42,652 nt of DNA, taken from the NCBI GenBank assembly GCA_937129385.1, contig CAKZNC010000144.1:1-42652 (forward strand), in the 5' to 3' direction. Position numbers and translations under genes: made by a program. Origin of the DNA: an uncultured Bacteroidota bacterium (GTDB lineage Bacteria > Bacteroidota > Bacteroidia > Bacteroidales > GCA-2748055). Below the pieces are notes generated by a model. The model had not been told where the DNA came from. It searched no databases and was given only the letters and a program-made list of their open reading frames with translations. Of this stretch, positions 1 to 42,652 are shown one piece after another; positions within the stretch are counted from its first letter, which is position 1, and every line of letters begins with the position of its first letter.

Positions 1-54
1 GAGTTAAGAGTTGAGAGTTAAGAGTTAAGAGTTAAGAGTTGAGAGTTAAGAGAG
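1..54. repeat. Heptamer tandem repeat, GAGTTAA type
   Basis: Seven consecutive 7-base units (1-49) read GAGTTAA or GAGTTGA, followed by a partial unit. The array starts at the window edge, so it may be longer. It ends 5 bases from the stop codon of the leftward gene at 60-2243, so it lies directly in that gene's 3' flank. The same unit reappears at 41338-41365. Confidence 0.95.
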
Positions 55-59
55 TGGTA

Positions 60-2243
60 TCAGAATCTCAGGGTATACTTGACTTTGAACCTGGCGCCTG
101 CCTCTTCAAGCTGATAGCGTTCGAAAGGATCCCGGGCAATGCTGTTCCAAACAAGGAAGACCTCTTTTCCGGGTCGTATGATCCACTGGAAACGTGATTG
201 CCAGCCCATCTTTTCGGACTGACTGTCATACTGGATAAAGCTGTAGAGGGTGATATCCGGACTGAAAAGGATGTTCAGGTTCATGCGGTAGATATTTGCC
301 GTGAAACCGGTTCCTTCCAGTAAAATGTCATTCCTGATCAACTCTGCGCCAATGAAGAGGGGGACCATGACCTGGCAGCCTGATTTCAGCCAGATTTCCC
401 TGCGGGTACCATTGAAAAATTCGCCAAAGCGATAGTCCACACTACCCCATAACTGTCTTTTCCTGGCAGTTTTGAATGAGATGGTCTGCCAGGTGAAATG
501 GTGGTTTCCTCCGGGAACGATATAGCCGGTGTAAAGGTCGAACGGCGCATCAAGGAACTCAAAGGTTCCGGTGATCCTGTACTGCAGTTCTTCCCCTGTC
601 AGGAGTCTTAACTTCACCGGGGTCAGTTTCCATTCGCGGGTAAGCAGGTTTCCCCGGAAGTCGGTGATATGATCAAGGCCTACCCCTGCGAGGGCCTGCA
701 TGATGCCCCATCTTTCAGGCCGGTATCCCAGTGTGAGATCACCATATGATTGCCTGACACCCGGTCGGGGCACAAAACCGATGCCTGCCACAAAATTCTC
801 CTGTATCTGCATGTGACCGACCCGGAAGGAGATGATGTCATTGGGATACACCAGCTCTGCCCCGAATGCGAGGTCCCTGTTTTGCTCCCTGCTGCTGGTG
901 AACGAATTATTTGTCACAGACCGGAGTCCGTATACAATAAAGGACATATTTTTATCACCCCTGAATTCAGAGGTAGCCAGTTTCAAATCAAAACCTACAA
1001 GGAAGTTGGAGGTGTCTGACAGGGAATTGCCGTAGGTTGAGATCATTCCCGCCTGTGATTGTTTCCCGATATTCCTGCTCAGTCGGGTCACGGCAAAATG
1101 ACCATTGGTCCAGCCGATTCGCCTGTCTTTCATGTACATGGCTCCGACATTCCATCTTCCGGTCTGTCCGGTGACCTTACCACCGTATTGAACGGGGATG
1201 GGGTTGCCTTGCTGATCAAGTCCGATCCTCCTGGAGAAGAACGGGATCATTCTCGTGTTCCAGTGATTTTCGCGATCTCCATTTATTCCGAAATTGAAAT
1301 AGTTTGCACCATCCAGGAAGAAATCCCTTTTTTCGGGGTAGAATAGGCTGAAACGCGTAAGGTTGATCTCCTGCTGGTCGACTTCAGTCTGCGCAAAATC
1401 AGTATTCACAGTGATGGCTGCTTTCAGGCTGGAGGCGATGTTGTAGTAGGCCTCGAACCCGCCATTCAGAACCGGGCTGATCAGCGGTTTCGTGTTTTTT
1501 ATATTGATACCGCCGAGACCATAGGGCACCAGGTCCAGTCCGACTCCCTGGCTGATCCCTTCTAGTCCGGTTAAAACTCCGGCATCTGAGACCTGGAACT
1601 TATGCGCATTGATATTTGCCACGGGCCAGTAGATCGTCTCCTCCCTGGATTTCTGGTACCTGATCAACTTGGCACCCCAGCTATCCAGGGACGGATCAAA
1701 ATTCAGGGTCTTGAATGGCAGGGCTAATTCTGCCTCCCATCCTTCTTCGGTAATACTTGCCTTGCCTGTCCAGAGCCCGTCCCAGGCTTTATTGAATGCC
1801 GCCCCGTTTTCACTCACGATGGCATCACCGATCGACCCTCTTGGTCCGATCTGGAACCAGTAGGCATTCCTGTGATCCTGGTAGGTATCAAGGATCAGTT
1901 GTACACGGTCATCATTGGACAGGTCGACATCCCTGGCCATCTCCTTCGCCGTGATCTCATCCGGATCAGAATAGCATTTAAATGCAACATAAAGCGTGGT
2001 TTCATCATAACCAAACCAGACCTCTGTCCTTACGGTGGCCGGGGCCCCTGGGGTTGGCTCCCGCTGGTAAAACTGCATGATGGGTTCATTTTGCTTCCAG
2101 ACCTCATCAACGATCCCGTCGACCCTGGGAAGTTCGACGAACCTGGTGGCAGGTATTTGCTCCTGGGCATTTATTTCAGTTGAAGCCTGGAATGTGAGGA
2201 GGATCCAGGCAGGTAGAAGAGCAATCACTCTAATTCTGCACAT
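60..2243 (-). CDS. DUF5916 family outer-membrane protein with N-terminal CBM9-like domain
   Basis: A 727-residue exported protein. Residues 1-26 form a signal peptide (hydrophobic stretch, then NAQ). Residues about 30-230 look like a CBM9/DOMON-type beta-sandwich: it opens with the typical pattern VDGIVDEVWKQ and contains YDETTLYVAF and WEAELALPF. The remaining roughly 490 residues are rich in alternating, aromatic-ended strands and finish in KVKYTLRF, as expected for a C-terminal outer-membrane beta-barrel. This two-part layout is that of DUF5916 proteins, common in Bacteroidota and of unknown biochemical role. The CBM9-like part suggests binding of carbohydrate or a related ligand. The gene lies 140 bp downstream of the hydrolase gene at 2384-3178 on the same strand. 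Family assignment is firm; function is open. Confidence 0.85.
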   Translation of the reverse strand: MCRIRVIALLPAWILLTFQASTEINAQEQIPATRFVELPRVDGIVDEVWKQNEPIMQFYQREPTPGAPATVRTEVWFGYDETTLYVAFKCYSDPDEITAKEMARDVDLSNDDRVQLILDTYQDHRNAYWFQIGPRGSIGDAIVSENGAAFNKAWDGLWTGKASITEEGWEAELALPFKTLNFDPSLDSWGAKLIRYQKSREETIYWPVANINAHKFQVSDAGVLTGLEGISQGVGLDLVPYGLGGINIKNTKPLISPVLNGGFEAYYNIASSLKAAITVNTDFAQTEVDQQEINLTRFSLFYPEKRDFFLDGANYFNFGINGDRENHWNTRMIPFFSRRIGLDQQGNPIPVQYGGKVTGQTGRWNVGAMYMKDRRIGWTNGHFAVTRLSRNIGKQSQAGMISTYGNSLSDTSNFLVGFDLKLATSEFRGDKNMSFIVYGLRSVTNNSFTSSREQNRDLAFGAELVYPNDIISFRVGHMQIQENFVAGIGFVPRPGVRQSYGDLTLGYRPERWGIMQALAGVGLDHITDFRGNLLTREWKLTPVKLRLLTGEELQYRITGTFEFLDAPFDLYTGYIVPGGNHHFTWQTISFKTARKRQLWGSVDYRFGEFFNGTRREIWLKSGCQVMVPLFIGAELIRNDILLEGTGFTANIYRMNLNILFSPDITLYSFIQYDSQSEKMGWQSRFQWIIRPGKEVFLVWNSIARDPFERYQLEEAGARFKVKYTLRF

Positions 2244-2383
2244 GATTCATGAAAAGGGTTTTCGGCCATGAATATACTCATGATTGCCGAATCCTCAGAA
2301 TTCTGCCAAGGATTTCAGCTATTCGATCAAATCAGCACGCACACAGCAGATGTCGTTGGCCAACTTCAAATGATGGTGAACTA

Positions 2384-3178
2384 TTATTTCAGATCTTCAA
2401 TGTATTCCAGCAGGACATGGCAGCCTGGTGCCACCATGGCTCCGTGGTCATGTCCGTCAAATTCAAAAAGATAGGTGCCGGTATGGCCGACCACCTGCAT
2501 CATTCTCCACATATAGGCATTTTCCTCGTATCGCCCCAGCATCTCCAGCTCCCGGTCACCTGTCATCAGGTAGAGCGGAGGCGCATCTTTTCTGACATGA
2601 AACAGGGGTGCCATTGCATCGATTACCGGCTGTGTACCGGGGATATCCCTTTCCTGGCGAACCGTAAAATGGGTGATGGTATGGCCGCTGAATGGAAACA
2701 GCGCATGGATCCTGTTGGCATCTATGTCGTATTTATTTAACCATGTGGGATCCAGGCCTACCATGGAGGTGAGGTATCCACCTGCTGAATGGCCCGATAC
2801 GATGATATGGTCTGCGTCTCCATTGTATCCGGCGATATTCCTGAATACCCAGGCAACAGCAGCGGCAGCATCGTCAAGGATCGCTGTAACCTCCACATTG
2901 GGGGAAAGACGGTAGTTCACGGTCACCATGACCATCTCCTCATTCAACAGTTCTCCCGGGAAATACTTATTCCCGCCTGTGAGTCCGCCTCCATGGAACC
3001 AGATCACCACAGGGTAACTGCCCGGATTGGCCGGTGTACGGATGTCAAGCAGACAACGCTCTTTTGTATATGCATCTCCATCTTTATAGGAGATGTTGGT
3101 GATGGTCTCAAAAACCGGCTGAGCCGTAAGAAGGGCTGCGGATAGCAGCAGCGCTGTAAATATGATCTGTCTTTTCAT
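2384..3178 (-). CDS. Secreted alpha/beta hydrolase (esterase/lipase-like)
   Basis: A 264-residue protein with a type I signal peptide (residues 1-20, ending LLTAQ). The oxyanion-hole motif HGGG (62-65) and nucleophile elbow GHSAGG (Ser131) identify the hormone-sensitive-lipase/BD-FAE-like branch of alpha/beta hydrolases. Asp208 in MTGDRELE and a His in DGHDHGAM (243 or 245) would complete the catalytic triad. The likely reaction is carboxylester hydrolysis in the periplasm or outside the cell, for example removal of acetyl or other esters from glycans, but substrate cannot be read from sequence. It may be co-transcribed with the DUF5916 gene downstream. All catalytic elements are present. Confidence 0.85.
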   Translation of the reverse strand: MKRQIIFTALLLSAALLTAQPVFETITNISYKDGDAYTKERCLLDIRTPANPGSYPVVIWFHGGGLTGGNKYFPGELLNEEMVMVTVNYRLSPNVEVTAILDDAAAAVAWVFRNIAGYNGDADHIIVSGHSAGGYLTSMVGLDPTWLNKYDIDANRIHALFPFSGHTITHFTVRQERDIPGTQPVIDAMAPLFHVRKDAPPLYLMTGDRELEMLGRYEENAYMWRMMQVVGHTGTYLFEFDGHDHGAMVAPGCHVLLEYIEDLK

Positions 3179-3567
3179 ACTCTCTTTATTCTGTTTTTCG
3201 GAGGTGATGTTTCGAAGTTAGTTGATCCCCTGAAGAATTCCAATTCGTAATTGTTGTGTTTCAGATCTAATTTTTATGATTGTAAATCACACTGATACAG
3301 TCAGCTAAGAATATTTTTGTATGGTTTTTGTTGAGGTTTTATATCCATGGTGTTAAGTATAAGATGTGATCATTAATTAGTCTATATGCCCGGAAATAAT
3401 CATATTGCATAATATTTACAATCGGGATCTCCCCGGAGAGCCTGGATGAATTGAATTGCAGAGAGTTAGAGTAGAGAGAGAAATCAGGCCCGGAGTAAGA
3501 TACTTCAGTCTGGAGGTTGCTTAGGGGATGATTTCAGTTGTAAATTTAATCAAACTACTAAACTAAA
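3179..3567. other. Divergent intergenic region, FAS1-SusC-SusD operon upstream DNA
   Basis: 389 bp between two divergent genes, A/T-rich in its middle. A good -7 element (TATTTTTG) lies at 3312-3319 on the plus strand, but no TTG sits 19 bases upstream, so it is only a weak promoter candidate for the operon and would give a leader of about 240 nt. A purine-rich stretch lies at 3461-3483. No coding potential or stable terminator was seen. Confidence 0.4.
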
Positions 3568-5724
3568 ATGAGAAGAATTACACTGTTCAGCAGCGTCCTG
3601 TTGCTTGTGATGGCAACATTTACAAAGCAATGTACCGATCCTCACGAAAGATATGAAGATCCGCCATGGTTGGGTGGTTCAAATATTGAGACGCTTGAAA
3701 GCGAGGGCAATTATGATATTTTCATTGCCCTGATGGACAAGGCGGAGTATCGTGTGTCCATAGAGAACCAGTTGTTCACGCTTTTTGTGCCAAGCGACAG
3801 CGCCTTCGAGGCATATTTCAGCAAGATCGGCATTAGTGGTGTTGATGATCTTACAACAAAAGAGGCGGAAGAGCTTTTTGGACAGCACATCCTGATCAAT
3901 CCCAGGTCACGCGAGCAGCTGATGTATGAGTATGCCTGGGGAGAGTTGCAGGATCCGAAGGGAGAATATGGTACCCTGTTTCACAGGAAAGAGACCTATG
4001 CGGTACCGCAGGAGTATAAGGAGACGGTCAGGTACAATCCGGAATTCAAGGACCAGGAGTTGCTGCTGTACCGTCGGAACACCATGATCCCCCTTTTCAC
4101 AACGGAATTTTTCGAGGACTATTTTGGCGATCCGGCAGGATCGGATTACCTCTTCATGTATCCAAACAGCTCGTGGAGCGGAACGCAGTGGCACGATGCC
4201 ATGGTTACTGAGGCTGAGGTGAGGACCTCCAGCGGATTCATCTATTACCTCGACAGGGTGGTAGAGCCTCTGCAGACCATTGAGACCTATCTCAGGGACA
4301 ACCAGGATCAATTTGGTCTTTTCTATGACATAGCCCAGCGGTTTGCCAACTATGTGAATCCCGGATTCAATGAGGAGAATGAGAGACGGTACCGTAAAAG
4401 CTACAGTCAGATCAGTGATTTTGCTGATGAGTGGGGACCGGAGTCCGGTTCAGCAGAAGCAAAGATGTTGTATTCCTTCACGGCATTTATACCTTATGAC
4501 AATGTGCTACAGGAATTTCTCGACAACACGGTGCTGCAGTCGTATTCATCACTTGACAGTGTACCTCAGCTCTTCCTCGTATACCTGCTGCAGTCTCACC
4601 TGAACACCTACCTCAATCTGCCTACGAAAATGGAGGACCGCTTTATCAATTATCTCGGCGATGAGATCACGATCGACATCGATGCAGACATCGCTGGTGC
4701 CCGTGGCTGCGGTAATGGTGTGATCTACTTCATGAACCGCCTGCTGGAACCCAATGCATTTACATGTGTGGTTGGTGATGTGTTCTACCAGCGTGATTAT
4801 ACCACCTTCCTCTATGCACTTGAAGAATCGGAAGTGCTGAACACCCTTACGCGGCCCAGCATTACAATGACCCTTTTTGCGCCGAGCAATGCTGAACTGC
4901 TTGAATATGGAATCCGGCATGTCGAGGTGGATGGTGATATCATTATTGAGATCAGGGGATCAGACGGCGTATGGAATGAAATGGAACAGCTGGATATCCA
5001 GGAATTTGTTGAGGATTACATCTATGTCGGGAACTATGAAGACTTTATAGGAGAAGGGTTTATCCGGATGGCCTCTGACAATTATGTATATTATAAAGAT
5101 GGCGAGATCCGTGGAGGCGGCAACCAGGTAGAAGGAGATCTTTGCCTGGTCGACGAGAAGGTCCCGAGTGACAGGAATGGGAACCTGTTCTATATCGACA
5201 ACGCAATCAAGGCCCCGTACAATGCTGCAGAACTGATCCTGGACGATCCTGAGCTGTCGGATTTTGCAACTATGCTGGATACACTCTCACTGATCGACAG
5301 TATCCAGGCGGATTACGAAATACCCGGGGTGCTGTTCCCACGGATCAACTTCATGAACCAGCTGAACCAGTGGACGGTTTTTGCTCCTACCAACCAGGCG
5401 ATTGCTGATGCACAGCTTGCAGGACAGCTTCCGACTGATGAAGATGAGCTAAAGGAATTTGTATATTATCATTTCGTAAGAGGAACAACTGTCTTCGATG
5501 ATGGAGAATTCTCCGGTACATTACCAACACAACGGAGGGATACGATCATTGGTTCAGATATCTTTTATGAACCCCTTGATTTCTCAAACGCAGTCTATAA
5601 CCTGATGGTAACCGACAAGTCAGGCCAGGATGTGACCGTGGACCATACAGATGCCAACAGGCTTATCGAGGGAGGTTCATTGCATAAAATAAATAGTGTT
5701 TTACTTTCAGAGCCTGTCAAGTAG
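3568..5724 (+). CDS. Fasciclin (FAS1) repeat lipoprotein, module 1
   Basis: A 718-residue protein with a hydrophobic signal segment and a likely lipobox cysteine at Cys22 (TKQC) followed by TDPHERYED, an acidic stretch like those that direct surface export of Bacteroidota lipoproteins. It contains about four FAS1-type repeats, at roughly 37-230, 233-395, 400-548 and 550-716. Each has the characteristic core TLFVPSDSAF, FTAFIPYDNV, TLFAPSNAEL or TVFAPTNQAI, and most end in a 'Y/LHxInsvL'-like strand such as LHKINSVLL. FAS1 domains bind proteins or polysaccharides. As first gene of a FAS1-SusC-SusD module it probably acts as a cell-surface glycan-binding partner of the SusCD transporter, which is inference. 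The SusC gene follows after 24 bp. Confidence 0.85.
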   Translation: MRRITLFSSVLLLVMATFTKQCTDPHERYEDPPWLGGSNIETLESEGNYDIFIALMDKAEYRVSIENQLFTLFVPSDSAFEAYFSKIGISGVDDLTTKEAEELFGQHILINPRSREQLMYEYAWGELQDPKGEYGTLFHRKETYAVPQEYKETVRYNPEFKDQELLLYRRNTMIPLFTTEFFEDYFGDPAGSDYLFMYPNSSWSGTQWHDAMVTEAEVRTSSGFIYYLDRVVEPLQTIETYLRDNQDQFGLFYDIAQRFANYVNPGFNEENERRYRKSYSQISDFADEWGPESGSAEAKMLYSFTAFIPYDNVLQEFLDNTVLQSYSSLDSVPQLFLVYLLQSHLNTYLNLPTKMEDRFINYLGDEITIDIDADIAGARGCGNGVIYFMNRLLEPNAFTCVVGDVFYQRDYTTFLYALEESEVLNTLTRPSITMTLFAPSNAELLEYGIRHVEVDGDIIIEIRGSDGVWNEMEQLDIQEFVEDYIYVGNYEDFIGEGFIRMASDNYVYYKDGEIRGGGNQVEGDLCLVDEKVPSDRNGNLFYIDNAIKAPYNAAELILDDPELSDFATMLDTLSLIDSIQADYEIPGVLFPRINFMNQLNQWTVFAPTNQAIADAQLAGQLPTDEDELKEFVYYHFVRGTTVFDDGEFSGTLPTQRRDTIIGSDIFYEPLDFSNAVYNLMVTDKSGQDVTVDHTDANRLIEGGSLHKINSVLLSEPVK

Positions 5725-5748
5725 GTGTAATCAACGGAAAATCTTTGT

Positions 5749-8700
5749 ATGTCTTTCAAACATCAGACTATGAACAAACTACAACCAAAACTCTGGCTAA
5801 CCATTATCTTCCTTGGGATCGCCGTTCATCTTTCTGCCCAGAAATTTGTGGTGAGCGGAACAGTGATGGATGCGGAGTATGACGAACCGCTCATGGGGGT
5901 GAATATCGTCGAGATCGATGAGAATGGTCGTTTCCTCAACGGTACGATCACAGACCTGAACGGTAACTATGTGATCAGTGTAAGTTCAGGAAACGCAACC
6001 ATTCAGTATTCCATGCTCGGATTTGAAAAGCAGATCGTCGAAGTAGATAACAGGACACGCATTGATCTTGATCTTGGAGAGTCATCACTCGAGCTTGATG
6101 CTGTTACTATAGTCGGACAGAAAATGGGGAATGACGGTGTCCAGTCCATCAGGGACCGTGCCACCTCGGTTGCAAGGATCGAATTCGAAGGATTGAATTC
6201 AAGTATGACCACAACGGTAGAGGAAATGCTCCAGGGACGACTTGGGAATGTCGACATCTCAGCGGTTTCAGGTGACCCGGGCGCTGGTCTGAATATCCGG
6301 ATCCGTGGTACGGCCACACTGAACGCCAGGAACAGTCCGCTGATCGTGATCAACGGGATTCCATATGATACGCAGATCGATGAAGGATTTGATTTCGGGA
6401 GTGCTGATGTTGAAAAATTCGGGAACCTGATCGATGTGGCCCCTGAAGATATTGAATCGATTGAAGTACTGAAAGATGCCGGCGCAACGGCCATATGGGG
6501 TTCAAAGGCCTCCAACGGGGTTTTGATGATCAAAACAAAGCGGGGAACCCGGTCCAAGCCGATCTTTGAATACACTACGAAGTTCACCAGGGCCCATGAA
6601 CCGGATCCGATACCGATGCTCAACGGAGGAGGATATTCTAGGCTGATTGCGGAGTCACACTACAACCTTGACGAGCGGAATAACTTCTTTCAGACCAACA
6701 CAGATTCTCGTCAGATCGCGTATGACAAAGACTGGGAAGAATACTGGAATTACGCACAGAACACCAACTGGGTGGAAGAAATTACGAGAAAAGCATTTAC
6801 ACAGCAACACCACTTTTCAGTACGGGGTGGTGGTGAGAAATCGGGTTACAAGCTCTCCGTGGGGTACCAGGATGAAGGAGGTACCACCATTGGTACACGA
6901 CTGAAAAAACTGAACATTGGTACCGCTTTTGACTATACGATCTCTTCGAAGCTTAAGTTTTCCAGTGACATCCTCTATACGAGGTACGATCAGGATGCTA
7001 ACTATGATTTTGAAGATGGCGAATATTCCGGGAACAAGAGTCTCAGGGCCATGGCCTATCGTAAAATGCCAAACCTTTCTGTATTCGTGCGCGATACCAG
7101 TAACAATGTATATGACGAGTATTTCACGCCATTGAACACCCTCCAGGGAACTGCACGCAATATGGTCAACCCGGTGGCTTTTGCCAATCTGGGTCAGCAC
7201 AAACGTTTCAGGGACAATCTACGGGCTGGTTTCAACCTGGACTACAGGATCACGGATAAGATCAGGATGAATTCCACGATCACACTGGATGTGTTTGATT
7301 CCAAAATGGAAAAGTTCCTGCCGTTCAAGGCGATCGGGTATAATTTTTACGATAACATCACCCGGCTGGCCACCAATGAATTTACCAACAAATCGTCGAT
7401 ATATGCAATCTCCAAATTCATCTACACACCCATTGCCAACGACGTGCATGATCTGAAGATCCTGGCACAGCTGGATGCTGAGATGTCCAATACAAGGGGA
7501 TTTCGCGTCGAAACCAGTAACGCGTTCTCAGAATATGATTACACGGTGGTGGGGGACAAGAACAACAGGAACATGTATGCCTGGCCCTCCAAGTACAGGT
7601 CCCTGGGTGCATTTGTGAATGCATACTATAAGTTCAAGGACAAATATATTTTCTCACTGGGGGCAAAACTTGAAGGGAACTCCAAGTACAGCAGCGAAGT
7701 TCGCTGGGGAATCTTCCCGGCCACGACCTTTGCATGGCGGATCTCGGAGGAGTCTTTCCTGGAAAATGCATTTTTCATTAACGACTTCCGTCTTCGCGGA
7801 AGCTGGGGTATTTCCGGAAATGCTCCAAACGACAATTACCTCTACTTTAATACATATGGTGCAGGCACGCAGTACTCTTACCTGGAAATGCCGGGGGTCA
7901 GACCCAATAACATGGAGCTGACAGGTCTGCGCTGGGAAAATATTGAGCAGATCAATCTCGGATTCTCATTCTATGGTCTGAACAACAGATTGAATGTTGA
8001 ATTTGATGTCTATGACAAGACCACCCACAACCTGTTCCTGAGGAATACCGGGATTCCCAGCAGTACCGGTTTCGGAAGTTACAATACGAACGACGGAAAA
8101 CTGCAGAACAAGGGGATCGAAGCGATGGTGGATTACCGCGTGGTGGACGGAGAGAATTTCAAGTTCAGTTTCAATTTCAATATCTCCCGCAACCAGAACA
8201 TCGTGCTTGAGCTGCCGGAAAATTTCAGTACGGAATACGGAAATATGCTGGACAACGGGAACTACAAGATCGCCATCGTCCCGGGAAGTCCGATCGGCGG
8301 ATTCTTCGGATACAACTACCTGGGTGTATATTCTACGGAAGAAGCGACTTATGTGCGGAATGCCGATGGCGAAGTAATGTATGAACTTGGTCAGACTGAA
8401 CCAATGCAGATGATCATGGGCGGGTCCTCCTCCTATCTTTTTGAAGCCGGTGACGCACAGTACCAGGACCGTAACTTTGACGGCAAGATCGATGAACTTG
8501 ACCTGATCTACCTGGGTGACACTAACCCAGACTTTATGGGAGGATTCGGTCCCAGGATCCAGTTCAAGGGACTCGTGGTAAATTTCTTTCTCTATTACAG
8601 GATAGGCCAGGAGGTGATCAACCAGACCAGGATGGATACCGAGAACATGTACACCTATGATAACCAAAGCCGGGCCACCAACTGGAGATGGCGGACAACA

Positions 8701-9021
8701 GGTGACATCACTGATATGCCGAGAGCATTGCACAACGAAGGATTCAACTGGCTTGGATCCAGCAGGTTCGTTGAGGATGGATCCTACATCAGGTTCAAGT
8801 CCGCATCCGTCTCCTACACCTTCCCGAAGAGTGTTTCCAGGAAGTTGAACCTGACGCAGATGAGGGTCTACCTGACCGGTTACAATGTTTATACATGGAC
8901 CAACTATTCAGGACAGGACCCGGAAGTTCCGCTTCCTTCGCGCCCCGATTCCCTGCCGAAGGATTTCAGCAGGACACCGCCAAGTATACGTTATACACTG
9001 GGAGTCAGTATCACATTCTAA
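5749..9021 (+). CDS. SusC/RagA family TonB-linked outer-membrane transporter, module 1
   Basis: A 1090-residue SusC-type receptor. After a signal peptide (ending LSAQ) come a carboxypeptidase-D regulatory-like domain (about 31-115, VVSGTVMDAEYDEPLMGVNI), a TonB-box-like stretch (LDAVTIVGQ), a plug domain (about 130-270, with NIRIRGTATLNARNSPL and IESIEVLKDAGATAIWG) and a large barrel ending in YTLGVSITF. It imports oligosaccharides across the outer membrane using TonB energy, with a SusD lid. A second start at 5770 (MNKLQPKLW) gives a more usual signal peptide; the A-rich sequence before 5749 leaves the choice open. Its SusD partner begins 27 bp downstream. Length and domain order are normal for SusC. 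Confidence 0.95.
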   Translation: MSFKHQTMNKLQPKLWLTIIFLGIAVHLSAQKFVVSGTVMDAEYDEPLMGVNIVEIDENGRFLNGTITDLNGNYVISVSSGNATIQYSMLGFEKQIVEVDNRTRIDLDLGESSLELDAVTIVGQKMGNDGVQSIRDRATSVARIEFEGLNSSMTTTVEEMLQGRLGNVDISAVSGDPGAGLNIRIRGTATLNARNSPLIVINGIPYDTQIDEGFDFGSADVEKFGNLIDVAPEDIESIEVLKDAGATAIWGSKASNGVLMIKTKRGTRSKPIFEYTTKFTRAHEPDPIPMLNGGGYSRLIAESHYNLDERNNFFQTNTDSRQIAYDKDWEEYWNYAQNTNWVEEITRKAFTQQHHFSVRGGGEKSGYKLSVGYQDEGGTTIGTRLKKLNIGTAFDYTISSKLKFSSDILYTRYDQDANYDFEDGEYSGNKSLRAMAYRKMPNLSVFVRDTSNNVYDEYFTPLNTLQGTARNMVNPVAFANLGQHKRFRDNLRAGFNLDYRITDKIRMNSTITLDVFDSKMEKFLPFKAIGYNFYDNITRLATNEFTNKSSIYAISKFIYTPIANDVHDLKILAQLDAEMSNTRGFRVETSNAFSEYDYTVVGDKNNRNMYAWPSKYRSLGAFVNAYYKFKDKYIFSLGAKLEGNSKYSSEVRWGIFPATTFAWRISEESFLENAFFINDFRLRGSWGISGNAPNDNYLYFNTYGAGTQYSYLEMPGVRPNNMELTGLRWENIEQINLGFSFYGLNNRLNVEFDVYDKTTHNLFLRNTGIPSSTGFGSYNTNDGKLQNKGIEAMVDYRVVDGENFKFSFNFNISRNQNIVLELPENFSTEYGNMLDNGNYKIAIVPGSPIGGFFGYNYLGVYSTEEATYVRNADGEVMYELGQTEPMQMIMGGSSSYLFEAGDAQYQDRNFDGKIDELDLIYLGDTNPDFMGGFGPRIQFKGLVVNFFLYYRIGQEVINQTRMDTENMYTYDNQSRATNWRWRTTGDITDMPRALHNEGFNWLGSSRFVEDGSYIRFKSASVSYTFPKSVSRKLNLTQMRVYLTGYNVYTWTNYSGQDPEVPLPSRPDSLPKDFSRTPPSIRYTLGVSITF

Positions 9022-9048
9022 CAGATCTAAAGGATAATATACGAAGTT

Positions 9049-10500
9049 ATGAATACAATATTTAGAAAATTCAGGATCTTCATTCCACTGCTCTTCGCCC
9101 TTATGATCATTGGTCAGTCCGGGTGTAACGACTGGCTGGACATTGAGCCCGAAAGTGAACTCATCAAGCAGGAATTCTGGAAGACGAAGGAAGATGTGAT
9201 GGCGGTATTGTCTGCCACCTATGATGCCATGCGCGAGACGACCATTAAGTCGTTCCTCCTGGGTGAGGTCAGGGCCGATTTCATCTCAGTCGCTTCCGGG
9301 GAATTCAGTGATTATAACCGGATCGGGAACAATGACATCTCCTCCACGAACTGGGTGGTTCGATGGGGCGATTACTACAACACGATCAACCTGGCCAATA
9401 CGGTCATGCATTATGCCCCCATCATGCAGGAGGTGGACAATTCCCTCTCCGATCGTGAACTGGAAGGGATTGAAGCAGAGATGCTGTTCTTACGCTCCCT
9501 AAGCTACTTTTACCTGGTCAGGATATGGAAGGATGTGCCGTTGGTATTGGAGGCCACCATCTCCGACACTGTGGATTTCTACCTGCCTAAAAGCCCGGAA
9601 AATGTAGTGCTCAACCAGGTTGTAAAAGATCTGAAACGTGCCAGTGCGCTGGCCTATACCGATCAGTTCTGGGACGAAATTGTCTTTTACAAGGGCAGGG
9701 CCAATAGGTATGCCATCCAGGCACTGCTGGCTGATGTGCTTCTGTGGCAGGAAAAGTATACTGAATGTGTCGCCTATTGCGATTCGATCATCAACACGGG
9801 TATGTTCTCGCTTGAACCGATCTCAGACTGGTTCGATCTTTATTATCCCGGCAATTCAAGGCAGGAAAGTTTATTTGAGATCCAGTACGATGATGATATC
9901 GAGGGCCAGGAAAATCCGATATACTACAGCCTGCTCGGGCAGCTGAATATCGATGTTGAAAAGATCGCCTATATCCCTACGGATGTAAGGTTTGTACGTA
10001 AACGTGGTCCCATCTGGAAATACCGCGGTACCGACCAGTCGGGAGCAGGTGCAGCGGTGAGGACTTCAAACGAGAGAGATGCAAATTTCATCTATTACAG
10101 GTACGCAGATGTATTGCTAATGAAGGCTGAAGCACTTGGAGAACTTGGGGACTTTGAACCGGCAAACAACCTGGTGACAAGTGTTGCCGAACGGGCAGGA
10201 GCGACCCATATCCCGACCTTCTCTCTGGATGATTTCAGGAATGTGTTGCTGACGGAACGAGGTCGTGAGTTTGCTGGAGAAGGCAAACGCTGGTTTGACC
10301 TGTTGCGCTTCGCCAAAAAGAACAACTTCGATGATAAACAACGCCTGGTGGATGTGCTGCTGGGAAAAGCAAGTGATGCCCAGGAACTGGCCATCATGCG
10401 CACCAAGGTGATCGATACGATGAGTTATTACCTGCCCATTTACCAGGATGAAATACAGTTCAACAGGAACCTTGTCCAGAATCCTTTTTATGACAGGTAA
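9049..10500 (+). CDS. RagB/SusD family surface lipoprotein, module 1
   Basis: A 483-residue SusD homologue. The lipobox cysteine is Cys26 (GQSGC), followed by NDWLDIEPESE, the usual start of mature SusD proteins. The TPR-containing helical core has the typical MLFLRSLSYFYLVRIWKDVPLV segment, and the C-terminal part contains RGREFAGEGKRWFDLLRF, close to a family signature. The C-terminus shows the common YLPIYQDEIQFNRNLVQNP ending. SusD proteins form the hinged extracellular lid of the SusC transporter and bind glycan. It lies 27 bp after SusC and 26 bp before a second FAS1 gene, clearly in one operon. Substrate is inferred from the neighbouring GH16 and GH5 genes to be beta-glucan. Confidence 0.95.
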   Translation: MNTIFRKFRIFIPLLFALMIIGQSGCNDWLDIEPESELIKQEFWKTKEDVMAVLSATYDAMRETTIKSFLLGEVRADFISVASGEFSDYNRIGNNDISSTNWVVRWGDYYNTINLANTVMHYAPIMQEVDNSLSDRELEGIEAEMLFLRSLSYFYLVRIWKDVPLVLEATISDTVDFYLPKSPENVVLNQVVKDLKRASALAYTDQFWDEIVFYKGRANRYAIQALLADVLLWQEKYTECVAYCDSIINTGMFSLEPISDWFDLYYPGNSRQESLFEIQYDDDIEGQENPIYYSLLGQLNIDVEKIAYIPTDVRFVRKRGPIWKYRGTDQSGAGAAVRTSNERDANFIYYRYADVLLMKAEALGELGDFEPANNLVTSVAERAGATHIPTFSLDDFRNVLLTERGREFAGEGKRWFDLLRFAKKNNFDDKQRLVDVLLGKASDAQELAIMRTKVIDTMSYYLPIYQDEIQFNRNLVQNPFYDR

Positions 10501-10526
10501 TTAATTAAAGACGAAAGGATTGAATT

Positions 10527-12029
10527 ATGAAAACAACAGGAGCTATAAAAAATTGGTACAGCGCCCCCCTGAAGATCGCTCTTCTTTCAATGATCATGGG
10601 GTTCATGGTGCAGTGTGGGGATGATGTAGTGCCGTGGGAAACCAAATCCACCGAGATGGTGATAACCGACTATGTCTACAATAATCCTGATCAGTTCAGT
10701 GACTTCGGTGACCTGCTGGCCTACACGGGTGTGGAAAACCTCCTGCGGGTAAGAGGTCCGTTTACATTGTTACTTCCCACTAATGAAGCCATGCAGGCCT
10801 ATTATGCAGGGAAGAATGTTTCATCTTATACTGAAATTGACCAGCAGGAACTGGAAGACCTGGTTTATAACCATCTTTTCCAGGGAGAGATCACAGCCGG
10901 AAGTATCGGACAGGGATCACTGCTCTATAAAAATGGCCTGGGAGATTATGTGGCGTCAGAATTCTCAGGGATCGAGATACTGATCAACAAGACTGCCATC
11001 ATTATTAAAAGGGATATCCCAACTTCGAACGGGTACGTGCATCATATCGACCATGTGCTTGAGCCGGTGACGGGTAGTGTGGTGGAAGAACTTGCCACCT
11101 ACCCCGGATATTCGATCTTCCTGGACGGACTGGAAGCAGCGGGTCTTTCTGACACACTCAACACCATTGATTTTGAATATGGTTCAGCCACGGCGCGGAC
11201 CCGTTATACATTGCTTGCAGTTCCCGATACGCTTTTCCAGCGATTCGGGATCAATTCGGTGGATGACCTGGTCGACAGGTACAGTGACAGTCCTGACCTG
11301 ACATCCCTTGATAATGGATTTTACGAGTACATGGTCTACCACTGCCTGAATGAGACCCACTATTTCAATGACCTGGCTCCCAGTGATATCTATTACCTGA
11401 TCACATTTGACAACAACCTGAACATCCGCGTGGATGAAGACTACAAGATCAATCCGACAGATGATGGATATACAGGGTTCTACTATGAGCTTTCAAATAT
11501 TCCGGCAAAGAACGGCGCGATCCATACGGTCAATACTTTGCTTGAGAACAAGCTGCCGGATCCGCAGACCATTACCTTCCAGACGACAGACTTTTTCGAC
11601 CTGCAACAGGGTCCCTATTACCTGAATTATTACCAGCGATTTTATGATGGTGAGAATACATTTGAATTCATCAAGTGGGAAGGGGAATTCATGCAGTATT
11701 ATCTGAAACCTGCACACAACCTGATGGATGATGACTGCCTGAATATGAACGGTCATTTTGAGGTCGAGATCACCACGCAAAAAATTCCCAAGGGTGACTA
11801 TACACTGTCCGGATTCTTCTTCATGGGAGGTGGCTATCCCAAGATGGCCGTCTATGTCGATGGCGAGCGGATCGGTGATGTGGACCTGCAGGATGGAAGC
11901 TGGGGTGGCAGTCCACTCAGTTTCGGGGAGGTGTCATTTACCGAAACAAAAAGACATACCATACGACTTGAGAGCCTCAGACCAGGAGGACTCTTCTGGG
12001 ATTATGTAAGGTTTACGCCTAAAAAATAG
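10527..12029 (+). CDS. Fasciclin (FAS1) lipoprotein with extra C-terminal beta-rich domain, module 2
   Basis: A 500-residue lipoprotein: lipobox Cys30 (MVQC) followed by the acidic GDD. Two FAS1 repeats are visible, about 42-180 (FTLLLPTNEAM, ending VHHIDHVLEPV) and 181-343 (YTLLAVPDTLF, ending IHTVNTLLENK). Residues 344-500 form a different, beta-rich domain with DGERIGDVDLQDGSWGG and a final LFWDYVRFTP. That ending resembles the last strand of CBM6-like or galactose-binding folds, so this part may bind glycan. The gene is preceded by a modest ribosome-binding sequence (AAAGGA, 7 bases before ATG). It begins the second FAS1-SusC-SusD module. The role as surface glycan-binding protein is inferred from context. 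Confidence 0.85.
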   Translation: MKTTGAIKNWYSAPLKIALLSMIMGFMVQCGDDVVPWETKSTEMVITDYVYNNPDQFSDFGDLLAYTGVENLLRVRGPFTLLLPTNEAMQAYYAGKNVSSYTEIDQQELEDLVYNHLFQGEITAGSIGQGSLLYKNGLGDYVASEFSGIEILINKTAIIIKRDIPTSNGYVHHIDHVLEPVTGSVVEELATYPGYSIFLDGLEAAGLSDTLNTIDFEYGSATARTRYTLLAVPDTLFQRFGINSVDDLVDRYSDSPDLTSLDNGFYEYMVYHCLNETHYFNDLAPSDIYYLITFDNNLNIRVDEDYKINPTDDGYTGFYYELSNIPAKNGAIHTVNTLLENKLPDPQTITFQTTDFFDLQQGPYYLNYYQRFYDGENTFEFIKWEGEFMQYYLKPAHNLMDDDCLNMNGHFEVEITTQKIPKGDYTLSGFFFMGGGYPKMAVYVDGERIGDVDLQDGSWGGSPLSFGEVSFTETKRHTIRLESLRPGGLFWDYVRFTPKK

Positions 12030-12061
12030 ACCGGAACCCGGCCGGTCGGGAATGCTGACCG
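12029..12061 (+). promoter_or_regulatory. Intercistronic hairpin between FAS1 and SusC of module 2
   Basis: GACCGG (12029-12034) pairs perfectly with CCGGTC (12042-12047) around a 7-base loop, starting on the last base of the stop codon. An alternative stem pairs CGGTC (12043-12047) with GACCG (12057-12061), so the two are mutually exclusive. No U-run follows, so it is not an intrinsic terminator. It could be an RNA-processing or stability element ahead of SusC. Confidence 0.4.
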
Positions 12062-12068
12062 ACTGAAA

Positions 12069-15000
12069 ATGAAAATAAAACGACTAAATACTGCATTCAT
12101 GATGAATTTAAAAAGAGCCGTCCGGATCATAACGATCGCCATCCTGGGAATTTTTACCGGGATCTCCGGGCTTATGGCCCAGGAAACGGGTTTTACCTTA
12201 AATGGTAAAGTACTTGAATCAGGGTCTGGAGAACCTCTTCAGCAGGCGGTGGTGTCCATTGCCTCATCGGGTAAATTCACCACCTCGGGTGAGGATGGTT
12301 CCTTTTCGATCGATCTGCCTTCGGAAAATGAGAAGCTCCTGGTAAATTTACCGGGGTACCATACACTGGAAACATACAGTCATGGACGAATGGAGATGCT
12401 GCTTTACCTGACAGCCAGGGGAGAGGTCTCCAGCGATGAGGTGTACTTCTCTCCATTCGGAAGGGAATCGCTGAAGGAAGCCACCAACAGTGTGACCGTG
12501 CTGGCCAGGAGCGATATCGAACATTCCGCTGCCACCTCGTCTGATCAGTCACTGAAGGGGAAAGTGCCCGGACTCTACATGATCGAACATTCCGGGATGC
12601 CGGGACACAGTTCCTGGATGAACATGCGGGGCGTCTCTTCCATATTTGCAAGGAGTGAACCACTCGTTTTTGTTGACGGGATGATCCACGAAATCAGTTT
12701 TCCAAATAATTACGTCCTCGAAGGCAAACTTTTGAATCCCATGGATGTGGTGGATGTCGAGGACATCGTTGACATATCAACATTGAGGGTTGAAGAAGGG
12801 CAGCTTGGAAGTGCCGGTTCCACCGGGATCCTGAACATCAACACGGAGCAGAAAGATGAGACCAGTGCCTCTATCCAGGTAAAAATGTATGGAGGGATCG
12901 CCCTGGCGCCCAAAACACTCGATGTGTTGAATGCTGATCAGTTCAAGACCTATTTCACAAACCTGCTTGGTACACAGGGGTATGATAATACCGCGATCAA
13001 CGCGATGTACCCATGGTTGAATGGTGAAAATACGGTGAGCGAATACTACCGGTACAATAACAATACAGACTGGCAACAGGAGATATTCAAACCTGCTGCC
13101 CTTCAAAAATATTACCTTTTCCTGAAGGGGGGAGATGATATTGCAACATACAACATCTCTTCAGGATTTCTAAGGCATGGAGGAACGCTTGACAAATACC
13201 GGTATTCAAGATATAACCTGAGATTAAACGGTCAGATCAATATTACAAATAAGGTAACGATTACCCCGCATACCAAGATATCGCTCAGTGATGCCTACCT
13301 GACAAATAACGGGCCTACTGTTCAGCGGAACCCGATCACATCCGCACTGCTGAAATCTCCACTTATGCATCCCAATGAAAGAAGCGTCGATGGCACGATT
13401 CTCTTTCCGATCGACGATGTGGGTGCCTTTAACGTAACCAATCCGCTTGCACTCGTTGAAAATGGTAACGAGGATTATGAAAGGAATTTCCAGTTGCTCA
13501 CCTCGGTAAAAGTCGATGTTGAGATCACACCAGAGCTTACCTTTTCAAATGTAGTGGGAACCAGTGTGAATAATGACCGCGTGAATGTTTTTATTCCGGA
13601 CAACGGGGTGGTCCAGATCGATTCTGCAAGAAACAGTCCGCAGGACATGGTCACTGAATTCAGGTCATTTCAGAATCATACCACGATCAACTATATGAAA
13701 TCGCTTTCAGGTGACCAGGTGTTGAATCTGAAAGCCGGTGCACGGGTTATGGGAAATACATACAAGAACACGATCGGGATCGACCTGAATACGCCTTCAG
13801 ATGATTTTACCAGCCTGGGTCAGGGTGCAGAATATGAATACCTGAAGCGCAGCACTGGAGAGCTCAGTGAATTGAAATGGGTCTCCTATTTTGGAAATTT
13901 CGCTTACCATATCAGCGATAAATATTACCTGAGAGCCTCCCTTTCCTATGATGGATCCTCTTCTTTCAACCAGCAGAACAGGTACAATTTCTATCCATCC
14001 GTATTTGGAGCCTGGAGGTTGAGTTCAATGGATTTCCTAAAGAACGCCACCTGGCTCAATGACATGAAGCTGCGGGCCTCATGGTCGAATACAGGGAACA
14101 TGTTCAGCAATATTTATAATCAATCGAAATTCACCTATACGGGACGCAGGTACAACAACATCGGTGTATCTGTACTTGATTATACACCAAATGAAGACCT
14201 CGAAGCTGAAAAGAAATCCACCATCAATACAGGAGTGGATATCTCGATTGCAAAAAGGGCAGTTAATATTCATGTGGATTACTACATGTCCAGTGTGAAC
14301 AACCTGATCATCAACCAGCAACTCCCGTATAATTTCGGATTCACCAATTATTATGACAACGGCGGAGCCCTCTCTCTTTCCGGAATAGAAGTCGGTGCAG
14401 ATGCACGGTTTTTCCTCGGAAATTCCAGCCTGCTGCTCCAGGCAACAGTGACGAAGCAGAACAACGAGGTTACAGCACTTAATTTCATTGATCCGGGGAC
14501 AGAATTCCTGACCAGGGAAGTTTTTGGTGCGGAATATGTTACAGCCGTAGGAAACCCGGTCAATTCATTTTACGGGTACCGTGCACTTGGAGTTTATACA
14601 TCAGATGCAGATGCTGCCGGGGTGACAGGTCCCAATGGTCGGCCGATGCATGGCGGAGATGTCATCTTTGAGGATATTGATGACAATCAAATCATCAATG
14701 ATGCAGATAAGCAGATCATCGGTGATCCGAATCCTGATCTTTTCGGTTCATTCTCAGCGGCATTGAAGGTGAACCGCCTTGAGTTCTCAGCACTGCTTAC
14801 CTATTCTCTCGGGAACGACATTTACAATTATGTGCGGCACCAGGCAACTTCAATGGACAGCTATGCCAACCAGAGTACGCTGGTACTCGACCGGTGGACA
14901 GACACCAATACAGGGTCGGACATTCCGAGGGCTTCGATCGGGGATCCCACCGGGAATACAGTTTTTTCGGATCGCTATATTGAAGATGGTTCCTACCTGC

Positions 15001-15221
15001 GCCTGAGTCAGTTGAAAGTCAGCTATCTTACAAGCAGCTTCTTCGGTCTGAACAAGGAAGCGGTCATATACCTTACTGGGACCAACTTGCTTACAATGAC
15101 CAATTATTCGGGATATGATCCGGAGACGATGTTGCTGAATGATCCGTATTTTATGGGCATTGATTACGGAAGGATCCCTCATGCCCGATCAGTTATTATT
15201 GGAATTCAATTAAGCTTATAA
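12069..15221 (+). CDS. SusC/RagA family TonB-linked outer-membrane transporter, module 2
   Basis: A 1050-residue SusC-type protein, clearly different in sequence from the one at 5749-9021. Signal peptide ends near SGLMAQ. A carboxypeptidase-D regulatory-like domain (about 39-112, LNGKVLESGSGEPLQQAVVS) precedes the plug (about 135-270, with LKGKVPGLYMIEHSG, MNMRGVSSIFARSEPLVFVDG and GSAGSTGILNINTEQ). The barrel ends in ARSVIIGIQLSL. The usual valine-rich TonB box is not obvious before the plug; the nearest stretch is DEVYFSPFG. ATGs at 12099 and 12102 are alternative starts; the latter (MNLKRAVRI) would give a conventional signal peptide. It is followed after 12 bp by its SusD partner. Import of an oligosaccharide is expected. 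Confidence 0.95.
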   Translation: MKIKRLNTAFMMNLKRAVRIITIAILGIFTGISGLMAQETGFTLNGKVLESGSGEPLQQAVVSIASSGKFTTSGEDGSFSIDLPSENEKLLVNLPGYHTLETYSHGRMEMLLYLTARGEVSSDEVYFSPFGRESLKEATNSVTVLARSDIEHSAATSSDQSLKGKVPGLYMIEHSGMPGHSSWMNMRGVSSIFARSEPLVFVDGMIHEISFPNNYVLEGKLLNPMDVVDVEDIVDISTLRVEEGQLGSAGSTGILNINTEQKDETSASIQVKMYGGIALAPKTLDVLNADQFKTYFTNLLGTQGYDNTAINAMYPWLNGENTVSEYYRYNNNTDWQQEIFKPAALQKYYLFLKGGDDIATYNISSGFLRHGGTLDKYRYSRYNLRLNGQINITNKVTITPHTKISLSDAYLTNNGPTVQRNPITSALLKSPLMHPNERSVDGTILFPIDDVGAFNVTNPLALVENGNEDYERNFQLLTSVKVDVEITPELTFSNVVGTSVNNDRVNVFIPDNGVVQIDSARNSPQDMVTEFRSFQNHTTINYMKSLSGDQVLNLKAGARVMGNTYKNTIGIDLNTPSDDFTSLGQGAEYEYLKRSTGELSELKWVSYFGNFAYHISDKYYLRASLSYDGSSSFNQQNRYNFYPSVFGAWRLSSMDFLKNATWLNDMKLRASWSNTGNMFSNIYNQSKFTYTGRRYNNIGVSVLDYTPNEDLEAEKKSTINTGVDISIAKRAVNIHVDYYMSSVNNLIINQQLPYNFGFTNYYDNGGALSLSGIEVGADARFFLGNSSLLLQATVTKQNNEVTALNFIDPGTEFLTREVFGAEYVTAVGNPVNSFYGYRALGVYTSDADAAGVTGPNGRPMHGGDVIFEDIDDNQIINDADKQIIGDPNPDLFGSFSAALKVNRLEFSALLTYSLGNDIYNYVRHQATSMDSYANQSTLVLDRWTDTNTGSDIPRASIGDPTGNTVFSDRYIEDGSYLRLSQLKVSYLTSSFFGLNKEAVIYLTGTNLLTMTNYSGYDPETMLLNDPYFMGIDYGRIPHARSVIIGIQLSL

Positions 15222-15233
15222 AAACGCTGTACG

Positions 15234-16736
15234 ATGAATATTAAGAGATCTCTACCTTTGCTAATGGCCATGACGATCATCCTGTCAGGATTGATCCAGT
15301 CCTGTACTGAGGATTTTTTCGATACAACTATCGGGGGACGCATAAGCCCTGATGATCATTACAAAACAAGTCTTGATGCACTTTTGTCCTATGCCGGATG
15401 TTTTGTCTACCTGCAGGAGATTGCAGAAAACCAGGTGCTCGTTGACGGACTCCGGTCGGACCAGATGAATGTGACCGACTGGGCAGATAAAGACATGATC
15501 GAGATCAGCCGGCATGAGTTGTCAGCCGATAACCCATATATCGATCCTTCGAATTATTACAAGTTGATCATCAACGTAAACGAGGTCCTTCCCAACCTGC
15601 CCCAGATCCTGGAGCTTGACAGGGACTTTGATTCCCTGAGTTTGTATTCTTATGAAGGTTCACTTGTGACCTTAAGAAGCTGGGCATATTTCATGCTTGC
15701 GAAGCTAAATGGAGAAGTGGGCCTTATAGCGACAGATATTGAAGAATTTGACCCAAGTGTTCCACCTGAGTATCTTTCCAAGGAAGAGATTATCGACAAA
15801 TTGATCAATGAACTTCTTCCTTATTACGATCCTGATGACATTGCCCGTTTTGATGTCGATCATTATATACTGCTGGGTGAGCTGTACCTGGAGAAAGGAG
15901 ACTATGAAAATGCAGTGAGATACCTGAAATATGCCTGTGACGGTCCGGCATACAGGCGGGTGTTCATGGTAGATGATGACTACGAACAGGATTCGTGGAG
16001 AGAAATATTCATCAACTCCACCGATAAGTTTGGTACTGTATTTTCTGCCGTACCCTATTCTTTTGTCGATGGTCAGAAGAACAACCTCGAGGAGTGGATG
16101 AATCCAGAGTATAATTATATGGTAAAGCCAGCTACATGGCTGATAGATTCATTTGCTTCCCAGGTACAGCAGAATGGGAACCCGGAAGACGTTTACAGGG
16201 GGATGGGCGCAACAGTAGACACAACTTCAGACGGAACTCCCTATATCAACAAATATTCCATCGACGATGGATTGCCCCACAGTGCCGATGTTATCCTATA
16301 CAGGGCGGCCGACGTACACCTGATGCTTGCTGAAGCGCTGAACCGTACAGGTCAACATGATCCGGCCATGACCTTGCTTAACAATGGAATGTCCTCACTT
16401 GCCAGTCGGCCTGCCGGGTATGTGAAGTGGTCGCCCAATATTGGCGTAAGGGGTCGTGCCTACCTGAGGGCTAAGGAGATTCCTGCATCTGATACGGCCA
16501 ATCCGACACTTTTCATCGAGGACCTGATCATCCAGGAACGGGCCATGGAGCTTGCCTTCGAAGGGAAAAGGTGGTTCGACCTGGTGCGGATCGCGACCCG
16601 AAGAGATGATCCGGCATACCTGGCCGACAAGGTAGCTGCCAAATATGAAGATGCTGCAACAGCAGATTTCATTCGGCAGAAGCTGATGGATCCTTCCAAC
16701 TGGTACCTGCCCATCACGAAGATCGATACCGAGTAA
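15234..16736 (+). CDS. RagB/SusD family surface lipoprotein, module 2
   Basis: A 500-residue SusD homologue. Lipobox Cys24 (LIQSC) is followed by TEDFFD, acidic as in surface-exported lipoproteins. The helical core contains TLRSWAYFMLAKLNGEVGLI and a TPR-like YILLGELYLEKGDYENAVRYL. The C-terminal signature RAMELAFEGKRWFDLVRIA is intact, and the protein ends with NWYLPITKIDTE, typical of the family. It would act as the glycan-binding lid of the SusC protein encoded just upstream. It is the last gene of the six-gene operon; an intrinsic terminator starts 21 bp after the stop codon. Confidence 0.95.
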   Translation: MNIKRSLPLLMAMTIILSGLIQSCTEDFFDTTIGGRISPDDHYKTSLDALLSYAGCFVYLQEIAENQVLVDGLRSDQMNVTDWADKDMIEISRHELSADNPYIDPSNYYKLIINVNEVLPNLPQILELDRDFDSLSLYSYEGSLVTLRSWAYFMLAKLNGEVGLIATDIEEFDPSVPPEYLSKEEIIDKLINELLPYYDPDDIARFDVDHYILLGELYLEKGDYENAVRYLKYACDGPAYRRVFMVDDDYEQDSWREIFINSTDKFGTVFSAVPYSFVDGQKNNLEEWMNPEYNYMVKPATWLIDSFASQVQQNGNPEDVYRGMGATVDTTSDGTPYINKYSIDDGLPHSADVILYRAADVHLMLAEALNRTGQHDPAMTLLNNGMSSLASRPAGYVKWSPNIGVRGRAYLRAKEIPASDTANPTLFIEDLIIQERAMELAFEGKRWFDLVRIATRRDDPAYLADKVAAKYEDAATADFIRQKLMDPSNWYLPITKIDTE

Positions 16737-16756
16737 TGGTAGTTAGCATTAAAGGT

Positions 16757-16794
16757 AAGAGAGGGTGTCCATTGCCGGGCACCCTCTCTTTTTT
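16757..16794 (+). terminator. Strong intrinsic terminator of the double FAS1-SusC-SusD operon
   Basis: A 14-bp stem, 16757-16770 paired with 16777-16790 (one G-T wobble), closes a 6-base loop (ATTGCC) and runs directly into a U-tract. It lies 21 bp after the SusD stop codon and between convergent genes. The opposite strand has no good U-run at the stem, so it mainly serves the plus-strand operon. Confidence 0.95.
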
Positions 16795-16795
16795 G

Positions 16796-16830
16796 AACTA
16801 ACTAACTAACTAACTAACCAACTAACTAAC
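16796..16830. repeat. AACT tetranucleotide microsatellite
   Basis: About eight tandem AACT units with one AACC variant, immediately after the terminator U-tract and before a run of seven A. It lies in the 3' space between two convergent genes. Slippage-prone, with no visible coding or promoter role. Confidence 0.9.
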
Positions 16831-16887
16831 AAAAAAACTATACTAACTAAGACTCATTACCTATTCGTTCCTGCTTGTGACAGGGTG

Positions 16888-18891
16888 CTATTTTTTAACC
16901 AGCTTGCACCAGGTCATATTTCCTGACGGACTCGTCAGCCTGAGCAGGTAAATACCACTTTCAATCCCGCTGATGTCAATTTTGATCTTATCACCTGTTC
17001 CTGATTGACCATAATTTCTGAGTAACTGGCCATTCATATTTACCAGGCAGATCTGGGAGGTGTCTGACAGTCCGGTAACAGTAATATATTCCCCTGCCGG
17101 AACCGGAAAAACCTTCATTTGTCCGGACAAATGATTATTCACTGAAACTGGCTTCCTGCCTGTGGTAAATATTATATTACCCAGGTTAAAACCACCTTTG
17201 TCAAACATAATCTTCAGCAAAGTATCTGATTCTGTAAGGTAAAAAGTACCGACCGGGATGGTGATAAACTGGTCCCACCCGCCGGTTTGATCAACGGTAA
17301 TTCCATCTTTAATAATTTCCTCATTGAAAAGTACCGAAAACGGTCCGCCCTGAGCATTGTCGGTCGCTACACGAAGCGAAAGCTTATACCAATTAGGGGT
17401 ATCGACACTCACCGTGTATTCCAGCCATTCATTGTCACTGATCCATCCCACATTGGGATTTCCATTGTCGTTAAATTCTGTGTCGACCCGGGATTCCTGC
17501 CTTGGCCCAGCACCTTCATTGCTGGATGAAACATCGTGGTAAGCGATCCCCTCTCCGCCATAATCAAAGTCTACACTCCGAATGGTTCCTGGTATTGCGT
17601 GAGGCTGATCGATCTCAGGAAAAGGGTATTGTCCGAATCTTATTGGGTCAAACTGCAGGTTCCTTGTACCACATGTCCCGGATAATTCAAGGTTGACCGG
17701 TTCGAATGTAGCTCCCCAGTTTACGATGAGGGTATCGTTATTGATCCCTGAAACCACCGTGGCATCAGCAGGAACAGTCCATTGGTACTGAGTGCCGGTC
17801 ATTGCCGGGGCCATGAATACCACCTCCTCTTCATTGTCCTCAATGAACATCGGACCTTGCAGGGCATCACTTATCTGAATCACTTTTTCAAGCATATATG
17901 ATTCACAAGAGCCAGTGACTTCGCACCGGAGCGTATCAGGATCACAGCCCCAGTTCAGGATGACCCTCTCTGTTCCCTGGCCTTCAATGATTTCTGCTCC
18001 CTCCGGGGCCAGCCAGTTGTAGGTCAACTCAGTTGAATATGGTAATTCATAAATGGATTCCTGTGCTCCGGGTGGAAGGGTGTCATCTCCCCGGATCTCA
18101 AGGTTGGCGACATCGGAGGATTTCTTATATACCCTGACGAAGTCGATATCCATGGATTGGGGAAATACAGTTGTCCCGTCCGGACTTCCCGGCCAGTTGC
18201 CGCCTACGGCCAGATTCAGAAGGATGAAGAAATCCTGGTGGAACTCACTGAGTTCATCACCAGTAATATTGATCACATGATACTGTGTTCCGTCCACAAA
18301 CCACCTGATTGCAGAGGGGGTCCATTCTACTGAAAAGAGATGGAAATCATCGGCGAATATTCCTGATTCCAGTGAATAGCTTCCTCCGTAAGATGCATGA
18401 TCACCACTGTTATCCCAATGCACTGTTCCGTGTACTTCATCATCACGACCGACTCCTCCTACCATTTCCAGGATATCGATCTCCCCGCATGCCGGCCATC
18501 CCACCTGGCCGATGTCTTCACCCATCATCCAGAATGCCGGCCAGATCCCCTGTCCGTATGGAAGCCTGATCCTTGCTTCGATTTTTCCATACATCGTAGT
18601 GTATTTCTCCCTTGTGATCAGCCTGGCGGAGGTATAACTTCTTCCGCCATAGTTCTCTTTTCTTGCCGTGATAGTGAGATACCCTGTATCCACTGCGGCA
18701 TTGTCCGTGCTTGATGTATAGTACTGAAGTTCATTGTTCCCAAATCCGCCTCCCCCGGTCTCATGTGTCCAGTAGACCGGGTCTGGTGCCCCCGAATAAT
18801 CAAATTCGTCCGACCACATCAGTTCATAACACTGACTATGGGCTGAAACGGCCAGTACAACGAATAACGGAAGCAGGATACGTTTTTTCAT
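16888..18891 (-). CDS. GH16 endo-beta-1,3-glucanase-like enzyme, CBM6-like, T9SS cargo
   Basis: A 667-residue enzyme when started at MKKRILL (18891), which gives a normal signal peptide (ending AHSQ); an in-frame ATG 45 bases upstream gives an implausible start. The GH16 domain spans about 22-258, with the catalytic motif EIDILE (Glu137 nucleophile, Asp139, Glu142 acid/base) preceded by IWPAFWMMG and followed by HGTVHWDN, the pattern of laminarinase-type GH16. Two PKD/Ig-like domains (about 262-430) and a CBM6-like module (about 440-585) follow, then a T9SS type A sorting domain (about 595-667). It should hydrolyse internal beta-1,3 bonds of laminarin-type or mixed-linkage glucan outside the cell. 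It is convergent with the SusCD operon and divergent from the GH5 gene. Confidence 0.93.
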   Translation of the reverse strand: MKKRILLPLFVVLAVSAHSQCYELMWSDEFDYSGAPDPVYWTHETGGGGFGNNELQYYTSSTDNAAVDTGYLTITARKENYGGRSYTSARLITREKYTTMYGKIEARIRLPYGQGIWPAFWMMGEDIGQVGWPACGEIDILEMVGGVGRDDEVHGTVHWDNSGDHASYGGSYSLESGIFADDFHLFSVEWTPSAIRWFVDGTQYHVINITGDELSEFHQDFFILLNLAVGGNWPGSPDGTTVFPQSMDIDFVRVYKKSSDVANLEIRGDDTLPPGAQESIYELPYSTELTYNWLAPEGAEIIEGQGTERVILNWGCDPDTLRCEVTGSCESYMLEKVIQISDALQGPMFIEDNEEEVVFMAPAMTGTQYQWTVPADATVVSGINNDTLIVNWGATFEPVNLELSGTCGTRNLQFDPIRFGQYPFPEIDQPHAIPGTIRSVDFDYGGEGIAYHDVSSSNEGAGPRQESRVDTEFNDNGNPNVGWISDNEWLEYTVSVDTPNWYKLSLRVATDNAQGGPFSVLFNEEIIKDGITVDQTGGWDQFITIPVGTFYLTESDTLLKIMFDKGGFNLGNIIFTTGRKPVSVNNHLSGQMKVFPVPAGEYITVTGLSDTSQICLVNMNGQLLRNYGQSGTGDKIKIDISGIESGIYLLRLTSPSGNMTWCKLVKK

Positions 18892-18916
18892 TGGGTTCAG
18901 GATAAGATTACCAGGA

Positions 18917-18924
18917 CAAAAATA
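18917..18924 (-). promoter_or_regulatory. Candidate -7 element for GH16 gene
   Basis: On the minus strand the sequence reads TATTTTTG, matching the Bacteroidota -7 consensus TAnnTTTG, and lies 26 bases upstream of the chosen GH16 start. No TTG is found 19 bases further upstream, so this is a half-site only. It would give a very short leader. Confidence 0.35.
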
Positions 18925-19031
18925 GGAAAACCACACCGTAGATAGGGAAAATTCGGTACATCACCATCTTAGCAGATGGTTCTGCCACTACAACAAATAC
19001 TCAACAACCCGTGAATAGATGCATGTTCAGA

Positions 19032-19061
19032 TTGCCGGCGTGCTCTGAAAGTATATTTTTG
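19032..19061 (+). promoter_or_regulatory. Bacteroidota-type promoter of the GH5 gene
   Basis: TTG (19032-19034), exactly 19 bases, then TATTTTTG (19054-19061). This matches both the -33 and -7 consensus of the primary sigma factor of Bacteroidota. Transcription would start a few bases after 19061, giving a leader of about 87 nt before the GH5 start at 19155. Confidence 0.75.
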
Positions 19062-19140
19062 CATATGTTTATGCTGAGGTTTTTGTAAGTTGATCTGTGC
19101 CTCCGTGTACCTTGTAAACAAAACGATTTTCACCCAGAAC

Positions 19141-19146
19141 AGGAGG
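19141..19146 (+). promoter_or_regulatory. Perfect Shine-Dalgarno of the GH5 gene
   Basis: AGGAGG lies 8 bases before the ATG at 19155. Bacteroidota usually start translation without a strong Shine-Dalgarno, so this consensus site is unusual here. It fixes the start codon. Confidence 0.75.
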
Positions 19147-19154
19147 ATGATACC

Positions 19155-21866
19155 ATGAATGTAAAGATCATTTTTATTGCAGCGCTACTATTGATTGCCG
19201 GACCCCTTACGATTGCAGGCCAGGGCTTTCTTCACGCTCAGGACGACAGGATCGTTGACGGTTCGGGAGAGAATTTTATCATAAGAAGTGCGGGCACAGG
19301 GAACTGGATGATCCAGGAGGGATACATGATGAAAACCTCCGGGGTGGCCGGAACCCAGCATGCTTTCAGGGAAAAACTTATCGAAACCATCGGTGTTGCC
19401 AAAACCGATAGTTTTTATTCTGCCTGGCTGTCGAATCACATGACACGGACCGATATTGATTCCATGGCAGCTTGGGGATTCAATGCCATTCGGCCCGCCC
19501 TTCATTACAAATGGTTTACCCTGCCGATCGAAGCGGAGCCTGTGGCCGGTGAGCATACATGGCTCGAGACAGGTTTTGAATTGCTGGATTCACTGGTGGA
19601 ATGGTGCGCGGATAACCAGATGTATGTAATTTTGGACATGCATGGTGCACCGGGCGGACAGGGGGAGAATGCCGACATCTCTGATTACGATCCTTCAAAG
19701 CCTTCACTGTGGGAGAGTGATGCCAACAAAACCAAGCTCGTTGCGGTCTGGAGAAAGCTTGCGGAAAGGTATGCCGATGAGCCCTGGATCGGGGGATATG
19801 ACCTGATCAACGAGACCAACTGGGAATTCGATGAGGCGAATAACGCCCCTTTAAGGAGGATCTACCAGCGGATCACGGATACAATACGTGCAGTTGATAC
19901 AAATCATATCCTGTTCATTGAGGGAAACTGGTTTGCCAACGACTTTTCGGGCCTGGTGCCACCCTGGGATGATAACATGGTCTACAGTTTTCATAAATAC
20001 TGGTCATACAACGATGACAATTCCCTTGATTATGCCACCTGGCTCAGGGAGGATTATAATGTTCCGCTCTGGCTGGGGGAGACCGGGGAAAATTCAAATA
20101 CATGGTTTACCAACCTGGTTGCACTTGCCGAAAAGAACAATATCGGCTGGTCTTTCTGGCCGATAAAAAAGGGGGAGCCAAACAACATCCTGAACGTCGA
20201 ATTCAATGAAGAGTATCTCCGAATGGTTGACTCCTGGAGGGGACAGGCATCTCCCATGGATACCGCGGAGGCATTTGAGGCCGTTATGAAACTGGCTGAA
20301 AACCATCGTTTTGAAAATTGCAGGATCCAGTACGATGTGATCGATGCAATGTTCCGGCAGCCATTTACTTCGGAGACCATCCCTTTTCATGGCAGTCCTT
20401 TTGTGCCGGGGGAAATTATATTTTTTACCGATTATGATCTGGGAAGGAATCGGGCTTCATATCTTGATTCGGATTCTGCAGATTACCATGGGGACACAGA
20501 TATTTATACAACCTGGAATGCGGGTTATGCATACCGGAACGATGCAGTAGACATCCAGGGATGCAGTGATACGGACACGACAAATGGTTATAATGTTGGC
20601 TGGACAGCTGCAGGAGAATGGATGGTCTATTCAATGTACTCGGATTCAGCGATTCTTGTGGATGGCGAAATACGATATGCAGGGGCATCAGGCACTGCCT
20701 CTCTGGTTTTCGAGGTTGACGGGGAGGTTGTATCCGGGAACATTCAATTGCCCGCCACGGGGGGATGGCAAACCTGGAAGACGGTCACATTTGATGACCT
20801 CCTGCTGCCCGAAGGAGCATTTAAGCTAAAAATCAGGATTACCAAAGAAGGGGTCAACCTCAATTATTTCAGGTTTACAGGGACGAAATCTGCCTCTGAA
20901 GCCGAGTTTGCCGGCCTCTATTGTGAGACAGGCAGCCTTGGGAACGACCTCTTTCTTCACCTGAATAAAGATGCAGGGCAAGGAGTACTGCCGGTCGATG
21001 ATTTTGCACTTTCAAATGGTTCTGATCACATAGCAATTTCAGAAGTTAAGTACGCTGAAGGATCTTCCCGGATCATCCACCTCATCCCGGCTGAAATTCT
21101 TCCGCTTAACGGTGAATTTTTCCTGGATTATAATGGATCCTCCGTTGTTTCGGGAGATGAAGAAATGAAATCCTTTCAGGACATGCCGGTGGCAAATTTC
21201 CTGGCCTATTTCCCCACTTTGCCTGCACGTATCGAAGCGGAAGATTTCAAGGTGAACAACGGTTTTGTACTGGAAGTATGTGAGGATGTCAGCGGCGGAT
21301 TCAATACGGGCTATGCCGATTACGGGGATTACCTCGACTACCTGGTTTATGTTCCCGAAGACCAGAAGTTCCAGCTGAGCCTTCGCACCGCTGTGGGAGG
21401 AAACAGCGCGACGGTTCGTTTTTATGAGAACAGCACGGGCGCATTTGCACCCCTGGGGAGTGAAGTGCTTACCAATACAGGTGGATGGCAGAACTGGGAG
21501 GTGCAAAAGACCGTTGTAGATCTTCCCGGGGGAAAATATTTGTTCAGGATCCGGGCAAGCGGAGGTGCTTTTAACCTCAACTGGTTCCAGTTCAGTCCCA
21601 TCGTTTCCACAAAGGATCATCAGTACGTACCCACAGTGAATATATATCCCAACCCGGCAGGTTCAAGTCTGTACCTGGACCTTCAGGACGAGGACCTTCA
21701 GCAGGGAGCGGTGGTCATTTCGGATCCGGGTGGCAGGACCATGATCAGCAGCAGAACAGATGGTACGTTTGTTTCGATCGATCTGGAAGGTCTTTCCCCG
21801 GGGTTGTATATCCTTACGGTTCATGGAGACAAGCATACGGTAGCAAAGAAATTCCTGAAGAAGTAA
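19155..21866 (+). CDS. GH5 glycoside hydrolase with two CBM6-like modules, T9SS cargo
   Basis: A 903-residue secreted enzyme; signal peptide ends about residue 23 (TIAGQG). The GH5 TIM barrel (about 35-380) shows FNAIRP, VILDMHG, acid/base Glu220 in DLINETNW and nucleophile Glu309 in LWLGETGEN, with GWSFWPIK closing the site. Two CBM6-like beta-sandwiches follow, about 405-580 and 690-815 (RIEAEDF, YADYGDYLDYLVYV, LNWFQFSP). A T9SS type A sorting domain (YPNPA, about 828-903) ends the protein. It probably acts on beta-1,3- or beta-1,6-linked glucan outside the cell. GH5_46 is a plausible subfamily because such enzymes occur in laminarin loci, but sequence reading alone cannot assign it. The gene has its own canonical promoter and Shine-Dalgarno. 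Confidence 0.9.
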   Translation: MNVKIIFIAALLLIAGPLTIAGQGFLHAQDDRIVDGSGENFIIRSAGTGNWMIQEGYMMKTSGVAGTQHAFREKLIETIGVAKTDSFYSAWLSNHMTRTDIDSMAAWGFNAIRPALHYKWFTLPIEAEPVAGEHTWLETGFELLDSLVEWCADNQMYVILDMHGAPGGQGENADISDYDPSKPSLWESDANKTKLVAVWRKLAERYADEPWIGGYDLINETNWEFDEANNAPLRRIYQRITDTIRAVDTNHILFIEGNWFANDFSGLVPPWDDNMVYSFHKYWSYNDDNSLDYATWLREDYNVPLWLGETGENSNTWFTNLVALAEKNNIGWSFWPIKKGEPNNILNVEFNEEYLRMVDSWRGQASPMDTAEAFEAVMKLAENHRFENCRIQYDVIDAMFRQPFTSETIPFHGSPFVPGEIIFFTDYDLGRNRASYLDSDSADYHGDTDIYTTWNAGYAYRNDAVDIQGCSDTDTTNGYNVGWTAAGEWMVYSMYSDSAILVDGEIRYAGASGTASLVFEVDGEVVSGNIQLPATGGWQTWKTVTFDDLLLPEGAFKLKIRITKEGVNLNYFRFTGTKSASEAEFAGLYCETGSLGNDLFLHLNKDAGQGVLPVDDFALSNGSDHIAISEVKYAEGSSRIIHLIPAEILPLNGEFFLDYNGSSVVSGDEEMKSFQDMPVANFLAYFPTLPARIEAEDFKVNNGFVLEVCEDVSGGFNTGYADYGDYLDYLVYVPEDQKFQLSLRTAVGGNSATVRFYENSTGAFAPLGSEVLTNTGGWQNWEVQKTVVDLPGGKYLFRIRASGGAFNLNWFQFSPIVSTKDHQYVPTVNIYPNPAGSSLYLDLQDEDLQQGAVVISDPGGRTMISSRTDGTFVSIDLEGLSPGLYILTVHGDKHTVAKKFLKK

Positions 21867-21905
21867 GGACCTGGCAGCGAGGAGTGTGACAGGCGTAATG
21901 GCGGT

Positions 21906-24900
21906 TCAAATCCCGACTTCAACTGACTGTATGTCAGTGGATCGACTGAAGATCTTCGCTGAAATTTTCCTATCGATCAGGTAGTCTTTCACTTCCTTTT
22001 TCCCACCACCTTCCAGGCAGATCCTGATCCCTTTCCGGGAACCACGGATATACCTGAAAGGGACCTTACACAGGGTAAATGACAGTTCATCCTGTTCACC
22101 GGTCTCTTGTGGGCTGATCAGTCCCGGATGGATCCGGATCTGACCCCCTGTTATTTCAATTCCCAGCTCCATCAGCCGCGAAATGATATCCTCCTTTACC
22201 TGACCGGTCATGCCGGGCTGCTGGGCACCCATCATGGACGGGGTATGTGAATATGGGTCGGTGGGGATTGCTCCGTATTCTGCAGGGTTTTTGTGTACAC
22301 CAACACCCTCCCGGATCTCGTTGTAATAACGCCTGATCTCAGCAACCTGGTGAGCAGGAGCCTGCCCTCTTACCAGCTGCATCATGTTCTCAAACGTCAC
22401 AAGCTGCAACTTGGAAACCATGTGCCAGTAGATCGACCCCAGCCCTTCATATTTGTAAAAGCTGCCTGAACGCCCTGTAAAGGCATGGTGGTTGAAGAGT
22501 GATTCATAGATCTCCAGCACCTCTGCTATTTCATTTTGAGTGAGCCCCGGTTCTTCTGGCTTCACCAGCCTGGTCAGCGCCTCTTCAAGCAGAGAGGCAT
22601 TTCTGAATGGGCCACTAAAGTGGATCTTTCCACTGTTGTCCTGGTGAATGATACCATATCCACCGCCGCTCAACAGCTTTGTAATTGCCGGTGATTTCCT
22701 CTTAAGCTCCGGAGCGAGGCTGTTTTTATCGAGAAAAGACTCAAAGGGCTTGTCGGGATACAACATATAACTGTCCTGGTCTTCCCTGTAGAGCTTGCTG
22801 TGCCTGAGTGCATTTAATACTTCAATCGTTTCTTCTGCATTGGGTTTGCCGGAACCCAGAAATGCTACCTGTCCCTCGAGCATTTCCTGCAGGCGCTCAA
22901 TAGAGATCTCTTTGTCATGAATGCTGACCAGGTTATATGCGTGGTAAAGACCGTCGTTTCGCTTATTCGCTTCGATGGTATGATCGATTGCATCCAGTGC
23001 GATCTGCGCAAATTCAGCGATCTTCCCGGAACGGATCATACTGATATCTCCGGAGGGTCCACTGTATACTTCAGCGCGATATCGCGACCCGGCTTCACCC
23101 AGTAGATCTGTTATCTTTCTTCGTGCTGCTCCGTCATTCACCATGGTGAACAGTGTGCTTCCGGATTGAAAGATCTCCATTATCTCTGAAAAGAAGGTAT
23201 GGATCTCTTCTGAAACTTCCATTTCCTTTTCACCTGCTGCGCTGAATATTTGTGAAGCGAAGGAAAGAAATCTCCGCAGGTAGAAGAGGGTCACCATTGA
23301 TACTCCATTGCCTACAAGTGCATTGTTGGCATCGTTCCATTCCGGGCGCTGCGTATTCATCCAGATCCCGGCTCCGGGGATGAAATTGCTCAGCTTCGTC
23401 AGCAACATTACCAGCAGTTTTTCTGCAAGCGTAGCGTAAACGATATTTTTGTCATTGTCAAGGATCAGCTTTCCGTCGGCTCCCATTCTTCTTACACGCT
23501 TCTCGATCTCCTGGTGTAATGCTGTGTCAAAATCGATGGTCTTGTTGGGGTTCTTGATGATCTCCCTGTAAGGTTTAATACGGTAGGGGACTGCTGCGTA
23601 GGCAAATATTTTTGTATTGAGCCAGGTCAAAACTGTGCCGGGATGGAAGGATTCCTGCAATTCAAGAAGTTTGAGTAGATAGATCACCTGGTGATCTCCC
23701 CAGTATCCAATGAAAGACCAGGGATTCTCTGGTTCAAAAATCTCCCAGTCGATTCCCTCACTGGTGATCCGGTAAGGGTTGTAACCATCAATGGTGGATG
23801 CGTTGATGAATCTGAATATAAAACCCTGGAGATATTCCGGGTAGGAGTAGGCGAGTGCTTCCCAGTTTTGGAAGATATCCCGCCAGTTTCCTTCATAGGC
23901 TGTAGACCTGGAGCCGTCATCTTTTTTCACTTCAATAGAAAACCTGTTCCATGGTCTGCTCGGATCTCCGTGCCTGCGACTGAATGTAAGCGGAAGGTAT
24001 TCGGTAACCAACCGTTGCAGTGCAGTATTGCCGGTCTTCTCTGATAGCCTGACCAGTTCCCTGTAATCCGAAGGATCCTCTAGGCCTTCAAACCACTTTT
24101 TAAAGCGTTGATAGGTGTCCCGGTTAAAGGTCTTAACATGCTTTTCCAGGTCTTCGATTCTTACCCTGTAATCATCGAGGAATATCCCTCCGCGCATGAT
24201 GTTGAAGAGAACATTGGAGAAGTGACGCGCATTGGCTTCCCGGTCAGCTGTCAGCTGGATCCCGTCGGCATCAGCAACCATTCTTTCAAGGTTGCGGCTT
24301 CCGGCTTTTACATCCTCCAGCACCTCCTTTTCCAGACCGGCATTATGGCCGGTATTAGCGAGGAGATCATGCACATTGCCGGCGCTCAGCCCGGTATCAG
24401 AAACGATCATATGACGCGATGTTTCCCCTCCGGCGAGGTTGATCTCATTATTAATTAAATAGGAACAACGGGTTCCTTTCAAGGTCGCTTCCGTATTGAT
24501 CTTCCCCTTCATCCTGAATTCTTCCAGTTGCACATCACCGAGCAGCACATGCTGTACATGTTCTGCCGTGTTCCATGCCACTGTTGCAGTCAGAGCCTCG
24601 CTGGGCTCGGGTCGGTCGACAGGCACGGAAGAGAGGCTGAAAATAGCGGTTTGGGTAGCTTCATGAAGTTCAGCTTTCTTATAGGCATCCATCAGCGTCG
24701 AAAAAGTTTCCTGGGTAGACTTCAGGATCCCTGCCGGGAGGATATTACACAGGCCGTCGAGCATCTCAACACGCACGGGATCTTCAGCAATGTTCTTTAC
24801 CTCGGTTTGCCTGACCCAGCCAAATCGGTCACTGTTCATCCAGCGGATCACAATCTTCAGTGAAAGGTCATGGTTGATTTCTTCGAACCAGATGCTGTTG

Positions 24901-25295
24901 CCCTTGAGGTTTTTATACAAATTTCTTTGCAGTACATATAAACCATCATGACTTCTGTTAAAAGGCTCCCATAATATGACCCTGTCATCCCGGTGAATGC
25001 GCAGGATTGTTTTTGAACCTGCAGATCCAGATGCCTCGTGGATCTTATCATCCGTGTAATATGGAAAGATCGCATGATCTGAATTTTTTCGCCCGGCGGT
25101 CATTCCTCCGCTGCTGGAGATGAACATCCAGTGATCGGAGTCGCTTACGATACTCATCAGGAACGGGGGCATTGCATCGTAATTCTCCAGGAGGTAGAAT
25201 TGTTCATTCTCCCGGGTTACAATACTGCCTGCCGGTGCTCTGTCATGCTCCCTGATCGCAGATCCGGCAAGATATGAAATCCGGTTGCTCATCAT
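21906..25295 (-). CDS. GH149-like beta-1,3-glucan phosphorylase candidate (GH94-related clan)
   Basis: A 1129-residue protein without signal peptide, hence cytoplasmic. The N-terminal part is beta-rich with FISSSGGMTAGRKNSDHAI, a layout like the N-terminal sandwich of GH94-type phosphorylases. The middle part is an (alpha/alpha)6-type region with EGNWRDIFQNWEAL (468-481) and RPEWNDANNALVG (650-662); Asp655 is the likely catalytic acid, as in the WND motif of GH94 relatives. Length near 1100 residues and the context (GH16, GH5, GH158-like, MFS porter) fit GH149 beta-1,3-glucan phosphorylase, which turns oligosaccharide plus phosphate into glucose-1-phosphate and a shorter chain. Last of three tightly spaced genes (6 bp gap). 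Phosphorylase type is well supported; the family number is recalled, not searched. Confidence 0.75.
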   Translation of the reverse strand: MMSNRISYLAGSAIREHDRAPAGSIVTRENEQFYLLENYDAMPPFLMSIVSDSDHWMFISSSGGMTAGRKNSDHAIFPYYTDDKIHEASGSAGSKTILRIHRDDRVILWEPFNRSHDGLYVLQRNLYKNLKGNSIWFEEINHDLSLKIVIRWMNSDRFGWVRQTEVKNIAEDPVRVEMLDGLCNILPAGILKSTQETFSTLMDAYKKAELHEATQTAIFSLSSVPVDRPEPSEALTATVAWNTAEHVQHVLLGDVQLEEFRMKGKINTEATLKGTRCSYLINNEINLAGGETSRHMIVSDTGLSAGNVHDLLANTGHNAGLEKEVLEDVKAGSRNLERMVADADGIQLTADREANARHFSNVLFNIMRGGIFLDDYRVRIEDLEKHVKTFNRDTYQRFKKWFEGLEDPSDYRELVRLSEKTGNTALQRLVTEYLPLTFSRRHGDPSRPWNRFSIEVKKDDGSRSTAYEGNWRDIFQNWEALAYSYPEYLQGFIFRFINASTIDGYNPYRITSEGIDWEIFEPENPWSFIGYWGDHQVIYLLKLLELQESFHPGTVLTWLNTKIFAYAAVPYRIKPYREIIKNPNKTIDFDTALHQEIEKRVRRMGADGKLILDNDKNIVYATLAEKLLVMLLTKLSNFIPGAGIWMNTQRPEWNDANNALVGNGVSMVTLFYLRRFLSFASQIFSAAGEKEMEVSEEIHTFFSEIMEIFQSGSTLFTMVNDGAARRKITDLLGEAGSRYRAEVYSGPSGDISMIRSGKIAEFAQIALDAIDHTIEANKRNDGLYHAYNLVSIHDKEISIERLQEMLEGQVAFLGSGKPNAEETIEVLNALRHSKLYREDQDSYMLYPDKPFESFLDKNSLAPELKRKSPAITKLLSGGGYGIIHQDNSGKIHFSGPFRNASLLEEALTRLVKPEEPGLTQNEIAEVLEIYESLFNHHAFTGRSGSFYKYEGLGSIYWHMVSKLQLVTFENMMQLVRGQAPAHQVAEIRRYYNEIREGVGVHKNPAEYGAIPTDPYSHTPSMMGAQQPGMTGQVKEDIISRLMELGIEITGGQIRIHPGLISPQETGEQDELSFTLCKVPFRYIRGSRKGIRICLEGGGKKEVKDYLIDRKISAKIFSRSTDIQSVEVGI

Positions 25296-25301
25296 CTGCT
25301 T

Positions 25302-26609
25302 TTATTCTACGAAAAATGGGATGTTGACAGTTGCTGCATGGTTGTTCCCATCGAGTACATACAGGAAGATCCGGTAGGGTCCGGGTTTATCTGGAGCAGT
25401 GAAATTCATATGACCATCCCCGATATCGGTAATGGCAGATGCCACCCTGTCAGGCCTGCTTTCAAGATCTCCTCCATCCTTGAGATCAGTACTCTCATGG
25501 AGGATCTCCATGCGGATCTTGAGGCTGTCACCGTCCGGATCCGATCCGTTAATTGAGACCGGGTACTCTTTTCCGGGTTCGAGGCGGATATTGTCAAATC
25601 TGCCTTTCCCATCCAGGGAGGCCTTTGAAATTTCGGGGCACCTGTTCTCAGGCCACTGGCCGGTCCATAGGTAATGCATCGCTCCGATTGCCTCCATCTC
25701 TTCGCCATTTTCAGTAAAGAGTCCGTACCATGTTGGCGTTCTCTCCTGTTTTTGTCCCCACAGGAATACATAGGAGCCAAGGCAGTGTTCCTTATCAGCC
25801 CGGATCACCGTATTGTATCTTTCAATAATTGCTTCTGCTTTTTCAGTAGAGGTTTGTTCAATGGCAGCACCCCATTCTGTTGAGGGCATTTCCCAGTGAC
25901 CCGTTGCTCCCCACTCTGTGACCATGTAAGGACCTTCATATCCCGCTTCATCGAGTCTTTTCTGCAGGTTGACAATGTCACCGTACATCTGTATTGAGAT
26001 GAAATCGAGGTCGGATCCTATCTGTTCGAGGTAATCCACCTCAGTTTTCCCGATCCCTGCCATCATCGTGGTAGTGGGATGATTTCCGTCGACCTTGTGG
26101 ATCATTTTTGAAATATCATTTACAGCATCCCATACTTTCAGGTTTGTGGCCCTCAGGTTCAGTTCATTTCCGATTCCCCAGCCAAGAAGCGCCGGATGGT
26201 CCTTATACCGCAGCACGGTTTTTTTGATCTCTTCAAACTGGGCAGCCACGGCAGCCTCGTCGTCATAGTCAAAACCATGTCTCTCACGGCCAAGTTTCAG
26301 TCCCATCAATATCTTCAGTCCATGGTCTTCCGCCTCATCAAGCATTTCGAGTCCGTCCCTGTGTACCTCAGAGTCCATCCACGTCCTGAACGAGTTGGCA
26401 CCATGAGCAGCCAGACTTGCAATGTCCCAGCATTCGCAGCCCGCACCTCTCACAAAAAATTCCTCACCATCTACATAGAGCCTGTAGGCGCCATCTGTTT
26501 GTCTTAATTCAACTTTCGAGACCTGTTGCTCCATCTTCTCCTTTTTCGTATCGGAATTACATGCTGCAGACAGTGATACAGCGATACATAGTATGAATAG
26601 TTTTTTCAT
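25302..26609 (-). CDS. GH158-like endo-beta-1,3-glucanase lipoprotein (GH2-type TIM barrel)
   Basis: A 435-residue lipoprotein, lipobox Cys17 (LSAAC) followed by NSDTKKEK. A TIM barrel fills about residues 40-320, with acid/base Glu149 in GIGNELN and nucleophile Glu232 in VTEWGATGHWE, the clan A arrangement of GH2-related enzymes. Residues about 325-435 are an Ig-like domain with NGSDPDGDSL. The size, barrel plus single C-terminal Ig-like domain, and 83-residue spacing of the two glutamates agree with what I recall of GH158 endo-beta-1,3-glucanases of gut Bacteroides. A generic search would call it GH2 TIM-barrel. It sits 12 bp after the MFS gene and 6 bp before the phosphorylase gene, so the three are probably one transcript. 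Confidence 0.78.
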   Translation of the reverse strand: MKKLFILCIAVSLSAACNSDTKKEKMEQQVSKVELRQTDGAYRLYVDGEEFFVRGAGCECWDIASLAAHGANSFRTWMDSEVHRDGLEMLDEAEDHGLKILMGLKLGRERHGFDYDDEAAVAAQFEEIKKTVLRYKDHPALLGWGIGNELNLRATNLKVWDAVNDISKMIHKVDGNHPTTTMMAGIGKTEVDYLEQIGSDLDFISIQMYGDIVNLQKRLDEAGYEGPYMVTEWGATGHWEMPSTEWGAAIEQTSTEKAEAIIERYNTVIRADKEHCLGSYVFLWGQKQERTPTWYGLFTENGEEMEAIGAMHYLWTGQWPENRCPEISKASLDGKGRFDNIRLEPGKEYPVSINGSDPDGDSLKIRMEILHESTDLKDGGDLESRPDRVASAITDIGDGHMNFTAPDKPGPYRIFLYVLDGNNHAATVNIPFFVE

Positions 26610-26621
26610 GACTTCTTTCTT

Positions 26622-28202
26622 TTATTTGCCCACCAGCATTGATTCCAGCTCCTCAAGAGATTTTCCCTTGGTTTCAGGGACAAATCTCAGCACAAACAGC
26701 AATGTAAGGAACCCAAACAGGGCAAAAATGAAATAGGTTGGTCCCGACCCCAGGTTTTCCAGTTCCATTGGGAAGACCGTGGCTACTGAGAAGCTGACAA
26801 TTGAATTCCAGAAACCGACAATCGAGATCGCCAGTCCGCGTACATTGTTGGGAAATATTTCTGAAAGCAGCGCCCACATCACCGGACCGAGGGAGATGGC
26901 GAATGAGGCAACGAAAAGTATGAGTCCGATCAACACCCATATGGACCCGATCGTAATACTGTGTTTAAGGATCAGTTCTTTGTGCGTATTGTATGCCAGG
27001 GTCCCTATGTTTGCTTTCAGGTCACTGAAAAACGCAGTTTCTTTTGTGTACACCTGGTCTTTCATCGGGACAAGGGCAGTGGTGAGCGCAGCCTCCTCGA
27101 TCAGGCCGAGTTCTGAAACTTCGCTTTGTATGGATTCAATGGCCTGCTGATCGATAGAATATTCAGCCCGCGAGAATGCCGAACCTACCAGGGCAAGGGA
27201 GAGCGTGATCCCAATGGATCCGATGATCAAAAGGGGTTTTCTGCCAAGCTTGTCGATCAGTGACATGGCCACGAGTGTCATGATCACGTTCGTAAGGCCG
27301 ATAATAATGGCCTGCATGAATGCTGAATCTTTACCTACACCAGACATTTCAAAGATCATGGGGGCATAATAGAAGATCGCGTTGATCCCTGTGATCTGCT
27401 GGAAAAATGCGATTCCGAATCCAATGATCAGGACGATCTTCATTTTTTTCGAGAACACTTCCCGGTAACCGGTCTTATCGATCGTCTTATCTTTTTGCTG
27501 GTCCTTTTTGATACTTAATTTGATCTCATCAAAGACCTTTTTTGCCTCCTCTTTTTCATTGACCTTTGTCAGTACATCCAGTGCTTCCTCATCTCTTCCT
27601 TTTTGAGCGAGCCACCTGGGTGAATGAGGTACGAGGAAGAGAAGAATGAAATAGAGAATTGCGGGGATCACACCGACACCAAGCATCCATCGCCAGTTCA
27701 TTTCAGGATCAGTTATTCCTGCCTGGATGAAATAGTTGCTGAAATAGGCAATCGAGATACCAAGCACGATGTTCAGCTGATTAAAGGTCACCAGTCTTCC
27801 CCTTAAATTTCTTGGTGCGATCTCAGCAATATACATCGGGGCCACAAGGATTGCCATCCCCACACCGAGACCGCCAATAAGACGTGCAACAATGAAGAAA
27901 GTGATATTGTGGGCGAGAGCAGTACCGAGCGCAGCGTAAGTAAAAAGGATGGATGTGGTGATCAATACTTTTTTCCTGCCAAACCTGTCTGCGATCGGGC
28001 CGGCAATAATGTTTCCTATGATGGCTCCGAGGATGATCGAACCGACAGAAAAGCCGATCAGCCATGAACCGGTATCCAGAGCAAAAGAGATTTTATAAAA
28101 TGGGGTGGCTCCAGAGATCACGGCGCTGTCGAATCCGAGAAGGAATCCTCCCAGTGCGACGATCAGTGAAATAAGTGTTGCGTACAATCGCTTGGTTTTC
28201 AT
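26622..28202 (-). CDS. MFS sugar porter family transporter
   Basis: A 526-residue inner-membrane transporter when started at MKTKRLYATL (28202); an upstream in-frame ATG at 28232 would only add ten residues. Sugar porter signatures are complete: DRFGRKK in loop 2-3, ARLIGGLGVG, PRNLRGRL, the SPRWL motif, QQITGINAIFYYAP, DKLGRKPL and PETKGKSLEEL at the C-terminus. Twelve membrane segments are expected. Between segments 9 and 10 there is an insertion of about 70 residues (about 345-415, rich in Glu, Ala and Ser), longer than in XylE-type porters. It would import glucose or small gluco-oligosaccharides by proton symport for the cytoplasmic phosphorylase. First gene of the three-gene group. Confidence 0.92.
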   Translation of the reverse strand: MKTKRLYATLISLIVALGGFLLGFDSAVISGATPFYKISFALDTGSWLIGFSVGSIILGAIIGNIIAGPIADRFGRKKVLITTSILFTYAALGTALAHNITFFIVARLIGGLGVGMAILVAPMYIAEIAPRNLRGRLVTFNQLNIVLGISIAYFSNYFIQAGITDPEMNWRWMLGVGVIPAILYFILLFLVPHSPRWLAQKGRDEEALDVLTKVNEKEEAKKVFDEIKLSIKKDQQKDKTIDKTGYREVFSKKMKIVLIIGFGIAFFQQITGINAIFYYAPMIFEMSGVGKDSAFMQAIIIGLTNVIMTLVAMSLIDKLGRKPLLIIGSIGITLSLALVGSAFSRAEYSIDQQAIESIQSEVSELGLIEEAALTTALVPMKDQVYTKETAFFSDLKANIGTLAYNTHKELILKHSITIGSIWVLIGLILFVASFAISLGPVMWALLSEIFPNNVRGLAISIVGFWNSIVSFSVATVFPMELENLGSGPTYFIFALFGFLTLLFVLRFVPETKGKSLEELESMLVGK

Positions 28203-28333
28203 CGTGACAGGATAGGGTTTGTAAAATATCAACTATGTTTCTGAATGATAGAGATCCGGACATATCAATCCCATTCGAACGATCAGAGGAAGATTTCAGG
28301 ATCATTCTTACGGAAATATCAAAATGTAAAAGG

Positions 28334-28369
28334 AAAAAAAGATGCCGGTACATCACCGGCATCTTTTTT
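28334..28369 (-). terminator. Intrinsic terminator between CBM9-like protein and MFS genes
   Basis: GATGCCGGT (28341-28349) pairs with ACCGGCATC (28355-28363), loop ACATC, flanked by seven A on the left and six T on the right, so the stem extends by A-T pairs. On the minus strand it lies 10 bp after the stop of 28380-30116 and ends in a U-run. It should end or attenuate transcription before the MFS gene. Confidence 0.9.
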
Positions 28370-28379
28370 ATCAAGAATC

Positions 28380-30116
28380 TTATTCAACAACAAACTTGGT
28401 GTGGCCAGCAGAACCGGCTTCAGTATTTACGCTGATTACGTAAATTCCCTTTTCAAGTTCTGAAGTGTTGATCGAGAAGGTTTCGCTTCCGTCAACGCTG
28501 ACATTCATTACTTCAGCACCAACGATGTTGTGAACACTTACGGATTTTGCATTCACTGCATTCCTGACGTAAAGAACATCGGAAGCAGGATTCGGGTATA
28601 CACTGAATTGTGCAGCTTCAATAGTTTTGGCCGACAGTGTGCTCTCTTCCAGCATCAGTGTTCCGCATCCATCCATGTTACTCCAGCTTTCGGGATCTGA
28701 AGAGTTCACCCATACAAGCCTGTTCCTTGCAGCACCTCCGTCAGGACCATCATTGTCGGCAATGGTTACACCCAGACCGAATTCCATAGTTTCATCAGGA
28801 ACAATTGTATTTCCATCCCTGTCAGGAATATTTTCCCATGGAATGTAAAATTCCGTGATGCAATTGACTGCTTCACCTTCCACGTCTGTGTCAGCTGCAT
28901 ATCCTCTTTCACCTGTGAACCAGGAAGGAGCACCGGTCCAGTCAGCAAGGTTATTCGGGGCCAGTTGGAAGTGTCCGTTGGTACCGTCGTTATTAGAGCT
29001 ACCCGGACCGGCTCCGTCTTTGAGATCACCAACGTTCATGTCGAGATACAATTCTAGTTTATCTTTCTCATAATCTTGACCGTAGTCTCCAGAAGGATAG
29101 AGGTAATCGTCATTTACTTCTACAAGCACATAGAGACCCGTTTCGTCCCATGCCACTTTGAAGTAACCATTGCAGTCAGCTTCATCATCAAATGATTCTG
29201 TACCAAATGGAAACGAAATAGGATATTCGGCTGCTTCGTCCCAGATGAAGTCGATCTCACCGTCAATGATCGGAAAATCGAGTCCGACATAGGTTGCCAG
29301 CGCCTCGTCGGTCAGACCGCCTCCGAAAGTATAGGTAACTGTGGCAGTTTCGGATCCTGCGGCAACACCGAGGTCAGCATCGGTCCTGTCTTCAGCTGCA
29401 GTGCCGTCAATATACAGGGTCCACGTGTAAGAGCTCATGAATGTATTACCCGGAAGTGTTTCTGTAACGGTCCATACTCCTGCACCATCATTGGTAAGGG
29501 CGATTTTGGTTCCGGGATCATTGGAAACCTCAACTTCAACATTGCTCGCTGAATTGTCAAGGTCCGTGATCTGGAAAGTAACATCCACATCGGCACCGGG
29601 CGTGAAATCAACTCCGGCGATGTCATCAAAATACCATTCTTCATCTTCATCTCCAACATTCATGTCAAAGAAGAGAACAATCTGATCGTAGGTATCAGAT
29701 TCTGCAGCTGAAAAATCAAAGCTCAGTTCCTCCCAATTGCCAACATCAGTGTAGGTGGCAAGAACCTCGGTGTTGATGGTATTGTCGTCTGCAAATTCAC
29801 ATTTCAACAATACGTCACCTGCATTTTCCGAATAGACCTTCATTGTGAACGTGGAGTTGGTTGTAAAATCCAGGGTTCCACCGAGTTTTCCTGAATAGAC
29901 ACCAGACCAGGTTTCAATACCAGTTGTCACATTACCCACATTGTCACTGAGGTTGATACCTGCAGGATTTGGGTTTGCAACAACTGTGAATGATGCACCA
30001 CCGAATCCGAGGAATCCGTCGAGGCTCACAGTTTCGTAGTCGCTGAATGTGGTCTGACCCATTGTGAAGAGTCCAAATGCTGTAAGGAACAGCATACTGA
30101 GTAGTCCTTTTTTCAT
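28380..30116 (-). CDS. Secreted multi-domain glycan-binding protein with CBM9-like domain, T9SS cargo
   Basis: A 578-residue protein with no hydrolase motif. Signal peptide 1-21 (ending FTMGQ). Residues about 22-172 look like a jelly-roll carbohydrate-binding domain (YFDDIAGVDF at its end). About 175-265 is a small beta-sandwich resembling starch-binding or AMPK-type modules (VEVEVSNDPGTKIALTNDG, YTWTLYIDG). About 280-480 is CBM9-like (IIDGEIDFIWDEA, DETGLYVLVEVND, DKLELYLDMNVGD). A T9SS type A sorting domain (VYPNPASDVLYV) forms 500-578. Likely role: extracellular or surface glycan capture for the beta-glucan locus, in the position of a SusE/SGBP-type protein. Its own terminator sets it apart from the downstream enzyme genes. 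The protein is markedly acidic. Confidence 0.82.
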   Translation of the reverse strand: MKKGLLSMLFLTAFGLFTMGQTTFSDYETVSLDGFLGFGGASFTVVANPNPAGINLSDNVGNVTTGIETWSGVYSGKLGGTLDFTTNSTFTMKVYSENAGDVLLKCEFADDNTINTEVLATYTDVGNWEELSFDFSAAESDTYDQIVLFFDMNVGDEDEEWYFDDIAGVDFTPGADVDVTFQITDLDNSASNVEVEVSNDPGTKIALTNDGAGVWTVTETLPGNTFMSSYTWTLYIDGTAAEDRTDADLGVAAGSETATVTYTFGGGLTDEALATYVGLDFPIIDGEIDFIWDEAAEYPISFPFGTESFDDEADCNGYFKVAWDETGLYVLVEVNDDYLYPSGDYGQDYEKDKLELYLDMNVGDLKDGAGPGSSNNDGTNGHFQLAPNNLADWTGAPSWFTGERGYAADTDVEGEAVNCITEFYIPWENIPDRDGNTIVPDETMEFGLGVTIADNDGPDGGAARNRLVWVNSSDPESWSNMDGCGTLMLEESTLSAKTIEAAQFSVYPNPASDVLYVRNAVNAKSVSVHNIVGAEVMNVSVDGSETFSINTSELEKGIYVISVNTEAGSAGHTKFVVE

Positions 30117-30424
30117 AATTTGAATGTTTTTTAGTTAATAATATTGGTTGTTCAGGAAAATAGGTTCCTCCGTATCCGGCTGACCAGAATCCTATGGTTC
30201 CGGGTCAAAATTCAAACGGCGGATTATTTTGCCACCAAATTTGAATGCAATATGATGAAAATGAAAAGGCTTGCCTAAAATTGGTCTACATCTTAGACTC
30301 AACGACAGGATGTAAATACCTTAACAAAAACTATACAGTCATGAAGCTAAATATCTGAAAAACAGACAACAGTAATCGTCAAAAACACATAATGTCACCT
30401 ACAACAGTTTCCCTGACCTTACTT
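30117..30424. other. Intergenic region between regulator and CBM9-like gene
   Basis: 308 bp, A/T-rich. It must hold the leftward promoter of the CBM9-like gene and probably the regulator's target site, but no TAnnTTTG with TTG at 19 bases is found on the minus strand. The 8-bp palindrome CAAATTTG (30236-30243) is the only symmetrical site noted. No coding potential was seen. Confidence 0.35.
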
Positions 30425-33325
30425 TCAGAACAGCAGGATGTAATCGGAAAGATTCGTTTCACGGTCAAGTTCCAGCTTTTTTCGTAGACGGTATCTGCTG
30501 ATCTCAACGCTTCGTACGGAAATACGCAGCAGCGGTGCTATCTCCTTGGAGCTGAGGTTCATCCTCAGGTAGGCACAGAGCCTCAAGTCTTTGGAGGTGA
30601 GGACAGGATGTTTCTCTTTCAGCCGGTTCAGGAAGTTTTCATGGACTTCGTCGAAGTTTTTTTCAAAGACACGCCAGTTCTCTTCATTGTTGAGATCCCG
30701 GTCGATCTTTCGCAGCATGCTTTTGATCCTGCTGTTTCGGATCTCTATGTCCTTCTCCTTCTGTATCTTGCTTAGTGTATCCTTCACTTCCAGCAGAATC
30801 TTGTTTTTATGTACGAGTTCCATGGTTGAGTTTGCGATCTCCTCAGCTTTCAGTCGGTTCTCGCTTCTTAGTTTTTCGTTCCGCATCATGATCAGCTCTT
30901 TTTCTGCCTCTTCCGCCTGCCTTCTCAAATCCTGTTGCTTCAGGTTCATCTTCCTGGTTTGCCTGATCTTCTCCTTTCTGCGGATGATCTCCAGGTTCCT
31001 CCGGTACAGGAATATGCCCAGAATGACGAGGATCCCGGTAAATATCCCGTACAATACAATCGCATACCAGCGTTTGTACCAGGGTGGCAATATCGTCAGG
31101 TCCAGCAGCAGCTGTTGTGACTGGTTGGAGCTGTTCAGTTCTATTGTGCGGATCTCAACCGTATAGTGTCCGTCCTTCAGATTTTGCAATATGATCGTGT
31201 TGTGGTCGACTGCCTGGAATTTACCGTCGTCGATCCTGTATTCCGTGCGCAGGTACTCCCTGTTCTGGAATACAGGGACGGACAGTTCGATATAGATCAT
31301 GTTCTGGTTATGCGGGAGTTCCAGTTTTGTTTCGGCAGGGCTGATCTCATTTTTTCTCAAATTGCCGCTACTGCCGACATAGTAATAAATTCTTTTGACA
31401 CTCAGCGGGATCTGTGACTCTTCCTTGAATTGAAGATCCCGGTTGTACACTGTGAAGCCGTCGATCGTTCCGATGATCGCCAAGGTCTGCGATGGAAAAT
31501 AGATGTTTTCGAAGGCATGAAAAAACTGATCCTCCAGCGGGGTGAAGGAGGTAGAGTCCAGGTAGGCCACAGAATCATCTTCGATCACCATCCAGGAGAG
31601 CTTTGAGTCATGAAAAAAGGAGGTTCGGTTCCACCTGTCGGTTTTTACCGTGGAAACAGGCTGACTGATCGGGACCAGTTCATTCCATTTCTCATAAGGC
31701 TGCATCAGCCCAATCACGTCATTATACCTGTAAAACCCTGCAATTGTTGCAACGATGATCTCATCATCGTATCTGAATACAGCGTTATCGAAATTAGAGG
31801 GCAGTCCCTGGTTCTTTCCAAAATACATCACCTGTTCCACCGAAGTATAGTCGTTGGAAAACCTAAGTTTGTATACACCCTTGTAACCATGACTCATCCA
31901 TAGTTGCCCGGCATTATCGAATTCAAACACCCGCGATGATTCGTTGAAACCACCGATGTTTGTCAGAACAGGGCGCTCACCAAGTGTGATCCTGTAGAGT
32001 CCGCTGTATCCACCGGCGAGATAAACTCCTTCACCACCGGGTATTTCAGAGATCTTCCAGGCTCCGTTCACATCGAACAATAGGGTGGCCCTGTCTCCGG
32101 TGATCTCGAAGATCCCATTGTTATGGCAGCAGAAGAGCCGGTCTTCAAGGATACTGAAAGACCATACCTGTCCGCCTGTATTGTCGATCAGCATGAATTC
32201 ATCATCACGTTCAGACCAGGTATAGATCCCCTGGTTGGTTCCAAAATAGTATTTCCCCTTATGCCGGACCGATGCATAGCCGGTTCCAAACCCCTCTTCC
32301 CTGAATAGTCTCGAAAACGGGTAATTGACCTTGAGGTAGTCGATCCCCCTGTCCAGTCCCAGCCAGTAATTTTTTTCAGCATCAACATACAGGGAAAGCA
32401 CCGTATTGTTCTGGAGGCCTTTTTTGCTGTTGATCACCTTTTTTACTTTTCCGTTCTGGTCAGCGATGATCAGCCCGTTCTGCACAGTCCCGAACAGGTA
32501 TCCTCCCTCTTCAAGCTGGACAGCTGAGAAGAGGGGGTTTTTTTTAAGCATCTCGCTAGTCTCCGTATTCCAGTCTCTCCATCGCCCGTTTTCATAGATG
32601 AATATGCCGTCAAACTGGGTGGCTGCCAGTAAATTCGGACCGGAATAACCCACAAACCACACCTCCTTATCCGAAAAGAAATCTCCTTTCTCCACCAGGG
32701 TCAGCTGGTTATCCAGTAATACCTTCAGCCCCATTCCGGCATCCCCGACATATAGTCTTCCATTGCTTACAAAGGATAAATCGAACTGTTTTTCTGGCTC
32801 GATCGCGCCGGAAAATTCCCCGTCCCTGAAGATGAAGATGCGTTCAAAACTCTGTAAATAAAGCACATTGTTCATTTCATGGATTCGCCAGACATCATTA
32901 AAGTTTCTCAGCTTTTCAGGAATTTTCTCAATCCAGGATACATACTCATATGTACCATTCTCATTCCGGATGATCTCGCCAAATTCAGCAAATGCACCAA
33001 CCAGAACCCGGTCATCATTTGTCGTGTGCAGACTCCTGACGATGGAGTTATTGGGTATTGCTACCTGTCCCCATTCATTCCCGTCGAACCAGATGGCGCA
33101 GCCGTTGTTCCCGAACCACATGACCCTGCTGGCATCCTGTGTGATGGCCCAGTTCTGGGTTGCAGCATCGTAATCAGACCTGCTGTAATTCATGATCACT
33201 GGTGTGCTGAGCTTGTTGAGGTCTTCGGCGCTGACAGATGGGATGAATATGAATAATGCGAAGGAGATGATCTTCCATTTTCCAAAATCAATCTCGCGGA
33301 ATCTATCCAGGTATCTTCTCTTCAT
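30425..33325 (-). CDS. Membrane-spanning propeller / Y_Y_Y / LuxR-type transcriptional regulator
   Basis: A 966-residue one-component regulator. An N-terminal hydrophobic segment (about 17-33) exports the sensor. Residues about 60-680 are a run of two-component-regulator-propeller (Reg_prop-like) repeats with repeated short 'W-x-G-x-x-G' blades such as YWLGLDRGIDYL and LWMSHGYKGVYKL. A Y_Y_Y-like domain (about 685-750, YLRTEYRIDDGKF) precedes one membrane helix (753-774). A coiled coil (775-860) leads to a C-terminal LuxR/GerE-like helix-turn-helix (about 912-966, LTSKDLRLCAYLRMNLSSKEIAPLL). No kinase or receiver domain is present. Periplasmic sugar sensing would directly alter a membrane-tethered DNA-binding domain. 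It lies just upstream of the glycan-binding and enzyme genes, which it probably controls. Confidence 0.88.
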   Translation of the reverse strand: MKRRYLDRFREIDFGKWKIISFALFIFIPSVSAEDLNKLSTPVIMNYSRSDYDAATQNWAITQDASRVMWFGNNGCAIWFDGNEWGQVAIPNNSIVRSLHTTNDDRVLVGAFAEFGEIIRNENGTYEYVSWIEKIPEKLRNFNDVWRIHEMNNVLYLQSFERIFIFRDGEFSGAIEPEKQFDLSFVSNGRLYVGDAGMGLKVLLDNQLTLVEKGDFFSDKEVWFVGYSGPNLLAATQFDGIFIYENGRWRDWNTETSEMLKKNPLFSAVQLEEGGYLFGTVQNGLIIADQNGKVKKVINSKKGLQNNTVLSLYVDAEKNYWLGLDRGIDYLKVNYPFSRLFREEGFGTGYASVRHKGKYYFGTNQGIYTWSERDDEFMLIDNTGGQVWSFSILEDRLFCCHNNGIFEITGDRATLLFDVNGAWKISEIPGGEGVYLAGGYSGLYRITLGERPVLTNIGGFNESSRVFEFDNAGQLWMSHGYKGVYKLRFSNDYTSVEQVMYFGKNQGLPSNFDNAVFRYDDEIIVATIAGFYRYNDVIGLMQPYEKWNELVPISQPVSTVKTDRWNRTSFFHDSKLSWMVIEDDSVAYLDSTSFTPLEDQFFHAFENIYFPSQTLAIIGTIDGFTVYNRDLQFKEESQIPLSVKRIYYYVGSSGNLRKNEISPAETKLELPHNQNMIYIELSVPVFQNREYLRTEYRIDDGKFQAVDHNTIILQNLKDGHYTVEIRTIELNSSNQSQQLLLDLTILPPWYKRWYAIVLYGIFTGILVILGIFLYRRNLEIIRRKEKIRQTRKMNLKQQDLRRQAEEAEKELIMMRNEKLRSENRLKAEEIANSTMELVHKNKILLEVKDTLSKIQKEKDIEIRNSRIKSMLRKIDRDLNNEENWRVFEKNFDEVHENFLNRLKEKHPVLTSKDLRLCAYLRMNLSSKEIAPLLRISVRSVEISRYRLRKKLELDRETNLSDYILLF

Positions 33326-33794
33326 CCTCCTGAGGTTAAATTTATTTTGTTAAGCCACATGATGAGTCGAATATTAATTTGTATTGAGGTGGGTAAATTT
33401 ATAACGACTGTAATACCAGGGCTTTGAAAAGTAAATATAATAATAATGAATAGTACCTGGTCCATACATGTTGTAAAAATTATAAGGAGAGGGCGAATTT
33501 TGAGGTCAGTATTCTCTATTGAGGATCAGGATCCAGACTGTGAACATTTTTCATTTTTCAATTATTTGGCGTAACCGGATCCGGGATCTTGCGCTCTGGC
33601 AGATGTTGAGTTCTGTACATATTCGATGATGTATTATATTCGATCATTTTGAAATACATATCCGGATATCTTTTTGTGACACACTACCCTTATAAAAAGT
33701 CGTTACAGGATTGTGGTTATATTTGTGTTCATAACAGGGGTTGGGTTTTTCAAATGCTGGATATGTATCAAGCCAACCTGATTTCGACAGGCGT
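33326..33794. other. Divergent intergenic region, regulator / CotH genes
   Basis: About 470 bp of A/T-rich DNA. A plus-strand -7 element TATATTTG (33718-33725) lies 69 bases before the CotH start at 33795 and may be its promoter; a TTG 19 bases upstream is missing. On the other strand, AGGAGG abuts the regulator ATG with no spacer, so it cannot work as a normal Shine-Dalgarno. No gene was seen. Confidence 0.35.
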
Positions 33795-36266
33795 ATGAAA
33801 AAAAATGCTTTGATATTGTTGATCTGCTTATCCGGGATCAACACATGGGCACAATCCCACTGGGAATCGATCGTGCTTGCCGGGGATACCTGGAGATACC
33901 TGCCGGCGACTTCCGAACCACCGGCAGAGTGGGAACTGGTCGGATTTGCCGATGTGGGCTGGGACGAAGGACCGGGGGGGATCGGGTATGCCGACGGGGA
34001 TGATCAGACGGTGATTGATCCTGTGAATTCACTCTACCTGAGGAGGACATTTTCACTGGATAGTGATACGCTGGTGCGCAGACTGATCCTGGACATTGAT
34101 TATGACGATGCGTTCGTGGCCTACCTGAACGGGGTCGAGTTTGCACGGTCCTCCAACGTAACGGAGGAAAACCCCGCCTACAACAGTCTGCTTACAACCG
34201 ACAGGGAGGCAACCGTTTATTCGGGGGGGAGCTATCAGCGTTACATGGCAGACATTTCCCTGTTGCAGGAAGGGGAGAATGTACTGGCCGTACACATCCT
34301 GAACAATGGGATCGGCTCTTCAGATCTGAGTTCGCTGGTCTACCTGCACGGACAATTCCAAGGTGAGCAGACGTACTTTTCCCCAACGCCGGGATGGTTC
34401 GATCCACCGGTGGAGGTGGGCAGCAGCAATTTGCCCATTGTGGTGATCAATACATCCGGACAGGGTATTCCGGATGATCCCAGGATCGTGGCACACATGG
34501 GTATCATATATAACGGACCTGATACCATGAATCATGTGGATGATCCGTTCAATGAATATAACGGTCGTATCACCATCGAGACGCGCGGACAATCGTCACA
34601 GGAATTTCCAAAGAAATCTTACCGCCTGGAGACCCAGGATTCCGCAGGTTTGAACCTGAATGTTTCCTTGCTGGGCATGCCCCCGGAGAATGACTGGATC
34701 CTCTATGCACCCTACAGTGATAAATCGATGCTTCGGAACGCGATCACATTTGAAATGGGGAGCAAGCTTGAAAATTATTGTTCGCGGACAGCTTTCTGTG
34801 AGCTTTTCCTGAACGGGGAATACCGGGGAGTATATATTTTGATGGAAAAGATCAAGCGGGATGACGGCAGGGTGAATATCGATCCGCTCTGGCCGGTTGA
34901 TGATGCGGGGGACCAGTTGACCGGCGGGTATATTTTTAAAGTGGATAAAATAGATGCCGACTATGTGGAGGGGATTTCCGGATTTACTTCGACTCCCGTT
35001 CCTTCCTATCCGAATGCAAAGGATATCATCTACCAGTATTTTGATCCGCGTCCGGATGAACTGATCCCGGTTCAGAGGAGCTACCTGAAGGAGCAGATCC
35101 TCGAAGCGGAGGCATCACTCATTTCAGGCAGTTTTGACGATCCGGAGATCGGGTACAACCGTTACCTGAACACCAGTTCGTTTGTGGATTTCATGCTGCT
35201 GAACGAGGTGTCGAAGGAGGTGGATAAGTACCGCTACAGCAGCTATTTCTACAAGAAGAAAGAGAGCAAGGGAGGAGAGATCTATGCCGGTCCGCCCTGG
35301 GATTTCAACCTGGGGTATGGCAACGTGGACTACTGGAATGAGGGACTCCTCACAAATAACTGGTTATTTGATGATGTGCATGCCAATGAATGGAGCATCG
35401 TATTCTGGTGGAAACGGCTGATGGAGGATCCTTTTTTTAAGGACCTGGCAACAACCAGGTGGGAGTATCTGCGCAGCACGGAATGGAGTGATGCGAAAAT
35501 CCAGTTCATGATCGATTCCATCACCGGTCTGATTGATGAAGCACAGGAGCGGAACTATGCACAATGGCCCATCCTGGGGACCTATGTATGGCCCAACTAT
35601 GACTGGGAGAACAATACTTACCAGGATGAAGTGGATTATTTCAGCAACTGGATTTTCAACCGGCTGCACTGGATGGATAACAATTTTGGCGGACGGATCC
35701 TGAATCCATCGGCGGAGATTGAGACTGCCGGCAGCTCAGGTAGTGTTGTGTATTACACGATCAGGCTGACGGAAGATCAGTTTACGAACCAGAAACTCAG
35801 GAGGAAGTATTTTAACCTGGTGACCAACAACTCATTTCTTTTTGTGGACACTGTCTATTATGAAGATGCTTCAACCGCCAGGATCGCGCTTGGCACCGGA
35901 CCTTCTGCAACCATTGACGGCACAGTGTTTTCGGTGGAGGTCGACGACAATATCCTGAATGGTTTTAGCGACCTGCTGACCCCGGAGCAGACGATCCTGA
36001 AAAGTACGGAAGATCTTCCTGTTGATCTTTTTGATGAGATTCGGGTCTATGCTGCAGGCAGCGAGATCATCATCCGTACCACACTGCCCGGAGCACTGCC
36101 CGGAACATTCAGCATAATAAATATGGCAGGCAGGGTTGTGGGCGAATATCCACTTGAGCAGTCTTCATACAACCAGGTACACATATCCCTCCCCGCAGGG
36201 GCGTATATTGTGACTATCAGGACGGATGACGGTCCGGTGAACGAGAAGGTGATACTTACGCGATGA
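33795..36266 (+). CDS. CotH kinase-family secreted protein, T9SS cargo
   Basis: An 823-residue protein if started at MKKNALILL (33795), which gives a clean signal peptide (ending INTWAQ); an upstream in-frame ATG at 33741 would hide it. About residues 22-195 form a beta-sandwich (SLYLRRTFSL, DDAFVAYLNGVEFARSS) like the extra domain of many Bacteroidota CotH proteins. The CotH domain (about 240-600) has IETRGQSSQEFPKKSYRLE, LFLNGEYRGVYILMEKIKRDDGR (split here by reading at Gly) and GPPWDFNLGYGN, covering conserved CotH regions. A T9SS type A sorting domain occupies the last 70 residues or so. CotH is an atypical protein kinase in Bacillus spores; what secreted Bacteroidota members do is unknown. 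Relation to the glucan locus is only by position. Confidence 0.88.
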   Translation: MKKNALILLICLSGINTWAQSHWESIVLAGDTWRYLPATSEPPAEWELVGFADVGWDEGPGGIGYADGDDQTVIDPVNSLYLRRTFSLDSDTLVRRLILDIDYDDAFVAYLNGVEFARSSNVTEENPAYNSLLTTDREATVYSGGSYQRYMADISLLQEGENVLAVHILNNGIGSSDLSSLVYLHGQFQGEQTYFSPTPGWFDPPVEVGSSNLPIVVINTSGQGIPDDPRIVAHMGIIYNGPDTMNHVDDPFNEYNGRITIETRGQSSQEFPKKSYRLETQDSAGLNLNVSLLGMPPENDWILYAPYSDKSMLRNAITFEMGSKLENYCSRTAFCELFLNGEYRGVYILMEKIKRDDGRVNIDPLWPVDDAGDQLTGGYIFKVDKIDADYVEGISGFTSTPVPSYPNAKDIIYQYFDPRPDELIPVQRSYLKEQILEAEASLISGSFDDPEIGYNRYLNTSSFVDFMLLNEVSKEVDKYRYSSYFYKKKESKGGEIYAGPPWDFNLGYGNVDYWNEGLLTNNWLFDDVHANEWSIVFWWKRLMEDPFFKDLATTRWEYLRSTEWSDAKIQFMIDSITGLIDEAQERNYAQWPILGTYVWPNYDWENNTYQDEVDYFSNWIFNRLHWMDNNFGGRILNPSAEIETAGSSGSVVYYTIRLTEDQFTNQKLRRKYFNLVTNNSFLFVDTVYYEDASTARIALGTGPSATIDGTVFSVEVDDNILNGFSDLLTPEQTILKSTEDLPVDLFDEIRVYAAGSEIIIRTTLPGALPGTFSIINMAGRVVGEYPLEQSSYNQVHISLPAGAYIVTIRTDDGPVNEKVILTR

Positions 36267-36575
36267 GACCGGCGTTACATTCAGCATACATTACAACGGA
36301 AACGGGACCAGGGATTTTTATTGTATACATGGAGACTGCCACAGCAAGGAGCACCACCAAAATCCTTGTCATTTAGGTTCAGAATCTCCTGAAAATCAAT
36401 TTTTAACAGGAATTTAACAGCAATATTGTTGCGTTTTTGCGACTATTTGCGGATTGATTTGTTGTAGCCTTGAATCCCTGTTCCAGGAAGGTTGGGTTTT
36501 GTGGATGTTGTTCTTTGACGGGCAGGTATGACGACTGCACCTCGCATTCTAATGCATACAAACTAATCCGGAAAT
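36267..36575. other. Intergenic region after CotH
   Basis: 309 bp without coding potential. No hairpin with a U-run follows the CotH stop codon. A near-match to the -7 consensus (TAGCCTTG, 36465-36472) lies about 104 bases before the next gene, with no correctly spaced TTG. Nothing else was recognised. Confidence 0.35.
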
Positions 36576-37400
36576 ATGATGAACAGAATTACGCAAGCAT
36601 TGGTCAAGAGGTTTGGCATTCCCACATTACTTATGATGATATTCCAGGTTTTCTATGGACCATCGTCCCTGACCGGCAAGGATTTGTCGGTCTCGCAGCA
36701 ATCTAAGAATTTGTATTCGTTGACAACAATTGATACTGAGTTGCATGGTGTTACTGCCGTAAGCCTGGATTTATTGGTTCCTGGGGCTGACAATATGCTG
36801 GGAACGGAGGAGTTGCTCATTATCTCCTTCAAGCAGATGCTGGCACATCTCGGACAGAAGTTCACGTTGTATGTAAAGGATCTTTCAAGCGGGGAGGTTT
36901 TGGATTCGGTGGTGATCGAATCGGTTGCCGAGCAGGATTTTGATGTTCAATCATCAGTCATTGAGGTTGGTGGCAGTTATCAAATCGATTTTTGGGCTGA
37001 TCTGAATGAAAACGGTCAGTATGATGCTCCGCCATCCGACCATGCATGGCGGCTTTTGCTTGAGGATGTTGAAGGGGATACAACCATCGAATTTGTTCAC
37101 AATGGCTCCTTTACAGATATCATGGAAGGAGGATCGACGTGGATCAATTCGGGCGTTGCAGATGCAGAATTTCATGTTTATCCAAATCCTGCAAGGTCTA
37201 ATGTGTTCTTAGAATCGGAAAAAGAGATGGTGGAGGTAAGGATCTATTCATTTGATGGGAAGCTCCTCAGATTATTCAAAGATAAGGGAAGTAAACATTT
37301 GCAGGTCCCCATGGAGACACTTCCAGCCGGCACCTACCTCTTAAAGGTGCGATTGTCTGACCGCACTGATCGCTTCATGAGGTTCGTAAGGGAGCGTTGA
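36576..37400 (+). CDS. Small secreted T9SS cargo protein of unknown function
   Basis: A 274-residue protein. The N-terminus is basic and then hydrophobic (GIPTLLMMIFQVFYG), consistent with a signal peptide. Residues about 50-190 are beta-rich, with DFWADLNENGQYDAPPSDHAW, a stretch that looks like an acidic calcium-type loop. The last about 80 residues are a T9SS type A sorting domain (FHVYPNPARSNVFLESE ... LPAGTYLLKVRL). ATG codons at 36576 and 36579 are equivalent starts. No enzyme motif is visible; I do not recognise the middle domain. It may be a small extracellular binding or structural protein. Confidence 0.75.
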   Translation: MMNRITQALVKRFGIPTLLMMIFQVFYGPSSLTGKDLSVSQQSKNLYSLTTIDTELHGVTAVSLDLLVPGADNMLGTEELLIISFKQMLAHLGQKFTLYVKDLSSGEVLDSVVIESVAEQDFDVQSSVIEVGGSYQIDFWADLNENGQYDAPPSDHAWRLLLEDVEGDTTIEFVHNGSFTDIMEGGSTWINSGVADAEFHVYPNPARSNVFLESEKEMVEVRIYSFDGKLLRLFKDKGSKHLQVPMETLPAGTYLLKVRLSDRTDRFMRFVRER

Positions 37401-37418
37401 ATTTGTCGGGTAATTTGA

Positions 37419-37619
37419 TCATGCCTCTTTGGCGACGTCTTCCTTCCGTGAAGAGATCCTGAAAGGAAGATACAGCAGGCATGTTCCTGCAAGGGCAGTC
37501 CCGATCGGAATCAGTCCGACCAGTCCCCACCAGGATTTGAAATAGATTCCTGCGCCAATGATTGCCAGGCCAATGATCACCCGTATCCACCTGTCTGTTG
37601 TACCTACATTCTTTTTCAT
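37419..37619 (-). CDS. DUF2892 family small membrane protein
   Basis: A 66-residue protein with two closely spaced hydrophobic segments (WIRVIIGLAIIGAGIYF and LVGLIPIGTALAGTCLLYLPF). NVGTTDRWIRVIIG at the start and GTCLLYLPF near the end match the DUF2892/YgaP-like transmembrane family. In YgaP this segment is joined to a rhodanese domain, and in free-standing forms such as this its role is unknown. It is convergent with the T9SS cargo gene, 18 bp away. Confidence 0.8.
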   Translation of the reverse strand: MKKNVGTTDRWIRVIIGLAIIGAGIYFKSWWGLVGLIPIGTALAGTCLLYLPFRISSRKEDVAKEA

Positions 37620-37782
37620 ATCGATATAGATTTTAATAACAGTACAATATTAACTATGTGTTGGGCGGAATACTGTGACCCAGGTCACAGAAGGGGGGCT
37701 TCACCTGTGCAGGCAAAGACAAGTTTCTCCGTCATGATCTATTATTGAGAAGGATTCCGGACGGCTGATTTATGGTCCGTAC

Positions 37783-38922
37783 CTATTTCATTGTGTCAAA
37801 GCGATAGACTGTCTTCGTATAATATTTCTCCCCCGGTTCCAGGATGGTGCTCGGGAAGTTGGGCTGATTCGGTGAATCAGGGAAATGTTGTGTTTCCAGG
37901 CAGAGGCCTGCGTGTTTCACATAGGTGAAATCCCCTGAGCTGAGTGAGCCGTCCAGGAAGTTCCCTGTATAGAACTGCACGCCCGGTTCCATTGTAAGTA
38001 CCTCGAGGGTACGGCCCGTTTTGGGGTCTGTCAGTTTGGCGATCCAGACCAGGCTGTCGCTTTTTTCGCGGGAGATCACGAAATTATGGTCATAGCCGCC
38101 ATTGGTTTCTTCAATGTCCCTTCCGATGGGTTTAGGCGCTGTGAAATCAAACGGTGTTCCCTCCACAGGAGCGATCTCTCCGGTTGGGATCAGCTCTTCG
38201 TCAACCGGGGTGTAATGGGATGCTTTTAGCTCCAGTTCATGGTCCAGGATGGTTCCTTCGCCTGCGAGGTTGAAATAGGAGTGGTTGGTCAGGTTGACCG
38301 GCGTTGCCTTGTCAGTGGTGGCCCAATAGCTGATCTCCAGGTCCTTTCCGACCAGTTCATAAAGCACGGTCACATCCAGGTTGCCGGGGTATCCCTCTTC
38401 CATGTCCTCACTGAAATATTTCAGCTGGAGTGCTTCGCCGTTCTTCGTTTCCACGATCTTTGGTTCCCAGAGCACATCGTCAAAGCCGATGATCCCGCCA
38501 TGGAGTGTATTGGGACCGTTATTGATCGCAAGGTTGTAGGTCTCGCCGTTCAGGTCAAAAGTTCCTTTGGCAATGCGGTTCCCGAACCTGCCGATGAGTG
38601 CCCCGAAATTGGGATGCCCGGCGAGGTATTGTTCCAGGTTATCGAACCCGAGTGCGATGTTTCCGGGATTGCCCTCTTTGTCGGTTGTATGTATTTCGGT
38701 TACAATACCTCCAAAATTGGTGATCTTCACGGTAATGCCGGCCTCCGATTCCAGGGTGTAGAGGAAAGCGCTGTCCCCTTTGGGCATCAGTCCGAATAAT
38801 TCAGTTTTGATGCTGTTTTCCGTTTCCTGTTGCTCCTGAGCGGATTGATTTTTGCAGGAGGTAAACAGGGAAATAGCTGAGATTGTGACAATAAGGAAGG
38901 TTGTTGCAACACTTGTTTTCAT
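37783..38922 (-). CDS. galM: Aldose 1-epimerase (galactose mutarotase), exported lipoprotein
   Basis: A 379-residue galactose mutarotase-like protein with a lipobox (Cys23 in FTSC, followed by KNQSAQEQQ), so probably periplasmic or membrane-anchored. Catalytic residues of the family are present: His141 in NTLHGG, acid His214 in NLTNHSYFNLAG and base Glu343 in GLCLETQHFPD; GRFGNRIAKG is also typical. It interconverts alpha and beta anomers of glucose or galactose. In this place it may speed up use of beta-anomers released by glucanases. The gene stands alone between the DUF2892 gene and the repeat array near 39050. Confidence 0.92.
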   Translation of the reverse strand: MKTSVATTFLIVTISAISLFTSCKNQSAQEQQETENSIKTELFGLMPKGDSAFLYTLESEAGITVKITNFGGIVTEIHTTDKEGNPGNIALGFDNLEQYLAGHPNFGALIGRFGNRIAKGTFDLNGETYNLAINNGPNTLHGGIIGFDDVLWEPKIVETKNGEALQLKYFSEDMEEGYPGNLDVTVLYELVGKDLEISYWATTDKATPVNLTNHSYFNLAGEGTILDHELELKASHYTPVDEELIPTGEIAPVEGTPFDFTAPKPIGRDIEETNGGYDHNFVISREKSDSLVWIAKLTDPKTGRTLEVLTMEPGVQFYTGNFLDGSLSSGDFTYVKHAGLCLETQHFPDSPNQPNFPSTILEPGEKYYTKTVYRFDTMK

Positions 38923-39030
38923 AGGTCTGAATGGTTTTACAGGTTTCTTTTGATTGTTTATCTCTTATAGGTGTCCGGTTAAATGCTTTGGGAGCTTCTC
39001 TATTCTTCACGGCTGTTAATTATATTTTAT

Positions 39031-39050
39031 CTGCGGAATTCATTCCGCAG
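39031..39050. repeat. Perfect 9-bp inverted repeat downstream of dihydroorotase
   Basis: CTGCGGAAT and its exact reverse complement ATTCCGCAG are separated by two bases. It lies about 45 bp after the dihydroorotase stop, next to the heptamer array. The leftward transcript would form a hairpin, but A/U-mixed sequence, not a U-run, follows, so terminator function is uncertain. Confidence 0.7.
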
Positions 39051-39055
39051 CTACG

Positions 39056-39095
39056 CCACACTCCACACTCCACACTCCACACTCCACACTCCACT
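39056..39095. repeat. Heptamer tandem repeat, CTCCACA type
   Basis: Five consecutive 7-base units (39061-39095, the last CTCCACT) preceded by a partial unit CCACA. The array runs into the stop codon of the dihydroorotase gene (39094-39096), so it begins exactly at that gene's end, as the array at 1-54 lies at the end of the DUF5916 gene. Confidence 0.95.
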
Positions 39096-40437
39096 ATCTA
39101 TCAAATTCCAGTCTTTCACCTCTGATCATTTCATTGAAGAGTCCGTTTTTAAATACCAGTTTTCCGTTGACGAACGTATGAGTCACCCGGGTATGAAACT
39201 GTTGTCCTTCAAGCGGGGTCCATTTACATTTGTACCAGGTATTCTTGTGTGATACTGTCCATTCCCATTCCGGATCGATCAGCACCAGGTCGGCTTTCAA
39301 TCCGGGTCGTATAAATCCACGGTCTTTCACCTTATATAACACGGCGGGAGCATGGCACATTTTTTCCACCACCTTTTCCACGCTCATTTTCCCCAGGTGT
39401 GCAAATTCCATCATGGCGGTCAGGCTATGCTGCACCATTGGTCCGCCCGAAGGAGAGTCGAAATACCGGCTCTGTTTCTCTTCAATGGTATGTGGAGCAT
39501 GGTCGGTTGCCACGATATCCAGTCGGTCGTCCAGCAGGGCGTTGAAGAGTGCATCCCGATCGGATTCCTGTTTGATCGCGGGGTTCCATTTGACCAGCGG
39601 ACCTTTGGCTTCGTAGTCCTGGTCGCTGAACCAGAGGTGATGCACGCAAACTTCCGCTGTGATCTGTTTGTTTTGTGTGTAGTCTCCTTTTTGAAACAAT
39701 TCGAGCTCTTTCTCGGTGCTTATATGCAATACGTGGAGCCTTGTATTGTGTTTTCGGGCCAGTTCCACGGCCAGGGAGGAAGATTTATAGCACGCCTCGG
39801 CGGATCGGATAAGCGGGTGTGCAGAGACGGGAATAAGGTCGCCGTAACGTTCTTTATAGATCTCTGTGTTTTTCTGAATGGTCGCTTCGTCCTCGCAATG
39901 TGTGGCCACGAGGGCAGGGGATTCGGCAAAGATCTTCTCCAGGGTTTTCCTGTCATCCACCAGCATGTTCCCGGTGGAGGATCCCATGAAAACCTTTACA
40001 CCGCAGTTTTTACCGGGGTCCAGTTTTTTAACCTGGTCGATGTTGTCATTTGTTGCTCCCAGGTAAAAGGAGTAATTGGCGAATGATTTTATGGCTGCCC
40101 GGTCGTATTTTTTTTCCAGTTCTTCGATGGTTGTGGCCTGGGGTTTTGTATTGGGCATTTCCATGAAGGAGGTGATCCCGCCTGAAACCGCAGCTTTGGA
40201 TTCGGTAAAGATATCGGCCTTGTGTGTAAGTCCGGGTTCCCTGAAGTGGACCTGGTCGTCGATCACGCCCGGTATGAGGTATTGTCCGCCGGCATCGATC
40301 TCATCGGCATATTCCGATTCCACCTCGGGTTGACCTTCCGAGACGGCCTGGATGATCCCGTTCCGCACAACCACGTATCCTTCAATGATGGTGCCTTCAT
40401 TTACGATCCGGGCATTTTTTATAAGGTAATTGTTCAT
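39094..40437 (-). CDS. pyrC: Dihydroorotase, class I type
   Basis: A 447-residue cytoplasmic enzyme of pyrimidine synthesis (N-carbamoyl-aspartate to dihydroorotate). The amidohydrolase frame is complete: VHFREPG (His64), likely carbamylated Lys148 in GVKVFMGS, metal ligands His180 (VATHCED) and His238 (LHVLHIS), and Asp312 in ATDHAPH. The usual first histidine of the HxH motif is replaced by Gln62 (DDQVHFREPG). I recall this Gln in other Bacteroidota dihydroorotases, so it is probably a lineage variant rather than a defect. The next gene (GT2) ends 100 bp upstream on the same strand. The stop codon overlaps the end of a heptamer array. Confidence 0.93.
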   Translation of the reverse strand: MNNYLIKNARIVNEGTIIEGYVVVRNGIIQAVSEGQPEVESEYADEIDAGGQYLIPGVIDDQVHFREPGLTHKADIFTESKAAVSGGITSFMEMPNTKPQATTIEELEKKYDRAAIKSFANYSFYLGATNDNIDQVKKLDPGKNCGVKVFMGSSTGNMLVDDRKTLEKIFAESPALVATHCEDEATIQKNTEIYKERYGDLIPVSAHPLIRSAEACYKSSSLAVELARKHNTRLHVLHISTEKELELFQKGDYTQNKQITAEVCVHHLWFSDQDYEAKGPLVKWNPAIKQESDRDALFNALLDDRLDIVATDHAPHTIEEKQSRYFDSPSGGPMVQHSLTAMMEFAHLGKMSVEKVVEKMCHAPAVLYKVKDRGFIRPGLKADLVLIDPEWEWTVSHKNTWYKCKWTPLEGQQFHTRVTHTFVNGKLVFKNGLFNEMIRGERLEFDR

Positions 40438-40537
40438 TATGGTTTGATTTTCATTGCAAGATACTAAAAATTGCGGGCAGTTAAATTGTTTTGGGGCAGG
40501 GGATTGTGCGTATTTCTACTGTTACAGTTGCGCTTGT

Positions 40538-41269
40538 CTACCTGGAGTACCTGGTGAACCAGCTGTTGACCTTCAGTCGGATCACCCCCCATATTGCTTC
40601 ATGGACGATTCCACCGCTCATCTTGGAGCTACCCTCTCTGCGGTCGGTGAAAATGATCGGGATTTCCACCACGTTGAATTTATATTTCCAGGCGGTGAAT
40701 TTCATTTCGATCTGGAAAGCATATCCCTTGAATCGGATCCGGTCAAGGTCGATGGTCTTCAGCACTTCGCTGCGGTAGCAAACGAATCCTGCTGTGGCGT
40801 CGCGAATCTTCATCCTGGTGATCAGGCGGACGTATACGGAGGCAAAGTAGGAGATCAGCACGCGTCCCATGGGCCAGTTGACTACATTGACCCCGGAGAC
40901 ATACCTGGATCCGATGGCTACATCGGCCCCCTTTTCCTCGCAGGCATTGAACAGGAAGACCAGGTCATTTGGATCATGTGAGAAATCGGCATCCATTTCA
41001 CATATATAGGAATAACCTTTGTCGATGGCCCATTTGAATCCTTTGATGTATGCAGTTCCCAGACCGAGTTTTCCTTCTCTTTCCAGAATATGGAGCCGCC
41101 CGTCGGCATTGGCCTGTAACTCTTTGACGATTGCGGCGGTTCCGTCCGGTGAGTTGTCATCAATGATGAGCAGGTCGGTCATGATCTCCAGTCCAAGCAC
41201 GGCCCGGATGATCTTCCGGATGTTCTCCTTTTCATTATAGGTAGGGATGATGACCAGTTTATTGCTCAT
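40538..41269 (-). CDS. Dolichol-phosphate mannosyltransferase-like GT2
   Basis: A 243-residue GT-A glycosyltransferase of family 2. The nucleotide-sugar fold is clear: IIPTYNEKENI, DDNSPDGT (37-44) and the DxD motif EMDADFSHDP (Asp93, Asp95), plus AGFVCYRSEVL and RFKGYAFQIEMK, typical of polyprenol-monophosphomannose synthases. There is no C-terminal transmembrane segment, so it is the short soluble or membrane-associated form. It would transfer a sugar from GDP- or UDP-donor to polyprenyl phosphate, feeding glycan or lipoprotein/protein glycosylation at the membrane. It may share a transcript with dihydroorotase (100 bp gap). Donor and acceptor are inferred from family only. Confidence 0.9.
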   Translation of the reverse strand: MSNKLVIIPTYNEKENIRKIIRAVLGLEIMTDLLIIDDNSPDGTAAIVKELQANADGRLHILEREGKLGLGTAYIKGFKWAIDKGYSYICEMDADFSHDPNDLVFLFNACEEKGADVAIGSRYVSGVNVVNWPMGRVLISYFASVYVRLITRMKIRDATAGFVCYRSEVLKTIDLDRIRFKGYAFQIEMKFTAWKYKFNVVEIPIIFTDRREGSSKMSGGIVHEAIWGVIRLKVNSWFTRYSR

Positions 41270-41289
41270 TGTTGTGTCTGCTTATGGTG

Positions 41290-41297
41290 CAAAAATA
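41290..41297 (-). promoter_or_regulatory. Candidate -7 element for the GT2 gene
   Basis: On the minus strand this reads TATTTTTG, matching TAnnTTTG, 21 bases before the start codon at 41269. No TTG occurs 19 bases upstream. The heptamer array at 41338-41449 begins about 40 bp further upstream, so changes in array length would alter DNA just behind this promoter. Confidence 0.4.
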
Positions 41298-41337
41298 ATA
41301 TTTTATATGAACGCGGGAGCAGAAAGGGATATTATAT

Positions 41338-41449
41338 CAGTTAAGAGTTAAGAGTGGAGAGTTAAGAGAGGAGAGTCACCAGCCTTCAGCCGTCAGCCTT
41401 CAGCCGTCAGCCTTCAGCCGTCAGCCTTCAGCCGTCAGCCGTCAGCCAG
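41338..41449. repeat. Mosaic heptamer array, 16 units
   Basis: 112 bases that divide into exactly sixteen 7-base units with no slip. The first six are of the GAGTTAA kind (CAGTTAA, GAGTTAA, GAGTGGA, GAGTTAA, GAGAGGA, GAGTCAC). The next ten switch, in the same register, to alternating CAGCCTT and CAGCCGT, ending CAGCCAG. It lies between the GT2 gene and the rRNA leader. Confidence 0.95.
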
Positions 41450-41704
41450 ACGATGCCTGAATAAGGTTGACTGATTTAAAGTATAGCACGAAGCGATAAA
41501 GTCTAAGTATGCAATATGCAGCATGCGCTTTGAAGGCATGATTATCTGAAATCCCCGAATCGTTTTTTGCGCTGTAAACCTGAAATCAAATATCTCCTTC
41601 AACTGTTTACTGATGATCAGCGCGCGAGCCTGGTAAGCCTGGGTGATGCTTTGTGCTTTCTCTGGGGCCCTGTTTAGAAAAGACTCATGATCGAAGCGAA
41701 CACC
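41435..41704 (-). pseudogene. Unrecognised open frame without clear start, between two heptamer arrays
   Basis: Between stop codons at both ends there are 89 open codons on the minus strand. The frame begins inside one heptamer array and ends inside the other. The inferred peptide has a protein-like N-terminal half (RFDHESFLNRAPEKAQ, then ITQAYQARALIISKQLKEIF, predicted helical). The only internal ATG codons lie in the second half (MPSKRML), which would give just about 34 residues. I recognise no family. It could be a remnant of a gene cut by the repeats, or simply a chance open frame. No ribosome-binding site was seen. Confidence 0.25.
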
Positions 41705-41842
41705 CTACACCTAACACCCTACACCCTACACCTCGCACCTTACCCCTCACCCCTGACGGCTGATCCCTGAAGACTGAAGGCTGACGGCTGAAGGCTGACG
41801 GCTGACCCCTGACCCCTGACCCCTGACCCCTGACGGCTGATT
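41703..41842. repeat. Mosaic heptamer array, 20 units
   Basis: 140 bases that divide into exactly twenty 7-base units in one register. They progress from CCCTACA and CCTAACA, through CCTCGCA, CCTTACC and CCTCACC, to GCTGAAG/GCTGACG alternation, then CCTGACC and a final GCTGATT. Nearly all fit the pattern nCTnAnn. The segment 41774-41805 is the exact reverse complement of 41386-41417 and of 41400-41431. Confidence 0.95.
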
Positions 41843-41930
41843 ACATTCAGACTATGAGGCAGTTACTTTTCCGAATGATTTTCGGGACCAAAAAAACTCC
41901 ATTTTTTTGCATCTTTTTTCGTTTGAATGC

Positions 41931-41960
41931 TTGCGGGTAAAATAAAAGCATCTATATTTG
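41931..41960 (+). promoter_or_regulatory. rRNA operon promoter P1
   Basis: TTG (41931-41933), exactly 19 bases, then TATATTTG (41953-41960), followed by CAGCCCG. A perfect Bacteroidota primary-sigma promoter, about 415 bp before 16S rRNA. Confidence 0.85.
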
Positions 41961-41982
41961 CAGCCCGTTTGAGAAACAGCGG

Positions 41983-41996
41983 ACGAGTTCTTTAGA
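41983..41996 (+). promoter_or_regulatory. boxA-like element, first copy
   Basis: ACGAGTTCTTTAGA resembles the GTTCTTTGA antitermination (boxA-like) sequence that usually precedes Bacteroidota 16S genes. It lies 22 bases after promoter P1 and recurs after P3 at 42271-42287. Confidence 0.5.
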
Positions 41997-42134
41997 GTGT
42001 TGCATGATGGCAGGTAAAGAGGGGAAGTGATCCCCGGGTGTTGAACGGGATGAAGGCAGTTGAAAAACGACCAATCTCTAAAACGCTGGGAATCAAGCCT
42101 GAGAAAAAAAGTTTGATTTTTTTTCGATGAATGT

Positions 42135-42166
42135 TTGGAGAATAGAAAATTTACTGCTTATCTTTG
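42135..42166 (+). promoter_or_regulatory. rRNA operon promoter P2
   Basis: TATCTTTG (42159-42166) followed by CATCCG, with TTG at 42135-42137, a 21-base spacing that is two more than optimal. Weaker than P1 and P3 on paper. Confidence 0.55.
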
Positions 42167-42221
42167 CATCCGCTTTTGGGAAAACAACGTGGTTTTCGAG
42201 CGAGTTTTTTGAAAGATTTTT

Positions 42222-42251
42222 TTGGACGAATTAGATTAATAACTATCTTTG
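42222..42251 (+). promoter_or_regulatory. rRNA operon promoter P3
   Basis: TTG (42222-42224), exactly 19 bases, then TATCTTTG (42244-42251), followed by CAGTCCG. The promoter closest to 16S rRNA, about 125 bp upstream. Confidence 0.85.
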
Positions 42252-42270
42252 CAGTCCGTAAAAATAAAAG

Positions 42271-42287
42271 ACAAGTTCTTTGAAAAT
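42271..42287 (+). promoter_or_regulatory. boxA-like element, second copy
   Basis: ACAAGTTCTTTGAAAAT lies about 90 bases before 16S rRNA, where Bacteroidota rRNA leaders carry a boxA-like antitermination site. Confidence 0.6.
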
Positions 42288-42375
42288 ATTGAAGCACTAA
42301 AATAGGTAAGAAAAGCAACCGAAAATTCAATTTTTTGGAGTGAAGAATCTTGAGTAAATCTCAAACTTTTTAATT

Positions 42376-42652
<277 letters not shown>

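Follow-up and report, generated by a model that had tools for sequence, protein, structure and literature searches.

The window analysed here is a 42,652-nt stretch of a contig from an uncultured Bacteroidota bacterium, and it ends inside a 16S rRNA gene (5' end at 42376-42652, +). Divergent from the rRNA operon lies a putative glycosyltransferase ORF, read from sequence only, at 40538-41269 (-), and the synteny of this ORF with the operon is conserved in the family. Ahead of the 16S gene we recognise three putative promoters: an upstream one at 41931-41960 (+; TTG ... TATATTTG), conserved in the relative G003, and two more at 42133-42166 (+) and 42221-42251 (+), both TTTG ... TATCTTTG and both conserved in the family. 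All three were read by eye; the first we take to be of Bacteroidota type. The feature under study is a pair of heptamer arrays in this intergene, which the first-pass annotation rightly placed upstream of the rRNA operon.

Array 1 (41338-41449) comprises exactly 16 heptamers, none of them out of register. Its 5' part (41338-41379, +) holds the six units CAGTTAA GAGTTAA GAGTGGA GAGTTAA GAGAGGA GAGTCAC, whose purine-rich strand is the plus strand; on their 5' side, 69 nt separate them from the glycosyltransferase start codon. In its 3' part (41380-41447, +) CAGCCTT and CAGCCGT alternate, forming a 14-nt higher-order repeat. A spacer of 252 nt (41450-41701) separates it from array 2 (41702-41841, -), which comprises exactly 20 heptamers and passes on the plus strand from CCCTACA through CCCCTCA and CTGACGG/CTGAAGG to CTGACCC, stopping some 90 nt short of the first rRNA promoter. 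Array 2 runs opposite to array 1, which makes the pair inward-facing, with each outer edge lying toward a functional neighbour and the inner edges facing each other. The spacing from both neighbours leaves room for promoters and involves no stop-codon contact.

The heptamer register is kept through these changes of unit, as self-match shows: it is high at shift 7 (0.76 and 0.78 for the two arrays) and low at shifts other than multiples of 7 (0.14-0.33). The sixteen and twenty in-register units first described thus stand, with the gap corrected from 253 bp to 252 nt. With their tandem 7-nt units the two arrays resemble heptanucleotide long simple sequence repeats (LSSR/STRR); CRISPR arrays, by contrast, have unique spacers of regular length between their repeats, and the window heptamers are uninterrupted. 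The spacer at 41450-41701 is not seen in syntenic relatives, and the matches found in the source genome include no second copy of it, edge motif excepted.

The two arrays are also related by sequence. As reported at first reading, 41774-41805 (-) is an exact 32-nt inverse of array 1, being the reverse complement of two segments, 41386-41417 and 41400-41431. A looser inverted match joins 41386-41438 to 41753-41805 (53 nt, 91%). The array region is predicted to fold more stably than its shuffles (-175 versus -131 +/- 16 kcal/mol, RNA parameters).

Heptamers are not confined to this intergene. GAGTTAA units occupy 1-52 (+), at the contig start, and a further array at 39051-39100 (-), CCACACT on the plus strand, reads AGTGTGG on the sense strand from the stop codon of ORF 39094-40437 (-). 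Of periods other than 7, the window has one clear array, of AACT tetranucleotides at 16796-16850. Across 491 kb of the genome, sampled by contig number with no prior search for arrays, we counted 24 arrays of period 7, three of period 14 and at most two of any other period; first-order (dinucleotide) shuffles (3 x 265 kb) yielded no array of any period. Period 7 is therefore special genome-wide, as the first reading had supposed, with 24 arrays against single digits at any other period. At this density, about one array in every 20 kb, the 4.28-Mb genome would hold roughly 200 by extrapolation. Since the ends of many contigs fall within arrays, the assembly probably breaks at them and array lengths may be compressed.

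These arrays avoid genes. In an 816-kb set, partly chosen for arrays, 74 of 84 arrays are mostly noncoding, whereas about 92% of the DNA is ORF. The genome thus carries many dispersed, mostly noncoding arrays, as LSSR/STRR-bearing genomes do. In stretches of Alkaliphilus, an Acidobacteriota, a Planctomycetota and a Prevotellaceae genome, too, no period is commoner than 7. The same-genus genome G001 has local octamer arrays (L117:11355-11599), and so do Winogradskyella species (L210, L189), there with heptamer arrays nearby.

Comparison with relatives bears on how the arrays arose. Eight syntenic genomes of the family (the same-genus G003 plus seven more) have the same flanks with no arrays in the intergene, and the rRNA promoter region is recognisable by eye in these array-free intergenes. 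On this sequence comparison the array-bearing stretch is lineage-specific. At 39051-39100, the G003 orthologue ends in AAAGTG at the stop codon, just where (GAGTGTG)n continues here, which favours growth in place. The flank alignment suggested at the outset, as a way of telling inserted arrays from expanded ones, thus finds array-free relatives and, at 39051-39100, favours expansion. Two outcomes had been named beforehand as contrary to the first-pass annotation, namely off-register arrays in relatives with the same flanks and a period 7 no commoner than other periods; neither was found.

Arrays of differing heptamers share neighbouring sequence. An edge motif at 41446-41477 (+; CAGACGATGCCTGAATAAGGTTGACTGATTT) recurs beside arrays at five other loci of the genome, and its 30-nt form AGACGATGCCTGAATAAGGTYGACTGATTT lies at the 3' edge of CAGCCGT, CAGTCGG/CAGTTCG and CAGTAGG arrays. 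The copies outside the window are at L051:69, L061:12736, L063:1326, L145 and L147, and a copy in L146 has no array; in the three same-genus genomes the motif core has no match with up to 2 mismatches. A hairpin at 39032-39049 (TGCGGAATTCATTCCGCA) adjoins the array at 39051-39100, and a near-identical palindrome stands beside arrays in five other places (L067, L068, twice in L159, and L037). Array-bearing intergenes of the source genome are dense with recurring palindromes (TGCGGAATTCATTCCGCA, GCCCTTCGACAGGCTCAGGGC, CCCCGGGTGCCCTTCGGTTACCCGGGG) that are REP-like by appearance.

Such neighbours raise the possibility that the arrays are remnants of mobile elements, with heptamers as terminal inverted repeats, the edge motif and palindromes as other parts, and a REP-like dispersal by a Y1 transposase. 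The edge motif at six loci including the window, the recurring palindromes adjoining arrays, the terminal-repeat look of the inverted pair and the one Y1_Tnp-family gene of the source genome all fit this idea. Terminal inverted repeats would enclose a shared interior, yet the spacers of facing arrays are not common between loci, and only the arrays and at most 30 nt beyond them match elsewhere. Moreover, the same positional pattern (see below) appears with unrelated units in unrelated phyla, and the array at 39051-39100 appears to have grown in place at a stop codon. We also rejected Y1 transposase as the spreader, since the source genome has a single match while the array-poor G001 has a better one and no period-7 array in the 80 kb checked. 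An origin from mobile elements is accordingly improbable.

Unit sequence is less free than it first appeared. The original proposal was of a mechanism acting on length 7 and not on one sequence, and the length part holds genome-wide. The sequence part does not: the 84 arrays draw on only 24 canonical units, and three unit families make up the majority, led by AACTCTT (GAGTTAA; 19 arrays), ACGGCTG (CAGCCGT; 16) and ACTGCCG (CAGTCGG; 9). Sequence-independence is further contradicted by the recurrence of GAGTTAA in unrelated phyla, where the reversed heptamer hardly recurs. GAGTTAA arrays (four units, up to three mismatches) are absent from the other 27 genomes of the family, and of 296 genomes sampled across the phylum only 5 have three exact units, the source genome and four others. 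Among the matches listed, four exact units occur in Bacteroidota, Cyanobacteria, Acidobacteriota, Planctomycetota, Firmicutes, Gammaproteobacteria and others. Twelve genomes taken from the listed matches have 9 to 371 matches each, and mostly few or none for the reversed pattern. The unit is heavily arrayed in Firmicutes, Acidobacteriota, Planctomycetota and Cyanobacteria; arrays of it number tens to hundreds in Alkaliphilus pronyensis (G341), two Nostoc genomes (G335, G346), an Acidobacteriota (G337) and a Prevotellaceae genome (G340). At L252:6476-6548, AGGAGTT units switch in register to TTAACTC units with no spacer, making a facing pair.

Position and strand of the arrays follow a rule. 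The purine/G-rich strand begins at the edge of a gene, with the tightest fit at stop codons, and runs outward, and opposite arrays face inward. Among 80 loci from mixed phyla, selected for GAGTTAA content and not for position or orientation, a stop codon lies within 15 nt of the 5' versus the 3' edge of this strand in a ratio of 55:10 (p = 1e-8); the source genome gives 21:6. For these counts orientation was assigned by composition alone, and ORFs were length-only calls (>=100 aa) made with no trained gene finder. GAGTTAA is on the sense strand in 36 of the 40 mixed-phyla arrays that lie 15 nt or less from a stop codon. Convergent intergenes, in which gene direction cannot bias the count, give 15:2 for 5'-edge abutment of GAGTTAA arrays elsewhere.

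Pairs of opposite orientation within one intergene obey the same polarity. Inward and outward pairs number 18:0 in the mixed phyla (p = 8e-6) and 9:2 by composition alone in the source genome, or 8:0 if CAG-type orientation is taken, in a mildly circular way, from stop-adjacent copies. Intergenes free of arrays show no left-right purine asymmetry. In unselected stretches of six other array-rich genomes the polarity is weak and agrees in direction, on numbers too small for proof (stop-adjacent arrays 15:7, p = 0.13; pairs 3:0). The window pair agrees with the rule less cleanly than arrays elsewhere. Neither of its arrays (41338-41449, 41702-41841) touches a stop codon, and array 1 is not rich in purines over its CAGCCGT half, whose orientation rests on GAGTTAA and on stop-adjacent CAGCCGT copies.

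This polarity is what ordinary slippage fails to predict. In the view of Mrazek 2007, heptamers slip symmetrically and selection clears genes, so that position and orientation carry no information. Such slippage accommodates the dominance of period 7, the intergenic location, the 14-nt higher-order units of array 1 and the lineage-specificity of the arrays. It expects parity of 5' and 3' abutment, however, where we see 55:10 elsewhere and 21:6 in the source genome, and equal numbers of inward and outward pairs, where we see the 18:0 and 9:2 above; nor is there a purine bias in array-free intergenes to match. Symmetric slippage is thus possible but doubtful. Two other ideas were set aside. A fixed order of units (GAG-type before CAG-type) seemed strict in composites of single orientation and is broken by array 2 of the window. 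Rho-dependent termination calls for C-rich RNA after genes, and the sense strand at stop codons is purine/G-rich.

Facing arrays also change how the inverted pair is read. Opposite arrays face inward, in the source genome and in others, whether or not their units are complementary, and in many facing pairs they are not, so the window pair need not be a cruciform signal. Of the first-pass suggestion of a long cruciform or hairpin, the exact inverse is real and the signal is not required.

If the arrays were a selected RNA element, purine-rich heptamers downstream of stop codons would work within the 3' UTR, with selection keeping them in sense orientation; they might bind a protein, one per heptamer, or form hairpins where arrays face. 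The sense-strand bias next to stop codons, the sharing of one heptamer by many phyla and the stable predicted fold of the window pair (-175 against -131 +/- 16 kcal/mol for shuffles) speak for it, as do the regulatory roles proposed by MacGregor 2015 and Rehm 2015, the latter finding most repeats transcribed. Against it, the same gene ends lack arrays in relatives, different genes have different units, complementarity is missing in many facing pairs and Rehm found no functional gene class. We regard RNA selection as unlikely.

Heptanucleotide repeats are known from cyanobacteria, Xanthomonas, Beggiatoaceae and five Bacteroidetes (PMC4679880, PMC4692102). The initial statement that no such system is described in Bacteroidota therefore falls, those five Bacteroidetes having heptamer arrays, some with several units per intergene (MacGregor 2015, PMC4679880). 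MacGregor's TAACTGA repeats, found in Beggiatoaceae, Cyanobacteria and these Bacteroidetes, are intergenic heptamers as here, and in some Bacteroidetes several heptamers likewise share an intergene and close relatives are without them (PMC4679880). They differ in unit, and in Beggiatoaceae they lie mostly just upstream of start codons, whereas the source genome has other units, mostly at stop codons, with tight abutment there.

The closest precedent for the rule is the GGGNATC repeat of Xanthomonas and Nostoc (Rehm et al. 2015, PMC4692102). These intergenic repeats lie almost exclusively nearer the ORF on their 5' side: those that follow a stop codon are on the coding strand, those that precede a start on the non-coding one. 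Most are transcribed, and a regulatory role was proposed with no functional gene class. A like rule is thus already known, for this one G4-forming unit only. Inverted repeats were noted there too, among GGGNATC and GGGGA(C/T)T repeats. A G-rich strand near the 5'-neighbouring ORF is seen here statistically (the 21:6 and 55:10 counts), although the two arrays upstream of the rRNA operon touch no stop codon. Rehm's repeats have one G4-forming unit with four copies preferred, whereas the source genome has longer arrays of many non-G4 units, and GAGTTAA and CAGCCGT contain no GG tract. We go beyond that work in covering several phyla and counting inward-facing pairs. What is new is polarity with non-G4 units and in other phyla, tight stop-codon abutment, and inward pairs.

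Other heptamer systems share fewer features. The STRRs of Calothrix, as cited in PMC4692102, resemble ours in having several different tandem heptamers per genome; unlike here, gene-edge position and polarity are absent from that cited description. Mrazek 2007, as cited in PMC4679880 and PMC4692102, found heptanucleotides over-represented and proposed that the unit is seven long because of the length of polymerase contact; the citing summaries of these long simple sequence repeats mention no unit-independent strand polarity such as we see. The Chloroflexus (GATAGRA)n satellites are likewise dispersed arrays from a heptamer in one genome, but of a single unit, with no positional rule in the description consulted (PMC6749651).

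We propose, tentatively and at somewhat less than even confidence, that the two paired arrays are heptanucleotide long simple sequence repeats from a lineage-specific intergenic burst, produced by polar 3'-end growth from gene edges. Arrays would form on site as a 3' end of the purine-rich strand slips back by 7 nt again and again, while replication restart or gap filling carries DNA synthesis from a conserved gene edge into the unconstrained intergene. Each flank would supply its own 3' end, the top strand from the left and the bottom strand from the right, so that two arrays in one gap would be inverted and inward-facing. The 7-nt step may be the duplex length held by the polymerase, following the proposal of Mrazek et al. 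2007. Of the window pair, one array would have extended from the glycosyltransferase flank and its partner from the flank with the rRNA promoters, and a function in rRNA expression would not be needed.

Neither Ku nor an RVT_1 reverse transcriptase has a detectable match in the 99.7%-complete source genome. Neither Ku end joining nor an RVT_1 enzyme of telomerase or retron type therefore has to be invoked, and we rejected both as array sources. Loss of SbcD, considered as a cause of the burst, is hard to read, as all relatives give sub-threshold matches only. Divergence within arrays points to no growing end, mismatch being 0.057 in 5' halves and 0.059 in 3' halves (p = 0.39). Slippage alone does not explain the recurrence of GAGTTAA across phyla or the shared 30-nt edge motif.

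To our knowledge, the excess of heptamers in bacteria has been recognised since at least 2007 and is still without explanation. Runs that occur in unrelated bacteria, tend to start at gene ends in one strand orientation and face each other when paired hint at one directional process and not at random stuttering. A more sweeping version, which we judge unlikely as a whole, is a general bacterial process independent of Ku and reverse transcriptase: one-way 7-nt growth of the purine strand from gene edges, telomere-like yet inside chromosomes, with facing arrays always inward, active in scattered lineages and favouring the same heptamers across phyla. A polarity independent of unit and phylum would, if true, rule out simple symmetric slippage and offer a testable handle on which 3' end grows, and at which step of replication or repair. 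Inverted pairs could then be by-products of growth from two flanks and not designed hairpins, which would bear on how such pairs are read as terminators or cruciforms.
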